NCBI GenBank assembly: GCA_005773635.1
Contig: SXHN01000111.1
Location: 1 to 64,000 of the forward strand
Reading direction: 5' to 3'
Origin: Actinomycetota bacterium
GTDB lineage: Bacteria > Actinomycetota > Acidimicrobiia > IMCC26256 > PALSA-610
DNA: 64,000 nt
Part shown: positions 1 through 64,000 of the stretch, piece by piece
Position numbering within the stretch: position 1 is the first letter of the stretch
Layout: every line of letters starts with the position of its first letter
Made by a program: the position numbers and the translations under genes
Notes under the pieces: generated by a model
Database searches by the model: none
Seen by the model: the letters and a program-made list of their open reading frames with translations, nothing else
Told to the model about the DNA's origin: nothing

Positions 1-225
1 AACATCCGGGCACCGATCGCGCAGCAAATTTCGAAGCCGTGCGAGCATCGCGTGCGAGTGCCGCACTTGTGGAGCACCACGTCGTGCCCACAGAAAGGCT
101 TCGTCAGCCGACGCAGGCATGGGCGTTGCGTCACGCTCCAGAACAGTCACGGTGTGACCATCACGAGCTAATGCCAGAGCGCTCCCCAACCCCGCGATTC
201 CAGCGCCAACGACAACAATGTTCAT
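1..225 (-). CDS. FAD-dependent oxidoreductase, N-terminal part (cut by window edge)
   Basis: Only the first 75 codons are present; the gene runs off the left edge. It begins at an ATG (223-225, read on the minus strand). Residues 3-16 form a beta strand and dinucleotide-binding loop, VVVGAGIAGLGSAL, which fits the GxGxxG Rossmann motif of FAD monooxygenases and amine-oxidase-like flavoproteins. An acidic residue (E in VLERD, near residue 32) ends the second strand, as expected for binding the FAD ribose. It follows the dioxygenase on the same strand after about 70 bases, so it may be the third gene of that operon. The substrate cannot be judged from this fragment. Confidence 0.75.
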   Translation of the reverse strand, partial: MNIVVVGAGIAGLGSALALARDGHTVTVLERDATPMPASADEAFLWARRGAPQVRHSHAMLARLRNLLRDRCPDV

Positions 226-298
226 ACCAGCACGGTAGGAGACTCGCGCATCAGTCCGCGACTCGCAGCAATACGCAGAACGGGGGTCGAAAGTGACG

Positions 299-1258
299 TC
301 AATGAGGGCGATCTCCGATGATGGTCGCCCGCTCCATCACTCTGCGATGCGGCCAGTAGTCACTCGACGCGTAGTGCTGGACGGCTCGGTTGTCCCAGAA
401 CGCGACGCTATCGGCCTGCCATTGAAAACGGCATTGATACTCAACCGTTTCAGCTTCCCTCGCCAACCGTCCGATCAGCGCCTTCGCCGCGGCATCTTCC
501 ATACCCACAATCCCGGTTGTGAAGAAGCGGTTGACAAACAAGCTCTTGCGCCCGGTTTCGGGATGAGTCCGAACAACGGGGTGATGTACTTGCGGGTACT
601 GCTTGCGCATGGTTTCGCGTTGATCTTTGGGCACACCATGCCCGAAGGCTTGTAGGTAATCGTGCACGGCAATCGAACCTTCAAGCTCACTGCGAAGCTC
701 GTCGCTGAGCCCGTCGTAGGCAGCCCCCATATCCGCGAACAGCGTGTCACCGCCGCTGCGAGGCACCTCAATGGCATGCAACACTGAACCAAGCGAAGGG
801 CATTCACGCCAGGTGACATCGCTATGCCACCCATTCTCGTAGCCACCCGTTTCGGATGTCTTTTCAAATCGAACCAACTCTGGGAACTCAGCGTTCGATT
901 GCAGGAATGGATGTACCTCTAATTCGCCAAAGCGGCGGGCGAACGCGACGTGTTGCGCTGCGGTCAGCGGTTGGTCACGAAAGAACAGCACTTTGTATGC
1001 ATTCAAGGCCTCGCGCAATTCGGCGACTACCAGGTCGTCGAGTTGGGTGCAGAGGTTGAGCCCCAAAATTTCGGCACCGATAGTTGCGCTATGAGGCTCC
1101 ACATCGAAATTCGACCACTGCAACGACCAAAGACGTTCTCGTTCCTCGGCAAGGTGCCCAACAGGCCCCACCATCACACCGAACGGATGCAGTTCCAACC
1201 GGCGAGCCGCCAAGTGAGTCCCGGGATCGCTGCGATCACTTCGCGCTAATGATTCCAT
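299..1258 (-). CDS. TauD/TfdA-family Fe(II)/2-oxoglutarate-dependent dioxygenase
   Basis: A 319-residue protein. Members of this family hydroxylate small organic acids or sulfonates using Fe(II), O2 and 2-oxoglutarate. The iron ligands are visible: the HxD pair in NGWHSDVTW and a distal His in AVQHYASSDY, followed by the Arg-rich HRRVMERATI segment where the 2-oxoglutarate carboxylate normally binds. The ATG at 1258 is chosen because it follows an AAGGGAG ribosome site and starts one base after the stop of the upstream amidohydrolase; a longer reading would overlap that gene. The length is slightly above TauD. Translational coupling with the amidohydrolase suggests a joint catabolic role. The substrate is unknown. 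Confidence 0.9.
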   Translation of the reverse strand: MESLARSDRSDPGTHLAARRLELHPFGVMVGPVGHLAEERERLWSLQWSNFDVEPHSATIGAEILGLNLCTQLDDLVVAELREALNAYKVLFFRDQPLTAAQHVAFARRFGELEVHPFLQSNAEFPELVRFEKTSETGGYENGWHSDVTWRECPSLGSVLHAIEVPRSGGDTLFADMGAAYDGLSDELRSELEGSIAVHDYLQAFGHGVPKDQRETMRKQYPQVHHPVVRTHPETGRKSLFVNRFFTTGIVGMEDAAAKALIGRLAREAETVEYQCRFQWQADSVAFWDNRAVQHYASSDYWPHRRVMERATIIGDRPH

Positions 1259-1259
1259 A

Positions 1260-2108
1260 TCAACTGCTCCCTTTCGCAAACTCGGCGACGGTGCGATCGA
1301 AGAGCTTTCGCGCAGTGCCACCAAGAAATAGGGCCATCGCTTCGTCGTCGAGCGGCAACGCGCGAGCCTCACCCAACGAACGGCGCATCGGAAACCACGG
1401 CTCGTCGCTGCCCCACAACACCCGGCCTCTATACGTCGAGGTATTCATGAACTTCAGGAGCGCTGCGTCCATGTACTTCGGCGAGTATGCCGTACATGAC
1501 ATGTAGAGGTTGGGCCACTTACGCATGAAGTTCATGAGCAGCTCTTCGTACGGGTGGCCCATATGCGCCACAACGACGGTGAGATCGGGAAAATCGATCA
1601 GCACATCCTCGAGCAGCTCTGGATGTTGCACTCGCGATCGCACGCGCGGTCCAGGCACACCGGCATTGATTGAAACCGGCAAGCCCATCTCCTCACACGC
1701 AGCATAAATTGGGTAATGCAATGGGTGGTTGATCGGCACCTGCGTCGCCAACGGCATTACACGGACCATGGCAGTGCAGGAATGCTGCGCGAGTTCACGG
1801 ATGCGGCGCACATTTCGCGTTGGCGTCTCTGGGTTCGCGGCTCCGAGCGCGACCAAGAACCGGCCCTTGTGCTCGTCGGCGAGATCGAGCGACGAATCAT
1901 CGCCGTGACCGAGACCAGGGCAGAGGATCCCCGTCGCAACATCGAGTTCATCCATGACGTCCAACAGCGCGCTCGCGCCGATTCCTTTGCTCCCGTCGCC
2001 ACCGAGATAGCCCGGAATGTGCGCGTTTGCGCGATCACCGAGAAATGCCGCAGCGGACTGTTTCGTAACGAGGTTGACCCAAATATCGACAATATCGTGA
2101 GCGCTCAT
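1260..2108 (-). CDS. Amidohydrolase-2 family metal-dependent hydrolase/decarboxylase
   Basis: About 282 residues, PF04909-type TIM-barrel fold. Visible family features are the central VVVAHMGHPYEELL strand with metal-binding His, and the late WGSDEPWFP segment that supplies the catalytic Asp. The usual N-terminal HxH is not obvious; HDIVDIW sits there instead, so metal binding may be atypical. The ATG at 2108 is preferred over an upstream TTG at 2144, although neither has a strong ribosome site. It is the first gene of a minus-strand operon with the dioxygenase and FAD oxidoreductase. It is transcribed divergently from the Liv-type substrate-binding gene, with a palindrome between the two that could control both. 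Confidence 0.8.
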   Translation of the reverse strand: MSAHDIVDIWVNLVTKQSAAAFLGDRANAHIPGYLGGDGSKGIGASALLDVMDELDVATGILCPGLGHGDDSSLDLADEHKGRFLVALGAANPETPTRNVRRIRELAQHSCTAMVRVMPLATQVPINHPLHYPIYAACEEMGLPVSINAGVPGPRVRSRVQHPELLEDVLIDFPDLTVVVAHMGHPYEELLMNFMRKWPNLYMSCTAYSPKYMDAALLKFMNTSTYRGRVLWGSDEPWFPMRRSLGEARALPLDDEAMALFLGGTARKLFDRTVAEFAKGSS

Positions 2109-2157
2109 AGTTGCAGCTTTGCCAACCACGAGCCGCGCGTGCAAAAGTCTCTCGCGG

Positions 2158-2178
2158 AATCTGACGAGCAGTCAGATT
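2158..2178. promoter_or_regulatory. Palindromic operator, copy 1
   Basis: A perfect inverted repeat, AATCTGAC-N5-GTCAGATT, lies in the divergent gap between the amidohydrolase operon and the first Liv-type importer operon. It sits 45 bases upstream of the TTG start of the lipoprotein gene. The same core, ATCTGAC-N5-GTCAGAT, recurs at 7877-7897 before the second importer operon. Size and symmetry suit a dimeric regulator such as a TetR or GntR family protein. No such regulator is encoded in the window, and which protein binds here is unknown. Confidence 0.7.
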
Positions 2179-2222
2179 CGTCTGTTATCGTGCCCGATCC
2201 ATCATCAACAAGGGGATTCACT

Positions 2223-3593
2223 TTGAAGCGAACCAGCCGTCTCATCGCCGCGGGCCTCACGCTCGCAATGATTGCCGCGGCGTGCGGCGAAAAGGAAAAG
2301 GCCAAAGAACCAATCACGACCGCGGGTGGAGTGAGCACAACGCTGCCGGCTGAGCCCACGAAGGCAACCGAAGTCGGCATCACCGAGACCGAAATCAGCA
2401 TCGCGGTGTTGGCAGACGTCGAGAACCCGATCGTCCCAGGCTTGTTCGCGGGTTCGCGTGACGCCTTGTTGGGCTTCGAGACCTACGTCAACGAGGAGCT
2501 CGGCGGCATTGCCGGTCGGAAGTTGAAGGTCAACTTCATCGACACGAAACTCAACGCAGAAGCCACCAAAACTGCCATGCAAGAGGCATGCGAGAAGAAC
2601 TTCGCGCTCGTAGGAACCACCATTGTTTTCGTGAGCAGCATGGATCCGATCATCAAGTGCAATGATCTCGCGGGCGATGCAACCGGCATCCCTGATATCG
2701 CGGGGATTTCAGTCGACCCGAGTCAGCAACGTTCGCCCATGACGTTCTCCGCTCTGCCTCCGGAGCGCGTGTACCCCGATGGTGCAACCCAAAAGTTCCG
2801 CGCGCGCACCGGTGCCTACACCTGGTTGCTGGAAAACGTCGAAAAAGATCTACACGGCGTGTACCTGCAAGCTGCAGATTCACAAACGGCCACCAACGGC
2901 AACCGGCCCCGGTTCTATGCGCTCCAAAACGTGTTGGGAATCAAAAAGGATGCCGAGTTCCCAGTGTCCGGATTCGCCGAACAAGTCACCTACGGCCCGT
3001 ACGTCCAAGCCTTGAAGGACAACAAGTCGAATTTCGCTGAAAGTGGTGGCGGGTACCAATCGTTGCTGAAGTTCCGTCGGGAGGCGGAAGCCCAAGGCGT
3101 CGACACGGTCAAGGTATGGGCGTGCGTGCTGACCTGCTACGACAGCGGATTCCTCGAAGAAGGTCGCGAACAAGCCGAGGGTACTTACGTACACATGCCG
3201 TTTGTGCCGTTTTATGACGAAGCCGAACAACAGGCCGTTCCTGCGGCTGCGGCATTCGTGAAATACACCGGCGCCGACAAAGCCGATGGCTTCGGGGTGC
3301 AGGCTTGGGCTTCGGCGTTGTTATTCAAAGAGACAGTTGAAGCCGTGGTGGCCAAAGACGGCATAAACGGTCTGACCCGAGCCAGCTTGTTGGCGGCGCT
3401 CAGCACCGTGAACAGTTTCAATGCCGACGGTCTCCTTGGCGACACCGACGTTGCCGGACGCCTCGCCGCCGGATGCATAGTCGTGATGCAGGTGGAGGAC
3501 GGCAAATTCGTTCGAAAGTTCCCGACCGAACCCGGCAAGCTCGACTGCGATCCCAAGAACATCAGCGAAATCGAAAAAGACCTCCAGGACTAG
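2223..3593 (+). CDS. Liv-type ABC transporter substrate-binding lipoprotein 1
   Basis: A 456-residue periplasmic-binding (type I, Peripla_BP_6) protein. It begins at a TTG eight bases after an AAGGGG ribosome site. The N-terminus is a lipoprotein signal: two Arg/Lys near the start, a hydrophobic run, and a lipobox-like IAAAC with Cys21. The mature start is a Thr/Pro/Ala linker. The ligand-binding body follows, with ITIAV-like and FAL-VGTT strands typical of LivJ/LivK relatives. Starting earlier would overlap the opposite-strand amidohydrolase, so the short start is taken. It is the first gene of a four-gene importer operon and is paralogous along its length to the protein at 7924-9303. The ligand could be an amino acid, amide, urea or aromatic acid; this cannot be told from sequence. 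Confidence 0.9.
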   Translation: MKRTSRLIAAGLTLAMIAAACGEKEKAKEPITTAGGVSTTLPAEPTKATEVGITETEISIAVLADVENPIVPGLFAGSRDALLGFETYVNEELGGIAGRKLKVNFIDTKLNAEATKTAMQEACEKNFALVGTTIVFVSSMDPIIKCNDLAGDATGIPDIAGISVDPSQQRSPMTFSALPPERVYPDGATQKFRARTGAYTWLLENVEKDLHGVYLQAADSQTATNGNRPRFYALQNVLGIKKDAEFPVSGFAEQVTYGPYVQALKDNKSNFAESGGGYQSLLKFRREAEAQGVDTVKVWACVLTCYDSGFLEEGREQAEGTYVHMPFVPFYDEAEQQAVPAAAAFVKYTGADKADGFGVQAWASALLFKETVEAVVAKDGINGLTRASLLAALSTVNSFNADGLLGDTDVAGRLAAGCIVVMQVEDGKFVRKFPTEPGKLDCDPKNISEIEKDLQD

Positions 3594-3684
3594 AGACAGG
3601 CGATGCTGCACGTTGGGGGACGGTCATCGCGACCTCCCCCAACCCATCATTCCTATCTCCTTCGCCATTGAGAAGCGAGGACGC

Positions 3685-5862
3685 GTGAAGCAAAAACAAC
3701 TCGTCAGCGCGCTTGTAGTGTTGAGCGGCGTCGGTTTGTTTCTGGCGTTCACCATCAGCTTGTGGAGAGGTCCATTTACATCAGATAAAGCGCTGAGCGT
3801 CGTGATTTACGGAGTGATCGCTGGCGCCGCACTCGCCATATCGGCATCTGGACTCGTCGTTACGTACACCACTTCTGGCGTATTCAATTTCGCGCACGGC
3901 GCCATAGGCATGTTGATGGCGTTTATCTATTGGGAACTTCGTTTCAACGAAGCACCGTTTATCGGAATGCAACTTCCGGCACCCGTCGCGTTGCTCGTCA
4001 CTGTGGGAATCATCGCCCCGCTGTTCGGCATCATGGTTGAGCGCGTGCTCATGCGAAGAATCATGAAGGCGCCACTGGTAGTACAACTTGTAGTCACCAT
4101 CGCGTTGATGTTTCTCATCCTGGCATTGGTGAAGATCGCTTGGAAAGACGACTCGACACGCCCCTTCCCAGCATTCTTCGGCCAATCGTCGGCATTCGCA
4201 ATCGGCGGGGTCAACATCGCCTGGAGTCGATTCATCACGTTGCTGATCGCTATCGGGCTTGCCATCTTCCTGCGCATCTTGTTGTTCAAGACGCGCATCG
4301 GCGTTGCGATGCGCGCCGTAGTTGATAACAAAGAACTCGCAGCACTGAACGGCGCTCGGCCCGACGCACCATCGCGATTGTCGTGGGCTCTTGCGTCATC
4401 ACTCGCCGCGACTGCTGGAATTCTGGCTGCGCCGGAGGTGGGACTCAGCTCGGTCGCACTCACGCTGCTGATCGTGAACGCCTTTGCGGCAGCGATCTTC
4501 GGGCGCCTGAAAAGTTTGCCACTCACATTTCTTGGCGCGCTGATATTGGGTTTGCTGTCGACGTTCGGATCAACCTTTTGGGATCTCACAAATCCCCGAT
4601 GGGCGAAGCTCCCCGACAACATCCCGACGATCTTTCTGATTTTCGTGCTCCTCGCATTACCCCAGGACCGTCTGGAATTCGCCACGACACAGGGATTGCG
4701 GCGGCTCTTTCGCACTCCGAAACTCCACGAAGCTGCGATGGGCTTTGGCGCAATCACTTTGTTCGTCGTGGCGATGAGTTACGTCCTCAACGACACGTCC
4801 GGACTAAATCGAATCACAACTGTGCTCGTCACCGCGGTGCTCCTGTTGAGCTACGTACCGCTTGCCGGTTGGGCGGGGCAAGTCTCGCTAGGACAGGTAT
4901 TTTTCGTTGGAATCGGAATCTTGGGCTTCACCCGCTCATTCGCCGGCCAGGGGCGTCCAATCGGATTCGTCACTGCTGCAGTCGCAGCAACAGTCGCTGG
5001 CGTTGTAGTTGCACTTCCAGCGTTACGATTGCGCGGCCTCTACCTTGCGCTCGCTACGTTTGCAGTAGCGCGCGGCGCCTCGCTGTTCTATAGCCAACCG
5101 TTCGCGTTCGGGTCGCGCGCCGTCGAATTCGTACGTCCGAAAATCTTCGGCATCAGCCTCGACAACCAACGAACGTTCATTTTCTTTTGTGCGCTCGTAT
5201 TCACAGCAATCGGCATGTGTCTTGTAGCCGTTCGCCGAAGTCGATTCGGACGACGACTAATCGCAATGAAAGATAGCCCGGCAGCGTGTGCCACGCTTGG
5301 GGTCAACCTCACGATGACCAAACTCGCAGTGTTCGCGATGTCAGCATCGATCGCAGGAATCGCAGGCGTACTGAGCTCGATGAACCTTCTCTCGGGCAGC
5401 GACGGAAAGCTAGACGCGATCGGAGGTCTGGGCGACACGCTCATTGCTGTGATCGGTGGCGTTTCGCTAGTCAGTGGCGCATTTGCGGGCGGCGTTTTTA
5501 GCCAGTTCATTGTCTTTATCCAAGAGAAACTCGTCGCCGCGCCATTCTCCGGGTTGTTCTCCGCACTCGAAAAGTTTGGCCCGGCATTTGCTTCGCTCAA
5601 CATCATGCGCGACCCAGATGGCGCGGCGGGAGGATTCGTAGATGGATTCTCACGGATGATGCCATGGAACCGCGGCACACCAGCAGCAATTGACCCCAAC
5701 GAGATCGGAGACGTCGCAGGAGCGGGAGATCTTCGTCCGTTCACGAACGAAGATCTCAACAATTTGGATCGACGCCTTGGCGTCCCCGCTGCCTTCCGAC
5801 TCCCGGACCACGACATCGACGTTGCGTCGCTGGCAGGATCAGCGCTACGAGGCCGTAACTGA
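3685..5862 (+). CDS. Fused LivH-LivM branched-chain-type ABC permease 1
   Basis: A 725-residue membrane protein joining both permease subunits of a Liv-type importer. The N-terminal half carries the LivH signature TTSGVFNFAHGAIGM (about residues 63-77). The C-terminal half carries the LivM signature GWAGQVSLGQ near residue 394. Each half has many hydrophobic helices. After the last helix there is a hydrophilic tail of roughly 80 residues. The GTG start at 3685 is chosen because AGCGAGGA lies just before it. The next gene starts two bases after the stop, so translation is likely coupled. The protein forms the channel for the lipoprotein upstream and the fused ATPase downstream. LivHM fusions are known in Actinobacteria. 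Confidence 0.92.
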   Translation: MKQKQLVSALVVLSGVGLFLAFTISLWRGPFTSDKALSVVIYGVIAGAALAISASGLVVTYTTSGVFNFAHGAIGMLMAFIYWELRFNEAPFIGMQLPAPVALLVTVGIIAPLFGIMVERVLMRRIMKAPLVVQLVVTIALMFLILALVKIAWKDDSTRPFPAFFGQSSAFAIGGVNIAWSRFITLLIAIGLAIFLRILLFKTRIGVAMRAVVDNKELAALNGARPDAPSRLSWALASSLAATAGILAAPEVGLSSVALTLLIVNAFAAAIFGRLKSLPLTFLGALILGLLSTFGSTFWDLTNPRWAKLPDNIPTIFLIFVLLALPQDRLEFATTQGLRRLFRTPKLHEAAMGFGAITLFVVAMSYVLNDTSGLNRITTVLVTAVLLLSYVPLAGWAGQVSLGQVFFVGIGILGFTRSFAGQGRPIGFVTAAVAATVAGVVVALPALRLRGLYLALATFAVARGASLFYSQPFAFGSRAVEFVRPKIFGISLDNQRTFIFFCALVFTAIGMCLVAVRRSRFGRRLIAMKDSPAACATLGVNLTMTKLAVFAMSASIAGIAGVLSSMNLLSGSDGKLDAIGGLGDTLIAVIGGVSLVSGAFAGGVFSQFIVFIQEKLVAAPFSGLFSALEKFGPAFASLNIMRDPDGAAGGFVDGFSRMMPWNRGTPAAIDPNEIGDVAGAGDLRPFTNEDLNNLDRRLGVPAAFRLPDHDIDVASLAGSALRGRN

Positions 5863-5863
5863 A

Positions 5864-7360
5864 ATGGGTTTGCTCGATATTCACGAAGTCAACGTTCGAT
5901 TCGGTGGGCTCCACGCCCTCACCGATGTGACGCTCGACGTCGAACCTGGAACTGTTACCGGGTTAATTGGCCCAAATGGTGCGGGCAAGACGACGTTGTT
6001 CAACGTCATCACAGGCCTGCAACCAACCATTAGTGGCAGTGTGAGCTTCGACGGAAAATCGATCGACCGCATGAAGCCCCACCGACGGGCGCGACAGGGC
6101 ATGAGCCGTACGTTTCAGCGCCTCGAAGCATTTGGCTCGCTCAGCGCTCGAGACAATGTACGAGTCGCGGCGGAAATGCGACAGAGCTGGTCGGGTGACG
6201 ATTTCGACCCTGCGGTCGTCGCGGACGAAATCATGGATCGTGTCGGTCTCACCTCGATCGCAGATGAGCGCGTTGCTGGCTTACCAACAGGGACCGCGAG
6301 ACTTATCGAACTCGCTCGGGCCCTCGCGGCAAAACCCCGCTTACTGCTGCTCGATGAGCCGTCGTCTGGCCTCAACGAAGAAGAAACCGACGAGATCAGC
6401 GCGTTGCTGCGAGAACTCGTACAGGACGGCCTCGCTGTGTTGCTTGTTGAGCACGACATGCCCTTTGTGATGGCAACCTGTTCGATGATTCACGTCCTCG
6501 ATTTTGGGCGAATTATTGCCAAGGGCACGCCCCAAGAGATCCAGAATGACACCAACGTCCGCGCCGCGTATCTCGGCGACGGAGAATCCTCACGCGACGA
6601 GCGTCCCAACGTTGCCAAGGTCACGGCGCCCGGTTCGGTCGATCGTCTGGTCCTCAATGAGATACCCGCATTAGAGCTGCGCGGCGTACAAGCCGGGTAC
6701 GGAGCGATCGAAGTCCTGCACCGGATTGATCTCCAGCTCGGAGTTGGCGAAGTGCTTGCTGTGCTCGGTCCCAACGGTTCGGGGAAATCGACGACGCTCA
6801 AAGTACTGAGCGGGCAAATTCAGCCAATGGCCGGAGAATTTCTCGTGCGCGGGCGCCTCGCCAACGGAATCGATCCCGATGCATTAGCGCGCCTCGGTAT
6901 TTGCACCATTCCCGAGGGACGCGGCGTGTTCCCAAATCTCACGGTTCTCGAAAATTTACGGATGATGACCCATACCGGTCAGTCCATCGACGAGATCACC
7001 GACCGAGCGTTCACACAGTTTCCACGCCTCAAGGAACGCCAGAAACAAACCGCCGGAACGATGTCGGGCGGCGAGCAACAGATGCTCGCTATGGCGAGAG
7101 CCATGACGACTGATCCAAAAATCTTGCTGCTCGATGAGCTTTCTATGGGGCTCGCTCCGCTCATCGTTGAGGAGCTGTACCAATCCGTCGACCACATCGC
7201 AAAATCTGGTACGTCGATTCTCATCATCGAACAGTTCGCACACGACGTGTTACACATCGCTCACCGCGCGGCGATCATGCTGCACGGACGAATCGAAGAT
7301 ATCGGTGACCCCCGTACTATTGCAAGCAAACTCGCCGCGGCGTACCTCGGCACCAACTAG
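5864..7360 (+). CDS. Fused LivG-LivF ABC ATPase (two nucleotide-binding domains in one chain)
   Basis: A 498-residue protein with two complete ABC ATPase domains. Domain 1 (LivG-like) has Walker A GPNGAGKTT near residue 36 and Walker B LLLLDEPSSGL near 160; its signature motif is LPTGTARLIELA rather than LSGGQ. Domain 2 (LivF-like) has Walker A GPNGSGKST near 302, signature MSGGEQQMLAMA near 400 and Walker B LLLDELSMGL. A linker of about 40 residues joins them. The ATG at 5864 follows the permease stop by one base. In the paralogous operon the same two ATPases are separate genes with a 4-base overlap, so this chain looks like a gene fusion. It powers the importer from the cytoplasmic side. 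Confidence 0.93.
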   Translation: MGLLDIHEVNVRFGGLHALTDVTLDVEPGTVTGLIGPNGAGKTTLFNVITGLQPTISGSVSFDGKSIDRMKPHRRARQGMSRTFQRLEAFGSLSARDNVRVAAEMRQSWSGDDFDPAVVADEIMDRVGLTSIADERVAGLPTGTARLIELARALAAKPRLLLLDEPSSGLNEEETDEISALLRELVQDGLAVLLVEHDMPFVMATCSMIHVLDFGRIIAKGTPQEIQNDTNVRAAYLGDGESSRDERPNVAKVTAPGSVDRLVLNEIPALELRGVQAGYGAIEVLHRIDLQLGVGEVLAVLGPNGSGKSTTLKVLSGQIQPMAGEFLVRGRLANGIDPDALARLGICTIPEGRGVFPNLTVLENLRMMTHTGQSIDEITDRAFTQFPRLKERQKQTAGTMSGGEQQMLAMARAMTTDPKILLLDELSMGLAPLIVEELYQSVDHIAKSGTSILIIEQFAHDVLHIAHRAAIMLHGRIEDIGDPRTIASKLAAAYLGTN

Positions 7361-7387
7361 TCCGTCCAAGAACAACAAGGAATCGCT

Positions 7388-7771
7388 ATGTCAAATGACA
7401 AGCCCACGATCAACGAAGCCACAACGACGTTCGATGCCGAACTCGCGCGCCTCAAGGTGAAAGGCGGCGATTCCGAACCCGAGCGAGGCCTCGTGCTCTT
7501 TGGCGTCATTCTGTTCATTCTCGGCATAGTTGGCGTGATCGTTGCCCTGCAAAGCGCACACGAAAGCGCAGACGTACTTGTCCAAAACGAAAAGATCATC
7601 CTCGCGATCCTGTGCGCGGTGCTGAGCCTGGCGGGAGTCATCATTTGGGCGAGGTATTCGATGACGCGATACTTGCGGTACTGGTTGCTACGGGTCATCT
7701 TCGAAGAGCGTCATCAGCAAGACCGCAACATCGAAGCACTTGAGCGAATCGCGGCAAAGCTCGACAAGTGA
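7388..7771 (+). CDS. Small two-helix membrane protein closing Liv operon 1
   Basis: A 127-residue protein of unknown family. It has a hydrophilic N-terminus of about 35 residues, two hydrophobic helices (LVLFGVILFILGIVGVIVAL and a second around IILAILCAVLSLAGVII), then a basic, aromatic juxtamembrane stretch SMTRYLRYWLLR. An amphipathic, possibly coiled-coil tail ends the protein. The ribosome site AAGGAA precedes the ATG, 27 bases after the fused ATPase. It is clearly paralogous to the protein at 12918-13331, especially in the second helix and tail. Its constant place at the end of both operons suggests an accessory subunit or regulator of the importer. That role is inference only. Confidence 0.8.
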   Translation: MSNDKPTINEATTTFDAELARLKVKGGDSEPERGLVLFGVILFILGIVGVIVALQSAHESADVLVQNEKIILAILCAVLSLAGVIIWARYSMTRYLRYWLLRVIFEERHQQDRNIEALERIAAKLDK

Positions 7772-7876
7772 TCTACCCGACGTTCGCCCATCCAACCTGC
7801 CCGGTTACCGTGTAGTAGCGAGAAAACTCGGCGAGATTGTTGCATTACCTGCCACTCGTGAGGCAGAGTGTCGCTC

Positions 7877-7897
7877 AATCTGACGTCCTGTCAGATC
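7877..7897. promoter_or_regulatory. Palindromic operator, copy 2
   Basis: ATCTGAC-N5-GTCAGAT (perfect 7-base arms, 7878-7896) with a further matching A on the left only. It lies about 27 bases upstream of the GTG start of the second lipoprotein gene. It matches the copy at 2158-2178 in both arms and spacer length, while the spacer bases differ (GAGCA versus GTCCT). That pattern supports a selected protein-binding site rather than chance similarity left over from duplication. The position close to the start codon suits repression. Confidence 0.7.
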
Positions 7898-7923
7898 AAC
7901 GGCCGCAATCCCTAGGGGGACCT

Positions 7924-9303
7924 GTGCAACGTGTTCGAATTGGCGCACTCGCGCTCACACTGACCGTCACTCTCGCGGCATGCGGCAGCGGAAGATCAAT
8001 CGACAATGCCACCCCGAGCTCCGGTGGCGATCCCACCACGACGACCGCGGATGCGTGCGCGAAAGAATCTCCCAAGGCCACTGAGATCGGCGTTTCAGAT
8101 TCCGAAATCACAATCGCGGTTACCGCCGACACCGGCTCGCCGATCAAGCCAGGGCTATTCCAGGGTTCGGTTGACGCAATCGAGGCATGGGCCGAATACA
8201 AAAATGCCAACGGTGGACTCGCGTGTCGCAAGATTGACGTCAAGGTATTCGACTCAAAGCTCAGCCCCGATGAAGCAAAGAACTCGCTGACAACCGCTTG
8301 CGGCGAAGCGTTTGCGCTCGTCGGCACGACTGCGTTGTTCCTCAACGACGTGGCGCCGATCGAGAAATGCAAAGACCAAGCCGGTGCCGCCACGGGCATC
8401 ACCGACTTCGCCGTACTGCAAACCGAACCGGCACAACAGTGCTCACAATGGGACTTCGCAGTATTGCCAGGTCAGGGCCAATGTCCTTATTCCGGCAAAG
8501 GTGAGCGCGACTTTCTCGTGAGCGATGGCCCGTTTCAGTATTACTTGAACGAATTCGGAAAAGACGCGCTCCATGGCGTCTGGGTAGTCCCCGCCGATCT
8601 TCCCTCAACGATTTCTTCGTCAATGCCAGGTTTTCGCTACAGCCAGGAACTGGGAATCAAACTCGACAAAGAGTTCGGCGCCAGCGGACTATCACCACAA
8701 AGTGCGTACACGCCGTTCGTGCAAGCCATTAAAGACAACAAAGCCACCTACGCCCGCGTCGGACTCGATTACTCGGGCACGGTGCACCTGCGCAAAGAAT
8801 CACTGGTGCAGGGTGTCGACACAGTCAAAGTCTGGGACTGTTCCGTGCAGTGCTACGACAAGCGCCTGCTATCTGAAGGCGGTGCCGCCGTCGAGGGGCA
8901 GTACGTATGGCTGACGATTCTTCCTCTGGAAGACGCCGGTTCGAACGCAACGCTCGACGCACTTATCAAGTACAACTCGAAGCCCGATGGTTTTGGCATC
9001 CAAGCGTGGGCCGCCGCTGAAGCATTCGCAGCATCAGTCGAATCCGTCGTTGCCGCAGACGGAGTCAACGGTTTGACGCGAGCCGCAATCCTTGAGGCTG
9101 CCCGTAACCTCCACGACTTCGATGCTGGGGGTCTGATCCCCGAGACCGATGTTGGTGGTAAGAAGGGTTCACACTGCTACGTCATGATGCAGGTCGTCGA
9201 CGGCAAGTTCAAACGAGTCGAGCCAACCGCAGCAGGCACCTTCAACTGCGATGGCAAAACCGAAACGTTCCGCATCGACGCATCGACGGCATTCAAACCC
9301 TGA
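7924..9303 (+). CDS. Liv-type ABC transporter substrate-binding lipoprotein 2
   Basis: A 459-residue paralog of the lipoprotein at 2223-3593. The GTG at 7924 follows AGGGGGA closely. The signal peptide ends in a textbook lipobox LAAC with Cys20, then a Ser/Gly/Thr linker. The body shares landmarks with copy 1: ATEIGV-D-EITIAV near the mature start, FALVGTTALF, VDTVKVWDC, and DGFGIQAWA near the C-terminal lobe. An extra Cys-containing segment (QQCSQWDFAVLPGQGQC) is not in copy 1 and may form a disulfide, suggesting the binding pocket has diverged. It heads a five-gene importer operon. The ligand is unknown. Confidence 0.9.
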   Translation: MQRVRIGALALTLTVTLAACGSGRSIDNATPSSGGDPTTTTADACAKESPKATEIGVSDSEITIAVTADTGSPIKPGLFQGSVDAIEAWAEYKNANGGLACRKIDVKVFDSKLSPDEAKNSLTTACGEAFALVGTTALFLNDVAPIEKCKDQAGAATGITDFAVLQTEPAQQCSQWDFAVLPGQGQCPYSGKGERDFLVSDGPFQYYLNEFGKDALHGVWVVPADLPSTISSSMPGFRYSQELGIKLDKEFGASGLSPQSAYTPFVQAIKDNKATYARVGLDYSGTVHLRKESLVQGVDTVKVWDCSVQCYDKRLLSEGGAAVEGQYVWLTILPLEDAGSNATLDALIKYNSKPDGFGIQAWAAAEAFAASVESVVAADGVNGLTRAAILEAARNLHDFDAGGLIPETDVGGKKGSHCYVMMQVVDGKFKRVEPTAAGTFNCDGKTETFRIDASTAFKP

Positions 9304-9304
9304 C

Positions 9305-11440
9305 GTGTCCGTGCGTCGAAGCCTCGGCCCAATAGTGGCCGCGACCGTCGTACTGACGGTCGCGGTCGCGACCTGGGGCGGGCGCCCGGTCACGGGCGAA
9401 AGTCTCATCCAACTCCTGATATTTGCGCTACCGCTCGCTGGCATTTTCGCGTTGGCTGCAACCGGGCTTGTCGTCGTGTACACCACCACCGGCGTCTTTA
9501 ACTTCGCGCAAGGCGCGATCGGGATGCTGGCCGCGTACGTGTACTGGCAACTACACGTAGATTGGGGTTGGCCGAACGTGTTGTCCGTGGCCGTGACCGT
9601 TCTCGGGTTCGCACCCGCGTTTGGTTGGATGCTGAACCGCCTGATCATGCGGCACCTCGTTGGCAAAGACCTGGTGGTGCAGCTCATGGTTACGGTCGGT
9701 TTGCTGCTCGGGTTCATCGGAGTGGCCAACACAATCTGGGATCCGAATCAAAGTCATACGGTAAATCCATTCTTCGGCATCGAGGGCTTCCAAATTTCAG
9801 GCGTTACCCTCACTTGGCACCGTTTGATCGCGTTGGTCGTTGCAGTTGTGTTGGTTGTCGGCTTGCGATTCCTGCTCTACGCGACCCGACTGGGCATCGC
9901 GATGCGGGCCGTTGTTGACAACCAAGGGCTCGCACAACTCAGCGGTGTACCGTCGGAGCGCGTCTCGTCGTTTTCCTGGATGTTGGGATCGTGCCTTGCC
10001 GCGCTTGCGGGAGTGTTATACGCGAACGAAATCGGGGTCGGCGCATCCCTAGTCCTAGCGACGCTCGTACCAGCGTTTGCGGCGGCCGCGGTCGGGCGCA
10101 TGCGGAGCCTCCCCCTCACGTACCTAGGGGCATTGATCCTTGCGCTCCTCATGCAATTCGCGTCGGTGTATCTGTCGTTCACCGGCGATTGGCAACCAGC
10201 CAAGGAACGCATCCCTGAAGTGATGCTGTTTGTGGTGCTGCTGTTACTACCTCCTGCGAGCTTGAAGTTCGCGCGTTTTAGCGGAGTGCGACGACGGGCA
10301 CGAGTCGTACCCCCGCGCCAAGGTGCGATCGGACTCGCGGTCCTTGTCGTGACGATGCCCCTGTTTGGGCTTTTGCAGTCGGCGACCAATCTCAGTCGCC
10401 TCACGTTGGCAATGGGTCTTGCAATCGTCGCGCTGTCCTTGGTGCCGCTCACCGGTTGGGCCGGACAAGTGTCATTCGCTCCCCTCGCGTTCGCAGGCAT
10501 TGGCGCGGCAGCGTTTGCTCACTTTGGCGGCGAATCCGGCCGTCCGTTGGCCATCTTGATTGGAGCGATCGCCGCCGCGCCCGTCGGTGCCGCTTTGAGC
10601 CTCATCGCAGTTCGACTTCAAGGTCTCTATCTCGGCCTAGCCACATTCGCATTCGCATACTTCACCCGAGACGCGATTCTCAACAACTCGCGGATGTACG
10701 GCGGCGTATCACTGACGACGCCTCGCCAAACGTGGTTCGGCATTTCATTTTCCGGTAACCAGGCATACCTCACGTTGTTGACCGTCGTATTCGCGATCAT
10801 TGCGTTGGCGCTCATGGCAATCCGAACGTCGTCGTTTGGGCGACGTCTGGTGGCGATGCGCGACAGCGAGGCAGCTTCCGCGACTGTGGGCGTCAATATT
10901 TTTGAGACCAAAGTGGTGGTATTCACGATTTCAGCCTTCGTCGCGGGGCTCGGCGGTTCGTTTCTCGCGATGTTCTACATCAATACAGACTCGGGCCGCT
11001 TCGAAGCGATTGCAGGGCTCGGCCTCGTATTGCAAATGGTCGTCGGCGGAATCGCCTTAGTCTCTGGTGCCGTATTTGCCGGCGTCTTTCAACTGCCGAT
11101 CATCATCCTGCGCGAGAAATCCGCAGAAGTTTCCTGGCTGCTTTGGCTCGAACCAAAGCTACGCGGCTTAGAACAAATCGCGCCTGGGTTCGCGGCATTG
11201 GGCATCATCCAAAATCCTGAGGGCGCGGTCGTCGCCGTAGGCAAAGGCTTTGCCCCGCTAGTACCTGGAGACACAGCAGCACGCAAGGTCGCAAGCGCTG
11301 AACGCGCCCGTAAAGCCGAACGCTATGCCGCGCAGTCAAGCGAAATAGGGCTCTCGATCGCGCTGACGGCGTCGTCGATCGCAGAAGTCGAACGCCAGCT
11401 GCGTGTCACCGACGCGTTGGCACCGCGGGGTTCGTCATGA
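9305..11440 (+). CDS. Fused LivH-LivM branched-chain-type ABC permease 2
   Basis: A 711-residue fused permease, paralogous to the one at 3685-5862. The LivH half has TTTGVFNFAQGAIGM and the LivM half has GWAGQVSFAPLAFAG. A long hydrophilic tail follows the last helix, as in copy 1. The GTG at 9305 directly follows the lipoprotein stop (one base between). An ATG at 9251 in the same frame would overlap the lipoprotein by about 50 bases and is less likely. The stop overlaps the next ATG by four bases, indicating translational coupling to the LivG-like ATPase. Confidence 0.9.
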   Translation: MSVRRSLGPIVAATVVLTVAVATWGGRPVTGESLIQLLIFALPLAGIFALAATGLVVVYTTTGVFNFAQGAIGMLAAYVYWQLHVDWGWPNVLSVAVTVLGFAPAFGWMLNRLIMRHLVGKDLVVQLMVTVGLLLGFIGVANTIWDPNQSHTVNPFFGIEGFQISGVTLTWHRLIALVVAVVLVVGLRFLLYATRLGIAMRAVVDNQGLAQLSGVPSERVSSFSWMLGSCLAALAGVLYANEIGVGASLVLATLVPAFAAAAVGRMRSLPLTYLGALILALLMQFASVYLSFTGDWQPAKERIPEVMLFVVLLLLPPASLKFARFSGVRRRARVVPPRQGAIGLAVLVVTMPLFGLLQSATNLSRLTLAMGLAIVALSLVPLTGWAGQVSFAPLAFAGIGAAAFAHFGGESGRPLAILIGAIAAAPVGAALSLIAVRLQGLYLGLATFAFAYFTRDAILNNSRMYGGVSLTTPRQTWFGISFSGNQAYLTLLTVVFAIIALALMAIRTSSFGRRLVAMRDSEAASATVGVNIFETKVVVFTISAFVAGLGGSFLAMFYINTDSGRFEAIAGLGLVLQMVVGGIALVSGAVFAGVFQLPIIILREKSAEVSWLLWLEPKLRGLEQIAPGFAALGIIQNPEGAVVAVGKGFAPLVPGDTAARKVASAERARKAERYAAQSSEIGLSIALTASSIAEVERQLRVTDALAPRGSS

Positions 11441-12174
11441 CGAGTCTCACCGTCCACGACGTTTCGGTGCGATTCGGCGGATTGACTGCCGTCGACGCCG
11501 CGTCATTCACGGTCGAGTCGGGCTCGGTCACTGGTTTAATCGGACCGAACGGCGCAGGCAAGACAACGCTCTTTAATGTGATCACTGGGCTCCAGGCGCC
11601 GTCGGGCGGCACTGTGACACTCGATGATCGCGACCTTCGTAAAGCGAAGCCGTACAAACGCGCGCGGCTCGGCATCGCTCGCACCTTCCAGCGATTAGAA
11701 GCATTCGGAAGCCTCACGGTGCGCGAGAACGTCTTGGTCGCTGCAGAGATGCGCCGACGATGGTCGACGACGAAATACGACGCGGCCGAAGAAACCGAGA
11801 CGATTTTGGGCCGGGTTGGGATTCAGCATCTAGCCGACGCGCGCGCCGAAGACCTGCCAACTGGAAACGCCCGCCTCGTCGAGGTCGCGCGGGCCCTTGC
11901 GGTCAAACCATCGGTGCTGCTGCTCGACGAGCCATCTTCTGGGCTCGACGAATCGGAAACCGATGTCTTAGGCGTCCTCATGCACGCGCTTGCACAAGAA
12001 GGTCTAGCGATCCTGCTCGTGGAACACGACATGCCGTTAGTGATGACCACTTGCAATTACATCAATGTGCTCGACTTCGGCAAGATCATCGCGCGGGGCA
12101 CCCCAACCGAGATCCAAAATGATGAACACGTTCAGCGTGCCTACCTTGGGTCGGTCGCAAAGGCAGAGTCATGA
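11437..12174 (+). CDS. livG: LivG-like ABC transporter ATPase
   Basis: A 245-residue ABC ATPase. Walker A GPNGAGKTT sits near residue 36, the Q-loop region at ARTFQRLEAF, and Walker B LLLLDEPSSGLDE near 160 with the switch His in VEHDMPLV. The ABC signature reads LPTGNARLVEVA instead of LSGGQ, the same departure as in domain 1 of the fused ATPase at 5864. That suggests it is characteristic of this LivG branch. It overlaps both neighbours by four bases. Its partner ATPase is the next gene, and together they drive the second importer. Confidence 0.92.
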   Translation: MTSLTVHDVSVRFGGLTAVDAASFTVESGSVTGLIGPNGAGKTTLFNVITGLQAPSGGTVTLDDRDLRKAKPYKRARLGIARTFQRLEAFGSLTVRENVLVAAEMRRRWSTTKYDAAEETETILGRVGIQHLADARAEDLPTGNARLVEVARALAVKPSVLLLDEPSSGLDESETDVLGVLMHALAQEGLAILLVEHDMPLVMTTCNYINVLDFGKIIARGTPTEIQNDEHVQRAYLGSVAKAES

Positions 12175-12893
12175 ATCCGCCACCCACACCTGTCCTTGAA
12201 TTGCGTGGCATTCACGCAGGGTACGGGACTCTCGACGTGCTTCACGGCGTGGACCTCACCGTTGAGCCTGGCCAGGTGTACGCGCTACTTGGTCCGAACG
12301 GTGCTGGCAAAACCACGACACTTGGTGTCGCTAGCGGGCAGATCGTCCCGCGCACTGGCACCCTCACCATCATGGGGGTCGATGTCACTGGGATACCGGC
12401 CGACAAACTCGCCCGGACCGGATTGTGTCTCATCCCCGAGGGCCGCGGAATCTTTCCGAACCTGACCGTCACAGAAAATCTCCGCATGGCCACGTTCACC
12501 GGCAATTCGTTTGCGTCAGTGCAGGACCGTGCGTACGAACTATTTCCACGGCTTGGAGAGCGCCGCAAACAAACGGCCGGCACCTTAAGCGGTGGCGAAC
12601 AACAGATGCTCGCAATGGCGCGAGCGTTGGCAACCGACCCGGCTGTATTGCTGGTCGATGAACTCTCGATGGGACTTGCACCAATCATCGTCGAAGAGCT
12701 GTACGGACACGTCCGGCGCATCGCGGAGTCGGGCCTATCGATTCTTATCGTCGAACAGTTTGTTCACGAACTATTGGGCATAGCGGACGTCGCGGCGATC
12801 ATGTTGCACGGCCGAATCGTTGGCACCGGGACACCCAACGAAATCGCTGAGACCTTGCAATCCGCTTATCTTGCCACCACCCCAAATTCTTAG
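12171..12893 (+). CDS. livF: LivF-like ABC transporter ATPase
   Basis: A 240-residue ABC ATPase with Walker A GPNGAGKTT near residue 36, a canonical signature LSGGEQQMLAMA near 142, Walker B LLVDELSMGL near 160, and the LivF-type EGRGIFPNLTV segment. It is closest to the second half of the fused ATPase of operon 1. The start ATG overlaps the livG stop. The gene pairs with livG to form the nucleotide-binding heterodimer of importer 2. With one degenerate and one canonical signature motif in the pair, the two ATP sites are probably not equivalent (inference). Confidence 0.93.
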   Translation: MNPPPTPVLELRGIHAGYGTLDVLHGVDLTVEPGQVYALLGPNGAGKTTTLGVASGQIVPRTGTLTIMGVDVTGIPADKLARTGLCLIPEGRGIFPNLTVTENLRMATFTGNSFASVQDRAYELFPRLGERRKQTAGTLSGGEQQMLAMARALATDPAVLLVDELSMGLAPIIVEELYGHVRRIAESGLSILIVEQFVHELLGIADVAAIMLHGRIVGTGTPNEIAETLQSAYLATTPNS

Positions 12894-12917
12894 TCTGCCG
12901 TCACGAAAGGCCTCGCT

Positions 12918-13331
12918 ATGAGCGACCAACCCACTGCAAGTAACCCACCGGTCGACGTACCGGCTAGCGGCGCCGTGATGTCGAGCGATCGACTCACGGC
13001 GTTTCGCAGCGAGGTCGAATCGATCAAGATGGGCGGCAAGAAAGCGCAGCTTGAAGGCGCCGGATCAATCGCAGGCATCGCCATTGTCGTCGTCGGCATT
13101 GTCGTCGCCATTATCGGCTACAGCTCGGCGAAGAACGCCGGAGCTATCGAAGAAGTTCATCGCAACGCGATACTTGGAACCATCGGTGTCGTGCTCGCGG
13201 TCGTAGGAGCCTTGATATGGCTCCGCAACTCGATCACGCGGCATCTTCGTTGGTGGATGATCCGCAACATCTACGAACAACGCGAACAAACCGACCGGCT
13301 CATCGAAGCGATCCGAGAAGGCCGCAAGTAG
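12918..13331 (+). CDS. Small two-helix membrane protein closing Liv operon 2
   Basis: A 137-residue paralog of the protein at 7388-7771. The order is the same: a hydrophilic N-terminus of about 50 residues, helix 1 (SIAGIAIVVVGIVVAIIGY), a short loop, helix 2 (ILGTIGVVLAVVGALIW), then NSITRHLRWWMIRNIYEQRE and a charged tail. The stretch after helix 2 is the best-conserved part of the pair. An AAAGG ribosome site precedes the ATG, which starts 24 bases after livF. I do not recognise a named family. Retention at the end of both operons points to a function tied to the importer. Confidence 0.8.
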   Translation: MSDQPTASNPPVDVPASGAVMSSDRLTAFRSEVESIKMGGKKAQLEGAGSIAGIAIVVVGIVVAIIGYSSAKNAGAIEEVHRNAILGTIGVVLAVVGALIWLRNSITRHLRWWMIRNIYEQREQTDRLIEAIREGRK

Positions 13332-13440
13332 GGCACGTTCCACACCGACGTACCCCTTTCGAGGGTTCTGCTTTGGCCATCGACAGTCACGGGCAAAAGA
13401 ACACGCTTCGTTGGGCGGTGGGGTCAGAAGGGGGTCGGTG

Positions 13441-14682
13441 CTAGTTGCGGGGGACGTCTTTGAATGGCAGCGTCTTATCGGGGCGTGGCTCGCCCGGCAG
13501 CCCGAGTACTCGTTCGCCAAGCACGTTGCGCTGCACCTGTTCGGTACCACCGCCGATACGGATCGACCACTGGCTCATGAACACTTGCTGCCACATGCCG
13601 TTGGCAGGAGCATCAGCGTTGGTCAGCATGCCGTTGGCGCCCTCGATCGCCATCAGCAAATCGCCATCGCGCGCAACTCGATCAGAGATGAACAGCTTCA
13701 TCACACTGGATTCGGGTCCTAGTGCGTTGCCCTTTTGCGCAGCGGCGCGGGCCCGCAGGCCGAGCCATTTCAACAACTCGAAACGCGTGTAACACTTCGC
13801 AAGTTCTTGGCGCGTGTTGCGATCATCGGTAACGCCGCACGACCGCGCGAGTTCGTGAATCGCTTTGAACGTGACTCCCCCGCCACCGGCGCCGATCATC
13901 GACCGTTCGTGCATCAACGTGGTCTGTGTGACACGCCAGCCGTCGTCGACGTCACCTAATACGTTCGCGGCAGGGATTCGCACATTGGTGAGAAACGTTT
14001 CGTTGAAGTGAGCATGCCCAGTGATTTGCACCAACGGCCGGACCTCGACGCCGGGCGAATGCATGTCGATCAGCATGTACGTGATGCCACGGTGTTTCGG
14101 GACGTCCCAATTCGTGCGCACCAACAAGATGCCCATATCGGCAAAGTGCGCGCCGGAGTTCCAGACCTTCTGGCCGTTCACGATGTATTCATCGCCGTCG
14201 AGATCGGCCCTCGTCGTGAGGCCGGCAAGATCAGAACCTGCACCCGGTTCGGAATACAGCTGGCACCAGTAGTGCTCACCGCGCAAAATCTTCGGGAGAT
14301 ACTCAGCCTTTTGCGCTTCAGTGCCGTGAGCCATGATCGTGGGGCCGACCATTTGCAGCGCCACACTCAGCATGCCAACCGAAACGTTGAACTTCGACTC
14401 TTCCTGCGCGAAGATTCTGGCGTACTTCGCGGGCAAACCCAACCCGCCGTATTCCTTCGGCCAAGTGATGCCAGCCCACCCGTTGTCGTACAACGTTCGT
14501 TGCCACGCGCGGCTCGCGCGGGTGTGTTCGATCTCAGCTTCTTTGCTGGTGTCAGTGTTGCCCATCGGATTGCTGAGATCGGCGCCACCCGCCTTCAGGG
14601 TCGCTGCACCTTCAAGAAACGCTCGAACCTTGGCGCGAAACGCTGCCTCTTCGACGGTCTCTTCGTTCACTGCATCAGCCAC
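13441..14682 (-). CDS. Acyl-CoA dehydrogenase
   Basis: A 413-residue flavoenzyme that introduces the alpha-beta double bond into an acyl-CoA. The substrate/FAD-binding signature YSEPGAGSDLAGL is near residue 145, followed by the characteristic GDEYIVNGQKVWNSG strand. A late SIRIGGGTEQVQRNVLGERVL segment matches the C-terminal FAD-interaction region of the family. It starts at a GTG with GGGAG eight bases upstream. It is monocistronic, convergent with the Liv operon and preceded by a KstR-like palindrome at 14709-14726. Mycobacterial relatives with this layout act on sterol side chains or branched acyl chains; the true substrate is not known. Confidence 0.93.
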   Translation of the reverse strand: MADAVNEETVEEAAFRAKVRAFLEGAATLKAGGADLSNPMGNTDTSKEAEIEHTRASRAWQRTLYDNGWAGITWPKEYGGLGLPAKYARIFAQEESKFNVSVGMLSVALQMVGPTIMAHGTEAQKAEYLPKILRGEHYWCQLYSEPGAGSDLAGLTTRADLDGDEYIVNGQKVWNSGAHFADMGILLVRTNWDVPKHRGITYMLIDMHSPGVEVRPLVQITGHAHFNETFLTNVRIPAANVLGDVDDGWRVTQTTLMHERSMIGAGGGGVTFKAIHELARSCGVTDDRNTRQELAKCYTRFELLKWLGLRARAAAQKGNALGPESSVMKLFISDRVARDGDLLMAIEGANGMLTNADAPANGMWQQVFMSQWSIRIGGGTEQVQRNVLGERVLGLPGEPRPDKTLPFKDVPRN

Positions 14683-14708
14683 AACGGCAACTCCCGATCT
14701 CCTACAAA

Positions 14709-14726
14709 ACTAGAACTGATTCTAGT
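14709..14726. promoter_or_regulatory. KstR-like palindrome before acyl-CoA dehydrogenase
   Basis: ACTAGAA-CTGA-TTCTAGT is a perfect inverted repeat with seven-base arms, 27 bases upstream of the acyl-CoA dehydrogenase GTG. Its core TAGAACTGATTCTA matches the published mycobacterial KstR half-site pattern TnnAACnnGTTnnA except at one position. A second overlapping symmetry, AGAACT-N6-AGTTCT, extends it to the right. A TetR-family repressor of lipid or sterol catabolism is a reasonable candidate binder. No such regulator is encoded in the window. Confidence 0.6.
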
Positions 14727-14768
14727 TCTGTAGCGCAGAATGGTAAGCAAACCGACGGCGACACCGAG

Positions 14769-17621
14769 TCATCGGCCGACGCGAGGCACCCGCGTGACCC
14801 CGTCAAAGTTGAGTTGTTGCCATTGTTTTCCGGCGTCTTGGCTTGTGAACATCCGATTACCGCCGTCGTGGGTGTTGACAATCACGTAGCCGCTGCCTTG
14901 GGAGGCGAATGATTCCTCGGCGATATCACCAACACCGATGTAAAGAGTCGGTGTCCACGACCAACGACCGTTGCGGCGCGTGCCACGGAGGAGATGTTGC
15001 TCGCCGGGCACGAACAATGCATCCGACGAGGCGGCGGTAAGGCGGTGGAGATAGTTCACACCAACGGGGGGCGTTGCGACCTCCGCAAACGAGTCGCCTC
15101 CTTTGAACGATTCAACGAGAATGGCAGGCGCAGTTTCGGCACCGAATGGAGGGTTGCACGCTGCGACAAGATGACGAGTCGTTAATGGCGCAAGCGACGG
15201 CACGCCACCTTGTTTCAAACACGGAGGGTCCCAGAGCACCCATTGGCCATTGTGTTTTCTCGCTCCATTGACCACACCGCGTTGAATTTGCGTGACCCAA
15301 ATTTCGCCGTCGCGACCAATGATGTCAATCGAAGGTCTCGGACCGCCGCCGATGCCGCGCACCAAGGATACCGAGGCCCGTTGCCAGACAATCGTGTCGC
15401 GAACCCGTGAGCTATGGATCGTGAACGGAGATCCATCTTGCTCATCAATCACGACATGAAGTACCCCGTCGGCCAACGCCATCGCTGCGATCGAGCGGGC
15501 GTCGTTCGCACCGGGAAGCGGCACAGAGCTCCACGTGATTCCTCCGTCCGCCGTGATTGAAATCTTCGTCCGCGACGCGGCGTATCCGGTCTTTCCGTCA
15601 GCGAACGCGATCGTTGGACTGAATGGGAAGTCGCCCCGATCCTGCAACACGACGGCAGGCGGCGGTGTCAATTCCGTCCATGTCAATCCACCGTCGGTGG
15701 TGCCGAGCAGAGCCGTCGTACAAACTGCATCGACACAGTCGCCCCGATCCAGTACCCAGCCACGCTTCGTATTCACGAACGACGCCGAACTTGGAACGAA
15801 CTCACGGTGCGCGATCCCGTCGCCTTGATTGTTCAATCGCGGGTCAACGACCAAGAATTCACTTTGCCCGGACTCATCACCGCTCATTATCCATAACGAC
15901 GACTGAGTTGCAACCACTCGATGAAAGCCGCCGGGGTATCTCGTCACGGCCTTGAGGCGTTGGCGCACTTTCGAAAATGAGCCGAATGATTTTGTTTTCA
16001 CGTCGAACTGGGCCAGTTCGTTCGGGAATTGTGTGCTGGACGGATAGGTCACGACAAGTTGATCATTCACGATCCCCCATAGCCCACGCCCGCTCGCAGC
16101 AGTAGCGGCAACGGGTGTCACAAACGGATCTATAACCGAAGACGTTGCTCGCACATCACCGTTCAGGTCGGAGAGTTCAAACGAGGCCCCGTCGGCCCGT
16201 GTGGCCCACAAACTGTCAGCGGCTCCAGGTGCCTTTTGAATCGACAAAATGATGCTTTGCCCCTGGATAGTTCGGTCTTCGGTGAGCGATGGACGGTCAA
16301 GTGCAACTACTCGCAACACCGAAGCGCTATCAACGCCAAGGATCGCAACCCGTGAATCGTCAAGACCCACGAAGAGTCGTTCACCGACAAGCGTCGCGCC
16401 GTGCGCGCCACCCGGCAGCTCGATCGAACGAATCACTTTTCCGGTATCTGAATCGATGCGAACCACTGTCTGGCTTCCATTTCCCACCAGCCAGACGCCG
16501 CTACGGCCCGCCACGATTGGACAGGCGCACGTTGCTCCGCGCAACTGCGTAGTGAACACCACTTCATTCGTAGTGGTATCTATTTTCGATACCGTGGTGA
16601 CCGGCACAGCTCCATCGCCGCCACCTGAGATCCACACTCCTCCATCGCGATCGGTCGCAATACCGATAACCGATTCCTGGTTTACATCGATCGTCGCGAA
16701 TAGCTCACCGGTTTGCGCCGATCGTCGTTCAACGACAACTTGCGCCTCTCCCTCCACTTGGCGAGCAAGGAATACTTCGTGGCCGTCATAGGCGATGTCG
16801 CTCGCCCAGTCGCCTTTCGCGGAGGTAAGCACAACCGGAATCTGCATTTCCGGGTTCGCGACCCAATCCGCGATCAACGTTGCGTAGCGTTGCGAGCCCT
16901 CTTTGGTGAGGTGGTATCCGTCTTTCGCGAAGAAGCGTTCCTTTGGCAACCAATCCTTCGCACCAGCTCCATAGTCGAGCACCGTCGCATTGGGATACTT
17001 CCGCAATACCTGCTCCAGCACCAAGTTGTTCGGTGCTTCCCAAGTTCGTTCCACGAGGACAGTCAAAAAGGCAACCCGGCGACGCGTACCGATAACCTCC
17101 ATGATTCGGTTCACATCTTCAGATTTCAATGGCCCGTTCGTGCCGCAATGCACCACGACTTTTGACCCCAGGCGACCCTTCTGCTTCAGACCAGCCAATG
17201 TTTGTATGCAGTTTTCGACTGAATTACCAACCTCGGCTTCAATGGCAAGAGAGCCTTGAGCCAGCGCTGCCACTTCGGCCTTCACCGCGGGTTCGGCACC
17301 CAGCATCACGCTGTCTCCAACCATCGACACTGCCGCCGCCGGCAATAGACCGGCGACGGTCGACGAAGTTCTCGCACCGGCCGTCGATGACGTCGGGTTC
17401 GCGTTCTGCACTCCATCGCCTCGACGGTCCGCGACGGCTCCTACGACCACCGCGACCATGATCGCGGCTGTGCCCACACCACAGGCACGTTGTATTCGCC
17501 GTGACCGATGTCGAAGCGCGGCACTCCGCACCACCTCGTAGTCGTCGGCATAACTCGTGGAAGTGCGCTCGTCTAACGCACGCAACGCCGCGCGAATTTC
17601 TTGACGATCGTCGTCACTCAT
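14769..17621 (-). CDS. Membrane-anchored SGNH-hydrolase/beta-propeller protein paired with an ECF sigma factor
   Basis: A 950-residue protein. Residues 1-46 are charged and cytoplasmic, and about 47-64 form one membrane helix. A Thr/Ser linker leads to an SGNH domain with GDS (Ser104), CGTNG (Asn162) and DGYH (Asp234, His237). The remaining 700 residues look like one or more beta-propellers: VWISGGGDG and VWLVGNG strands, then Asp-box loops TTDGGLTWTE, TADGGITWSS and SQDAGKQWQQ. The ATG overlaps the sigma gene by eight bases after GGAGGAAC, so translation is coupled. That is where an anti-sigma factor normally lies, so the short cytoplasmic segment may bind the sigma factor. No zinc-finger anti-sigma motif is visible, and this role is inference. 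Confidence 0.8.
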   Translation of the reverse strand: MSDDDRQEIRAALRALDERTSTSYADDYEVVRSAALRHRSRRIQRACGVGTAAIMVAVVVGAVADRRGDGVQNANPTSSTAGARTSSTVAGLLPAAAVSMVGDSVMLGAEPAVKAEVAALAQGSLAIEAEVGNSVENCIQTLAGLKQKGRLGSKVVVHCGTNGPLKSEDVNRIMEVIGTRRRVAFLTVLVERTWEAPNNLVLEQVLRKYPNATVLDYGAGAKDWLPKERFFAKDGYHLTKEGSQRYATLIADWVANPEMQIPVVLTSAKGDWASDIAYDGHEVFLARQVEGEAQVVVERRSAQTGELFATIDVNQESVIGIATDRDGGVWISGGGDGAVPVTTVSKIDTTTNEVVFTTQLRGATCACPIVAGRSGVWLVGNGSQTVVRIDSDTGKVIRSIELPGGAHGATLVGERLFVGLDDSRVAILGVDSASVLRVVALDRPSLTEDRTIQGQSIILSIQKAPGAADSLWATRADGASFELSDLNGDVRATSSVIDPFVTPVAATAASGRGLWGIVNDQLVVTYPSSTQFPNELAQFDVKTKSFGSFSKVRQRLKAVTRYPGGFHRVVATQSSLWIMSGDESGQSEFLVVDPRLNNQGDGIAHREFVPSSASFVNTKRGWVLDRGDCVDAVCTTALLGTTDGGLTWTELTPPPAVVLQDRGDFPFSPTIAFADGKTGYAASRTKISITADGGITWSSVPLPGANDARSIAAMALADGVLHVVIDEQDGSPFTIHSSRVRDTIVWQRASVSLVRGIGGGPRPSIDIIGRDGEIWVTQIQRGVVNGARKHNGQWVLWDPPCLKQGGVPSLAPLTTRHLVAACNPPFGAETAPAILVESFKGGDSFAEVATPPVGVNYLHRLTAASSDALFVPGEQHLLRGTRRNGRWSWTPTLYIGVGDIAEESFASQGSGYVIVNTHDGGNRMFTSQDAGKQWQQLNFDGVTRVPRVGR

Positions 17622-18243
17622 CAGCTTGTTCCTCCAGCACTGCCCGCATGGCGCTCAACGCTCGCGAAGTGGTGCTCTTCACCGTTCCCGCGCTGCACCG
17701 CATCATCTTGGCGGTTTGTTCTGTACTCAGATCTTCAAAAAATCGCAATATGAGCACCATCCGATGACGAGGGGCTAAGCGAGCGATTGCTGCAGCAATT
17801 TCGTCGCGTTGCACAACCGTCAGATCGATCATGATGTCTGCGGGTGGCGGGATCTGCGTTTCTTGATATCGATCTGCGACCCGTTTGCGGCGCGCCTGCG
17901 AACGTAGGTCGTTCACAATCGCGACGCGCAGATAGGGCCAGAAATCGTCGACGCCACCGAGGCGCCACCTGCTCCAAACGCGGGCGATCGCGTCAGTTGC
18001 TATCTCGCGAGCATGAAAGTGATCGCGAGCCCCCACCAGCAGCGAGAACCGAACGGCCCGGTCGTAGTACGCGTGAAACAGCCGCTCGAAAACTTCATCG
18101 CGGGTGTTGCGGCGCGAGCGAGACTGGGTACCAGTGTTGGAAACGAGTTCCGCCACGTTGGATTCAGAAGCATCAAATACCCGCGCGCCGCGTCCGGATA
18201 CCGCACCAACCTCTGGTTGCGCCGTCACCATGTCGTCGTGCAC
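17614..18243 (-). CDS. ECF-type RNA polymerase sigma factor
   Basis: A 209-residue sigma-70 family protein. After a variable N-terminus of about 45 residues, region 2 runs from VFERLFHAYYDRAVRFSLLV to FWPYLRVAIVNDLRSQARR. Region 4 carries the helix-turn-helix around LSTEQTAKMMRCSAGTVKS. Regions 1 and 3 are absent, as in ECF factors. The GTG at 18243 is preferred over ATG at 18231 because GAGAGAGG lies just before it. A likely self-recognised promoter is at 18266-18292. The next gene overlaps by eight bases and encodes a large surface-exposed protein, so this sigma factor probably answers an envelope signal. Confidence 0.9.
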   Translation of the reverse strand: MHDDMVTAQPEVGAVSGRGARVFDASESNVAELVSNTGTQSRSRRNTRDEVFERLFHAYYDRAVRFSLLVGARDHFHAREIATDAIARVWSRWRLGGVDDFWPYLRVAIVNDLRSQARRKRVADRYQETQIPPPADIMIDLTVVQRDEIAAAIARLAPRHRMVLILRFFEDLSTEQTAKMMRCSAGTVKSTTSRALSAMRAVLEEQADE

Positions 18244-18265
18244 CTAGCCCCTCTCTCGCACCTGA

Positions 18266-18292
18266 GACGCACACCACTACACAAAGGTTGCC
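18266..18292 (-). promoter_or_regulatory. ECF-type promoter upstream of the sigma gene
   Basis: Read on the minus strand, GGCAACC (18292-18286) is followed after 16 bases by CGTC (18269-18266). This matches the usual actinobacterial ECF promoter layout, an AAC-containing -35 and a CGTC -10 about 16 bases apart. Transcription would begin about ten bases before the GAGAGAGG ribosome site of the sigma gene. The match suggests autoregulation, but it was read by eye and not tested. Confidence 0.6.
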
Positions 18293-18334
18293 TCACCACA
18301 GCAAACTTCGCCATCCAACTAGCTTGGCAACCGT

Positions 18335-19606
18335 ATGGCCCGCAAATTCCCAAAGTCGATGCGAGCCATGGCCTCTCGAGATTTCCGGGTCTTTCTGGCC
18401 GGGGGAATCGTCTCAAGTATCGGGTCGAATATGCAGATTGCGGCGCTGGCTTGGGTGGTGCAGGCACAAACTGGCTCGGCAATGAGAACTACTGCCATTG
18501 CCTTTATTGGGATTATCCCGCTATTACTGCTTGGTCCGACCGCGGGAGTGTTGGCCGATCGGCTGCCGCGCCGCAAGCTCCTTGTGGGTACCAACATCTT
18601 GAACGGATTCCAGGCGCTGGCCTTGTGGGGTGTCTGGGTGGGCGGTGCCGGCGACAGCTACTGGCTGTTATTCGCATTGTCGTTCTTCGGTGGCATCTTC
18701 ACAGCAATTCAAACACCAGCATGGCAGTCGTTGCCAGCCGAGCTTGTCGAACGCGATCACTTGCTCAACGCGATCACACTCAACAGTACGCAGTTCAACA
18801 TCGCCCGGGCGATTGGGCCGTTGGCGGCGGGAGTCGTAATCGAACAGTGGGGCGCGGGAGCTGCTTTCGGACTCAATGCGGCGAGCTATACCGCCGTAAT
18901 CGTCGCGTTATTAATGCTCGGTCCGGCCCCAACGGTGCACGCCCCTGCCGATGGGCTGACCAATTTTCAACGGTGGCGACTAGGGCTACAACACATTCTT
19001 GAACACCCGACCCTACGCCTCGTCATTGGAATCCACATGGTGTTTGCGCTCGTAATTCCTCCTGTGATCTATTTGATACCGAAACTGTCACAAGATGAAC
19101 TTCGCATCGGCGCTAGCAGCTACGGCGTGTTGCTCGGTGTCTTCGGTATTGGCAGCATCATCGCGGCGGTCACCTTGGGCAATAGTGAAGACCGAGTTCG
19201 TCGATCTCGCGCACTCGCGTTAGGCATCACGATGGCCGCAGTCTCGATGGCCGGCCTGGCATCTGCGCGCAGTTACGTCGCCGGACTGGCAGCAATGGTC
19301 ATGCTCGGAGCGGCGTACCTCATAGTTGTCTCGGTCGACCATGGGGCAATCCAGACCTTTACCGACGACCAATACCGCGGTCGAGTGACAAGCGTGTGGC
19401 TGATGACCTTTGGGCTTTGCATGCCGTGCGGTGTACTCGGTCAAGGCGCACTCACCGACGCAATCGGAGTGCGCACCGTGTTTACAATCGACGCCGCGAT
19501 CATGCTGATCATGCTGGGACTGCTCGGATTACGCCGGGTGCTGCACCGCCTCGACACCACCACCGCTATCGCCACCACCACCCCAACCGTGGTCGCGAAT
19601 TTGTAA
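18335..19606 (+). CDS. MFS transporter (EntS/MFS_3-like exporter)
   Basis: A 423-residue protein with about twelve hydrophobic helices. The loop between helices 2 and 3 carries the MFS signature GVLADRLPRRKLLV. The segment SLPAELVERDHLLNAITLNS is typical of the EntS/MFS_3 group that exports siderophores, drugs or macrolides. The N-terminus (ARKFPKSMRAMASRDFRVF) is basic, as expected for the cytoplasmic side. It is divergent from the ECF sigma operon and convergent with the ligase gene; its last codons lie inside the palindromic repeat at 19588. It resembles the MFS protein at 32898-34205. The substrate is unknown. Confidence 0.9.
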   Translation: MARKFPKSMRAMASRDFRVFLAGGIVSSIGSNMQIAALAWVVQAQTGSAMRTTAIAFIGIIPLLLLGPTAGVLADRLPRRKLLVGTNILNGFQALALWGVWVGGAGDSYWLLFALSFFGGIFTAIQTPAWQSLPAELVERDHLLNAITLNSTQFNIARAIGPLAAGVVIEQWGAGAAFGLNAASYTAVIVALLMLGPAPTVHAPADGLTNFQRWRLGLQHILEHPTLRLVIGIHMVFALVIPPVIYLIPKLSQDELRIGASSYGVLLGVFGIGSIIAAVTLGNSEDRVRRSRALALGITMAAVSMAGLASARSYVAGLAAMVMLGAAYLIVVSVDHGAIQTFTDDQYRGRVTSVWLMTFGLCMPCGVLGQGALTDAIGVRTVFTIDAAIMLIMLGLLGLRRVLHRLDTTTAIATTTPTVVANL

Positions 19607-19698
19607 CGCCCGCGTTACCGAAACGCGACCACGACAATCGACCGCTCCACCCGTGGTCGCGATTACATAACGCCCGCGTTACCCAACCATGACCACGA
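19588..19698. repeat. Two tandem copies of a nested palindromic element
   Basis: Unit 1 (19588-19633) has outer arms CGTGGTCGCG and CGCGACCACG, a perfect ten-base match, and inner arms GTAACGC-CC-GCGTTAC. Unit 2 (19652-19698) repeats the left arm exactly, keeps TAACGC-CC-GCGTTA, and has a right arm CATGACCACG with two changes. The pair fills the space between the convergent MFS and ligase genes and overlaps the last MFS codons. There is no T-run, so it is not a classic intrinsic terminator. It resembles a REP/BIME-type intergenic element. Confidence 0.8.
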
Positions 19699-19743
19699 GT
19701 GCGAGGTCGAGGATGACCATGAGCGCGAGCACTACTGGCTCGT

Positions 19744-21363
19744 CTAGATGCCGAGGTGTTCTTGGGCAATCTTGAGCGCGTTGGCGTAGTCGGGTTTGCC
19801 GACGTTGGTTCGAGGCGCAACGCCCAACACCAGCTCGCGCGGCACTTTGTATCCGGCAATCTTGGTGCGGCAGTGCACTTGCAGCTCATCAAGCGTGAAG
19901 CCAGCGACACCGTCGCGCAGTAACACAAGAGCAACGACCTTTTGCCCGAAGCGCTCATCGGGCATGCCCACAACGACCGCATCCACGACCGACGGGTGGG
20001 AACGAATCGCACCTTCGACCTCTTCGGGAAAGATCTTTTCGCCACCGCTATTGATGCAGCCAGAACCGCGCCCTAACAGCACGATGCGACCCTCGTCGTC
20101 GATTTGTGCGAAGTCGCCCGGCACAACCCAGCGCACCCCGCGCGCATCGACTCGAAACGTCTTCGCGGTCTTTTCAGGATCGTTCCAATAACCAATAGGG
20201 ATGTGACCACGCCGCGCCAACAGCCCTTGTTCCGCTGCCCCTGGTACTAAGGGCTCCAAGGTGTCGGGGTCCAACACTGCGGTGTTGCCATCGGAGGTAA
20301 ACGCGGGCCCCGCTTTTGGTTTGCCGTCATCGAACTCGCGGCCTGCGGCGCCGGTCTCCGATGCCCCAAAACTGTCGCTCATTATTGCGGTCGGAAAGGC
20401 CGAGCGCAGTTGCTCTTTGATCGACGCGGTGAGCATCGCTCCCCCATTGCCGATCGACACCAACGATGTGAGATCCCAACGATGCGGTTGGGCAAGTGCG
20501 GCCTCAGCGATCGGACGGCCCATTGCATCGCCAATGAGTCCAATGGTTGCGGGACGTTCTCGATGAATAAGGTCCAAAATCCGCTCCGCCGAAAACGACG
20601 AATCGGTCGAAACAATCGCGCGGTTACCCGAATACATTGAGATCAGCGAGAGCCATTGCCCACCACCGTGCATCAGCGGGCCCAACACAAGTGCGTCGAG
20701 CGGAAACGACGGTGTTGCGTTGTTCGCAATTTCTTCAGGCGACCCAATCGGAGCGATTGGATTGCCGCCCATCACGCAGCCGTAAAAGAAATCCTCATGA
20801 CGCCACATCACGCCTTTTGGCATCCCGGTGGTGCCGCCCGTATACAGCATGTACACGTCATCCGCGCTGCGCGGCGCGGCGAAACCGCGCGTGGGCAGCG
20901 CGACCGCGACCGCATCACCGAACCGATCGTACGCGATCGATGACGGCTGTTCAGCGGTACCGTCTTCGAGCACTAAATAAGTAACCAACGTGGGAAATTC
21001 GCCAGCAAGTTCCTCGCAGAGCGGCAGATAGGCACGTTCGACGATCATCGCAACGATGTTTGCGTCAGCGATTACATACCTCAGCTCATCAACGACGTAA
21101 CGCCAATTGATGTTGATGGGCCGGGCCGAAATCTTCCAACACGCGAGCAACGACTCGATGTACTCAGCACGATTTCGCGCGTAAATCCCGACGTGATCTC
21201 CAGCTTTTACGCCACGGGCAGTCAGCGCGTGGGCTACACGGTTCGCAGCTTCATCAACTGAGCCGCGGGTGTGTCGCACCGGATCGGCAACGAGACACTC
21301 AGCGTCGGGACCGGCATCGACCAACATCTCCCATAAGTCGGCCAGGTGGAACGTGGGCGTCAC
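19744..21363 (-). CDS. AMP-forming acyl-CoA synthetase (FadD-like)
   Basis: A 539-residue ANL-superfamily ligase that activates a carboxylic acid to its CoA thioester through an acyl-adenylate. The phosphate-binding loop is YTGGTTGMPKGVMWRHED. The adenylate region includes SDSFGASETG, and the hinge and C-terminal part run through LLGRGSGCINSGGEKIFPEEVE with a late catalytic-Lys segment KVPRELV. The VMWRHED continuation recalls the FadD3/FadD19 sterol-acid ligases, but the substrate is unproven. It starts at a GTG that shares its first G with the TAG stop of the upstream SDR gene, so the two are tightly coupled. It is the last gene of a four-gene minus-strand operon. Confidence 0.92.
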   Translation of the reverse strand: MTPTFHLADLWEMLVDAGPDAECLVADPVRHTRGSVDEAANRVAHALTARGVKAGDHVGIYARNRAEYIESLLACWKISARPININWRYVVDELRYVIADANIVAMIVERAYLPLCEELAGEFPTLVTYLVLEDGTAEQPSSIAYDRFGDAVAVALPTRGFAAPRSADDVYMLYTGGTTGMPKGVMWRHEDFFYGCVMGGNPIAPIGSPEEIANNATPSFPLDALVLGPLMHGGGQWLSLISMYSGNRAIVSTDSSFSAERILDLIHRERPATIGLIGDAMGRPIAEAALAQPHRWDLTSLVSIGNGGAMLTASIKEQLRSAFPTAIMSDSFGASETGAAGREFDDGKPKAGPAFTSDGNTAVLDPDTLEPLVPGAAEQGLLARRGHIPIGYWNDPEKTAKTFRVDARGVRWVVPGDFAQIDDEGRIVLLGRGSGCINSGGEKIFPEEVEGAIRSHPSVVDAVVVGMPDERFGQKVVALVLLRDGVAGFTLDELQVHCRTKIAGYKVPRELVLGVAPRTNVGKPDYANALKIAQEHLGI

Positions 21364-22145
21364 TACTCGAACAGCTTTCCGTAATTGGCGCCCCTCCGGA
21401 GGTGGTGACCGCCGTCGACATTGAGGTTGACGCCGGTAATCCATGAAGATTCAGGGCCTGCAAGAAACCGGACCGCAGCCGCAATATCTTCGACTTGGCC
21501 GACGCGCGAAATGGGCATCTGCTCTAGGTAGTCGTCGAGCAGCTTGCCCCCCGCAGTGATGGGCGCCATCAATTCGTCGGCCACAATCCCTGGTTGCACG
21601 GTATTTACTCGAATACCGTCGGCGCCCCACTCCTCGGCGGCGTACTTGCACAGCATGTCGATGCCCGCCTTCGCGGCACCGTACACCGGAAGAAACCGAT
21701 GCGGGAACGCGCCGGCACCCGACGAATTCGCGATGATCGACCCTCCCGATGGTGCCTGCAATGACATTTGTTTCGCTGCATGCTTCATCGTTAGAAACGT
21801 GCCCGTTACGTTGAGATCGATCGTCGCTCGGAAAGCCTCGACATCAGCATCAGCGACCGGGCCCATATGCAGTGAGCCACCGGCGTTCGCAAAACAAATG
21901 TCGAGACGCCCGGTCGGCTCCGCTGCGAACGCGACGGCGCCAGCAATCGCAGCTTCATCGGTGATATCGGCAACGATGTAACGCGCATCATGACCGATCT
22001 TTGCAACCGCATCAACCAATTTCGATTCGGTGCGGCCACAGATAGCGACGATCGCTCCTTCTGCCGCGAGATGTTCAGCAGTGCCAAGCCCAATGCCCGA
22101 GCCACCGCCCGTGATCAGCGCCGTGCGCCCAGAAAGACTGCTCAT
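21363..22145 (-). CDS. Short-chain dehydrogenase/reductase
   Basis: A 260-residue classical SDR. The NAD(P) motif is TGGGSGIG at residues 11-18. The NAG motif appears as ANAGGS, and the catalytic Ser-Tyr-Lys set is visible as NSSGAGAF followed by YGAAK. The C-terminal GVNLNVDGGHH is typical of the family. It lies between the esterase (three bases upstream) and the ligase (one-base overlap). It may oxidise or reduce a hydroxyl or keto group on the same compound the ligase activates (inference). Confidence 0.92.
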   Translation of the reverse strand: MSSLSGRTALITGGGSGIGLGTAEHLAAEGAIVAICGRTESKLVDAVAKIGHDARYIVADITDEAAIAGAVAFAAEPTGRLDICFANAGGSLHMGPVADADVEAFRATIDLNVTGTFLTMKHAAKQMSLQAPSGGSIIANSSGAGAFPHRFLPVYGAAKAGIDMLCKYAAEEWGADGIRVNTVQPGIVADELMAPITAGGKLLDDYLEQMPISRVGQVEDIAAAVRFLAGPESSWITGVNLNVDGGHHLRRGANYGKLFE

Positions 22146-22148
22146 GAT

Positions 22149-23048
22149 CTACAACTCCATGTGAGAACGAAGGAATGTGGCGATGCGGTCAAGTGCTGCA
22201 TCAGCTTCAGGCACCACGCCCGCGAACGCTTGAAACACATGCACCATTTCGGGCACAACCTCGACGGTGCAATCAACACCGGCAGCAACCGCGACCGCTC
22301 CAAAACCTACGGCGTCGTCGCGCAACGTTTCAATTTCTCCAACCTGGATAAGTAATGGCGGCAGACCCGTTGCATCCCCGAATATTGGTGACACGTAAGG
22401 ATCTTCGTAGTCGCCGTCGCCAACGAACCATGCGGCCATTCGACCCAACCCTGCGCCATTACACATTGGGTCTTGATCGGCCATCGTGCGCATGGTTTCG
22501 CTGGTCAGGGTGAGATCGGTCCACGGTGAAATCGGCGCCGCGGCAGCAGGAAGTGGCACTCCTTCGTCGCGGAGTTTTAGCAACAACGCGAGCGTGAGGC
22601 CACCACCGGCGCTGTCGCCCGCGATCGCGATTCGGCCAGGAATAAAGCCATGAGCGAGGAGCCAGCGGTATGCAGCAGTCGCGTCATCCACCGCAGCAGG
22701 GTGAGGTCGTTCGGGCGCGAGTCCGTAGTGCACGCTCAACACCGCACACCCCAAACGCTGCGCGAGTTGCGCGGTGATGTTGCGGTGGGTCTCGGGCGAC
22801 CCAAGGACATAACCGCCGCCGTGGAAATAGAGCAATGCCGCATCGCTGACCGCACCGTCGGGCCGCACCCACAACGCCGCAACACCACTCACTTCAACGG
22901 CTTCGAAAGTGACGCCGTCAGGACCTGGCATGGATCCAGTCATGGAGTCCATACGCTCACGCAGTTCTAGAGCGCTCAAACCAGGTTCATCGAGGTTGAC
23001 GTTGTCGCGCAGGTACGACACGATCATGGTGAATGCATCGCTTGCCAT
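22149..23048 (-). CDS. Alpha/beta-hydrolase fold esterase (HSL family)
   Basis: A 299-residue hydrolase. The oxyanion-hole motif is YFHGGGYVLGS, and the nucleophile elbow is GDSAGGG with Ser in the centre. The distal His lies in MVHVFQAFAG, and the acid is probably Asp in the QVGEIETLRDD strand. These place it in the hormone-sensitive-lipase group (PF07859), which cleaves short-chain esters. It sits nine bases after the ferredoxin gene and just before the SDR gene. The substrate may be an ester or lactone processed by the same operon. Confidence 0.9.
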   Translation of the reverse strand: MASDAFTMIVSYLRDNVNLDEPGLSALELRERMDSMTGSMPGPDGVTFEAVEVSGVAALWVRPDGAVSDAALLYFHGGGYVLGSPETHRNITAQLAQRLGCAVLSVHYGLAPERPHPAAVDDATAAYRWLLAHGFIPGRIAIAGDSAGGGLTLALLLKLRDEGVPLPAAAAPISPWTDLTLTSETMRTMADQDPMCNGAGLGRMAAWFVGDGDYEDPYVSPIFGDATGLPPLLIQVGEIETLRDDAVGFGAVAVAAGVDCTVEVVPEMVHVFQAFAGVVPEADAALDRIATFLRSHMEL

Positions 23049-23057
23049 ATCCGTCGC

Positions 23058-23249
23058 CTACTCCGCGATCGCGATGGCCTGCTTGGGGCAGAGTCGCACC
23101 GACTCTTCGAGCTTGGCTCGTAGTTCTTCGCCAGGGTTTTCTTGCAAGATGTAGAGAAAATCATCGTCGCGAACTTCGAAGATCTCCGGGGCGATTCCCA
23201 TACACACAGCGTTGCTTTCACAACGATCGAAATCAACAACAACTTTCAT
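23058..23249 (-). CDS. Single-cluster (3Fe-4S type) ferredoxin
   Basis: A 63-residue electron carrier. The cysteine layout is C-x5-C near the start (DRCESNAVCMG) and a C-terminal LCPKQAI, with a small residue where a fourth Cys would be. This is the pattern of actinobacterial 3Fe-4S ferredoxins that feed cytochrome P450 or Rieske-type oxygenases. The ATG at 23249 follows AAGGGAG. An in-frame start further upstream is not needed. It is the first gene of the operon with the esterase, SDR and ligase. No P450 is present in the window, so its redox partner is elsewhere. Confidence 0.9.
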   Translation of the reverse strand: MKVVVDFDRCESNAVCMGIAPEIFEVRDDDFLYILQENPGEELRAKLEESVRLCPKQAIAIAE

Positions 23250-23330
23250 ATCGGCTCCCTTCAAGCTGAACCCTGACCGTAGCAAGCCGATGCCATCTAA
23301 TGTGCGAGATCACCAACATCAGGAGCATTC

Positions 23331-23708
23331 ATGAACACACACAATCTCCGCACCGCCGCGCTCATTGCCTTAATGGGTGGAGCTGGCGTGGGTCACTTCG
23401 TCAAGCCCGAGTTTTTCGACCCGCTCGTGCCTGAACAACTCGGCTCCGCTCGTGCATGGGTGTATGGCTCCGGCGTCGTCGAGATTGCCTGCGCTGCGCT
23501 TCTCGCACGGCGCAGCACTCGCAAGATCGGCGGATACCTCACCACCGCAACGATCATCGGAGTGTTTCCCGGCAACATCAAATCGGTGATCGACGGCGGC
23601 GTTGCTTCAGCGAAGCCGCCGTTCAATACGCGCGCGACCGCAGTGGCTCGCCTCCCGTTGCAGATTCCAATGGTCCGCGCGGCGTGGAAGGTTGCTCGTG
23701 AGTCATAG
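23331..23708 (+). CDS. DoxX-like small membrane protein
   Basis: A 125-residue protein with about four hydrophobic segments. GVGHFVKPEFFDPLVP near the first helix and GVVEIACAALLARRSTRKIGGYL in the middle are features of the DoxX/DoxD-like family. An AGGAG ribosome site precedes the ATG. It is divergent from the ferredoxin operon, with about 80 bases between. Functions proposed for the family include redox or sulfur-linked membrane roles; nothing in the sequence is specific. Confidence 0.75.
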   Translation: MNTHNLRTAALIALMGGAGVGHFVKPEFFDPLVPEQLGSARAWVYGSGVVEIACAALLARRSTRKIGGYLTTATIIGVFPGNIKSVIDGGVASAKPPFNTRATAVARLPLQIPMVRAAWKVARES

Positions 23709-23818
23709 CGTCTGAATAATCGCGCCAACGCCTTGTCAGTGTGGCATCGGCCACTATCCCTGGCATAGCCCGCCGCCGCTCCGTAGCCTTTTCGCAACTG
23801 GGCGAAGGATCTTGGGGC

Positions 23819-24505
23819 ATGTGGTCATCTCGTGTACGAACGGCAAGCGCCGCGGCGCTCGGAGTTGCACTTCTCGGCGCGACAAGCTGCGCGTCAAACG
23901 GCAATCGCACCAACCCTGCCGTCGACCGTACGAACAACATTCCGGCCACGACCACAGCGGTCCACCGACCGTCGCCACCTACGGATCCGGCCACTACAAG
24001 CTCAGCCCGGTCAACGAATACAACGACTGACGCATCGCTCATCGAACCGTATTCGTTTGCGTCAGACCAAGTTGCGCCGCCATTGCCCCTGCCTACCGAA
24101 GCACCTGACACTGCAGTGTTCAAACTTCTCTCGTATCACGACTGGCTGTATTCACATAACCCAGACGTTGCATTGATGGCCAATGCATACATCGAACGTT
24201 CGTCGTATTGGGAACCGGTCTTCAACGACCTCACGAGCTTGGCCAAGAATCAACGGCGTTTGTATGACGTCGGAACTGTGTATCGAATTACGAAACGCGA
24301 GATCATCGCTCGCAACCACCGGCTCTTTATCGCGAACCCCATCATCGAATCTCGCCTGGTAAATCGCGACGGGTCCAGCTACGAGATCTGGCATAAGCCT
24401 GAAGGCAGCACGTTTGTTGCGACCATCGTGTTGTACAACGGCGAGTGGAAAATTGCCGACCTCGGTCCGTATGGCAACCGCCCGGTCCTGAAAGAACGCG
24501 CGTGA
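23819..24505 (+). CDS. Secreted lipoprotein of unknown function
   Basis: A 228-residue protein, not recognised as a named family. The ATG at 23819 follows AAGGA. The N-terminus is a lipoprotein signal ending LLGATSC, then a long Thr/Pro/Ser linker rich in the type seen on cell-surface proteins. The folded part (from about residue 85) includes LLSYHDWLYSHNPDVALMANAYIE and a closing EWKIADLGP strand, a shape reminiscent of NTF2-like or anchored sensor domains. The stop overlaps the next start by four bases (GTGA), so the two genes are co-translated. Confidence 0.7.
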   Translation: MWSSRVRTASAAALGVALLGATSCASNGNRTNPAVDRTNNIPATTTAVHRPSPPTDPATTSSARSTNTTTDASLIEPYSFASDQVAPPLPLPTEAPDTAVFKLLSYHDWLYSHNPDVALMANAYIERSSYWEPVFNDLTSLAKNQRRLYDVGTVYRITKREIIARNHRLFIANPIIESRLVNRDGSSYEIWHKPEGSTFVATIVLYNGEWKIADLGPYGNRPVLKERA

Positions 24506-25359
24506 GTCGCCGCTCTGTCATAGCTGCGGCGACCGCAATGTCGATCGGGCTGAGTTTCGCGAACCCGAGCTACGGTGATTCCGCAGGCAACGGCGGAATT
24601 GATTCGGGGCCACATGGAGGCGGGCTCACCGTCGGCCTCACAGTTTCGAGCGACGGGACTCCAGGTGTCGCGGCGAACAGCCCCGGCGCATACCGACCGT
24701 ACAAGATCGTGTCGTTTCCCATCGGCGACCACACCATCGATGCCGAAGGACTCTGTGCGAATCCGGCTGGGTTTCAAGGGCTCGGTTGGTACTGGGATAT
24801 CACAGTGATCTCCAACGCCACCGGAAGCATCGTGTCACACCGAGCGGATTGCATTGCCCTGCCCGACCCCACGCTGCCTGGTCCGCTGCCCGCGACGACA
24901 GTCCCGGCGCAGCCACCCACGATCGGCGAAATTTGGCAGACGGCAGCGATTCCGAATCCGAGCTTGAGTATCTCGCCGCCGAACGAAGGCGTGACAGGTC
25001 TCGATACTTGGATATGGACGTCCAGTCCCGACACCGTGACAATCAACGCCACGATCAACGGTTGGAGTGTCACGGGAATCGCCTCGCGCATTGGCTATGC
25101 GCTCGACGGGACCGATGGCGCCGATGGCGACGGGCAAATCCGATATTCCGCAGTCGGAGGGTCGATTGAACAGCCAGCATTCAACGTTGTGTTCCAAACC
25201 AAGGGTCAACGCGACTTGCGCATCGCAAGTCGCTGGACCGCGAACCTGTCGATGAGCGGCCCCGGACTCCCGGCCACACCAACCGACCTCGGAACTGCAA
25301 CTCTCACCACGCAAACCATCTACCCCGTCGCGGAAATACGCAGCTCCTTGACGAACTAA
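24502..25359 (+). CDS. Secreted protein of unknown function
   Basis: A 285-residue protein starting at a GTG inside the GTGA overlap with the lipoprotein gene. The N-terminus has Arg residues, a hydrophobic run and a likely cleavage after NPSYG, giving a signal peptide. The mature part is beta-rich with many Gly, Thr and Pro. A tryptophan-rich stretch (DTWIWTSSPDTVTINATING) may be a small Ig-like fold. No enzymatic motif is visible. Coupling to the lipoprotein suggests that the two act together at the cell surface. Confidence 0.65.
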   Translation: MSRRSVIAAATAMSIGLSFANPSYGDSAGNGGIDSGPHGGGLTVGLTVSSDGTPGVAANSPGAYRPYKIVSFPIGDHTIDAEGLCANPAGFQGLGWYWDITVISNATGSIVSHRADCIALPDPTLPGPLPATTVPAQPPTIGEIWQTAAIPNPSLSISPPNEGVTGLDTWIWTSSPDTVTINATINGWSVTGIASRIGYALDGTDGADGDGQIRYSAVGGSIEQPAFNVVFQTKGQRDLRIASRWTANLSMSGPGLPATPTDLGTATLTTQTIYPVAEIRSSLTN

Positions 25360-25380
25360 GCGAGAGCAGTTTTGCGCGCG

Positions 25381-25403
25381 TGGGAGTGCCCGTTTGGGCT
25401 CCC
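25381..25403. terminator. Hairpin between convergent genes
   Basis: TGGGAG-N12-CTCCC with a nested CCC-GTTT-GGG forms a bulged stem-loop in the 75-base gap between the secreted protein and the crotonase gene, which converge. There is no T-run on either strand, so the assignment as a terminator is tentative. Confidence 0.4.
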
Positions 25404-25434
25404 CCAGCGGATCAGAAGCGACACCCGAGCCGGT

Positions 25435-26250
25435 TTAGGAGATTTGGGATCGACCTCGGTCGACAATGGCTTGCCGTTTGCGTTCGATCTCAGCTGGATC
25501 GAACCCGGTGCCTTCCCATTCCCGCGAGACGCGCGACTCAACCTCCCACCCCTGATCAACCGTGGTGTCACTCACCTCGCGGTAGGTGGCAAGCATCTGA
25601 CGAACGGCTCGTTGATCGATCGTCAAACAGTCAGAAGCAAGCTGACGGCAGCGAGGCAACAAGTCATCATGGGCCACGACTTCGTTCGCAAGCCCCCATT
25701 CATACGCCGTCGTGGCGTCGAGGAAGTTGCCAGTGATGCTCATCTGACGAGCTCGGGCCACACCAATGCGTTGCGCCAACAGCACCGTCAATCCCCAGCC
25801 AGGCATAATGCCAACCCGCGCGTGCGTATCGGCAAACCGAGCACGGTCGCTCGCGATGATGAAGTCGCAGTTGAGCGCAATTTCGAATCCGCCGGTTACC
25901 GCGACTCCGTTCACCGCAGCGATCAACGGCTTCGTGCGAGGCGGCAATGCACCCCGGTACGGCCCAGACCCGCTTGACCCAGACCCACTTGACCCAGATC
26001 CGCCTACACCGCCGAAACGTTCGCCGCCGGCATCGCCCGCACCGAACTCCTTCAGGTCGATCCCAGCTGTAAACGCCGGATCGGCGCCGGTCAGGATCAT
26101 CACGTCCACATCGTCACGGGCTTCGCACTCCAGGATCGCTTTCGGGAGCAGGCGTCGCACCGCACGATTCAATGCATTGCGGGCATCGGGTCGGTTGATC
26201 GTGATCGTTGCAACCCGATCAGCCACTGCAACTAGAACTTCGTCGTTCAT
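25435..26250 (-). CDS. Enoyl-CoA hydratase/isomerase (crotonase) family protein
   Basis: A 271-residue crotonase. The oxyanion-hole segments are FTAGIDLKEFG and GVAVTGGFE. By eye, the Glu equivalent to rat Glu144 is kept (GGFEIALNCD), but the position of Glu164 is not acidic (DTHARVGIMPGWG). Relatives with this ADTHARVG pattern occur in mycobacteria and may not be hydratases. Between the two halves of the active site there is a Gly/Ser-rich insert of about 18 residues, encoded by tandem 15-base repeats. The ATG follows GGAGTAGAAG. It is the last gene of an operon with the 169-residue protein and the zinc ADH. Confidence 0.9.
   Translation of the reverse strand: MNDEVLVAVADRVATITINRPDARNALNRAVRRLLPKAILECEARDDVDVMILTGADPAFTAGIDLKEFGAGDAGGERFGGVGGSGSSGSGSSGSGPYRGALPPRTKPLIAAVNGVAVTGGFEIALNCDFIIASDRARFADTHARVGIMPGWGLTVLLAQRIGVARARQMSITGNFLDATTAYEWGLANEVVAHDDLLPRCRQLASDCLTIDQRAVRQMLATYREVSDTTVDQGWEVESRVSREWEGTGFDPAEIERKRQAIVDRGRSQIS
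25963..26001. repeat. 15-base tandem repeat inside the crotonase gene
   Basis: CCCAGACCCGCTTGA (25963-25977) is followed by CCCAGACCCACTTGA (25978-25992) and a partial, diverged third unit beginning CCCAGATCCGCC. In the minus-strand frame it encodes alternating Gly and Ser. The unit length is a multiple of three, so copy-number changes would keep the frame. Confidence 0.75.
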
Positions 26251-26253
26251 CTT

Positions 26254-26763
26254 CTACTCCAAATAAGAGATTTCGCCGTCACTTGCTTCTAAGACGGCAT
26301 GTACAGCGATATGCAACATTCCGTGGAGTTCCTCAAAGCGGGTTGCCTCAGGATCCTCGTCATCGACCGCCAAAGGTGCGGCATCCTCAGCATCAATCGA
26401 GTCACCAGCATCGAGCTCTGCGAATGCAGCATCCCAATCCATCGTTTCTGCTTGAACCCGTAACCGCATTGTCGGGGCTTGAATCAGTGCGCGCGTGAGA
26501 TCTTGCACCATCGTGACAACGACGTCTGTGCTGGTACGCACGCCAGGCGTCGCCAATAGGTGCAGTGCTTGCAGCTTGCGCATCGCAAAGCCAGCGATCA
26601 TCACCGGATCGCCCAATTCTCGAATCGAAGCGTCGGAATCGACAGCCGACACATCCACTGAAATCACTGCAGGTACCGAGAACCATCGCTGCAAGGTCTC
26701 GAATAATTCCGAGGTCACACCATGCAGCGCTAGGAGCTCGGGAGGCTTCGGAACTATTTCCAT
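26254..26763 (-). CDS. Hypothetical protein, 169 residues
   Basis: I do not recognise this protein. It starts at the ATG at 26763, 11 bases after the stop of the zinc ADH gene, and ends three bases before the crotonase start region. The protein is acidic, mostly helical in character, with no signal peptide or membrane segment. A central helix reads VMIAGFAMRKLQALHLLATP, and the C-terminal half has an Asp/Glu-rich stretch (DAGDSIDAEDAAPLAVDDED). Its place in the operon suggests a helper or regulatory role for the two enzymes, but nothing shows this directly. Confidence 0.7.
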   Translation of the reverse strand: MEIVPKPPELLALHGVTSELFETLQRWFSVPAVISVDVSAVDSDASIRELGDPVMIAGFAMRKLQALHLLATPGVRTSTDVVVTMVQDLTRALIQAPTMRLRVQAETMDWDAAFAELDAGDSIDAEDAAPLAVDDEDPEATRFEELHGMLHIAVHAVLEASDGEISYLE

Positions 26764-26773
26764 CGGTACATGT

Positions 26774-28036
26774 CTAGCGCCCCGCGTCTCCCAGTACAGG
26801 TTCCCTGAAATCGAAGGCCACCTTGATCGCGCCACTCTCGTGCTGACACGCAAGCGCACTAAAGGCTGAACGCCATTCATCGAGATCGAAGGTGTGCGTC
26901 AGCATGCCATCCAAATCAATAGTGCCATCGGACGCCATATCGAGGTAGTGCTGGATTCCGTGTTGACGAATACCACGTGCTTCCTCGAAACCGAAGGCGT
27001 TCGATCCGACCATGGATATCTCCTTGAAATACAGCGGCGTATCCTCCCACAGAGTGGGGCCGTGCACTCCCGCCTTCACCAATGTGCCGCGAGCCTTCAG
27101 CACCCGAACCGCGACTTCAAAGGTCTCGCGTTTACCCACGGTGTCGTAGACCACATCGATAGCTCCCGGAAATGCCATCGGGAGTCCGTCGCTCAGCGAC
27201 AGCACACCACCGGACCAGGCAGCCGCTTGTTCAATTACCGCAAGCGCGGGTTCATGAGCAACAACAGTGGCTCCAAGTTTGCGAGCCATGTCAGCCTGGG
27301 CGGCGAAACGAGCCACCGCAAGCACTTCAACCGACGGATATAACGCTCGCAGGATCGCAACGGCACACGTACCGAGTGCGCCCGCTCCGTAGACCATTGC
27401 TTTGCCACCAATTGGCGGTGGATTGCGAGTAATGCCATGAAGCATGACGGCGAACGGATCCGCGAACACCGCAACTTCGTCGGGCATGTCGCTCGGCACT
27501 TTGAACAACATCGAATCGTGCGCAGGCATCAAGTCGGCATAGCCACCGCTCGCATCCTTCGAAGTTCCGATATGAATACCGGGCGCAATCGGCCCGACAC
27601 CAAACGATGCACACAACGAATAGTCGCCGATGACGCACGCGGCACACATTGGCGTAACGCCGCGCGGCCCGCATGACAGCCAAGGGTTGAGCACAACACG
27701 ATCGCCAAGCTCAAGGCCTTCAGCATCAGGGCCGAGCTCCACTACTTCGGAGACCACCTCGTGTCCCAGTACCTGCGGGAGCGAGAAAAAGCCCTTCATC
27801 GGATTGTCAGGATTACGGGTTTCGTCGCCCCAGTCCATAAATACTTGTTTCGAATCCGACCCACAAATCCCCGTGAGTCGAGTACGGGTTACCACCCAGT
27901 CCCTCAGCAACGGACTGGGATCCGCGTACTCACGGTCAAGACGCATCGGGGAAGTCGCCAATGCGCGCAACAAGTAATTATCGGTATCAGGAATCGATTG
28001 GGCTTCTGGCATCACGCCAAATACGAGGGCACGCAT
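26774..28036 (-). CDS. Zinc-containing medium-chain alcohol dehydrogenase
   Basis: A 420-residue MDR-type dehydrogenase. Catalytic zinc ligands are visible in GICGSDS and LGHEVVSEV. The structural-zinc lobe is recognisable as a Cys cluster (CGPRGVTPMCAACVIGDYSLC), with wider spacing than in horse ADH. The cofactor-binding loop is GAGALGTCAVAIL. It heads an operon with the 169-residue protein and the crotonase. The combination could oxidise an alcohol and process the acyl-CoA, but the substrate is open. The ribosome site before the ATG is weak. Confidence 0.9.
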   Translation of the reverse strand: MRALVFGVMPEAQSIPDTDNYLLRALATSPMRLDREYADPSPLLRDWVVTRTRLTGICGSDSKQVFMDWGDETRNPDNPMKGFFSLPQVLGHEVVSEVVELGPDAEGLELGDRVVLNPWLSCGPRGVTPMCAACVIGDYSLCASFGVGPIAPGIHIGTSKDASGGYADLMPAHDSMLFKVPSDMPDEVAVFADPFAVMLHGITRNPPPIGGKAMVYGAGALGTCAVAILRALYPSVEVLAVARFAAQADMARKLGATVVAHEPALAVIEQAAAWSGGVLSLSDGLPMAFPGAIDVVYDTVGKRETFEVAVRVLKARGTLVKAGVHGPTLWEDTPLYFKEISMVGSNAFGFEEARGIRQHGIQHYLDMASDGTIDLDGMLTHTFDLDEWRSAFSALACQHESGAIKVAFDFREPVLGDAGR

Positions 28037-28182
28037 ACGTCATCCAGTCGTTTGTCGAGTGCACAAGCGTATTCGCCGTTTGGGTGTCCGGGCCAGGGCA
28101 CCGCGATCTCATACGATCTCTCAGTCCGAACCGCTGCCCAGGAATCCGCTTGACCGTCTCGAATCGCCGAACGACTGCAGAC

Positions 28183-29169
28183 ATGCCATCCGAACCGCCG
28201 CAATCGGGCCGGAGATCAACACTACGAGGCTGGGCCATCTCGATCTACTGCGCGGCAGTTGTCGTGATGCTCGCCACCAGCGGCATACCGTTCGATCGCG
28301 AGACCGTGATCCTCGTCATTGTCGGCGCGCTGACCGTACTCAACATCGGCCGCAGTAAACAAGAGATCGCGCGACTGCTGTTTGACTGGATCCCGTTCAC
28401 TTTCGTGTTGCTCGCGTACGACATCAGCCGTGGCCTCGCGCACCGTCTCGACCGTCCTGTCGCCTACACACCACAAATCGACGCCGAGAAGCTTTTGTTC
28501 TTCGGCAACATGCCGCCAACAATCTTGCAGCGCCATTTCTACAACTACGAACCTCGCTGGTTGGATGTCATAACAAGCGTTATCTACATTTCGCACTTCT
28601 TCGTGCCGTTCGTCATTGCAGGTCTGCTCTGGCGTCGCGATTGGGCATCGTGGCGCGCCTACACAACTAGGTTCGTCGCGATTTCCTTCATTGCCGTGGT
28701 GTTTTTCGCGGCGTTTCCGACCGCTCCACCATGGGCCGCTGCCAAAGAACGGCAACTCATCGAGCTCGAACTCACCAAGCTTGACGGCAAGACTCACAGC
28801 ACGCGCGGGCTCAGTGTGATTGGGCTCAAAGGTGGGCAGTCGCTCATCGACAAAAACAAAGCAAGTGCGAATCCTTACGCAGCAATCCCCTCACTACATA
28901 GTGCCTTTTCGCTTCTGGTGTCGATCACGATGTGGCCGCGCACCAAACGGCGATGGGGCCGCGCAGTGTTGGTCGCATACCCAATCGCAATGGTCGCGAC
29001 TCTGGTATACGGCGGCGAGCACTACGTCGTAGATGCGATTGCCGGCTTCGCCTTGGTGTGGGCCGCAGTACGTCTTGAGGCACGCACACGTCCCCGACGA
29101 CTTGCATGGTGGAAAGCCAAGGGCGAACAACATTGGCCCGCAGCGCTCGCTTATTTACGCCCCAGGTGA
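28183..29169 (+). CDS. PAP2-superfamily membrane phosphatase/phosphotransferase (Aur1/Ipt1-like)
   Basis: A 328-residue protein with about six hydrophobic helices. The PAP2 signature parts are visible as PSLHSAFSLL (middle motif with His) and YGGEHYVVDAIAG (last motif with the catalytic His). The fold matches the PF14378 group, which contains inositol phosphoryl-transferases. A longer frame upstream would overlap the ADH promoter region, so the ATG at 28183 is taken. The next gene, a PI-specific phospholipase C, starts 47 bases later on the same strand. Together they suggest metabolism of inositol phospholipids at the membrane. Confidence 0.85.
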   Translation: MPSEPPQSGRRSTLRGWAISIYCAAVVVMLATSGIPFDRETVILVIVGALTVLNIGRSKQEIARLLFDWIPFTFVLLAYDISRGLAHRLDRPVAYTPQIDAEKLLFFGNMPPTILQRHFYNYEPRWLDVITSVIYISHFFVPFVIAGLLWRRDWASWRAYTTRFVAISFIAVVFFAAFPTAPPWAAAKERQLIELELTKLDGKTHSTRGLSVIGLKGGQSLIDKNKASANPYAAIPSLHSAFSLLVSITMWPRTKRRWGRAVLVAYPIAMVATLVYGGEHYVVDAIAGFALVWAAVRLEARTRPRRLAWWKAKGEQHWPAALAYLRPR

Positions 29170-29216
29170 ACAACGGGTTGCCAATCACAAACTCCCATGG
29201 GAGGATGGTGCGATAT

Positions 29217-30398
29217 ATGCGCAAACTCGCCGTCATCGCCCTAATTGCCGCAACCGCCGGAACCGCCATGGTCGCCACATCGGCGGCAGAGGCTCGACCC
29301 CAGCACCGCACCGCCCTCGGCGGCGAGCCGGTATGTCGCGAAGTCAATTGCCTGCGGATCAACCAGCTCCAATCGGTCGGTACGCACAACAGCTACCACA
29401 TCAAGCCCGACGACGATGTCTTCGCACTCCTGCAAGCGTTTAGCCCGGCCCTTGCGGAGTCGCTTGACTACACCCACCCCGCACTCGCGACGCAGTTCGG
29501 GAGCCAACGAGTCCGCCAAATCGAACTCGACATCTTTGCCGATCCCAACGGTGGGCTGTACAAAGACCACCAGATCAATCAGTTGCTGGGCAAACCGGTC
29601 GCGAGCGGGATTGCAGATTTGAACCGTCCGGGCCTCAAAACCATGCACGTCCAAGAGGTCGATTACAAAACGCGGTGTTACACCTTCGTTGCGTGTTTGC
29701 GACAGGTGAAACGGTGGAGCGATCGGCACCCGCGACACCTTCCGATCACCATTCTTGTCGAAGCCAAAGATGATCCCATTGTCGACCCGGTCAACCTCGG
29801 TTTCGTAGTGCCGGCCCCATTTGATCTGGCCGCGCTGAACGCAATCGACACCGAGGTACGTTCAGTGTTTGGCCCCGAGGACCTCATCACTCCCGACGAC
29901 GTTCGCAACGGAGCAGCAACGCTGGAACAAGCTGTGTTGAGCGGAACCGGCTGGCCGACCGTCGGGTCGTCGCGCGGCAAGGTGATGTTCATGCTCGACA
30001 ACGAATCGAAGGCGTCGTTGTACGCGCAGGGTCATCCGTCGCTCGCTGGTCGGGTGTTATTTACTCCGACCAATCCCGGAACGCCTGAATCGGCGTTCAT
30101 CAAAGACAACGATCCCCTCGGCGCAGACGGTCTCGGGTGGAGGCGTATCCAGGGCTACGTTGCCAGCGGCTATGTAGTGCGCACCCGTTCCGACGCCGAC
30201 ACCATTCAGGCCCGCACGGGTGATACAACGATGCGCGACGCCGCACTGAAAAGCGGCGCTCATTGGGTGAGCACCGACTATCCAACGATTGAAGACAACA
30301 TCTTCGGAACTGACTATTTCGTGCGGATTCCCGGCGGTGGTGTCGCCCGTTGCAACCCCATCAACGCGGGCCGCAGCTGTCGAATCTACGATTTCTAG
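29217..30398 (+). CDS. Secreted PI-specific phospholipase C (Ca2+-dependent type)
   Basis: A 393-residue protein with a signal peptide (MRKLAVIALIAATAGTAMVA, cleaved near SAAEA). The PI-PLC TIM-barrel signatures are SVGTHNSYH (first catalytic His), VRQIELDIFADPNGG (metal-binding Glu and Asp) and ITILVEAKDD. It matches the bacterial Ca2+-dependent PI-PLC group (PF16670). GGGAGG precedes three possible starts (29205, 29208, 29217); the last gives the best signal peptide. The protein would cleave phosphatidylinositol-type lipids outside the membrane. Confidence 0.88.
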   Translation: MRKLAVIALIAATAGTAMVATSAAEARPQHRTALGGEPVCREVNCLRINQLQSVGTHNSYHIKPDDDVFALLQAFSPALAESLDYTHPALATQFGSQRVRQIELDIFADPNGGLYKDHQINQLLGKPVASGIADLNRPGLKTMHVQEVDYKTRCYTFVACLRQVKRWSDRHPRHLPITILVEAKDDPIVDPVNLGFVVPAPFDLAALNAIDTEVRSVFGPEDLITPDDVRNGAATLEQAVLSGTGWPTVGSSRGKVMFMLDNESKASLYAQGHPSLAGRVLFTPTNPGTPESAFIKDNDPLGADGLGWRRIQGYVASGYVVRTRSDADTIQARTGDTTMRDAALKSGAHWVSTDYPTIEDNIFGTDYFVRIPGGGVARCNPINAGRSCRIYDF

Positions 30399-30411
30399 CC
30401 TCAGCGTCGAA

Positions 30412-32835
30412 CTACTCCGCAAGCGGTTCGTCCATGACGCTGACGCTCATCACCGTTGCGCCGTCTGGTATCGCTGCGACCTTTGGCACCGCGCCCTCGC
30501 GAGGTTGCAGCTTCACTTCGCTGGAATTGACGATTGTCACCGTATCGGCGCTCACGAACGCCAACCTGGACCCTGCCGGCACCACTCCCATGAGCGCGCC
30601 CCGTTTGGTCTCGGGCTTCGCGACGCGAACCCCCACACCACCTCGCGTCTGAATCGGGAACTCATCCGCGCGGACTCGTTTGGCATAACCGGTGTCGCTC
30701 GCAAGCACCACGATTTCTTCGTGAGCCACGGCGCAGGCGCCCACCACCACATCGTTGCCACGTAACTTGATCGCCCGCATGCCTCCGGCGCTGCGCCCAA
30801 CCGGACGCACTTCGGTCTCGGCAAAACGAATTCCTTGGCCGTCTCGCGTGACAACAAATGTCTCAAAATCGTCCCAGCTGGGATACGCAGCTACGACACG
30901 ATCGCCGTCGGTCAGTTTCATTGCGGCAATGCCGTCTTTACGCGCTGAAGCCTCCACGAATTCGGCCAACGAGGTTCGTTTGATCGAACCCTGCGCAGTC
31001 ACAAACACCACGTGCTCATGTTCGTCGGCCACAGCCGCGTCGATCACACCGATCACTCGTTCGCCATCCACAAACTGAAACAGATTCGGGATCGCGGTCA
31101 GTCGCTGTTTAGGAAGGTCATGACCTGAGGAGCGATACGCACGACCGTGCGTGGTGAAAAACAGAAACACGCCGAGGGCCGACGTGGGCATTATCTGAGT
31201 GATGGCATCACGTTCGCCTGGATCGGGAGATTTTCCACCACGACCCCGTGCCGATTTCGCTTGCAAATACCCACGAGCAGTGACCGTGACGATCAGCGGT
31301 TCATCGTCGACAAGTTCGTCGGCACTGATTTCACCTGTGTCGTCGCCCACAATCTCGGTGCGGCGAGGCCGCTTATAGGTATCGCGTACCAGTGTGAGTT
31401 CCTCGCGCATGAGCGCCATCAACGTCTCGCGGTCATCAAGGATCTTGCGCAACTCTTTGACGATGCTGCGCAATTCCTTCTGCTCGCTGAGAAGCTCTTC
31501 GCGACCAATCTGGGTGAGACGCCCCAATGCCAAGTCCAAAATGTGATTCGCTTGAATCTCACTGAAATCAAAGGGCTTCGTCATCATCGCGGCACGCGCG
31601 ACGCCCCGGTCTTTCGACGCTCGAATCGTTGCAATGATCGCGTCGATCATGTCGAGGGCCTTCACAAGGCCGTCGATGATGTGGAGACGAGCTTCGGCTT
31701 TATCCAGACGATGGCGAGTGCGGCGGGTCAGGACGATGACTTGGTGATCGATCCAATGTTGCAAGCACTCCTGGAGATTCAAGGTGCGCGGCACACCGTC
31801 GACGAGCGCAACCGTGTTGATCCCAAAACTAATTTGTGCTGGCGTGTGTTTAAAGATGTTGTTCAACACCACCTGCACGTTGACTTCATGCTTGAGTTCG
31901 ACGACCAAACGAGTCTGGCCCTGACCCGATTCATTGCGAATATCGCGAACACCGTCGATCTTGCCCGCGTCGACGGCCTCCGCGAGCTTGCCCGCGATCG
32001 CATCGACACTCGTCTGATACGGGATTTGTGTGATCACGATTGCCTTGCCGCGTTTGGTCTCTTCAATCTCGGTCACGGCCCGCACTCGAATCGTGCCGCG
32101 CCCCGTGCGCAACGCATCCCTGATGCCATCGCCGCCCATGATGAGCCCGCCGGTAGGAAAGTCGGGTCCTTTGACCGTCTTCATCAATTCGCTCAGTGTC
32201 GTATCCGGTGCCTTCATGAGCTTCAAGGTCGCGTTGCAGATTTCACCCAAGTTGTGCGGCGGGATATTGGTGGCTAAGCCGACAGCAATTCCCTGCGTAC
32301 CAGTAATCAGCAAATTCGGATAACGGGCAGGCAGCACAACCGGCTCTTCATCGCCACCGTCGTAGTTCGGCTGAAAATCTACGGTGCTTTCATCAATGCT
32401 CGCGAGTAACTCCATCGCGACCGGGCTCAGCCGGCATTCGGTATAGCGCGCCGCGGCAGCGGGATCGCTCGGTGACCCGAAATTGCCGTGCTTATCCACG
32501 AGGGGATGGGGCACCGAAAAGTCCTGGCCCATACGCACCAGCGCGTCGTAAATCGCGGAGTCGCCATGTGGATGGAAGCGACCCATCACGTCGCCGACGA
32601 CACGGGCACACTTGACAAACGGCCGGTCGGGGCGCAGGCCAGCGTCGTGCATTGCCCACAGAATGCGGCGATGCACCGGCTTCAGGCCATCGCGGGCATC
32701 GGGCAAAGCCCGACTCACAATCACGCTCATCGAATAGTCAAGGAAGCTGGATTCCACCTCCTCAGCGAGGGTGCGCGAAACCACCGGAGCGGCAAAGAGC
32801 GATTCAGAAGCGGGTGCAGTCCTGCGGCGAGCCAT
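30412..32835 (-). CDS. Type IIA topoisomerase A subunit (GyrA/ParC)
   Basis: A 807-residue protein. The catalytic Tyr131 lies in [10 protein letters not shown]. The quinolone-pocket helix reads [16 protein letters not shown]. The C-terminal 300 residues form the repeating strands of the DNA-wrapping pinwheel. The gyrase-defining GyrA box (QRRGGKG) is degenerate here: [11 protein letters not shown]. Some segments ([24 protein letters not shown]) recall actinobacterial ParC, others GyrA, so I leave the symbol open. It begins at the ATG at 32835. The probable partner B subunit is 8.5 kb upstream on the same strand, and dnaA/dnaN are not nearby. The layout recalls Streptomyces parC/parE, which are also separated. 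Confidence 0.93.
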
Positions 32836-32897
32836 GGTGACGACCTTATTGGAGGGGTGCGACTCCAAGGTGCCACTCGCCGGTAACTTCGGCGGCG

Positions 32898-34205
32898 ATG
32901 GCAACCGTGGAATCATGGCGCGAATCGTGGGGCTCACTCGGACAACAATTCTCGCGGCTCTGGGCGGCGGCGGCGATCTCGAATTTCGGCGACGGACTCG
33001 TGCTCGTTGCGCTGCCATTGCTGGTGGAATCGATGACCACGAACGCGATCTACGTATCCGGACTCATCACAATGCGATACGCCGCGTGGCTGCTGCTCGG
33101 CCTCGTCGGCGGAGTGACCGCAGATCGAGCCAACCGTCAACGGATCATGGTGTACGTGGATTTGGCGCGCGCGGTCGCGATCGGCATACTCGGCGTGGTG
33201 ATCGCGCTTGGCACACCACCGATCGCGCTCATCTGGGGTGTGGCATTTCTGTTGGGCTGCGGGGAAGTGTTTTTTGACTCCGCCGCCGAAGCAATTCTGC
33301 CCAACGTCGTCGATGAAGAAAAACTCGAACGAGCCAACTCGCGGCTCTTTGTAACCCAATCCGTCGCCAACGAATTCATCGGCCCGCCCGTCGGAGCATT
33401 CCTGTTTGCGATCGCAGCTGCACTGCCGTTTCTGCTCGACGCGTGGTCATTCCTCGCCGCCGCCATGATCGTACTGACGCTGTATATGGCGCCTACTTCG
33501 TCCGGCGCGGCGAATGCCCTCCCCACCGACTCACTCGCTGCATCGGGCGCTGCAATTCCGCTGAGTGCGGCGGCGGCGTTTCGCAGCGATGTTTCCGACG
33601 GGTGGCAGTTCGTGCGAAATCATCGACTGCTGCGGTCGCTCATCGGGCTCGGGTGTGCATGGAACTTCTTCGCCGTTGGCGCTGAATCAACGTTGGTCAT
33701 ATTCGCGCGACGCGAGCTCCTGGCATCCGAAGCCGGCTACGGACTCGCACTCACCGGTTTCGCAGTTGGTGGCATCCTCGCGGGTTGGCTCACCGAACGC
33801 ATCGTCGCGAAGATCGGGCCTGGCCACACCATCTTGTCCACATTTCTCCTCGGCGCAGTCGCCGGCTTCGCAACCGCAACCACCAATAGCATTTGGGTAC
33901 TCGCCTTCGCGTTCGCATGCAGCTTCGCTGCGGGTACCGCGGCGAGCATTGTGGTGCTCAGTTTGCGCCAACAACTCGTGCCCGACGAACTACGAGGCAG
34001 AGTAGCGAGCTTTTTTCGCGTCGGCGTGTTCGCGTCAGCGGGAACGGGCGCGCTATTGATGGGCATACTCGCCAACAGCGTGTCATTACGCGCACCGTTT
34101 TATGCGCTGGGCCTCGCAGCAATCGCGCTGTTTCTCGGCGCAGCAACCGAGGTCAACAACAAGACGATCGCGGCGGCCAAATCATCAATGCGCCGCACGG
34201 AGTAG
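32898..34205 (+). CDS. MFS transporter
   Basis: A 435-residue protein with about twelve helices, including [18 protein letters not shown] as the loop 2-3 signature and [24 protein letters not shown] as the MFS_3 landmark. It shares architecture with the exporter at 18335-19606. Helix C-terminal loops are short. It is divergent from the topoisomerase A gene (62 bases between starts) and converges on the FHA gene, with three hairpins in the gap. No substrate can be assigned. Confidence 0.88.
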
Positions 34206-34216
34206 GCGACATAGAT

Positions 34217-34374
34217 AGGTAACCGAATCCTTACCCTGACGGACAGTTTCGGTTACCTCAGTAACCTTCAAGATGACTTTGGGTAACCGTGAGGTATCCG
34301 ATCGCGGCTCGGTCCAGAGCCGCACCACCGAAATCGCTTGGGTCGGGAGTTCGCCCGTAACCCCCGGCCCAAGC
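34217..34374. repeat. Cluster of three stem-loops rich in GTAACC
   Basis: Stem 1 (34217-34258) pairs AGGTAACCGAA with TTCGGTTACCT over 11 bases. Stem 2 (34304-34323) is GCGGCTC-GGTCCA-GAGCCGC. Stem 3 (34336-34374) pairs GCTTGGGTCGGG with CCCGGCCCAAGC with one G-T pair. Further GTAACC or GTTACC copies occur near 34261, 34282, 34356 and 34386. The cluster fills the space between the convergent MFS and FHA genes. There is no T-run, so it may act as a bidirectional terminator or be another intergenic repeat type. Confidence 0.65.
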
Positions 34375-34409
34375 ATCGCGGGTGAGTTACCGAAATCAGG
34401 TGCGCGGAC

Positions 34410-35003
34410 TCAGTAGCGCGTGCGGGTCAGCGACCATTGCTGGACGCGCATCGCGAGTGTTTCTTTATTGCGCTCGTCGTCGAATAAGTCGCATTTGTCG
34501 TAGAGACCCTGCAGCACCATTTTCACGGCGGCTGTACTCGTAAAGCGGCGTTGCGCAATTTCACTGAGGGTTGCCAGTCGAGGCGCAGCCCGACCTTCGT
34601 CGTAGTGCACAAAGAGCAGCTCAAGCACTTCGCCTTCGGTTGGCGTGAGCCTTACTTCTTTTTTGGCAACCTGACGGATCGTCGCAGCCACACCTCCGGC
34701 GCGTTCGGCTTCGCTCAGCAAAAAGTCGTACGTCACCGCTCTGCCAAATTCGATCACCGATCCGTGATTTACGACTAAAGGAGTCCACGGCCGAAGCGTG
34801 GCACCATCAACTTTCGTTCCATTCGTCGATTCGCAGTCCTCGATATGCCACACGCCAGCTTCACAGTGGATGCGGGCGTGCAATCGGCTGATTGCGGGGT
34901 CATCAATGGCAAGTTCACTGTCGGTGCCGCGCCCGACGCGGATCAGCGATGCAGCGAGTTCAACATCGCCTTGGTGCGCACCTCGTCCCCGTAACCGTGC
35001 CAT
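34410..35003 (-). CDS. FHA-domain protein with C-terminal winged-helix-like region
   Basis: A 197-residue protein. Residues 1-100 form an FHA domain, which binds phosphothreonine: IRVGRGTDSELAIDDPAISRLHARI and later STNGTKVDG contain the conserved GR, S-x-x-H and NG elements. The C-terminal part (LTPTEGEVLELLFVHYDEG, then LSEIAQRRFTSTAAVKMVLQ) resembles a LuxR- or wHTH-type DNA-binding domain. The ATG at 35003 is chosen; a TTG further out would overlap the GGDEF-EAL gene. A kinase is encoded 3 kb upstream on the same strand, so phospho-dependent control is plausible. Confidence 0.85.
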   Translation of the reverse strand: MARLRGRGAHQGDVELAASLIRVGRGTDSELAIDDPAISRLHARIHCEAGVWHIEDCESTNGTKVDGATLRPWTPLVVNHGSVIEFGRAVTYDFLLSEAERAGGVAATIRQVAKKEVRLTPTEGEVLELLFVHYDEGRAAPRLATLSEIAQRRFTSTAAVKMVLQGLYDKCDLFDDERNKETLAMRVQQWSLTRTRY

Positions 35004-35034
35004 AGCCGCGAGGCTACCGGGCGGAGTTGCTCTT

Positions 35035-37620
35035 TCAGCGCCACTGCCCAATCGCGCTGACCGCCCGTTCTACATTGGCGATCGGCTCTACGCGCTTCGG
35101 TTCCCAGGTCGCGAGCCATTCGCTGAACGCATCAGCAGGAATGGGTCTGCTCATGTAGTAACCCTGCGCGATGTCGCAGCCCTGGCTCGCGAGGCGATCC
35201 CACGAAACTCGGTCCTCGACACCTTCGGCACAGACTCGCAATTTCAGGTTATGCGCAAGGTCGATGATCGATTTCACGATCGCCGCGTCACTCTCGTTGG
35301 CGCCCATCGTCATCACGAACGAACGGTCAACTTTGACCTCGTGAACTGGGAGCTTTTGAAGATACGACAAGCTGGAATATCCGGTGCCGAAGTCATCGAT
35401 CGAGAGTTTGATGCCGAGTCCCGCGAGACGTTCGATGGCCGCGACGGATCGGTCGGGATCCATGACGGTGGTTTCAGTGATCTCAATAGTCAAGTTTGCG
35501 GGGTTCAAGCCACTCTCCAACAACCATTCCCCGATGAGATCAGGCGTGTTGGCGTCGAGCAAACTCACGGCCGATAAGTTGACGGCGACCGAAAGGTCGT
35601 GGCCGTTGTCGTTCCACTCTTTGCATTGCGCCATCGCTTTGCGCGCTACAAGTCGCGTCAATGAGCCAATGAGGCCAGTGCGCTCCGCTATCGCAACGAA
35701 CACCTCGGGCGACATGAAGCCATGTTCCGGATGGAACCATCGAACCAAGGCTTCGGCGCCCATCACACTCTCATCGGCGAGTCGAACCTTGGGCTGGTAA
35801 TACACCTGGAGTTCTTCGTTGTCGATCGCCTCTCGCAGCGCTCCGACAAGGGCCAGTTTCTGAACGGTGTTCTCATCCGACTCAGCGTCATACACCTGCA
35901 CGCCATTCGGTTCGCGCTTCGCTGAATACATCGCAATGTCAGCACGCTTCATCAGAGTGTGCGCATCCTCACCATGCAACGGAGCGATGGTGATACCGAT
36001 GCTCCCACCAATTTCAAGGGTTACATCACGAACTGAATAGGGAGGCATCAATACAGAACGAGCATCCATCGCAAATTGAATCGCGTCGGCTTCGGACGCC
36101 ACATGCGGAAGCAAAATCGCGAACTCGTCACCACCGAGTCGAGAAATCGTCACGCCACCGCAGCCCGCCGCGAGCCGTGCTGCAACGAGACACAACACTT
36201 CATCGCCTGTGTCGTGACCAAGCGTGTCGTTAATGTCTTTGAAACGATCAAGATCCATGAGCAACACCGCAACGTTGTCGGTGCCACGGTTCGCTAAGGC
36301 ATTGGTGACCGCAGCCACGAAAGTCGTCCGATTCGGCAAGCCGGTGAGTGCGTCGTGAGCAGCTTGATATTCACGCTCGTGCACTTCTCGCGCGACGCGT
36401 TCTACGAGGCGGCCATTCTCGAGCGCCACGCTGGCTTGGTTCGCAAGCGTTTCCAGTAAGCGTGCGTCACTCGGGTCGAACGTGCTGACGTCACCCATTC
36501 GATCGGCGGCCAGCAAATACCCGCTGACACCTTCTTCAGCAAACAAAGGCGCCACAACTACGTCATGCGCTCCCAGTGCATCAAGGACCGTGCTTTTGTT
36601 GGAACGTTTTGATGCCCTCGGCACAAGCAATACTTCGCGCTCCTCAACCACAAGCGACCAAAACGGTGCGTCGGCCTGCCCGATGGAAGTCGCGGGCGGT
36701 TGGTCATGTGCCGACCGCATGCGCACGCAATGGTGGCCGTCGTCATCGTTGACAACGAGGACGATTTCAGCAACCTCACATCGCAATGCCTCGCGAGCTT
36801 GATTCAAAATTGCGACCAGCACGGCCTCTGCGCGTTTCGCACCACTCACGGCGCAAGTGAAGTCGTACACCAGTTGCAAGCTGGCGAACCGTTGCGTCAG
36901 CGAGGAATAACCACGGTATGCAACGAACAACACACCAACAAGCGCGCCGAGTAGCAACGCCGATGCCGCCGACTGCCTCAGCAGCAAGGCAGCAGCAAGC
37001 GCAAGGCTGGTGTTCGCCAATGCGGTGCCGACGCCAATGACAAGCGTCGACGCTGATCCCCGACCTCCGCCGTGCCAACGGATCACCACGCTCACCGAGC
37101 TCCAACCGATGGCGTCCGCGACCAAGATTGCTGCCAGCGCAGCAGCCCACGTAGCCGGACGAGCGATATCAGCGACTGGCACAAACAGACGAAACACCAC
37201 CATCGCAGCGGCAGTCTCCGCGGCAAACAGCGCAATATTGAACAGCACCTTCTTAGGGCTGCGCACGCGCCAAGCCACGACAACGAGTTCACCAATGACG
37301 CGTCCCAAGATCACTGCCAAAGGCGACGCAAAGAACAACGCTATTGCGAGCGGAACTTCGCTGAATGTAAATGAGTGAGCTTCGCGCCGAACCTCAACGT
37401 TGACGACAGTCAGCGCGGCGACCGCAAAAGCAATCGCCAACGCCCACCACGGCAGCGCAGTCGGGACTTTGACTGGTCCAAGGTGCTGCATAGCCACGAC
37501 ACAGGCGCCGTAGAAGCCGGCGAGCGCAACCGAAAACGCAATGACGAGCGCCCCTGCATTTGCGCGCGCGCCATGAAGGTTTGGCTCTCCCGGGGCGTTC
37601 GTTGATTCAGTCGCTTCCAT
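35035..37620 (-). CDS. Membrane GGDEF-EAL cyclic-di-GMP enzyme with GAF-like domain
   Basis: An 861-residue protein. About seven hydrophobic helices cover residues 20-265. A GAF-like sensor follows (about 280-420). The GGDEF domain (430-590) has an intact active site, LGGDEFAILL, and starts with DALTGLPNRTTF. The EAL domain (610-850) has GAEALVRW, NLSAVSLLD, EITETTVMD, DDFGTGYSSL and KVDRSFV, all in place, so both synthesis and breakdown of c-di-GMP are possible. An AGGGCAGG ribosome site precedes the ATG at 37620. It lies 31 bases before the FHA gene and probably shares its transcript. Confidence 0.93.
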   Translation of the reverse strand: MEATESTNAPGEPNLHGARANAGALVIAFSVALAGFYGACVVAMQHLGPVKVPTALPWWALAIAFAVAALTVVNVEVRREAHSFTFSEVPLAIALFFASPLAVILGRVIGELVVVAWRVRSPKKVLFNIALFAAETAAAMVVFRLFVPVADIARPATWAAALAAILVADAIGWSSVSVVIRWHGGGRGSASTLVIGVGTALANTSLALAAALLLRQSAASALLLGALVGVLFVAYRGYSSLTQRFASLQLVYDFTCAVSGAKRAEAVLVAILNQAREALRCEVAEIVLVVNDDDGHHCVRMRSAHDQPPATSIGQADAPFWSLVVEEREVLLVPRASKRSNKSTVLDALGAHDVVVAPLFAEEGVSGYLLAADRMGDVSTFDPSDARLLETLANQASVALENGRLVERVAREVHEREYQAAHDALTGLPNRTTFVAAVTNALANRGTDNVAVLLMDLDRFKDINDTLGHDTGDEVLCLVAARLAAGCGGVTISRLGGDEFAILLPHVASEADAIQFAMDARSVLMPPYSVRDVTLEIGGSIGITIAPLHGEDAHTLMKRADIAMYSAKREPNGVQVYDAESDENTVQKLALVGALREAIDNEELQVYYQPKVRLADESVMGAEALVRWFHPEHGFMSPEVFVAIAERTGLIGSLTRLVARKAMAQCKEWNDNGHDLSVAVNLSAVSLLDANTPDLIGEWLLESGLNPANLTIEITETTVMDPDRSVAAIERLAGLGIKLSIDDFGTGYSSLSYLQKLPVHEVKVDRSFVMTMGANESDAAIVKSIIDLAHNLKLRVCAEGVEDRVSWDRLASQGCDIAQGYYMSRPIPADAFSEWLATWEPKRVEPIANVERAVSAIGQWR

Positions 37621-37808
37621 GCCTGCCCTACTGCCGCGTCGCGCGGATCGTCTGGCATCAGGTATCGGCACGTGGACGCGGCGTCTGGAGCTAACAACAC
37701 CAGCCACAGAAGGTGACTTCAGGCACCACTAGAAAACATGCTTAACCACGGAGCGTGAGATTCCGAAGACTCTTGCAACCACCCACAATGGCAATCAGGA
37801 GCCTCATA

Positions 37809-37907
37809 ATGAACAAACTCACTAAATTCGCCCTCGCCGCTGTCCCAGCACTCGCGCTCGCTGCGGTCAACGTGCCCCAAGCGATTGCCCTCATTCACTG
37901 GCGCTAA
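37809..37907 (+). CDS. Small hydrophobic peptide (32 residues)
   Basis: An ATG seven bases after CAGGAG opens a 33-codon frame on the plus strand. The peptide starts MNKLTKFALAAVPALALAAV, has two Lys near the start, a hydrophobic core of about 20 residues, then ends in a short basic tail (HWR). The shape is that of a signal-peptide-like or membrane-inserted microprotein. The stop overlaps the stop of the kinase gene on the other strand by three bases. The frame is in a 284-base gap with no other gene, and its ribosome site is strong, so I rate it likely real. No function is known. Confidence 0.55.
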   Translation: MNKLTKFALAAVPALALAAVNVPQAIALIHWR

Positions 37908-40900
37908 TACAACGATTGTGCTGCATCCAATCTAAGCGTCATCCATTGCATGACCACCGGATCCGGCTGGGCTCGTTGTAACAACCTCCGGGCTCCACGA
38001 TGTAAAGCCCGGCCGTCCGGATGCCCCCGTTCACTCAGCAACATCGCGCATATGGCTCGATGGACTGCCCACATCATTGGAAACTCAGGTTCCAGAATTT
38101 GGGCCACTAGCCAATCGACACGCGGCTGGGTAGCCGGCGGACCGAGAGCGGCCACCAAAGCGCCCGAAAAATATTGGTTGTATCGCTGATAGGTCGATCC
38201 GGTGCTGATCAAATACTCGTGCCGGTCAGCCAGGAGCTGGTCGCCGAGTTCCAAATCGCCTCTCAGATATGCGACAAGTGCCAGCTCATTGCCGACGGAA
38301 TTCGACGGCAAATCCGTCGCGCTGACATTCCCCCATCCGCTCGGACCATCGAAGCATTTCAAAGCGCTTCGCGCCATGAACTCTGCGACGGGATTGACGG
38401 GCTTGTGGCTAAGCGCGATTCGCGCCTCCGCTGAGCGACCGAACCAGAGCGGGACGACCACACCAGCAAGAGCGGCTTGAGGCACCCAATGCCCGCACTC
38501 GACCGCAATACGGTCCAGGTCTGCCATCGTTGAAACGTCGGGGCCGTGCTCTGCCAAAAACACGACATCGCGTAGCGTCGCCAATTCAAAGCGATGCCGA
38601 TAGTCTTCGATACTCAACTCGGCGAGTTTCAACATGGAATGCAATCGAGCTGCGTCGCCCACTTCCAGAGCCATCGCTCCTGCATAAAATGCAAGCTTTG
38701 CCGTCAGCGGTGCATCGCCAAGCCGTTCCGCTTCCGCCAATCCGAGTTCGAGCAGCTGAACCGTTTCCTCAGCGTCGACGACCGAAACGGACTCAGCAAG
38801 ATCAAAGGCGGCCTCAGCGATAGCTCGGCGATCCCCAAATTCCCGCAATTGCCGCAGCGCGTTCTGCGCCTCAGTTATATGCGGCAACGAGTCCCTTCCT
38901 TCCATAGTCGCGAACTCGGTGTTGAGGATTTCCACTCGAGCCTTCAACTGCGCTGCGACCTGCCGTTGCCCACGGCCAAGTGACGAAACCATCGCTGCGT
39001 TTGCCGCTTCAATCGCGCCAGGGTAATTACCGATCCTCGACAACGCAGTCGCGTGGCGTCCCGCTACGAGGTCGCGGAACAAGGAATCTGGCAAGCGCTC
39101 AATCGCCCTACCGCCAGCATCCACCGCGAGCTCGAGTTCTCCTGTTGCCAAATGCGCCTCAGCGCTGAGGGCTAGCGCGCGAGTGCCGACGTCACTGTCT
39201 TGGTCGATCCAACTGTCGGCAAGTTGCGCACTCTCGACGTACTCACCACGTCGCAGCAACAATTCAGCCCGTAGGGTGTCCGCGGTCCCCGCCGCAGGTT
39301 CGACACCAATCGCATCCAACAGCGTCGTCCAACGATCGGCGTTCGCGAGCGCGAAGCGGTCGAGCGCAACACGACCGGCGCGCGCCGCGACGTTGGCAAC
39401 AAACTCCGCAGCATCCGCCCCAGTTTCGAAGGCAATCGCGGCGTGATGAGCAACAAGTTCAACATCAATCGCAACCGCATCTAGCTTGCGCGCAACATCG
39501 AGGTGTGCGTTGCGGCGAACGACAGCGTCAAGCCTCGCATACGCGACCTCTCGCAACAGCGGATGCGTCCATTGAGCTTCAGTCGAACCAGATACCGCGG
39601 ACGCAACCCTCACCCGCACAACCCCAGCCCGACACAGCGAACCAAGGGAGCGAGTCGCGTGCAAAGTTTCAGGCCAAAAAACTTCGCCGCAAGCAGCAAC
39701 AATCGCGAGATCTCTGCGCACATCGGGATCGAGCCGATCAAGGCGCGCGCCAATCATTGCTTGCACATCATCGCCCAGTTCGGCGCCGGCTGCTTGCGCG
39801 TGAGCAAGCTCTCGTGCCAGCAACGGATTGCCTCCTGCGAGTTCCGCAGCTTCGGCGCCCGCAAGATTGATGATCACTTCGTCGTCCAATGGACCGAGCG
39901 CAATCGTTTGTACTTCGAGATCATCGGGGTCGAGTTGACCAGGCCGAGCACTCATCCACAGCACCCCGGCGACGCCGCGCCGAAACGACAGCCGGGCGAG
40001 CACGTCAATCAAATCTGGTGATGCATGATGGAGGTCGTCGATCATTGCCACGGGGCGACCACACGAACTGAGCATTGAGGCAAGCGCTTCAGAAATGGCG
40101 GCGGCATCAGCGTTAGATGTCGGACCCGAAATCAACCCGACACTGTGTAACAACACCGAAGCGTGGTGATCGCCAACCAACTCCGCGATACGCGCCGCAG
40201 ATCCCACTCGACGCACCCATCCCGCGAGAGCACGAACATCGCCGACAGCTTCACTGCACGACGCCCGCAACACGAAGGCGTCATGGGCGACAACGCGCTC
40301 GGCCGCCGCGTCAAACAGCCAAGATTTACCCGCACCGGCGGGCGCGACCATCAACGTTGCTCGCATCTCTGACGCAGCGAGACTGGCATCAAATTCGTCA
40401 ACGAGGCGCGCGAGTTCGAGTTCCCTACCCGTACGAAATGCCGCGTTCGGAGCGCTCGGCACATGCGTCAAAGTACCAGCGATGTCGTCGAGGAGATCAA
40501 GTGGCGCGGCTGATAGTGCCGCGCTGCTGCCACGCGCCAACGCGTGCAACCGTTCAGCTACCGCGATCATTACTGGACGCTTCGTCGGGTCATCGTGCAC
40601 GCACGCGTCGATGAGGCTGCCGATTCCGTCGGCCGCGGCTCCCATATCGTTTCCCCATCCCACCGACTCCGCGAGCACAACTCCGAGCGAATACACATCC
40701 GAAGCGGGAGTAGGCGTTTCATCAGGTGCCGCATATTTTGGGGTGAGCATCGCCGCCGCCGCACCCGCGACCCAACCGTCGAGCGTCACACCGTCGATTG
40801 CCGCCGCACCGAAGTCGATGAGCAGCGGACCGTCGTCAGAACAAATGATGTTGGACGGTTTCAAATCACGATGGACGATGCCAGCCGAATGGCATGCAGC

Positions 40901-41284
40901 CAATGCGTCGGCGATTGGCGCCAATGTTGCACACGCGATCTCCGGCAACAGCAAGCCATCATCGAGCAACGCACCAAGCGTGCCGCCGTCGAGTAACGGG
41001 GTGGCGAGGTACGGTTCCCCATGTTCATCGCCTACGTCGAAGACAGTTATGACATGCGGGTGCGCGACGCGCCGTAGTGCAGCCGCTTCGCGAGCCATCC
41101 GAGCCACCGCGAGCAGGTCCGTGGGATCGCGCAGCACTTTGACGGCAACGATGATGCCATCGCCGTCGGCACGCCAAACGTCGGTGTCTTCGCCGCCGCC
41201 GAGGCGCGACACGAGCTGAAACGGGCCAACCGTTGTTCCTGAAGATGGCGCTAGCCCAGCACGCACAGGCGGAGTCTTGCACAC
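37904..41284 (-). CDS. PknK-like Ser/Thr protein kinase fused to a P-loop ATPase and helical repeats
   Basis: An 1126-residue protein. The kinase domain (about 20-275) has VAVKVL, HRDLKPSNI and DFGAA; the glycine loop is LGGGEDTDVW. A P-loop ATPase follows, with APAGAGKS near residue 315. The long C-terminal part is TPR-like and helical. The order kinase, ATPase, repeats matches the PknK family of Actinobacteria. No LuxR-type HTH is visible at the end. It starts at GTG 41284, 21 bases after the topoisomerase B stop, on the same strand. The GTG at 41266 is an alternative start. A nearby FHA protein is a possible substrate or reader. Confidence 0.9.
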   Translation of the reverse strand: MCKTPPVRAGLAPSSGTTVGPFQLVSRLGGGEDTDVWRADGDGIIVAVKVLRDPTDLLAVARMAREAAALRRVAHPHVITVFDVGDEHGEPYLATPLLDGGTLGALLDDGLLLPEIACATLAPIADALAACHSAGIVHRDLKPSNIICSDDGPLLIDFGAAAIDGVTLDGWVAGAAAAMLTPKYAAPDETPTPASDVYSLGVVLAESVGWGNDMGAAADGIGSLIDACVHDDPTKRPVMIAVAERLHALARGSSAALSAAPLDLLDDIAGTLTHVPSAPNAAFRTGRELELARLVDEFDASLAASEMRATLMVAPAGAGKSWLFDAAAERVVAHDAFVLRASCSEAVGDVRALAGWVRRVGSAARIAELVGDHHASVLLHSVGLISGPTSNADAAAISEALASMLSSCGRPVAMIDDLHHASPDLIDVLARLSFRRGVAGVLWMSARPGQLDPDDLEVQTIALGPLDDEVIINLAGAEAAELAGGNPLLARELAHAQAAGAELGDDVQAMIGARLDRLDPDVRRDLAIVAACGEVFWPETLHATRSLGSLCRAGVVRVRVASAVSGSTEAQWTHPLLREVAYARLDAVVRRNAHLDVARKLDAVAIDVELVAHHAAIAFETGADAAEFVANVAARAGRVALDRFALANADRWTTLLDAIGVEPAAGTADTLRAELLLRRGEYVESAQLADSWIDQDSDVGTRALALSAEAHLATGELELAVDAGGRAIERLPDSLFRDLVAGRHATALSRIGNYPGAIEAANAAMVSSLGRGQRQVAAQLKARVEILNTEFATMEGRDSLPHITEAQNALRQLREFGDRRAIAEAAFDLAESVSVVDAEETVQLLELGLAEAERLGDAPLTAKLAFYAGAMALEVGDAARLHSMLKLAELSIEDYRHRFELATLRDVVFLAEHGPDVSTMADLDRIAVECGHWVPQAALAGVVVPLWFGRSAEARIALSHKPVNPVAEFMARSALKCFDGPSGWGNVSATDLPSNSVGNELALVAYLRGDLELGDQLLADRHEYLISTGSTYQRYNQYFSGALVAALGPPATQPRVDWLVAQILEPEFPMMWAVHRAICAMLLSERGHPDGRALHRGARRLLQRAQPDPVVMQWMTLRLDAAQSLY

Positions 41285-41305
41285 ACCACCAAACTCGGGC
41301 GAGCG

Positions 41306-43255
41306 TTAGATGTCGAGGAAACGGACGTCCTTGGCGTTGCGCTGAATCCATTGGCGTCGAGATTCGACATCGTCGCCCATCAAGACCCCCAAAATCTCAT
41401 CGCAAATGCTCGCCTGATCGAGATCAATCTGGACCAACGTGCGGGTCGCTGGATTCATACACGTTTCACGCAATTCGGGGTAATCCATCTCGCCGAGCCC
41501 TTTGAATCGGGCAAACGAAAGCTGCTTCTTGGGATGTTCATCGATGACGCGAGACCGCGACGCGTCGTCGGCGATGTACTGCTTCTTGCCGCTGATTTCC
41601 ACCGAATATAAGGGAGGCTGGGCCACGTACAAACGGCCGGCCTCGACGAGCGGAAACATCTGTCGAAAAAAGAACGTAATCAACAAGGTGCGAATGTGCC
41701 CGCCATCGACATCGGCGTCGCTCATGATGATGATCTTGTCGTATCGCACTTTCGATACGTCGAAGTCTTTGCCTATACCACCACCGATGGCCGCGACCAG
41801 CGATTGGATTTCAGCGTTGGCCAAGATCTTTTCCAACGTGGCGCGCTCCACATTGAGCACCTTGCCGCGTAGCGGAAGAATGGCTTGTGTTTTGGGGTCG
41901 CGAGCGTCACGAGCCGAACCGCCAGCCGAATTGCCTTCGACTACAAACAATTCGGTGCCCTCACTCCCCCGCTGCGAACAGTCGGCGAGCTTGTCGGGCA
42001 TGCCGACGCCTTCGAGAGCACTCTTACGCCTCGTGAGCTCTTTCGCCGCCTTTGCCGCGTTGCGGGCGCGAGCAGCGGTCGCTGCCTTGGCGACAATTGC
42101 CTTGCTCGGATTCGGGTGCTCCTCCAACCATCGCCCGAAGCGTTCGTTGGTCAGCCGCTCGACCATCGAGCGAATTTCAGTGTTGCCGAGTTTCGTTTTC
42201 GTTTGCCCTTCAAACTGCGGGTCGGTGAGCTTCACACTCACGATCGCAGTGAGGCCTTCACGTACATCGTCACCTTGCAGCGACGCGTCCTTGCCTTTCA
42301 ACAAGTTGCGTTCTTTCGCGTAACGATTAGTGGCGTTCGTGAGCGCACGCTTGAAGCCTTCGGCGTGCATGCCGCCCTCGGTGGTAGAGATGCCGTTGGC
42401 AAAGGTGTGCAAACCTTCGTAGTACCCCGTATTCCACTGCCAGGCCACTTCGACATCGCCCTCAGGTTCCGATGCAGTGAAATATCCAATGTCTTTAAAC
42501 AATGGTTCTTTGCTGTGATTGAGATGTTTGACAAAGTCCGAGATGCCACCGTCGTAGCAATACGTGAGTTCTTGTTTGTGATTCGGTCGCTCGTCGAAAA
42601 ACGCGATCGCAACGCCGCGGTTCAGAAACGCCATCACCTGTAACCGCTCAAGCACAGTCGCGGCACGAAATTCGATTTCATCAAACACATCTGCGTCGGG
42701 CCAAAACGTGATCGTGGTGCCGTTGCCCGCACGTCCGGCTTTGCCGGTGTTTTTGATCGGGCCTTGTGGCACGCCGGGAAGAACTTTGCCGCCTTTGGTA
42801 ACTGCCGCGAAGCTCTGCCGGTAAACATTGCCCTCACGGCGTACCTCAAGGTCGAGCCGCTTCGACAGCGCGTTGACGACGCTGACGCCCACACCGTGCA
42901 ACCCGCCACTCACTTTGTATCCACCACCGCCGAACTTGCCGCCAGCATGCAACACCGTCAGCACGATTTCGGCTGCCGATTTACCTTTGTACTGCGGATG
43001 CTCATCGACTGGAATGCCGCGCCCATTGTCGCTGACTCGGCAACCGCCATCGGCAAGCAACGCAACCTCAATACGGGTCGCGTACCCTGCCATTGCTTCA
43101 TCGATGGCGTTGTCGACGACTTCCCATACCAAGTGATGCAGACCTTGGCTACCCGTCGAACCAATGTACATACCTGGCCGTTTACGGACCGGGTCGAGCC
43201 CTTCGAGCACCTGAATCTGCTCAGCATTGTAATTACCTTTTGGTGCGGTGGCCAT
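41306..43255 (-). CDS. Type IIA topoisomerase B subunit (GyrB/ParE)
   Basis: A 649-residue ATPase subunit. The GHKL ATP site shows EVVDNAIDEAMAG, DNGRGIPVD and GGLHGVGVSVVNAL. The TOPRIM region has EGNSAGGSARDARD near 440, then MSDADVDGGHIRTL and FKGLGEMD. The usual EGDSA motif has Asp442 replaced by Asn; the codon is AAT (41932-41930). The equivalent change is a known quinolone-resistance substitution in E. coli GyrB (D426N), although here it is probably natural variation. The ATG at 43255 is the best start; a longer frame would overlap the DUF2207 gene. It forms an operon with the kinase. Confidence 0.93.
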   Translation of the reverse strand: MATAPKGNYNAEQIQVLEGLDPVRKRPGMYIGSTGSQGLHHLVWEVVDNAIDEAMAGYATRIEVALLADGGCRVSDNGRGIPVDEHPQYKGKSAAEIVLTVLHAGGKFGGGGYKVSGGLHGVGVSVVNALSKRLDLEVRREGNVYRQSFAAVTKGGKVLPGVPQGPIKNTGKAGRAGNGTTITFWPDADVFDEIEFRAATVLERLQVMAFLNRGVAIAFFDERPNHKQELTYCYDGGISDFVKHLNHSKEPLFKDIGYFTASEPEGDVEVAWQWNTGYYEGLHTFANGISTTEGGMHAEGFKRALTNATNRYAKERNLLKGKDASLQGDDVREGLTAIVSVKLTDPQFEGQTKTKLGNTEIRSMVERLTNERFGRWLEEHPNPSKAIVAKAATAARARNAAKAAKELTRRKSALEGVGMPDKLADCSQRGSEGTELFVVEGNSAGGSARDARDPKTQAILPLRGKVLNVERATLEKILANAEIQSLVAAIGGGIGKDFDVSKVRYDKIIIMSDADVDGGHIRTLLITFFFRQMFPLVEAGRLYVAQPPLYSVEISGKKQYIADDASRSRVIDEHPKKQLSFARFKGLGEMDYPELRETCMNPATRTLVQIDLDQASICDEILGVLMGDDVESRRQWIQRNAKDVRFLDI

Positions 43256-43329
43256 GGCTTCGACCTTAACGGAAGCCAACGACAGTCGGGTGCATCTGTC
43301 GCCATCCAGATGTCTGTAACTTTGCTCCA

Positions 43330-45213
43330 ATGACACGATTAGGACGACCCTGGTTACGACTCCTGGCGACAATTAGCGTTGTGGGCATAGTGACGACCAG
43401 CTGCAAGGTCACCTTCCCTAACGTCACCTCCCAACCACCAGCTATCGCTTACGGCGAATCAATCACAAGTTTCCGCACGGCCATCACGATTGGCCAAGAC
43501 GGCACCCTCGACGTGGTCGAGACAATCCGCTACGACTTCGGCAGCACCTCTCGCCACGGCATCTTTCGCGACATCCCTCATCGGTTCAATATTGCCGCCG
43601 ACGACAAGCATCAGCGATCGACACCAATCACGGTGAAATCCGTCGAATCAACCAGCCCCAACACCCCGACGCAACACAAGATCGAAGCGCCGACCGACGA
43701 GAAATTGCGAATCAAGATCGGAGATCCCAACCGCACGATCAGAGGCCAGCACACCTACATAATTCGCTACAGCGTCCGCGGTGCACTGAGCGAATACGGC
43801 GGCGCGGCCGAGCTCAATTGGAACGCGACTGGCAACGAATGGAACGTCGACATTCGAAGGGCAGCCGCCGCCGTTGCTGCACCAGCCTCAAGTGAAACCT
43901 CGTTGTGTTTCGAAGGTCCGGCGGGGTCCACTTCACCGTGCGCGTCGACGCAACGATCCGAAAACAAGACGTCGTTTCAGTCTTCAGCGCTACCCGCATT
44001 TTCTGGCCTCACCGTTGTCACCCAGTACCCCCTCAATGCCTTCGAACCCGACGCGACGACACCCATCATCATCGACAAGCCGCAGCGCGGTCTCTACATC
44101 GAACCCATCACCTTGGGCGCGACCGCGGCAGTGGGCCTACTCTGTTTCGGTTGGCTTGTTTTGACATTGCGCAAAGGCCGTGATCGACAGTACGCCGGTG
44201 GAACGGTGGAAGCGGCCCTCGGAAATGCCAGTGGGGCCGACGAGCCAGCTCCGATCGTCGATCGGGTGCCGACACCGGTGCAGTTCGAGCCACCCGAAGG
44301 TATCCGCCCCGGCCAGATCGGGACACTCATCGACGGAGTCGCTCACCCCCTCGACGTCACCGCAACCATTATCGATCTCGCAACGCGCGGATACCTCAGC
44401 ATCGTCGAAATTCCCAAACAAGGCCTCTTCAGCCGCGTCGATTGGACACTGCGTCGCAACGATGACCGCGACACCGGCGACCATGGCGAAGGTGAGCGCG
44501 TTGACGATGGCCTCTTCGAATACGAACGACTACTTCTTTCTCGTTTGTTCAAATCCGGCGATGAGGTGCAACTGTCGTCACTCAAGCAGAAGTTCGCGGA
44601 GTCGCTCCAAGCCGTGCAGCGGGCGATCTACAACGACCTCGTATTGCGCCGATGGTTCGCGGCACGACCCGACAAGGTGCGAAGCAGATGGCGAGGAATA
44701 GGGATTCTGTTCATCATCATATCGATGGGCGTTGCGATCGCGTTAGCGCTCACATCGAAGTTCATGCTCGCAACAACACCGATATTCGTTCTCGGCATTG
44801 CGGTTATCGTGAGTGCTCGAGTCATGCCCGTACGAACAGCCAAGGGAACCGCGCTATTGCGCCGTACCCACGGGTTTAAGACCTTCATGGAATCGTTCAC
44901 TGAAACCAACCGGGCGCAGTACGCGGAACGCGACAACTATTTCTACAAATATTTGCCGTACGCGATCGTGTTCGGATGCGCGGACCACTGGGCCAAAGCA
45001 TTCGAACCGCTGCAACTTTCGGAACCGGACTGGTACCACGGCAGCGATCGCAACGTGTTTACAACGATCGCCTTTATGCACGCAATGGATGGCTTCACCT
45101 CAACTTCCAGCGGAACTATTTCTGCTGCGGCCGCGTCGACCACCGGAGGCAGCGGCTTCTCGGGTGGCTCTTCTGGAGGCGGGTTCGGAGGTGGCGGCGG
45201 TGGCTCCTGGTAG
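43330..45213 (+). CDS. DUF2207-domain membrane protein
   Basis: A 627-residue protein. An N-terminal signal helix leads into an extracellular beta-rich DUF2207 domain with DGTLDVVETIRYDF and FRDIPHRF. A membrane helix near residue 255-275 follows, then a cytoplasmic segment starting PPEGIRPGQIGTLIDG with a winged-helix-like stretch, two further helices around 460-495, and a Gly/Ser-rich tail (GGGFGGGGGGSW). This order is typical for the family, which is widespread but uncharacterised. The gene is divergent from the topoisomerase B gene. Confidence 0.9.
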   Translation: MTRLGRPWLRLLATISVVGIVTTSCKVTFPNVTSQPPAIAYGESITSFRTAITIGQDGTLDVVETIRYDFGSTSRHGIFRDIPHRFNIAADDKHQRSTPITVKSVESTSPNTPTQHKIEAPTDEKLRIKIGDPNRTIRGQHTYIIRYSVRGALSEYGGAAELNWNATGNEWNVDIRRAAAAVAAPASSETSLCFEGPAGSTSPCASTQRSENKTSFQSSALPAFSGLTVVTQYPLNAFEPDATTPIIIDKPQRGLYIEPITLGATAAVGLLCFGWLVLTLRKGRDRQYAGGTVEAALGNASGADEPAPIVDRVPTPVQFEPPEGIRPGQIGTLIDGVAHPLDVTATIIDLATRGYLSIVEIPKQGLFSRVDWTLRRNDDRDTGDHGEGERVDDGLFEYERLLLSRLFKSGDEVQLSSLKQKFAESLQAVQRAIYNDLVLRRWFAARPDKVRSRWRGIGILFIIISMGVAIALALTSKFMLATTPIFVLGIAVIVSARVMPVRTAKGTALLRRTHGFKTFMESFTETNRAQYAERDNYFYKYLPYAIVFGCADHWAKAFEPLQLSEPDWYHGSDRNVFTTIAFMHAMDGFTSTSSGTISAAAASTTGGSGFSGGSSGGGFGGGGGGSW

Positions 45214-45236
45214 CCCAACGCGTACACGAATAGGCG

Positions 45237-45695
45237 CTAGGCCAAATATCTGCTGACTGTCTCCACGACTGCCGCCGGTTTTGCAGAACCTTCGATCTCA
45301 ATGGTCATCTTCACAACGGCTTGCACTCCGCCGGCTACCTCGATGACCTCGGAAATTTCGCCTACCGCCCGCACCTTCGAACCAACAATCACCGGGTTCA
45401 CGAACCGGGCCTTGTTGATGCCGTAATTGATTCCCATTGAAATATTGCTGACGTGCACAAGCTCTGCAAGCATCGGAGCGCACAGACTCATCGTGAGGTA
45501 TCCGTGGGCGATCGGCGCGCCAAACGGACCCGCCTTTGCCGCTTCGACATCAACGTGGATCCACTGGTTGTCGCCCGTTGCTTCTGCGAACAGATTGATT
45601 TGTGCCTGCGTGATCGTCTGCCAATCGGTTGGGCCGACCGAAGTGCCAACTGCTGCGAGCAAAGCCAACGGACCGTCGAAGGATGTAGGGGCCAT
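45237..45695 (-). CDS. MaoC-like (R)-specific enoyl-CoA hydratase
   Basis: A 152-residue hot-dog-fold protein. The catalytic Asp and His are visible in GDNQWIHVDVEAAK, with the matching AHGYLTMSL segment further on. The single-domain size is that of PhaJ-type hydratases, which add water across 2-enoyl-CoA. It is convergent with the DUF2207 gene and divergent from the SDR at 45783, with a shared promoter region of about 90 bases. The two may act on successive steps of beta-oxidation. Confidence 0.9.
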   Translation of the reverse strand: MAPTSFDGPLALLAAVGTSVGPTDWQTITQAQINLFAEATGDNQWIHVDVEAAKAGPFGAPIAHGYLTMSLCAPMLAELVHVSNISMGINYGINKARFVNPVIVGSKVRAVGEISEVIEVAGGVQAVVKMTIEIEGSAKPAAVVETVSRYLA

Positions 45696-45782
45696 GGTTC
45701 GAGACTATCGACGCGGTGGCATCCGTCGAAACTCCGCACGCCGATGTGAGCCAACCCATTCCAGTTGCGTACATTGCCCACT

Positions 45783-46550
45783 ATGCAGATCAATGACGCA
45801 GTAGCAGTGGTAACGGGCGGCGCATCCGGGCTCGGTGAGGCTTCGGTACGTCGATTGCACGCCAATGGCGCTTCGGTGGTGATTCTGGACAAGAACGTCG
45901 ACCGGGGTAACGACCTCGCCAAAGAACTTGGCGCCAAGGTTGCGTTCGCCGAAACCGACGTCACGTCCGCCGAGTCAGTCGCGGCAGCAATTGCCCTTGC
46001 GGGCGAAATGGGGAGTCTCCGCATCGCGGTCAACTGCGCCGGGAGCGGCATGGCCGGACGCACGATCGGTCGCGACGGCACGCCCCACGACCTCGCGCTG
46101 TTCGAGTGGACCGTCAAGCTCAACCTCGTCGGGACTTTCAACGTTGCGAGCCAGGCCGCGGGGGCGATGAGCAAGAACGACCCGAACGAAGGCGGCGAAC
46201 GCGGAGTCGTGATTAATACTGCTTCGATTGCCGCGTACGACGGCCAAATTGGTCAAGTCGCATACTCGGCCACCAAAGGTGCAATCGTTGGCATGACCTT
46301 GCCCATGGCCCGCGACCTCGCGGTGAGCGGCATCCGCGTGATGGCGATTGCGCCGGGAAGTTTCGCCACGCCAATCTTCGGATTCGCACCGCAAGCCATG
46401 ACCGATGCGCTCGCGTCGATCGTGCCGTTTCCGAACCGCATGGGCGCCCCTGATGAATTCGCTCAGCTGGTACAGCAAATCGTTGAGAACCCATATCTCA
46501 ACGGTGAAGTGATCCGTATCGACGGCGCGGTGCGCTTTCCTCCGAAATAA
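45783..46550 (+). CDS. SDR, 3-hydroxyacyl-CoA dehydrogenase type II-like (HSD10)
   Basis: A 255-residue SDR. The NAD motif is TGGASGLG. NCAGSG follows the fourth strand, and the catalytic residues appear in NTASIAAYDGQIGQVAYSATKG. The sequence AIAPGSFATPIFGFAP matches the HSD10-type 3-hydroxyacyl-CoA dehydrogenases closely. The ATG at 45783 is preferred over an in-frame TTG at 45765. Pairing with the MaoC hydratase across a divergent promoter fits beta-oxidation steps two and three. Confidence 0.9.
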   Translation: MQINDAVAVVTGGASGLGEASVRRLHANGASVVILDKNVDRGNDLAKELGAKVAFAETDVTSAESVAAAIALAGEMGSLRIAVNCAGSGMAGRTIGRDGTPHDLALFEWTVKLNLVGTFNVASQAAGAMSKNDPNEGGERGVVINTASIAAYDGQIGQVAYSATKGAIVGMTLPMARDLAVSGIRVMAIAPGSFATPIFGFAPQAMTDALASIVPFPNRMGAPDEFAQLVQQIVENPYLNGEVIRIDGAVRFPPK

Positions 46551-46607
46551 CACCCTCATCCGGTCGAATTCGCATCCCGACCAACGGCCGACTCGTAACA
46601 TGCAGCG

Positions 46608-47861
46608 ATGCAATGGAACCAGGTGCGTTGGCGGCCAATCGCGGTAATGCTCGCTGTCACGCTGCTCATCGTCGTGGGCGTAGTGGCGTTCAGCGATGAG
46701 CCCCGCACAACAGTTGCAACGCAAGCTGATGCCGCACCCTCCACTGCGCCGAGCGCAGAACCGAGCGACACCGGCCAATCTGATTCAACGTCGACAGTCC
46801 AACCCACTACGACGTCGTCCAGCATCGAGCCAACCACGACGTCGAAGCCCCGCCTTGCTTCCGACCTAGCGACGCTGGCCAAAGTCACCACTATCAGCGG
46901 AACCATTTCACCAAAATCTGTGGTTGCTTCGGGCCGAGGCACAGTCACTGCCCAAAACATGATGTACCAACACTCGGTCACTGTGTACGGCTCCGACACG
47001 GCGTTGCTTGCAACAATTCCTGACACCGTCGATCTCGCAGCATTAGGCCACCCGCAACACGTTGGGTCGTTCAAAGGCGCTCCGGTGGAGGCAGCGTTCA
47101 CGCCCGACGGCCGCTACGAATACATCACGAACTATTCAATGTACGGTCCCGGATTCGGGCCTGAAGGTTCCGACAAGTGCAACCCGAACAGCGGCTTCGA
47201 TAACAGCTTTGTGTATCGCATAGATACGAGCACGTGGAAAATTGATCAGGCGATTGAAGTGGGTGCCGTCCCGAAATACATCGCAATCACACCAGACGGC
47301 AAACGCGCGCTCGTCACAAATTGGTGCTCATACTCGTTGTCCGTTATCGACCTCGCTTCAGCCAAAGTGACGTCCTCCATTAGCCTCGGCGCGTATCCAC
47401 GAGGTATCGCGATTACCTCGGACAGCCAGCGCGCATACGTCGCCATTATGGGCTCAACCACTATTGCGCAGGTGAACCTCGCAACATCGGAGTTCATCAC
47501 CTTCGCCGCTGGCGGCCAAGGTCCACGCCACATCGTGTTGTCACCCGACAATCGTTGGCTCTATGCAACGCTCAACGGTGCTGGCGTAGTGGTCAAGATC
47601 GACACTGCGACGCGCCAGGTCGTGAACACGGTACGCACCGGGAGCAACCCTAGGAGCATGGACATCTCGGCCGACGGCACGGCGCTGTACGTGGTGAATT
47701 ACAAGTCGGACACGATGACCAAGCTGCGATCATCCGACATGAGCGAGTTGCAAACCATTGCGACCAACCATCACCCCATTGGCATTGCGTACGACAAACA
47801 CGCCAACCGAGTCTGGGTGGCCTGCTATGTCGGCAACATCATCGTCTTCGACGATAAGTAA
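46608..47861 (+). CDS. Membrane-anchored YVTN-type beta-propeller protein
   Basis: A 417-residue protein. A membrane anchor or signal helix (IAVMLAVTLLIVVGVVAF) is followed by a Thr/Ser/Pro linker of about 55 residues. The rest has YVTN-type repeats: ITPDGKRALVTN, ITSDSQRAYVAI, LSPDNRWLYATL and ISADGTALYVVN, each about 42 residues apart, as in a seven-bladed propeller. It is likely exposed on the cell surface and may bind ligands or partner proteins. It resembles in style the propeller part of the SGNH protein at 14769. Confidence 0.85.
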   Translation: MQWNQVRWRPIAVMLAVTLLIVVGVVAFSDEPRTTVATQADAAPSTAPSAEPSDTGQSDSTSTVQPTTTSSSIEPTTTSKPRLASDLATLAKVTTISGTISPKSVVASGRGTVTAQNMMYQHSVTVYGSDTALLATIPDTVDLAALGHPQHVGSFKGAPVEAAFTPDGRYEYITNYSMYGPGFGPEGSDKCNPNSGFDNSFVYRIDTSTWKIDQAIEVGAVPKYIAITPDGKRALVTNWCSYSLSVIDLASAKVTSSISLGAYPRGIAITSDSQRAYVAIMGSTTIAQVNLATSEFITFAAGGQGPRHIVLSPDNRWLYATLNGAGVVVKIDTATRQVVNTVRTGSNPRSMDISADGTALYVVNYKSDTMTKLRSSDMSELQTIATNHHPIGIAYDKHANRVWVACYVGNIIVFDDK

Positions 47862-47867
47862 TGTGGC

Positions 47868-48004
47868 GCGGTCCCACACAAGCCGCGCAAACCGCTAGAT
47901 CGTGTGACCACCTCAAGTTTCGGCGCCGGACACAAGTGTCGCGGTCCCACACGAGCCGCGCAAACCGCTAGATCGTGTGACCACCTCAAGTTTCGGCGCC
48001 GGAC
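47868..48004. repeat. 64-base direct repeat, two copies, period 73
   Basis: Copies at 47868-47931 and 47941-48004 differ at one base (ACACAAG versus ACACGAG). Each contains partial inverted symmetry between GGTCCCACACGA and TCGTGTGACC, so each copy can fold. They fill the gap between the convergent propeller and amidohydrolase genes. The near-identity indicates recent duplication or ongoing correction. Confidence 0.85.
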
Positions 48005-48034
48005 TCGGGTGCCCGACACCCCGACTCCGGGCCG

Positions 48035-49222
48035 CTAGCCGCCGATGAGTTGGAGGCCGTTGTCGCGCATGATCAGCTGAACCTCGGCATCCGAGAAGCC
48101 CTCAAGATCGTGCACGAAAGCGCACGGGTCGGCAAGGCCTTCGGCATGAGGGTAGTCGCTGCCAAACAACATCCGCTCGGCGCCGTGCACGGTGCGAAGC
48201 TGCGCAAGGTCGTCTTCGTAATATGGCGAAATCCAGAGTTGGTTACGCATTTGTTCAACGGGATCGCCAGCGAATTCCGATGGGCGTTGGGCATATGTTT
48301 TTTTGAAGTATCGGTACAGATCCACGACCCAGTCGGAACCCGCTTCGATGGTCGCAACCCGAAGCCTTGGATTGCGGGCAAATACTCCGTCGCACACCAA
48401 CGCCCCGATCGTGTCGTGTATCGGGCGATGACCGGTAAGTAGGCCACGCAACGGCCGCACCCGAAAGGCCTCCATCTCTCCGCCGGTACCAAAATCTTCG
48501 GCGTAACGGTTATAGCCCGCATCGCCAGAGTGATACGCGGCCACTACCCCAGCTTCTGCAATCCTGGCCCAGAAACCGTCGTAGACGCGATCGCCTGGCG
48601 AACGGGAAAACCCAGGACCGCGAACCGGCCCTGGCCGCATCACGATGATGCGAGCGCCGCGTTGCAGTACCCAGTCGAGTTCTTCCAAGGCTTTTGTGGG
48701 ATCCTGCAAATTGAGATACGGCGCTGGATACAAGCGGTCGTTGTAATTGAACGTCCAGTCTTCGTACATCCATTCATTGAATGAATGAAAGGCCACATGC
48801 GCAGCATCAGGATCATCGACCAACGCTTCTTCCATCCCGACGCCGAGCGTCGGAAACACCAAAGCCGCTTGAATATTTTGGGCATCGAGCTGCGGTACCC
48901 GCGCCGCGGGGTCGCGGTAGCCCGCGCTGATCGGTTCGAGTTCGCCGAACGCTGCGCGAATATCGTCGCCTGCTCGTTTACCCCGGAAGTAATCATCAAG
49001 CGACCCTGGCCGAGCGACCGGATCGAACAGTGGATTCGGAATAAACCGGTTCAATCGACCAGCTACTAACAGGCGCTGCTTGCCGTTGAGCTCAGCCCAT
49101 TGCATCGTGCGTTTTTCCCAACCTTTGGGAATGTGACGCGTGAAAGAATCGGGCGCTTCGTAGTAGTGGTGATCGGCGTCGAACGCCTTGAATCCAAGAT
49201 CGGTATAGGTAGGTTCAGCCAT
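48035..49222 (-). CDS. Amidohydrolase-2 family metal-dependent hydrolase
   Basis: A 395-residue protein. The N-terminal DADHHYYEAPDSF supplies metal ligands, with DHH where HxH is often seen. AYHSGDAGYNRYAED and LFGSDYPHAEG are family hallmarks, with Asp in the last one as catalytic acid. The ATG at 49222 is chosen, since a longer frame would overlap the VOC gene stop. It lies 10 bases after the VOC gene and is probably in the same operon. Members act on amides, aromatic acids or lactones; the substrate is not clear. Confidence 0.88.
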   Translation of the reverse strand: MAEPTYTDLGFKAFDADHHYYEAPDSFTRHIPKGWEKRTMQWAELNGKQRLLVAGRLNRFIPNPLFDPVARPGSLDDYFRGKRAGDDIRAAFGELEPISAGYRDPAARVPQLDAQNIQAALVFPTLGVGMEEALVDDPDAAHVAFHSFNEWMYEDWTFNYNDRLYPAPYLNLQDPTKALEELDWVLQRGARIIVMRPGPVRGPGFSRSPGDRVYDGFWARIAEAGVVAAYHSGDAGYNRYAEDFGTGGEMEAFRVRPLRGLLTGHRPIHDTIGALVCDGVFARNPRLRVATIEAGSDWVVDLYRYFKKTYAQRPSEFAGDPVEQMRNQLWISPYYEDDLAQLRTVHGAERMLFGSDYPHAEGLADPCAFVHDLEGFSDAEVQLIMRDNGLQLIGG

Positions 49223-49232
49223 AGATACGAGC

Positions 49233-50162
49233 CTATCGTTGCGGTCGTTCAACCAGTTCGACGGCTTCTCCATCGGGCCCACGGAAACACATGAATCGCA
49301 CATCGGGTAAGCCTGGTCCCATCGACATCGCAACGGGATCGCTCATGAGGTCGATATCCGCGCCCCGCAGCGCGCCGCACACAGCCTCAACGTCGTCGAC
49401 CAACATCGCTGCTCGCCAGGCACCCAAGGCGTTCGCAGGGCGAGGTGGGGTCACCAGGACGTCGGGCGTAACGAACCCTGCCAACAACAACGCAACATCC
49501 CCACCACCAGGTGCGTTCATCAGCACCTCCTGCATGGCCACCGGTCCGGCGATTCGCAGATGTTCGCCGTCATCTCGGACCGCGTCGATCCGCAGGACCT
49601 CCCGGAAACCCAGCGACTCATAGAAGGCAATCGATCGTTCGAGATTTGCACACGTCATGCCGACGAATGCGACACGCGGCCCGAGACCGGCGTGGATGAG
49701 TTCGATCGTCACGCCATCGGGATCGCTGACGAAACAGAGTTTGATCGACGATGCGCCGTTGACATCACCCGTGTCGAAGGGTTCACTCCATGCAATTCCA
49801 CCAAAGCGCTCGACGGATACTTTGACCGCGTCGATATCGGCGACCATAAGACCAATTCGCTGCCAGCCAGTCTCGGTGAGCGATTGAGGTGGTAAGCCAA
49901 TCGGCGCCGGTTGTTTCCATTCCAACAAGTCGACAACACCACCGTCGAACCCGCGATCGCCAAGCAAAATCCATGCGTCCCAGAGCGACGCCGACAGCCC
50001 AAACGCTGTCCCATCTTGAATTGCTTCCGGCGTCGTCCGTGCACCTTGTATGAGACCAAGACCATCTCGATAGAACTGCAGCGATCGCGCAAGATCGGAA
50101 CAATTAACGTTGATATGAAACACTGTTGCACCTTCGAGCAGCATCTCAACATACTCGCGCAC
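49233..50162 (-). CDS. Two-domain VOC (glyoxalase/dioxygenase superfamily) protein
   Basis: A 309-residue protein with two vicinal-oxygen-chelate halves. Each begins with a beta strand and metal His or equivalent: VFHINVNCSDLARSLQFY at about 14-31, and AFVGMTCANLERSIAFYESLGF at about 160-181. The halves end in DPDGVTIELIHAG and GPDGEAVELVERP, both with the metal-binding Glu. The second half lacks the first-strand His. The start could be GTG 50162 or ATG 50144. It is upstream of the amidohydrolase and may act in ring or side-chain cleavage. Confidence 0.85.
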   Translation of the reverse strand: MREYVEMLLEGATVFHINVNCSDLARSLQFYRDGLGLIQGARTTPEAIQDGTAFGLSASLWDAWILLGDRGFDGGVVDLLEWKQPAPIGLPPQSLTETGWQRIGLMVADIDAVKVSVERFGGIAWSEPFDTGDVNGASSIKLCFVSDPDGVTIELIHAGLGPRVAFVGMTCANLERSIAFYESLGFREVLRIDAVRDDGEHLRIAGPVAMQEVLMNAPGGGDVALLLAGFVTPDVLVTPPRPANALGAWRAAMLVDDVEAVCGALRGADIDLMSDPVAMSMGPGLPDVRFMCFRGPDGEAVELVERPQR

Positions 50163-50221
50163 CTAAGGTGAGCGTCGTCAAAACCGACTAACCACGTTCA
50201 GACTTTTTGGGAGCGTTAGCA

Positions 50222-51010
50222 ATGGTGTTGGAGCGATTTCGCGTTGATGGCAAGGTTGCGATTGTCACGGGTGCTGGCCGCGGAATCGGGGCCGCGAGCG
50301 CGCTCGCGCTCGCGGAAGCCGGTGCCAACGTGGTGCTTGCTGCGCGCACCAAAGAACAACTGGACAACGTCGCAGTGCAAGCGCGTGCTCTCGGGGCGAA
50401 AACGCTCGTCGTCGCTACCGACGTAGACAAGGATGGCTCGCTTGCAGCACTCGTCGACGCCACAATAGAAGAGTTCGGGACGATCGACATCGTGGTGAAC
50501 AATGCCGGTGGTACTGCCCCGAGGCCCTTCCTGCAAACCAGTAAGGGCTACATCGAACGGTCGTTTCATTTCAACGTACTGACGGCGTTTGAGCTCAGCA
50601 AGCTTGCAGTCCCGCACATGCTCCAACATGGCAACGGCTCCATCATCAATATTTCTTCAGCGATCGGCCGCCTTCGCGATCGTGGGTTCATTGCATACGG
50701 CACGGCCAAAGGCGCGCTGACACATATGACGAAGCTCATGGCCGCGGACCTTGCTCCAAAAATTCGCGTCAATGGAATCGCTGTGGGATCAACGGCAACC
50801 AGCGCGCTCGACACTGTCCTCACCGATGACAACCTCCGAAACCAGATGATCGAAGGCACGCCCCTCAAGCGACTCGGAGAACCTGAAGATATCGCGCTAG
50901 GCGTGCTGTACCTTGCGTCACCGGCAGGCGCATTCATTACCGGAAAGCTGTTGGAAATCGACGGCGGGTTAGAAGAAGCCAATCTTCAACTTGGACTTCC
51001 CGACTTGTAG
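50222..51010 (+). CDS. Short-chain dehydrogenase/reductase
   Basis: A 262-residue classical SDR. TGAGRGIG is the nucleotide motif near residue 17; NNAGG and the Ser-Tyr-Lys set (ISSAIGRL, YGTAKG) follow. FITGKLLEIDGG is the usual C-terminal end. The ATG at 50222 is preceded by TTGGGAG eight bases before. It is the first of a plus-strand run with the LEH/SnoaL-like protein and a crotonase. Confidence 0.92.
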   Translation: MVLERFRVDGKVAIVTGAGRGIGAASALALAEAGANVVLAARTKEQLDNVAVQARALGAKTLVVATDVDKDGSLAALVDATIEEFGTIDIVVNNAGGTAPRPFLQTSKGYIERSFHFNVLTAFELSKLAVPHMLQHGNGSIINISSAIGRLRDRGFIAYGTAKGALTHMTKLMAADLAPKIRVNGIAVGSTATSALDTVLTDDNLRNQMIEGTPLKRLGEPEDIALGVLYLASPAGAFITGKLLEIDGGLEEANLQLGLPDL

Positions 51011-51074
51011 CACCCAAACGCTGACCGGCTGTCGAGTATGCACAACGAGTTCGAAATCTGACATGCTGCATGAC

Positions 51075-51521
51075 ATGACAAGTGACCTCTCCGCCCGCAA
51101 CCGACAACTCATCGAGCGCTTCTGGCTCACGTTGTATTCGAAACGTGACTTCGACGGTATCGGAGCCTTCTTCACCGAAGATGGCGAGTACACCGATGTG
51201 TTCTCACCAGGCGGCGACGACGACATCGCACGCGGCCCGCAACAAATCGCGGCGCGCCTGCGGCTCGGACTCGAACCGTTGTCTGGCATCTACCACCACC
51301 CGAAACACATGATCGCGGAAGGCGACCTCGTGATGACCGAACACGCCGAGGAGTGGCATTGGCACACCGGCGAGACGGTGTTGGTGCGATTCGTGAGCGT
51401 GCATCACATCGTGGACGGAAAAATCGTTCGCTGGCACGACTATCCCGATCTCCAAGCACTCTTAAGCGCGGCGCCGCAATGGTGGATGGAACACATCATG
51501 GAGGGATACGCGCGTGACTGA
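51075..51521 (+). CDS. SnoaL/limonene-epoxide-hydrolase-like NTF2-fold protein
   Basis: About 148 residues (ATG at 51075; the ATG at 51063 is equally possible). FDGIGAFFTEDGEYTDVF and VSVHHIVDGKIVRWHDYPD are the recurring landmarks of the SnoaL/LEH group; the final RWHDY-D corresponds to the Arg/Asp region of the limonene epoxide hydrolases. It overlaps the next gene by eight bases, so the two are coupled. It may act as an epoxide hydrolase, isomerase or binding protein. Confidence 0.8.
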   Translation: MTSDLSARNRQLIERFWLTLYSKRDFDGIGAFFTEDGEYTDVFSPGGDDDIARGPQQIAARLRLGLEPLSGIYHHPKHMIAEGDLVMTEHAEEWHWHTGETVLVRFVSVHHIVDGKIVRWHDYPDLQALLSAAPQWWMEHIMEGYARD

Positions 51522-52296
51522 CTCGGCGTTGGTCAGGTACGAACGCGCAGGCCACATCGCCACGATCACCTACAACCGGCCCGAAAAGCTCAACGCAATC
51601 AACGGCGCCATGCGTGCGGCGTTGAACAACGCTTGGAACGAATTCCTCGCTGACGAAGCAGCGTGGGTCGGCATTGTTACCGGCGCAGGCAAAGCATTCT
51701 GCGTCGGTGCCGATCTCACTGAAGGCGGAAGCATCGGCGAGTTTCCCGGCACATTCTTTGAAATGCCCACGATCAACAGCTTCGAATCAGGGCTCGAGGT
51801 TTGGAAACCAACGATCGCCGCGGTTGGCGGCTATTGCTTGGGCTATGGGCTCACCGCGGCGTCCGCGTGCGACTTCGTCATCGCAGCCGACGATGCTGTG
51901 TTCGCGATGCCCGAAGTGCGCATCGGAACACCAACGATTGTGGGCGCGATCCGCTTGCCGCGCCGCATCACCAATTTCCAGCATGCACTCGAACTCCTGC
52001 TAACCGGCGAGCGCATCGACGCGGCCCGGGCCGTCGAAATCGGGCTGGCTTCTCGCGTGGTGCCGAGATCAGAATTGCAGAACGCTGCGCTCGGCTTGGC
52101 GACTCGACTCTGTCAGGGTGCACCACTCGCAGTGCGGGCGGTCAAAGAAATGGCCTACCGCGGCCAGGAGATGGCTTGGCCCGACGCCGTTCGTTTTGGT
52201 GAAACGTTGCGTCGTTTCGTTGCCAACACTGATGACGCCAAAGAGGGCGGACAGGCGTTTCGCGAACGCCGCGAACCCAAGTGGCTCGGGCGCTGA
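51514..52296 (+). CDS. Enoyl-CoA hydratase/isomerase (crotonase) family protein
   Basis: A 260-residue crotonase starting at a GTG after GGAGGG. The oxyanion-hole segments are FCVGADLTEGG and GYCLGYG. By eye, the Glu164 equivalent is present (MPEVRIG), but the Glu144 position is Thr (GYGLTAASACD). It is coupled to the LEH/SnoaL-like gene. The missing Glu suggests a reaction other than simple hydration, possibly isomerase or hydrolase chemistry. Compare the opposite pattern in the crotonase at 25435. Confidence 0.9.
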   Translation: MTDSALVRYERAGHIATITYNRPEKLNAINGAMRAALNNAWNEFLADEAAWVGIVTGAGKAFCVGADLTEGGSIGEFPGTFFEMPTINSFESGLEVWKPTIAAVGGYCLGYGLTAASACDFVIAADDAVFAMPEVRIGTPTIVGAIRLPRRITNFQHALELLLTGERIDAARAVEIGLASRVVPRSELQNAALGLATRLCQGAPLAVRAVKEMAYRGQEMAWPDAVRFGETLRRFVANTDDAKEGGQAFRERREPKWLGR

Positions 52297-52335
52297 TGCG
52301 CCTACCCCACTCGCCCGACGACAGGTAACGATTCT

Positions 52336-53139
52336 ATGCCCGAGCTTCCCGAGGTAGAAACCATCCGCCGTGCGCTCGAACCCGCACTCACGGGGCGAAC
52401 GATCGTTGATTCGGGTGCGTTTGCGTCGGCCAAGTTTTCAGATGCAACACTCGCGACAGGCAGCACGATTGAAGCAGTTCATCGGCGCGGAAAGTATCTG
52501 ATATTGCCGCTCGACAACGGCAATGAAATGATCGTGCACCTGGGCATGACTGGCGTGTTACGAACAATGTCGGTGCACACCAGCGACGACAAATTCCTTC
52601 GGGCTTGGTGGCAACTTGACGACGCACGAGTGTTCGAATTTTCCGATGTTCGACGCTTTGGGCGTGTCGCAGTCGTTCGCGGCGGCGACTACTCCGGCTT
52701 GCCCACCCTCGCAACCCTTGGCCCCGAGCCGCTGAGTGCACACTTCACGAGCGACGGTTTCTACCGAGCGTTGAACCAGTCAAGCCGAGCTATTAAGACC
52801 CAGTTGTTGTCGCAACGACCTGTGGCTGGAGTGGGAAACATCTACGCCGATGAAGCATGTTGGATCGCCCGAGTGCGACCGGCGGCGAGGTCGATTACGA
52901 AGCCTTCCGCCGCCCGGCTGCGCGATGCAATCAGAGAAGTCCTTGCTGCCGCGATCCGTCGCAGCGGCACGACGTTGCGTGACTACCGAACGGTCGACGG
53001 CGGATACGGCGAACATCAACACCATCTCTTCGCGTACGGCAGATTCGGACAACCGTGCCAGCGGTGTGCGACGCCACTTCGCCGCAGCGTCGTCGATGCA
53101 CGGACGACCACACATTGCCCGACGTGTCAACGAACATGA
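52336..53139 (+). CDS. mutM: Formamidopyrimidine-DNA glycosylase (Fpg/MutM)
   Basis: A 267-residue DNA repair glycosylase that removes oxidised purines such as 8-oxoguanine. After Met removal, the N-terminal Pro is the nucleophile: MPELPEVETIRR. The conserved Lys lies in RRGKYLIL, and GNIYADE is the helix-two-turn-helix segment. The C-terminal zinc finger is QPCQRCATP and HCPTCQRT. The length is normal for the family. It is preceded by a crotonase gene on the same strand and converges with the YqgE gene. Confidence 0.95.
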   Translation: MPELPEVETIRRALEPALTGRTIVDSGAFASAKFSDATLATGSTIEAVHRRGKYLILPLDNGNEMIVHLGMTGVLRTMSVHTSDDKFLRAWWQLDDARVFEFSDVRRFGRVAVVRGGDYSGLPTLATLGPEPLSAHFTSDGFYRALNQSSRAIKTQLLSQRPVAGVGNIYADEACWIARVRPAARSITKPSAARLRDAIREVLAAAIRRSGTTLRDYRTVDGGYGEHQHHLFAYGRFGQPCQRCATPLRRSVVDARTTTHCPTCQRT

Positions 53140-53158
53140 TCCACTACTGACTCGAGAG

Positions 53159-53722
53159 TCAGTTGTCGTTCGGGTCGTCGGGATACTGCGCGACCCATGC
53201 GAGCGGCGAGGTCTGACGTCGCAGCACTGCCTGCCACAATCCATCCGGATCATCACTCAAGGCATCGTTTGCCTGCGCGTCGCATACGAACCATGCTTCC
53301 TCGCGCAACTCCTGTTCGAGTTGCCCACTCGACCATCCTGCATACCCGACGAAGAGCCGCGCCAACGCGACACCTTCCTCAAAATCAAACGGATCCCGAT
53401 CAAGATCTGCCATCCCAAGGCGGCCAACGATGGGTGACCACGACGACCCCGCAACCTCTGGGTCGGTCACGAGGGCTAGACAGAACGCCGCCTCGGGCTG
53501 CACCGGCCCGCCGCCGAACAGCACTAGCGGCTCCGAAGTCACAGCCGCCCAGGGTTCGATCGCGTCGAAAACAGCAGTATTCGTTGGCCGATTCAGAACC
53601 AGGCCCAACGCTCCATCATCGCTGTGATCGATCATCAAAATGACGGTCCGATCAAAATGCGGGTCGGTCAGCACAGGGGCCGCCACCAGAAGTTTCCCTA
53701 CGAGTTCACCCGGCTTCCACAT
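53159..53722 (-). CDS. yqgE: YqgE/AlgH family protein (UPF0301)
   Basis: A 187-residue protein of the UPF0301 family. The N-terminal GKLLVAAPVLTDPHFDRTVIL, then GALGLVLNRPT and FGGGPVQPE, are the family landmarks. The ATG at 53722 follows GAGGATG and is preferred over a GTG at 53743. Function is not well defined. It is convergent with mutM and divergent from the SpeD-type fusion, with a palindrome in the gap. Confidence 0.92.
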   Translation of the reverse strand: MWKPGELVGKLLVAAPVLTDPHFDRTVILMIDHSDDGALGLVLNRPTNTAVFDAIEPWAAVTSEPLVLFGGGPVQPEAAFCLALVTDPEVAGSSWSPIVGRLGMADLDRDPFDFEEGVALARLFVGYAGWSSGQLEQELREEAWFVCDAQANDALSDDPDGLWQAVLRRQTSPLAWVAQYPDDPNDN

Positions 53723-53867
53723 AGCTACATCCTCGCGCACCAAACCGATCAGATTTTTTCAATCCAACCCGCCAGTCGGCTCCGAATACCGCGTACGCGG
53801 CCGGCGGCGTACGCTGCCTCAGCGTCAGCTGACACCGACCGTTACGTAGCAGTACAAGGTTTTCTGT

Positions 53868-53887
53868 AGTTTGACGTGCGTCAAACT
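53868..53887. promoter_or_regulatory. 20-base palindrome before the SpeD-type fusion gene
   Basis: AGTTTGACG-TG-CGTCAAACT is a perfect nine-base inverted repeat, 44 bases upstream of the GTG start. It is followed by an A/T-rich stretch that could hold a promoter. About 60 bases further left, CGCGTACGCG (53791-53800) and GCGTACGC (53808-53815) form two more short palindromes. These are candidate operators for the fusion gene, the divergent yqgE gene, or both. The binder is unknown. Confidence 0.6.
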
Positions 53888-53931
53888 GAATTTTTAGTTG
53901 TTCTTTCGGATAACCCAGAGGTATCGCAACG

Positions 53932-55104
53932 GTGCAAAACGGTGTCGGCCAACAAATGATCTGCGAATTTTGGGGTGCAACGAACCTCGATGATGTCGCT
54001 ACAACCGAACGGGCTTTGCGCGATGCAGTTCGTGCGGGAGGCGCGACGCTGGTTGAAATATTCGTGCACCGTTTTTCGCCCCACGGCATCTCGGGCATCG
54101 CAGTTATTGCTGAGAGTCATCTGGCAATACATACATGGCCGGAAATGGGCTACTGCGCCGCGGACTTTTTCACGTGTGGCGATTCGGTCGACATGAACGC
54201 AATCGTGCGAACTCTCCGCGATGCCTACCAGGCTGATCAGGTAGACGTGCGCACACTCCCGCGCGGTGTGCGTCCGGGTGAGTACACGCAGGCATCGTTT
54301 CAAGACACAACAGAAGGCCGCCCAAGCATCGCATTCGGTATCGATACGATTCTTGAACGACGCCAGACCCGCCATCAGGAGCTACTCCTGTTCGAATCCA
54401 ACGGCGCAGGTCGCGTACTCGCACTCGACGGCGCGCTGCGCACTACTGGTCTCGACGCGGCGGCCTACTACGAAACGCTCGTGCATCCCGCGTTGCATTG
54501 CCACCCCGATCCACGTCGCGTCGCAATCGTCGGCGGGGTCGATCTCCATTCCTTAACGGAGGCGTTGCATCACGAGGTCGAATCGGTCGACCTCATTGAA
54601 GCTGACGATGAAGCGATTCGCATCGCGCAGCAATACTACGAAGAAGTACAAGGCAGCCTCGACGATCGTCGAGTGCACCTCCACACGGGCGACATCGTGG
54701 CGACGCTGCAAAACTGTCGCGACATCGACGTTGCAATCATCGACCCCGTCGACCGCATAGGTTCGACGGTATCCACCGCGTTTCGCGCATTGATCGACGC
54801 AGTCGAAGGCGCTCTGGCGCCCGACGGTATCGTCGTTTTGCCAACCGGCATTGCGCACGAAACGAACAGTACGCTGCGAGATCGAGTACGCGCACTTGAG
54901 GCTCGATTCCCACATACGGAGTTGCTCTGGACGACAGACGCAACCGCGCCGGGATCACTCAGCACATTCGCATGCGCTAGCCGGATTCACGACCCGCGCG
55001 AAGTGCGTCGCTTCCCAGCCAACATTCAGACTGAGTGGTACGACCGAGATATGCACAACTGGTATTGGCTGCCCACCCCGAAGCGAAAACAACTGGTGGG
55101 CTAG
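53932..55104 (+). CDS. speD: SpeD-like pyruvoyl decarboxylase fused to a degenerate spermidine-synthase domain
   Basis: A 390-residue fusion. Residues 1-120 match class 1B AdoMet decarboxylase: the self-processing site ESHLAIHTWPE with Ser62 and His67, and Cys82 in ADFFTCG, all in place. Residues 130-370 match spermidine synthase by YYETLVHPAL and LALDGALRTT. But the cofactor loop GGGDG reads GGVDLHS, the VEID motif reads IEAD, and the substrate motif DSTDPVG reads DPVDRIG. So the first domain should be processed to a pyruvoyl enzyme, while the second may be inactive or altered. SpeD relatives fused to SpeE homologues have been reported to decarboxylate ornithine or arginine. Which applies here is unknown. 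Confidence 0.88.
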   Translation: MQNGVGQQMICEFWGATNLDDVATTERALRDAVRAGGATLVEIFVHRFSPHGISGIAVIAESHLAIHTWPEMGYCAADFFTCGDSVDMNAIVRTLRDAYQADQVDVRTLPRGVRPGEYTQASFQDTTEGRPSIAFGIDTILERRQTRHQELLLFESNGAGRVLALDGALRTTGLDAAAYYETLVHPALHCHPDPRRVAIVGGVDLHSLTEALHHEVESVDLIEADDEAIRIAQQYYEEVQGSLDDRRVHLHTGDIVATLQNCRDIDVAIIDPVDRIGSTVSTAFRALIDAVEGALAPDGIVVLPTGIAHETNSTLRDRVRALEARFPHTELLWTTDATAPGSLSTFACASRIHDPREVRRFPANIQTEWYDRDMHNWYWLPTPKRKQLVG

Positions 55105-55127
55105 CTCCATCTATACCTGCAACGAAA

Positions 55128-55155
55128 TGAGGCCCCGGCAATTGCCGGGGCCTCA
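55128..55155. terminator. Bidirectional hairpin terminator
   Basis: A perfect 28-base palindrome with 13-base arms, TGAGGCCCCGGCA and TGCCGGGGCCTCA, separated by AT. It sits between the convergent SpeD-type and Calx-beta genes. Short T-containing tracts follow on both strands but no long T-run. The strong G/C stem makes transcription termination in both directions likely. Confidence 0.8.
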
Positions 55156-55187
55156 TTCGATTCGTCTACCTATCGCGTAGCGCTCCG

Positions 55188-58100
55188 TTAGGGCGTACAG
55201 GTCGTGCCATCCAGCACCGAACATGCAAGACCGCCGGCACCGCTAACACCGCTGCCGCCTGCGACGCCGGAGACTCCATTGCCACCACCATTCACGAAGT
55301 CGCCGCTGCTGTCGAACGTACCGTTCCCAGGATCACGAGGCAAACCGCCGACGCCGCCAACTCCTCCGTTGCCGCCGACACCTCCCAATCCGCCGACCGC
55401 AGCCGCCGCGTGCACAAGATTGGTGCCTGCGCCAATTGTCGCAGAGCCGGTTCCGATATGCAGTACTGCAACGGATGGACCAGATTGGCCAGCACCGCCG
55501 CCGCCACCACCACCGCCACCACCAGCGCCACCACCAGATCCGGCGTTACCGCCTTTGGACTGTTTCTCGCCTTGGCCGCCGTTACCACCGTTACCGCCGT
55601 TACCGCCGTTACCGCCGTTGCCACCATTACCGCCGGCGTTAGCAGTAAGGCTGGCTCCACTATTGGCCGTCACGACAACGGAGGCATTGTGAGCGTAGAC
55701 CGCGAACGATCCTCCGCCAGGCGTACCTGCGGTTCCATTCGTGCCCGTGGTACCACCGCCACCGCCACCTGCGCCACGACCACCGTGAGCGCCGCCGGCG
55801 CAATAAGTACCACCGCCACCACCCGCGCCGCCACCGCCATAACCGGAGGTGCCGTTGGTGCCATTCGAGCCCGCTTGGCCAGCCCAAGTGGAGCCGGCAA
55901 ACGCAACTCCGCCAGTGCCACCGGTCCCCGCTGCGCCAGACGAACCAGGGCTGCCGAGACCGCCACCTGAGCCGCCACCGCCGTTGCCGGGTGAAGGTGT
56001 GATGCAATAGCCACCGCCACCGCCACCGCCAGCACCAGTCACGCCGCCACCGGTTCCGCCGGAGTTGCCGTTACTGCCCGAGGAGAAGAACCCTCCCTCG
56101 GCACCGCCACCGCCTCCAAATCCACCGGAAGCGACCCCGCTCCCGCCGCAGCTTGAACCGTTGCCCGTGTCGAAAGCGACGTGGCCAGCGCCGTTGCACC
56201 CGTTAACGCCATTCGTGCCAGCAGTGCCATTCGTTCCTGGCATACCAGCATCAGAAGACACTGACGAGTTTGTGATTGTCACGGTTGCGCCACTGATGGC
56301 ACGCACTCCGTACACCGATGCGCCGGTGCTGAGACCGGTGTTCCGACCTCGCAAGGTCAGCCCGTCAAATGTCACGGTGAGGCCACTTACCGTTGCAGCC
56401 TGAGGTGCGCCTTCGATCACACTCATCGAGTTGTCGGCGGTTCCCCCCGACCCAGCAGATCCTGGCCGACTCCAGCCGCCGTATTGGTCGAAGCCACCGA
56501 GTAACGACACGCCGCTCGATGGGCTCACACCGCTACCGGCGGCAAAGGTGCCCGCACCGACAGCAACCTGAGGTCGAGCCTCGGCCGCAGCAGTCGTTAG
56601 TGCCGCAGCAACGGTCAATTTCGGCGCCGCAGCGGTGCCAGGGTTGGAGTTGCTGCCGCCGGGAGCGACGAATACTGCATTGCGCACTTCGAAGGTCGTC
56701 GAGGCCGAAGTGGTCGTCAGCCCCGACCAATCGGACTGCTCTGCTACTGCGGTGTAGATGCCAGTCGCGTATGCAGCAGGCGACGCTACGTTGAAAGTGC
56801 CGCCTACACCCGCAGCGTTGAGCGTCTCAAGTACCGAACCTGATGTATTCGCGCCGTTGTAGACGGTTACTACGACGCTGGTTGCGTCGCCGTCGGCGAT
56901 GCCTGCATCTCCGGTGAAGTTCGGCGCAGAAGCAGAGTCACGGTTACTGCCCGTTGTCGGGCTGAGCAACGCGACAACCGGCGCACCCGCATCATCAGCG
57001 CCAACGGCCGTACCCCTCGCGCTTGCGGCACCAGCACCCGCGCGGTTCTTCGCCCGCACTTCATACATACAACTTGTAGAACGTCCACATGCTGCATGCA
57101 GCGCACGCACGTTGGTTCCGCCGCCGGTATTCGCCCACGCCGAAAAGAATGTTCCGGCATCGGTGGACACTCGGAATTCGTATCCAGTGAGTGCGCTACC
57201 GCCGTTATCAGCCGGTGCCGTCCAGTCGAGTTCGGTCCCACCCAACGTGGTGAGCGCGGTCGTCGCAGCCAAGGCAGTAGGAGCCCCTGGCACGGCAATG
57301 TCGCCGTCGTCGAGGATGTTCACCGTTGCGCTGTTGTCAGTAATGACAGCATTCACGCTTGGGGTGGACAACTGCACCGCAAACGCTTCGTTACTCTCAC
57401 GCAACGTATCTGGACGGACTTGCAGCACCACGTAACGCACGCGCTGCCCAGGTTTGAACGTGATCAATTTATTGATCTTTGCGACATAGTCGGTACCTGC
57501 CGTGGCAGTGCCGTTAACCGTCGTGTACCGCAACGAAACGTTGGTCGTCGCTGGATGGCTCAGGTGGATCGACGCGGTGACTTTGCGGTTCGCGCCAGTG
57601 TCTCCCTCAACGACAACCATGTCGTCGATACTGATCTCCACAGGCGCGGCGGTCGGCGAGTCGTCATCGAGGATCGTGACCGTTCCAATGCTGCGTTCGA
57701 TCAGCGTGCCCGCCGAGTTGTTGTACAACATGACGGTAAATACTTCGTTGCCTTCTGCCACCGAATCGGCATTCACCGTGATGCTCGCCTCAAAGCCGGC
57801 GCGCCCGGCGAGGAAGTTTGCCTTCGTACCGGCAATGGCCGCGAAGTCGCTCGGGCTAGTGGCGGTACCAGGAACCGTCTTGTAATAAATGTACGCCCCG
57901 GTATTACTCGCTCGATCCATCGTGATCGGCACTTTTACTTTGTAGACATTTGATGGTGCTGCTGCGTCGCCCTCTCGCATCGTTGCATCACCGATGGAGA
58001 AGGAACTCGGCTTCGCCGTCGCTTCGCTGATCGTTGCGGTTGCGAGCGATGGTGTGCCCGCCCCGATCGCGGCAGAGAACGTGAAGGTACGCGTCGGCAC

Positions 58101-59570
58101 AATGTCCCACACGCCGTCGAGCACCGTCGGGATCGTGACGCTCTGGGTGAGCGATCCGCCCGGGTTGAACGTCAGCGAGCCGGTAGCGGACGCATAGTCG
58201 CCCGGTGCCGTCGCGGAACCGTTGGCAGTCGAGTAGTTCACGGTGATCGCGTCGCGCGGGTGCGACAACAGCGTGACTTTGCAAGCGATAGGGCTGCCTT
58301 CCGCCGCAGAATCACAGACCGACTCAATGCCAGAAAACTCATCGTCGACGATGCGCGCATTGACGGCGCTGCCTTCGCCGCCACCGGTGACGCTGGTGAT
58401 GTCAAGCGCGAATTCCTCCGCGTTTTCGAGCACGGCATCGTTGAGCACTGGAACGGTGACGGTCTGATGCACCGAACCAGCTGATGTATACGTCAACGTT
58501 CCGGAGGTAGTCGTGTAGTCAGAACCCGCAACGGCTGAACCGTCTTGAGTGGTATAGGCAACCACCACGGTGCCCGAAACCGGGGGCTTCGTCAGCGCGA
58601 CATCGAATGCAACCGTTGCTCCTGGGCCTTCGGTAGCAGTGCCGCCTTTGACCTGCGTTATCGGAAGATCCACGACTGAATACGAGACCGATTGAGAACT
58701 CGCATTGGCGCGGGTGTCTGTGGCATTGACAGTAAAAGTCTTTGCGCCGAGGGAAGCAGTGTTGATCGGCGCACCGTTGGCGCTCGTGCCAACGCACGTT
58801 GCAACGCCCGAAGGATCGCTGCAGCTGAAGTTACCGTTGACAACTTGCCCCAACGAGAACGACTGCCCCGATATTGGAGCAACGATGGAAATCGTCGGGC
58901 CGCTCACGTCGGGAGCAACGATGGAAGTTCCATGCACGAGCGTGGCAGGGTTGCCAGGCGCGTAACACTTGACGAACACGTCAAGTGCACCGATTGGGGA
59001 CGCGACGTTGGCAGTGAAGTTGAACGAAGGGTTACCGTTGTCGTTGAACGTCGGAGCGCCACCCAGGCGCAGCTCTGCGGTTTGGCCAATCGAACCTGTT
59101 GTGGTGACATTGTAGGTGATCGATGGCGGAGTGATCTGTGCACCACCAGCAAAGCTGTTGTTATTGGTGAGCGTGAGGACGCCTCCCGTGCGGTTCGAGC
59201 TCCAGCCGCCCGATCCACCGACCACGTTCACACTATTCACGGTGACGCGAGTGGGATCCGGAATTTTGAAGTTAATCCCGCGCATGTTGTTGAGGTTGTA
59301 GCCACCGCTTGAGGTGGGCACCGCCACGGGGTCAATGGTCGCGACGATAGAGAACGCGGTGCCCGGCTCGACGGTGTCGGGCGCAGTGCCATGCCAAATC
59401 AGGTCGACCGCCGTGCTCGATGGTCCTGCAAGCGTGGTATCCGGGTAGGCAGTGCAGGGGAAAGACACTGGCACATTCTGAGTGTGTGCCTCACTCGTCG
59501 AGGGCGCCCAGGCCATGGCGCCTAACGCAGTTGCAACAACTGTGACAACGGCAAGCGATTTTCGAATCAT
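55188..59570 (-). CDS. Large secreted Calx-beta / fibronectin-III / Gly-rich repeat protein
   Basis: A 1460-residue protein. A signal peptide (to about residue 28) is followed by a beta-rich domain and an Ig-like part near 240-310. Four Calx-beta-like domains follow (about 315-785), with repeated motifs such as GTATAGTDY and AVAGSDYTT, and Asp-rich loops that would bind Ca2+. A fibronectin-III domain lies near 790-890. The last 500 residues begin as a beta-helix (VFVAPGGSNSNPGTAAAPKLTVA) and end in a PGRS-like Gly-rich zone with GGN repeats. The strong GGAGGG ribosome site suggests efficient translation. No sortase motif or C-terminal anchor is visible. It is probably a secreted adhesin, matrix or surface protein. 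Confidence 0.88.
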   Translation of the reverse strand: MIRKSLAVVTVVATALGAMAWAPSTSEAHTQNVPVSFPCTAYPDTTLAGPSSTAVDLIWHGTAPDTVEPGTAFSIVATIDPVAVPTSSGGYNLNNMRGINFKIPDPTRVTVNSVNVVGGSGGWSSNRTGGVLTLTNNNSFAGGAQITPPSITYNVTTTGSIGQTAELRLGGAPTFNDNGNPSFNFTANVASPIGALDVFVKCYAPGNPATLVHGTSIVAPDVSGPTISIVAPISGQSFSLGQVVNGNFSCSDPSGVATCVGTSANGAPINTASLGAKTFTVNATDTRANASSQSVSYSVVDLPITQVKGGTATEGPGATVAFDVALTKPPVSGTVVVAYTTQDGSAVAGSDYTTTSGTLTYTSAGSVHQTVTVPVLNDAVLENAEEFALDITSVTGGGEGSAVNARIVDDEFSGIESVCDSAAEGSPIACKVTLLSHPRDAITVNYSTANGSATAPGDYASATGSLTFNPGGSLTQSVTIPTVLDGVWDIVPTRTFTFSAAIGAGTPSLATATISEATAKPSSFSIGDATMREGDAAAPSNVYKVKVPITMDRASNTGAYIYYKTVPGTATSPSDFAAIAGTKANFLAGRAGFEASITVNADSVAEGNEVFTVMLYNNSAGTLIERSIGTVTILDDDSPTAAPVEISIDDMVVVEGDTGANRKVTASIHLSHPATTNVSLRYTTVNGTATAGTDYVAKINKLITFKPGQRVRYVVLQVRPDTLRESNEAFAVQLSTPSVNAVITDNSATVNILDDGDIAVPGAPTALAATTALTTLGGTELDWTAPADNGGSALTGYEFRVSTDAGTFFSAWANTGGGTNVRALHAACGRSTSCMYEVRAKNRAGAGAASARGTAVGADDAGAPVVALLSPTTGSNRDSASAPNFTGDAGIADGDATSVVVTVYNGANTSGSVLETLNAAGVGGTFNVASPAAYATGIYTAVAEQSDWSGLTTTSASTTFEVRNAVFVAPGGSNSNPGTAAAPKLTVAAALTTAAAEARPQVAVGAGTFAAGSGVSPSSGVSLLGGFDQYGGWSRPGSAGSGGTADNSMSVIEGAPQAATVSGLTVTFDGLTLRGRNTGLSTGASVYGVRAISGATVTITNSSVSSDAGMPGTNGTAGTNGVNGCNGAGHVAFDTGNGSSCGGSGVASGGFGGGGGAEGGFFSSGSNGNSGGTGGGVTGAGGGGGGGYCITPSPGNGGGGSGGGLGSPGSSGAAGTGGTGGVAFAGSTWAGQAGSNGTNGTSGYGGGGAGGGGGTYCAGGAHGGRGAGGGGGGTTGTNGTAGTPGGGSFAVYAHNASVVVTANSGASLTANAGGNGGNGGNGGNGGNGGNGGQGEKQSKGGNAGSGGGAGGGGGGGGGGAGQSGPSVAVLHIGTGSATIGAGTNLVHAAAAVGGLGGVGGNGGVGGVGGLPRDPGNGTFDSSGDFVNGGGNGVSGVAGGSGVSGAGGLACSVLDGTTCTP
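55575..55640. repeat. 9-base tandem repeat encoding GGN
   Basis: The unit ACCGCCGTT, with small variants, repeats about six times on the plus strand. On the minus strand it encodes Gly-Gly-Asn units in the Gly-rich end of the 1460-residue protein. The unit is in frame, so slippage would change length without a frameshift. Confidence 0.85.
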
Positions 59571-59682
59571 GCGGGTGACCCTCCGGTAACCATGGGATTC
59601 AACTACGACTCGGCACGCGGTCGACCGCCCGCCGATCCGGAAACGCTACACCGGTGAGAACGCGTTGTCACGCGTCAAACCA

Positions 59683-60174
59683 CTATTTCATTGGTTCAAT
59701 GCCCAATTTTCGGTGGTCCCAGGTGATCGTCTTCGCCACGTTCAGTTTCACTACAAGTCGCTTATTCAGCATGATCTCCACAAACGGACGCATTTCTTCG
59801 CTGTATGCGCCCTGGTATCGCTCAAAAACCGAGATTCCCAGTGGGAACATGTTGTCGAGACCCTCGACAAACTCTGCTGTACCGATCAGCGTCACACCCC
59901 GGAGTTCTTCGTATCCCAACCCGGCTTCAAACGCCACCGTTAGATTCGGATTCCGCCGGAGATTCGCAACTTTTTGGCTCTTGAGCTTGGTCTCAAACGC
60001 GATGCAACCGTCCAAAAATCCGTACCACATTGCTACCGCATGCACGCTGCCGTCACGATTGACGGTGCACATCGTCGCTACCCGCGGTTCGGCCAAGAAC
60101 ACCTGGGTTTCTTCGGCGGTCATTTTGATCTGCGAGCGCTGGTTGACCCCGCCGCCCATTATTTCTTCAGCCAT
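59683..60174 (-). CDS. Pyridoxamine-5-phosphate-oxidase-like (PPOX) flavin/F420 protein
   Basis: About 163 residues. FLAEPRVATMCTVNRDGSVHAVAMWYGFLDG is the typical split-barrel start of PPOX proteins, and NLRRNPNLTVAFEAG follows as the cofactor-contact strand. This fits the actinobacterial group that uses F420 or FMN in redox reactions. The ATG at 60174 is chosen; starts at 60222 and 60159 are possible. It lies upstream of the Calx-beta gene on the same strand, with about 110 bases between. Confidence 0.85.
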   Translation of the reverse strand: MAEEIMGGGVNQRSQIKMTAEETQVFLAEPRVATMCTVNRDGSVHAVAMWYGFLDGCIAFETKLKSQKVANLRRNPNLTVAFEAGLGYEELRGVTLIGTAEFVEGLDNMFPLGISVFERYQGAYSEEMRPFVEIMLNKRLVVKLNVAKTITWDHRKLGIEPMK

Positions 60175-60357
60175 CTCGTCGCATTGCCCTTCTGGATTCA
60201 CCACTGCCCTCGAATGCAGCATGGTCCACGGGCGTCGAGCAGCGCAAAACTGTGCACCTTCATCGTCGTAGTTCCGGCATACGAGATGGGGACTTTGAGG
60301 AAATCAAACGATCGGCGTTTGCGCCGCGATACCCCCGAATGCGAAACTGTGCGCGAC

Positions 60358-60927
60358 ATGAATTCAGAAATCGAACAGGCTCCGCATCTGCAACTCACCA
60401 CCGCGGCTGCAACCGCAATCCGCGATGCCGCGAAATGGGCGGCGTTGCGCAAACCGCATAAAACGACGAGTCTGCATCTGTTGCTCGGATTGGTTCACGC
60501 CACTGGTTCAATTGCGGAAGCGGTTCTGACCGACAACGAAATCTCCGACGCCAACGTCTGGTCAGCAATCGACTATTGGGATCCACCTCGCGCTGGCTCA
60601 CACAAGGCGCCTCGATTTATCCGCTTGCGTCCCACGCCAAAGTGGAAGTCGAGCGCACTTCGCGTCGCAGCGGGCGCAGCGGACGAAGCCGACAACCGCG
60701 GCGCACAAAGTATCGACTCCGGCGATCTCTTGCTTGCGCTGTTGCGAGAGCCCGGTTCGAGGGCAGTCAAGATCCTCGAGCGTTCGCAACTCGACCAGGA
60801 ATCACTTCGAGCACTCGTCAAATACGCACGAGCCGAAATCGAAGAAGGTCGGGGGACAATCGCCATGCCTAACTTCGCCAAGAACCGGCCTGTGCGGCCG
60901 AAGTGGGAATCGGTCCCAGCCCGCTAG
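60358..60927 (+). CDS. Orphan double Clp-N (Clp R-domain) protein
   Basis: A 189-residue protein with two Clp-N repeats: LQLTTAAATAIRDAAKWAALRK ... TTSLHLLLGLVHATGSIAEAVL and later LRVAAGAADEADNRGAQSIDSGDLLLALLRE. There is no AAA ATPase domain, so it is not a ClpC chaperone itself. Such proteins may act as adaptors or decoys for Clp substrates. The ATG at 60358 is preferred because the longer frame has no ribosome site and overlaps the PPOX gene on the other strand. It is followed after nine bases by the racemase gene. Confidence 0.85.
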   Translation: MNSEIEQAPHLQLTTAAATAIRDAAKWAALRKPHKTTSLHLLLGLVHATGSIAEAVLTDNEISDANVWSAIDYWDPPRAGSHKAPRFIRLRPTPKWKSSALRVAAGAADEADNRGAQSIDSGDLLLALLREPGSRAVKILERSQLDQESLRALVKYARAEIEEGRGTIAMPNFAKNRPVRPKWESVPAR

Positions 60928-60936
60928 CTTGCCCCG

Positions 60937-62106
60937 ATGCCAAGAACTTTTCGTGGACCTCTGTCGGGGGTCACGGTCGTGGAGCTCGCTGGCCTCGGGG
61001 CGTTACCTTTCGCAACGCTCAAACTGGCCGACATGGGCGCCGACGTCATCCGCGTCAACCGAATCAACGAGGTGCCAGCCGAACCACCCGCCGCAGCTCG
61101 ATTTCGTGAATTCGATCGCGGCCGCCGTTCGATCGCAGTCGATCTCAAGTCGCCCGACGGTGTCGAGCTCGTCTTGTCGATGGTTGAACAAGCCGACGTG
61201 TTGTGCGAGGCGTTTCGGCCTGGAGTGGCAGAGCGCCTCGGCATCGGCCCTGATGTCGCACTAGCACGCAATCCCAAGCTCGTCTACGGTCGCCTCACGG
61301 GTTGGGGTCAAACCGGACCCCTATCGCATACTGCGGCGCACTCATTGAATTATGAAGCAATGACTGGCGCTATCGGTTCGATTGGCCCACTCGGCGGCCC
61401 TCCAGTGCCGTTGCTCCAGGTGTTAGGCGACTTTGCAGGCGGTGGTTTGCACCTCGCGTACGGTGTCGTCTGTGCGCTGTTCGAAGCTCAGCGATCAGGT
61501 AAGGGTCAAGTAATTGACGCTGCAATGGTGGACGGTGTTGCTTCCATTTTTACCGTTTTCTATTCGATGGCTCGTGCTGGAATGCACACCGAGGAACTCG
61601 GTACGAACCTGTTCGACGGCGGTTCGCCGTTTTACAACGTGTACGAAACCTTCGATTCCAAACACATCACGCTCGCTCCGATCGAGCCCCATTTCTATGT
61701 GCAACTGCTCGAACAACTCGGTCTTGATCCACAATCGTTGCCCGACCAATACGACCAATCGGGTTGGCCCGTGATTCGCGAACGAGTCGCCGCCGCAGTG
61801 CGCACCAAGACGCGCGCCGAGTGGCAGACACAGCTCGAGGGCACCGACGTGTGTTTTGCGCCCGCGCTAACGTTCAATGAAGCCCGCCATCATCCGCACA
61901 ATGCGGCCCGCGAGATGTTCATCGACACACCAGATGACAACCCCGACGGGTACCAGGTAGCACCCGCGCCCCGATTGTCGCGGACGCCCGGCGAAGCCAG
62001 ACCTTCGTACGACTATGAAGGTGCAGACACCGATTCAGTTCTCGGTGAATTCAACTTCGATCCTGCAAAAATCGCAACGTGGCGCGCAGCGGGCGTGATC
62101 GCATGA
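60937..62106 (+). CDS. Alpha-methylacyl-CoA racemase (CoA-transferase family III fold)
   Basis: A 389-residue protein. The catalytic residues of the mycobacterial racemase MCR can be placed: His135 in AHSLNY, Asp165 in VLGDFAGGG, and the Glu in APIEPHFY. These distinguish a racemase from a formyl-CoA-type transferase. GKGQVIDAAMVDG is also typical. The enzyme interconverts (R)- and (S)-2-methylacyl-CoAs so that branched chains, including sterol side chains, can enter beta-oxidation. The stop overlaps the thiolase-like gene by four bases (ATGA), so the two are coupled. Confidence 0.9.
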   Translation: MPRTFRGPLSGVTVVELAGLGALPFATLKLADMGADVIRVNRINEVPAEPPAAARFREFDRGRRSIAVDLKSPDGVELVLSMVEQADVLCEAFRPGVAERLGIGPDVALARNPKLVYGRLTGWGQTGPLSHTAAHSLNYEAMTGAIGSIGPLGGPPVPLLQVLGDFAGGGLHLAYGVVCALFEAQRSGKGQVIDAAMVDGVASIFTVFYSMARAGMHTEELGTNLFDGGSPFYNVYETFDSKHITLAPIEPHFYVQLLEQLGLDPQSLPDQYDQSGWPVIRERVAAAVRTKTRAEWQTQLEGTDVCFAPALTFNEARHHPHNAAREMFIDTPDDNPDGYQVAPAPRLSRTPGEARPSYDYEGADTDSVLGEFNFDPAKIATWRAAGVIA

Positions 62107-63596
62107 CCGCCACACTCGATCCGCGGACACCAATAGTCATCGGAGTCGGAGTTGCGCACCAACGGTCGGCCAACATCGACGATTCACTCGAGACCATCGC
62201 GCTGATCGAACTTGCGGCCCGACGGGCCGCAGCGGACACTGGCGTCTTTGACGTCGCAGCGCTGCTCAGATCAACCGACCTGATCTCGATACCCAAAGGC
62301 ATCTGGTCATACACGGACCCTGGGCGCATGGTCGCAAGCCGGATCCATGCTGGCTCAGCTCGCAGCGCGCTGTTCGAGCTCGGCGTGCTCCAAACGTCAA
62401 TCTTTCGCCACGGTTTCGAGGCCATCCTCAACGGCGACGCCGACGTTGTGATCATCGCCGGCGGAGAAGCAAAGTACCGGGCACTCCAAGCCGCAATTGC
62501 CGGAATCGCGGCGCCGGAATCGTCTTCGCCAACCGATCCACCAGACATAGTTGTCACTCCTGATCACGACATCGTGCACGAAATTGAGGTCCAACGTGGG
62601 CTTCGGGTACCAGCGCGACAGTACGCAATCATTGATTCCGCACTTCGATATGCAAAAAGACAATCGGTAACGGAACACACAGCATTGCTCGCAGAACTGT
62701 GGTCGTCGTTTAGCGCGGTCGCCGTTGATAATCCAGACGCGTGGAACCGAGACTTCGCGAGCGCCGAAACGATGCGGGGCTCCACAACCAACACCATGCT
62801 CGCCTTCCCATATACGAAATTGCATTGCTCCCAATGGAACGTCGATCAGAGCGCGGCGTTCATCGTCTGCTCATACGAGCGGGCTATCGAACTCGGCGTC
62901 GGTTCAGACCGTTTCGTCTTTCCGCGCGCAATCGTGGAATCAAATTACATGGCCCCCCTGGTGCGGCGAGCCGAAATGCACCGCAGCCCGGCAGTCGCGC
63001 GTGTTGGAGCTTCGCTCGCTGACGCGTTGCAACGCCCTCTCGACAGCGTCGAAGTTTTAGATCTGTATTCGTGTTTTCCCGCGGCAGTAAGGATGCAGAT
63101 CGAAGAATTTGGTATCACGACCGAAGCGCACAACGCGTTAACCATTACCGGAGGGATGACGTTCGGTGGCGGGCCACTCAACAACTACACCTTCCAATCA
63201 ATCGCCAAATTGTGCTCGCAGCTCCGCACCCAAACGGGAGCTGTCGGCATAGCGACGGCAGTCAGCGGGATACTCACAAAATTCGGAGCATCGGCTTGGT
63301 CATGCAGCTTGCCCGTCGACGACATCGCACTCATCGAAGTCACTGACAACGTCGCCGCCGCCACCGCCCTTGTCGATGTCGACGCGACATTCGCGGGAGT
63401 CGGCACGATCGCTGGCTACACCGTCGAACACGACAACGGTACACCAGTCCAGACCATCGCAATTATCGACACTCCTTCCGGTGCGCGATCGGTCGCGACG
63501 TCAAGCGATACCAGCATCATGAAATCGTGCATGCTCGAAGAGTGGATCGGGCGTTCCGTATCGGTGCTCGGACCGACGTTTACCCATGAGACATAA
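62103..63596 (+). CDS. Thiolase-like protein (SCP2/acetyl-CoA acetyltransferase group, non-canonical active site)
   Basis: A 497-residue thiolase-fold protein. GDADVVIIAGGEAK and the late TGGMTFGGGPLNNYTFQSI fit the group annotated as acetyl-CoA acetyltransferase in mycobacteria. However, the usual nucleophile (C-x-SG) is missing near GVLQTSIF, and the GHP motif reads GGP, so classical thiolase chemistry is unlikely. A C-terminal OB-like extension (about 400-497) is present. The start is an ATG in the ATGA overlap with the racemase gene. Relatives act in side-chain degradation as aldolase-like or thiolase-like partners; the reaction here is not known. Confidence 0.85.
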   Translation: MTATLDPRTPIVIGVGVAHQRSANIDDSLETIALIELAARRAAADTGVFDVAALLRSTDLISIPKGIWSYTDPGRMVASRIHAGSARSALFELGVLQTSIFRHGFEAILNGDADVVIIAGGEAKYRALQAAIAGIAAPESSSPTDPPDIVVTPDHDIVHEIEVQRGLRVPARQYAIIDSALRYAKRQSVTEHTALLAELWSSFSAVAVDNPDAWNRDFASAETMRGSTTNTMLAFPYTKLHCSQWNVDQSAAFIVCSYERAIELGVGSDRFVFPRAIVESNYMAPLVRRAEMHRSPAVARVGASLADALQRPLDSVEVLDLYSCFPAAVRMQIEEFGITTEAHNALTITGGMTFGGGPLNNYTFQSIAKLCSQLRTQTGAVGIATAVSGILTKFGASAWSCSLPVDDIALIEVTDNVAAATALVDVDATFAGVGTIAGYTVEHDNGTPVQTIAIIDTPSGARSVATSSDTSIMKSCMLEEWIGRSVSVLGPTFTHET

Positions 63597-63598
63597 TG

Positions 63599-64000
63599 CT
63601 AAGCAGTCGCGTTCGCCGCGATTTCGGCAGCACTTGGAACGCGCCGCTCGAAACGCCCTTTGTCCATTGACTTGATTGCGACATCATGACCCGCGGATTC
63701 GGCGCGGAGTGCGCGGACATTCGAGGCAGCTTTGGCGCGATATATGAACGGATCAAACTGGTACCAACGACACGCGTTCTCGTAGGCAATCTTGTTAATT
63801 TCATCATCGGGAATTCCGTCGGCAAACGCCGCGAGCTCTTCGGGCGCGTGCGGCCATGAAGAATCGGAATGCGGGTAGTCGCACTCCCATGCGATGTTGT
63901 CCAGTCCGATCATGTCTCGAAGGCGCAACCCAACCGGGTCGGAGATAAAACAAGTGAGAAAGTGCTCACGAAACACTTCGCTAGGAAGGCGCGATCCGAA
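63599..64000 (-). CDS. Amidohydrolase-2 family protein, C-terminal part (cut by window edge)
   Basis: The C-terminal 133 codons of a minus-strand gene that continues beyond the right edge. The visible part has RLPSEVFREHFLTCF and NIAWECDYPHSDSSWP, hallmarks of the amidohydrolase-2 family, with the Asp of ECDYPHSDS as catalytic acid. It converges with the thiolase-like gene, with two bases between stops. It is a third family member in the window, besides those at 1260 and 48035. Confidence 0.85.
   Translation of the reverse strand, partial: FGSRLPSEVFREHFLTCFISDPVGLRLRDMIGLDNIAWECDYPHSDSSWPHAPEELAAFADGIPDDEINKIAYENACRWYQFDPFIYRAKAASNVRALRAESAGHDVAIKSMDKGRFERRVPSAAEIAANATA

Follow-up and report, generated by a model that had tools for sequence, protein, structure and literature searches.

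Single-pass membrane proteins that are encoded together with an ECF sigma factor have mostly proved, among those studied so far, to be anti-sigma factors. A class I anti-sigma gene is found near only about a third of ECF sigma factors (PMC7406223), and the control of those without a class I anti-sigma domain is largely open. One of the closest described systems is the autoregulated SigI/RsgI6 pair of Clostridium thermocellum. Its anti-sigma factor crosses the membrane once, binds sigma through its cytoplasmic N-terminus and has an outer domain derived from a glycan enzyme, a GH10 head that has very low activity yet binds its carbohydrates (PMC4711584). In Bacillus subtilis, the ECF sigma factor SigV is held by the single-pass anti-sigma factor RsiV, which senses at the cell wall, and the SigV regulon includes oatA, the gene of a peptidoglycan O-acetyltransferase (PMC4183432). 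The class II anti-sigma factor CnrY, of the CnrH system, has a cytoplasmic segment of fewer than 50 residues with two helices, followed by a single transmembrane helix (PMC7406223). Here we compare with these systems an ECF sigma gene and its overlapping partner gene, both on the minus strand of the 64,000-nucleotide stretch of DNA that we analysed (the window).

A SigE-like ECF sigma gene and its overlapping partner

The sigma gene (17614-18243) starts with GTG and encodes 209 residues. Its product matches region 4 in Pfam (Sigma70_r4_2, 3.2e-14; 52.7 bits, cut-off 25.7) and the sigma-70 superfamily model TIGR02937 (68.2 bits, cut-off 42.9), which places it among ECF factors, whereas region 2 has no separate Pfam match. 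The SigE family model TIGR02983 is the best-scoring NCBIfam entry (1.6e-32), but its 112.6 bits lie below the curated cut-off of 141.55; judged by its sequence, the protein is a relative of the SigE family outside the filed membership.

The partner gene (14769-17621) encodes a 950-residue single-pass membrane protein, a putative anti-sigma factor by its reading frame, hydropathy and position. As originally predicted, the first eight bases of the partner gene are also the last eight of the sigma gene, ATGAGTGA (17614-17621), and the same overlap recurs in G047, a second species of the same genus, and in G046, a genome of the same family. A GGAGG inside the sigma gene (17631-17635), about nine bases ahead of the partner start, is the likely ribosome-binding site of the partner. 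Hydropathy yields one transmembrane candidate, at about residues 46-65 (residues 47-65 being 17427-17483; best 19-residue hydropathy 2.26), and a second peak (residue 89, 1.67) corresponds to the start of the SGNH domain. Residues 1-46 (17484-17621) form a cytoplasmic, putative sigma-binding segment with a basic end, and the helix is followed by the SGNH domain, a seven-bladed-type propeller and a YCF48/BNR-type repeat region. Hydropathy and domain searches thus agree with the predicted short N-terminal end, single membrane helix and large outer part.

Profile searches, including Pfam and NCBIfam, found no known anti-sigma domain model that reaches its cut-off on the partner, and Rfam and PHROGs searches returned nothing. 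With 46 residues and no Hx3Cx2C, the cytoplasmic segment differs from class I (ZAS) anti-sigma domains, which exceed 50 residues and carry this motif in many members. It also differs from RsgI, since the sigma factor is of the ECF rather than the SigI type and RsgI_N has no match. Its size fits that of the class II factors (below 50 residues), and the two helices predicted within it (residues 3-18 and 24-46) come from a low-confidence AlphaFold model of the full-length protein, built from two sequences (mean pLDDT 40.6).

Upstream of the sigma gene lies an ECF-type promoter motif, GCAACC-N16-CGTCT(CA) (18265-18291, minus strand). GCAACC-N16/17-CGTCTCA stands just 5' of the sigma start in the window, G047 and G046, with a chance expectation of 0.12 within the window, and a looser form stands ahead of the sigma gene at 8 of 19 paralogous loci, where simple shuffles predict 0.83. 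Counted genome-wide, the exact motif is not enriched over reversed controls (5 versus 8 in the host, 6 versus 6 in G047, 8 versus 6 in G046), so no target beyond the operon can be named; the host and G047 have no convincing intergenic match except the sigma promoter itself, and the region upstream of the host's own AT3-SGNH gene has none. The motif upstream of the sigma gene in three genomes and its looser form at paralogues fit sigma autoregulation. A divergent MFS transporter gene adjoins the sigma gene (18335-19606, plus strand); it is kept in G047, where a ligase-like gene beyond it also matches the window, and is absent at the G046 locus. Elsewhere in the host (G000:C8), a second related sigma gene is overlapped by that of a 475-residue single-transmembrane partner with a head of no recognised type (L078:3754-5178, minus strand).

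A partner family shared across the ECF clade

We sampled 32 non-redundant sigma genes related to that of the window, from the same order and class, and found a single-transmembrane partner gene at the sigma stop in all 32 loci. The partner overlaps the sigma gene in 31 of them, by 4-14 bp. Counted from the sigma stop, its start lies at -4 or -8 in 29 loci and at -11/-14 in two, and in the remaining locus it follows at +81; these exact counts should be read loosely, as start calling favoured ATG codons near -8. Of 330 further gene ends in these loci, 3 have such a reading frame at -4/-8.

The transmembrane helix of these partners begins about 34-68 residues in, and the segments ahead of it belong to one family, with a first helix bearing an LRxxL pattern and then a basic second part. 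In a leave-one-out test of the N-terminal profile, 24 of 26 segments score above all 200 shuffles of the same composition, and the window N-terminus, scored against a profile made without its own subfamily, exceeds all 1000 of its own. The G047 N-terminus does not stand out against the family profile (852 of 1000 shuffles reach its score), for which its longer start is the probable reason; it aligns with the window N-terminus at 5e-7. The window protein therefore has the single helix, the overlap at the sigma stop and the N-terminal segment that distinguish partners in this clade, and this context, which the control gene ends rarely share, supports the prediction that it occupies the anti-sigma position.

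The heads of the partners vary, and include WD40/PD40 and YCF48 propellers, Ser/Thr/Pro-rich tails, and DUF4232, Gmad2, FtsX-type, neocarzinostatin-type and LCP domains. One distant relative (L171:2823-4190, minus strand; G355:C64) carries an LCP (LytR-CpsA-Psr) glycopolymer transferase head (3.2e-33), a second wall enzyme in the same partner position; another partner (L082:4115-5704, plus strand; G030) has a region like the FtsX extracellular domain in its outer part. The general layout of the window pair is ordinary for this ECF clade, and the combination of an OatA-type head with two propellers is rare.

An OatA-type SGNH domain and two propeller regions

The SGNH domain spans residues 98-256 (16854-17330). 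Among solved structures, its profile matches four distinct sequences only, 6wn9/6vjp (9.2e-12) and 5ufy and 5ug1 (about 1e-3), all recorded as acetyltransferases or acyltransferases. We take 6wn9/6vjp and 5ug1 to be OatA domains. 5ufy shows the catalytic domain of Streptococcus pneumoniae OatA (PMC5697884). The sequence blocks are GDSV (Ser104), VGN (Val131-Gly132-Asn133, Block II), GTNG (Asn162) and DGYH (Asp234/His237), and they contain the GDSV serine, the GTN asparagine, the DxxH motif and the Val/Ile-Gly/Ser of Block II that mark OatA-type domains (PMC5697884). In OatA, Block II reads (V/I)(G/S)(R/V) and its Val promotes transfer (PMC5697884); its third position is Asn in the window protein and Arg in G047 (Val-Gly-Arg). 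The predicted triad is therefore intact, but the domain is of the OatA type and not a plain esterase. A plain GDSL esterase was rejected on the structure matches, and as the blocks include the Val of Block II, the label esterase is too specific: the domain, being of the OatA type and probably captured from an AT3-SGNH acyltransferase, is as likely a transferase as an esterase. The window protein has no match to PF01757, the N-terminal AT3 domain of those enzymes, and a single transmembrane helix, and so is not itself an OatA/AT3-SGNH enzyme; the host's own AT3-SGNH protein has PF01757.

In a tree of 57 rows, the SGNH domains of the window and G047 are sisters (100/99) and fall in a clade (99/97) with AT3-SGNH enzymes from their family, the host's own copy among them; their rows, L107 and L102, are clipped loci, hence their label SOLO. 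The simplest reading of this tree is that the domain was probably captured from an AT3-SGNH acyltransferase within the family. It is also the best-conserved part of the protein, at 55% compared with 33% and 28% in the two propellers. As far as the loci of SGNH proteins were read, only those of the window and G047 are partners of an ECF gene and only these have the domain ahead of a long C-terminal part, where many loci extend only 1.5 kb past the match and table hits without a fetched locus were judged by frame length alone. Other SGNH arrangements were also seen. In G386, a sigma pair with a partner of its own stands close to an AT3-SGNH gene. Reading frames of 200-330 residues, such as L034:5579-6562 (plus strand; G007:C28), encode an OatA-type SGNH domain alone, membrane-anchored or secreted, without AT3 and with no related sigma gene nearby. 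A 1383-residue open frame (L150:1773-5921, plus strand; G028:C3) has one predicted transmembrane helix and a C-terminal OatA-type SGNH domain, and is unlike AT3-SGNH enzymes.

The propeller blades predicted for the outer part were recovered in two regions. Propeller 1 (residues 262-600; 15822-16838) has a CxC (365/367) and a GGGDGxVPxTTVS motif that are conserved in the alignment with G047 and G046. Modelled alone as residues 259-603 from only two sequences (mean pLDDT 59, pTM 0.63), it retrieves YncE and G-beta propellers with Foldseek (best E 3.7e-11, YncE; TM 0.68). The second region (residues 607-945; 14787-15803) is a putative Asp-box propeller of the YCF48/BNR type, matching PF14870 at 1.1e-5 and 25.3 bits, just under the 27-bit gathering cut-off, and it resembles the heads of two other sigma partners, L173 (5e-16) and L077 in G046 (3e-10). 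In the former (L173:2365-4002, minus strand; G302:C42), a neocarzinostatin/enediyne-apoprotein-like domain (3.4e-12) precedes the propeller.

G047 encodes a full-length homologue with 37% identity, the eight-base overlap and the triad. Since these features are kept in a second species at such a distance, the arrangement is not due to chance, and the recurrence of the pair in a second genome led us to reject an assembly artefact. G046 has the sigma gene and a 416-residue partner with the same kind of N-terminus, the helix and propeller 1, without SGNH domain or propeller 2. Clear relatives of propeller 1 occur in 4 of 395 genomes of the class, all from one family, and four further genomes have only short, weak matches; a GTDB contig scan, which may omit the host's own records, found G047 only. 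An ECF gene precedes all three complete propeller-1 carriers, the fourth copy (G048) being cut by a contig end, and this part of the original prediction held. Separate modules of the large protein do occur without sigma factors, for example in a lipoprotein of G002. The head with SGNH domain and two propellers is rare and was seen in a single genus. As propeller 1 stands alone in G046 and heads like propeller 2 occur in L173 and L077, the giant protein appears as a composite of modules found singly on the same chassis, to which the SGNH domain was added.

Proposed mechanism and relation to known systems

We consider it fairly probable that the pair is an autoregulated ECF sigma factor and a membrane-bound anti-sigma factor whose outer part is a composite sensor. 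By analogy with class II factors like CnrY (PMC7406223), which its size and two predicted helices recall, the segment of residues 1-46 would tether the sigma factor to the membrane. The outer part would consist of a captured OatA-type SGNH acyltransferase domain, then two propeller regions for binding; the source enzymes would be the family's own AT3-SGNH proteins, which would O-acylate a surface or wall glycan. The head may bind such a glycan, or turn over its acyl groups, and the resulting conformational change or cleavage of the protein would free the sigma factor to transcribe at least its own operon, yielding more sensor and enzyme. Gene order, overlap, partner rule, N-terminal family, promoter, triad conservation and SGNH ancestry are the observed base from which we infer sigma binding, direction of control, enzymatic activity, signal and mode of release.

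A more specific version, which we regard as possible but doubtful, is that the putative anti-sigma factor also works as an O-acyltransferase or esterase on a wall or surface glycan, and that the sigma factor is gated by whether the glycan, or the protein's own active site, is acylated. Several results speak against the favoured anti-sigma reading: no known anti-sigma domain model reaches its cut-off, the G047 N-terminus does not outscore its shuffles, the exact promoter motif is not enriched genome-wide, and the AT3 part, which supplies acyl groups in OatA, is missing. The missing AT3 part also fits a head that binds glycan without turnover, as in RsgI6, whose GH10 domain retains binding at very low activity (PMC4711584); the anti-sigma reading would otherwise stand. 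Such a pseudoenzyme appears unlikely, as the catalytic and oxyanion residues and the Block II Val are all kept in two species at 37% overall identity and the SGNH domain is the most conserved part, although binding alone might also conserve these residues. The two genes overlap, run in the same direction and follow a seemingly sigma-controlled promoter, which would also suit an envelope enzyme that is simply the co-transcribed target of the sigma factor, its N-terminus having no role in regulation. We find this improbable, since other partners share the N-terminal segment and helix despite mostly unrelated heads, and sigma binding would be expected to conserve a common cytoplasmic segment next to a common type of sigma factor. 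Sequence and context cannot separate positive from negative control, so the partner could instead recruit the sigma factor to the membrane or act as a co-activator required by it; general knowledge of the studied membrane partners, mostly anti-sigma factors, makes this very improbable.

Should this more specific version, with an active enzyme as anti-sigma factor, be correct, the O-acylation pathway of the cell would be read out by an enzyme taken from it, and the anti-sigma chassis of this ECF clade would have received wall enzymes more than once, SGNH here and LCP in G355. Throughout the clade, the partners have a short N-terminus of one kind, on which different heads can be exchanged, cell-wall enzymes included; if heads sense the glycans on which their ancestors acted, the enzyme family would predict the signal. 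In the open-access papers searched, we found no anti-sigma factor with an SGNH head.

The window pair shares its overall plan with SigI/RsgI6 (PMC4711584) and differs in having a SigE-like ECF factor, a segment of about 46 residues and an OatA-type SGNH domain with two propellers, whereas SigI is only ECF-like, RsgI_N has about 165 residues and the head is GH10. Its likeness to CnrY (PMC7406223) lies in size and predicted helices, and CnrY has no enzyme head. The nearest tree relatives, the AT3-SGNH acyltransferases, share the SGNH blocks, GTN motif and Block II Val of OatA (PMC5697884), but they carry the SGNH domain at the C-terminus, whereas the window protein lacks the AT3 membrane domain and continues for about 690 residues of propellers. 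RsiV (PMC4183432) also differs, as it binds lysozyme and has DUF4163/DUF3298 outside. In the SigV system OatA is a product of the regulon, whereas in the window an OatA-type domain lies inside the putative anti-sigma protein itself, which suggests that the cell may have turned an old wall enzyme into a sensor.

Follow-up and report, generated by a model that had tools for sequence, protein, structure and literature searches.

What has become of the synthase half of a SpeD-SpeE fusion in which the decarboxylase half looks intact and the substrate site of the synthase does not? The question is raised by a gene in the window (the whole stretch of DNA that was analysed, 64,000 nucleotides), whose features are collected in Table 1. 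Pfam models for AdoMet_dc (PF02675, 6e-32), Spermine_synt_N (PF17284, 2e-6), and Spermine_synth (PF01564, 1e-26) matched the product, and phmmer searches with the fusion matched the spermidine synthases of B. subtilis, E. coli, and other organisms as well as the SpeD of T. maritima. Since both enzymes were recovered, the fusion is real: an N-terminal class 1b SpeD is joined in frame to a C-terminal SpeE homologue, which is the arrangement of an AdoMetDC-aminopropyltransferase fusion. Homology starts at the internal in-frame ATG. A comparison of residues found those of the SpeD half complete and those of the SpeE half incomplete. The host genome, which its relatives assign to the Acidimicrobiia (Actinomycetota), is a draft (3.56 Mb in 125 contigs, 95% complete, 1% contaminated), and this leaves some room for an assembly chimera or a gene corrupted by frameshifts. 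However, the contig is collinear with another genome of the same genus on both flanks of the gene, the frame is open throughout, and the protein can be aligned with intact homologues over its full length with hardly an indel, which makes an artefact of this kind extremely improbable. An ORF artefact or a random match was likewise rejected, given the Pfam domains, the alignment to intact fusions, and the collinear locus.

Table 1. Positions in the window of the fusion gene, its domains and altered motifs, and the neighbouring genes.
Feature	Position	Strand	Remarks
SpeD-SpeE fusion ORF	53932..55104	+	390 aa from GTG 53932; likelier start ATG 53956, giving 382 aa
SpeD (class 1b AdoMet decarboxylase) domain, apparently intact	53956..54267	+	PF02675 and TIGR03330 over cut-offs
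Pyruvoyl Ser codon of SpeD domain	54115-54117	+	
Interdomain linker, residues 105-125	54268..54330	+	Low confidence in model
SpeE-like domain, altered substrate-site residues	54331..55101	+	PF17284/PF01564; spermidine-synthase fold in model
GGVDL replacing GGGDG/V	54532..54546	+	Asp104 equivalent kept
IEAD replacing VEID/LELD	54595..54606	+	Glu124 equivalent kept
DPVDRIG replacing D-S/L-TDPIG gate-keeping loop	54742..54762	+	Asp173 and Asp176 equivalents kept; T175 and P177 changed
Upstream neighbours: mutM-like (+), AlgH/YqgE-like DUF179 (-)	52336..53743		
Downstream neighbour, Calx-beta/Gly-rich protein	55188..59570	-	Partly collinear with same-genus genome

The earlier note had read Ser62, His67, and Cys82 in the pyruvoyl domain, and all three are there (numbered from the GTG; Ser54, His59, and Cys74 when counted from the ATG). 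The SpeD half scored 114.7 bits with the NCBIfam AdoMetDC equivalog TIGR03330, for which the cut-off is 75.65 bits, the SpeD half of the structure model matched the T. maritima SpeD fold (Z 18.8), and the domain groups with the SpeD halves of intact fusions. No second SpeD was found in the 125 contigs of the host genome. Among SpeD-derived enzymes, the ornithine decarboxylases termed SpeDC have four diagnostic residues, Gln, Thr, Phe, and Tyr, and a Pro that is completely conserved in true AdoMetDCs is not conserved in the arginine decarboxylases termed SpeDA (PMC10407285). The text of that paper leaves open which Pro is meant, and both candidates in the central region (in SPHG and HTWPE) are present in the fusion. 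The sequence thus argues for an ordinary AdoMet decarboxylase. The lead option of the earlier note was that the pyruvoyl half had become an ornithine or arginine decarboxylase. A missing source of agmatine or putrescine speaks for it, as an agmatinase is encoded and yet no ornithine or arginine decarboxylase was found in the three families searched (see below). Nevertheless, the equivalog cut-off is passed, the Ser, His, Cys, and Pro residues are kept, the domain evolves at a normal rate, and it is the sole SpeD in a genome with an intact free SpeE that needs decarboxylated AdoMet (dcAdoMet). An altered decarboxylase specificity is therefore unsupported; a switch to ornithine or arginine appears unlikely, and we give the lead option very little credence. 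The accompanying premise, a frequent fusion of neofunctionalised SpeDs to SpeE, is at odds with three papers (PMC10407285, PMC11107197, PMC12803844). The first describes proteins in which SpeD is joined to SpeDC, each a pyruvoyl domain, and the AdoMetDC-aminopropyltransferase fusions studied in the other two are true AdoMet decarboxylases.

Two related fusions of the same domain order, linker position, and linker length served as references for the SpeE half: a 393-amino acid protein in genome G011 (locus L067), a member of the same taxonomic family, and a second one in Acidimicrobiia bacterium Dino_bin48 (L011). Unlike the host protein, both have complete SpeE motifs (GGGD, LELD, DLTDPIG, and VQxTDxDTYVYHE). 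The earlier note had described GGGDG, VEID, and DSTDPVG as lost. They are indeed altered, to GGVDL, IEAD, and DPVDRIG, and LRTTGLDAAAYYE stands where VQxTxxDxxxYHE is expected, but the functional acids remain; complete loss of the motifs was rejected because the catalytic acids are kept. Twelve contacts (Q49, Q70, Y79, Q80, D104, E124, D155, D173, D176, Q206, E208, and Y241), among which D155 is one that we take to be a contact residue, were compared in an alignment of the fusion with the two intact fusions, free SpeEs, and solved enzymes. Roles for most of these residues have been described (PMC12812037, PMC10146546), and the alignment was anchored on the K. lactis numbering Y73, D98, D167, D170, and Y235 (PMC10146546). 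Both intact fusions have the expected residue class at all twelve positions, with His for Gln80 as also seen in other bacterial enzymes, versus 7 of 12 in the host protein. Retained are the acids D196 (human D104), E215 (E124), D246 (D155), D263 (D173), and D266 (D176), which include the complete catalytic Asp triad (human D104, D173, and D176), as well as Q141 (Q49) and Y171 (Y79). Replaced are Q70 by Arg (R162), His/Gln80 by Tyr (Y172), Q206 by Pro (P296), and Y241 by Ala (A331), and the TDP of the gate loop has become VDR by changes of T175 to Val and P177 to Arg. Residues Q70, His80, T175, P177, Q206, and Y241 are present in both intact fusions and lost in the eroded SpeE half. Further replacements are the third Gly of GGG by Val, P180 by Ser, L184 by Thr, E208 by Gly, and a conserved Phe by Ala; the changes of P180 and E208 weigh less because neither is invariant among active-looking relatives.

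As a spermidine synthase, the fused SpeE probably has no activity or a strongly reduced one. Activity can persist in divergent SpeEs, for example in the H. pylori enzyme, and motif loss alone is therefore no proof of inactivity. The scores of the eroded half with TIGR00417 (144 bits, cut-off 249.6) and NF002010 (151 bits, cut-off 260) were the lowest of the compared domains. The intact fusion L011 (223 and 259 bits) and the free SpeE (192 and 233 bits) also fall below these cut-offs, which are thus uninformative on SpeE function. AlphaFold2 gave a confident spermidine-synthase fold (mean pLDDT 83), with T. maritima spermidine synthase 1inl as the best fold match to the SpeE half, tied with those that follow it (Z 32.9, rmsd 2.2, 259 residues aligned, 26% identity). 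Homology and fold are in this way supported by PF01564 and PF17284, both over their cut-offs, and by the Z score; the host domain differs from 1inl in that several typical substrate-site residues of spermidine synthases are replaced. Residues 267-272 of the gate loop have a pLDDT below 50 in the eroded fusion, and the model of the intact G011 protein has no such dip. From the prediction it follows only that a spermidine-synthase fold is compatible with the sequence.

The two halves have evolved at very different rates. A relative-rate test on the host fusion, G011, and L011 counted 86 unique changes in the host SpeE half versus 20 in that of intact G011 (p=6e-11), and 7 versus 10 in the SpeD half (p=0.63). 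The SpeE half has thus evolved about fourfold faster than its intact counterpart and is about 41% identical to the nearest intact fusion, a distance at which synonymous sites are presumably saturated. In the tree its branch length is 1.25, versus 0.24 and 0.36 for the intact fusions, and that of the SpeD half is 0.09, the shortest of its clade. The branch of the host's free SpeE is of ordinary length (0.17); the acceleration thus concerns this domain and not the whole genome. Despite this pace the frame is open and the coding GC pattern is kept across the SpeE half. When an intact sequence was evolved neutrally in simulations to 60% identity, only 1.7% of the products were without a stop. Of the 43 sites that are conserved in 7 or more of 10 other SpeEs, 30 were kept, and of the 96 variable sites 36, a retention of conserved sites with P=0.0008 under uniform loss. 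These two results disfavour a SpeE half that was a neutral pseudogene throughout its history. The data agree with relaxation after an initial constrained phase once about 30-40 of 87 losses are placed in that phase (P=0.05-0.17).

The same locus is found in related genomes, which share the position of speD beside the mutM-like and DUF179 neighbours. In the other genome of the host's genus (G001, the same record as L012, with an identical SpeE locus) it runs collinear to window positions of about 46-64 kb, with a nucleotide identity of 64-80%. The distance from SpeD to the downstream block is about 1,128 bp in the window and about 318 bp in G001, where about 810 bp, the SpeE domain, are absent; the downstream edge of the missing domain is fixed by the alignment of the Calx-beta/Gly-rich gene. 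That gene encodes a product of 1460 amino acids that contains four Calx-beta domains and is rich in glycine in its C-terminal part, and parts of the gene are about 64% identical in nucleotides to the same-genus genome. The speD of G001 ends in RGIPPQGYELRELQASDAATAS and a stop codon, a short linker that is probably a remnant of the interdomain linker, and tblastn found no remnant of SpeE. Genome G006 also has speD at the same upstream position without SpeE. The fused SpeE halves form a clade with 100% support and the five SpeD halves (fused and two unfused) one with 98%. This indicates an ancestral fusion followed by two losses of SpeE or, less simply, by one loss and one regain. Gain of the domain would take an equal number of steps (a loss and a regain versus two losses), but it needs the same SpeE lineage to be regained at the same junction. 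Searches of the phylum (396 genomes) and of the order found no further orthologous fusions. Phage records contained no close match; the matches were mostly SpeD-only cyanophage proteins, and one Microcystis phage has separately annotated speD and speE genes. Another SpeD-SpeE fusion in the same order (L003, positions 1297-2781, genome G028) is a 495-amino acid frame with a Thermus-like SpeE and intact motifs, and is apparently an independent fusion event. An alphaproteobacterial SpeE near speD (L018, 4498-5430, minus strand) has YAD for YHE and DRPDPVG for DSTDPVG and lies on a long branch. Polyamine genes are patchy in the family of G011: SpeD is absent in G003, G009, and G013, which belong to the genus of G011, and SpeE is absent in G003 and G009, the two that were searched.

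These loci bear on the idea that the SpeE half is a maintained pseudoenzyme, either a dimerisation scaffold or a sensor of dcAdoMet or methylthioadenosine (MTA) that would stabilise or regulate its decarboxylase partner. The open frame, the retained fold, and the preserved nucleoside-side residues would fit, and there are precedents: human spermine synthase depends for its dimerisation on an inactive AdoMetDC-like half (PMC12803844), and a dead paralogue activates the trypanosome AdoMetDC (PMC5201418). However, the same-genus genome and G006 have a SpeD without a SpeE domain, and the fourfold acceleration suggests a constraint that has been loosened and not maintained. We consider a maintained pseudoenzyme rather unlikely.

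The host (contig 9), G001, and G006 each encode a free Thermus-like SpeE (GGGEG, DMTDP), a type different from the fused one, in which the key contacts are preserved; those of G001 and G006 are 78.7% and 67% identical to the host copy. No free Thermus-like SpeE was found in G011 (86% complete) or in the genome of L011, where only SpeE relatives with longer frames occur; of these, one was inspected and proved membrane-fused. Presence of the free SpeE thus coincides with an eroded or absent fused SpeE in 5 of 5 genomes, a pattern that rests on these five genomes only, a small sample in which G011 is 86% complete. As for the supply of the acceptor, PF01862 and PF01276 are absent from the host genome, and its one PF02784 protein is the diaminopimelate decarboxylase LysA. 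The agmatinase is encoded on contig 35 (locus L079). In L011 a PLP-dependent decarboxylase of the ornithine/DAP/arginine type (10849-11982) lies 3.6 kb downstream of the intact fusion. Because the host has an agmatinase but no ornithine or arginine decarboxylase in the families searched, and L011 has the PLP-dependent enzyme, a putrescine-based route may have been replaced in the host genus by another acceptor or by uptake.

A possible difference in acceptor supply between the host and L011 is one reason to ask whether the fused SpeE is still an aminopropyltransferase whose acceptor has changed. The equivalents of D104, E124, D155, D173, D176, Q49, and Y79 are kept while acceptor-side residues are altered, the fold is retained, and family-conserved sites are preferentially preserved. 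But Q70, Q206, Y241, and the Pro and Thr of the gate loop are conserved in both SpeE types compared, the Thermus-like one included, so that their loss is unlike a simple acceptor swap; in addition, a free SpeE is already present in the genome, and related genomes do without the domain. A changed acceptor therefore seems doubtful. Taken more broadly, repurposing of the SpeE half, whether into a regulator or scaffold that binds dcAdoMet or into an aminopropyltransferase with a new acceptor, is less likely than decay but a serious possibility, in which the dcAdoMet/MTA-binding and catalytic acids would have been kept and the acceptor side and gate loop rebuilt.

The explanation we favour, with a probability of about 0.6, is that selection on the SpeE half relaxed after its step had been taken over by the free SpeE. 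An ancestral bifunctional SpeD-SpeE fusion would have passed to the host lineage, which retains both halves. Its functional class 1b SpeD half would supply dcAdoMet to an unlinked SpeE of a different type, and because the free enzyme would use this dcAdoMet, the fused SpeE half would have become redundant and free of part of its selective constraint. Residues that bind the acceptor and position the aminopropyl group would then have eroded, with the fold and the catalytic acids persisting so far, and the expected endpoint would be deletion, as is the case at this locus in G001. The open frame, the coding GC pattern, the predicted fold (Z 32.9), and the retention of five acids and of the Q49 and Y79 equivalents all speak against decay; drift of the fused SpeE toward a pseudoenzyme or deletion is nevertheless the best reading. 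The suggestion that the second domain has become structural is supported in so far as the domain seems to have departed from its original role, given the acceleration, the lost contacts, the free SpeE, and the relative without the domain, and a structural role as such remains the less probable part of it.

Several known proteins share features with the host fusion. Those of Ca. Pelagibacter (PMC11107197) also combine an N-terminal class 1b AdoMetDC with a C-terminal aminopropyltransferase, but both of their halves are experimentally active and make spermidine and spermine or thermospermine, unlike the eroded SpeE of the host. Bacterial AdoMetDC-SpmSyn fusions have the same architecture, and active AdoMetDC-aminopropyltransferase fusions occur in a delta-proteobacterium and a Krumholzibacteria bacterium (PMC12803844). 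Some SpeD-SpeDC proteins, for example that of Victivallis vadensis (PMC10407285), resemble the host fusion in having a functional N-terminal AdoMetDC and a degraded C-terminal domain, but what has degraded in them is a second pyruvoyl domain and not a SpeE. Animal spermine synthase descends from a fusion of the present kind, has lost the decarboxylase activity, and keeps that half for dimerisation (PMC12803844); the human enzyme was matched over residues 1-345 of the host model. In animals the decarboxylase half died; in the host that half looks intact, and it is the synthase half that is eroding. A literature search found no report of an active-looking decarboxylase with an eroding synthase half, which does not prove that there is none.

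What is new here is that related genomes show the fusion in intact, eroded, and deleted states, the last as a lone SpeD, and that two of these states occur at the same locus. With such a series it becomes directly testable how one half of a bifunctional enzyme of polyamine synthesis escapes selection once its step has passed to another enzyme. Animal spermine synthase lost the opposite half of the same kind of fusion, which makes the host protein its natural counterpart; if the SpeE half should prove to be repurposed, it would be the mirror image of the animal enzyme.
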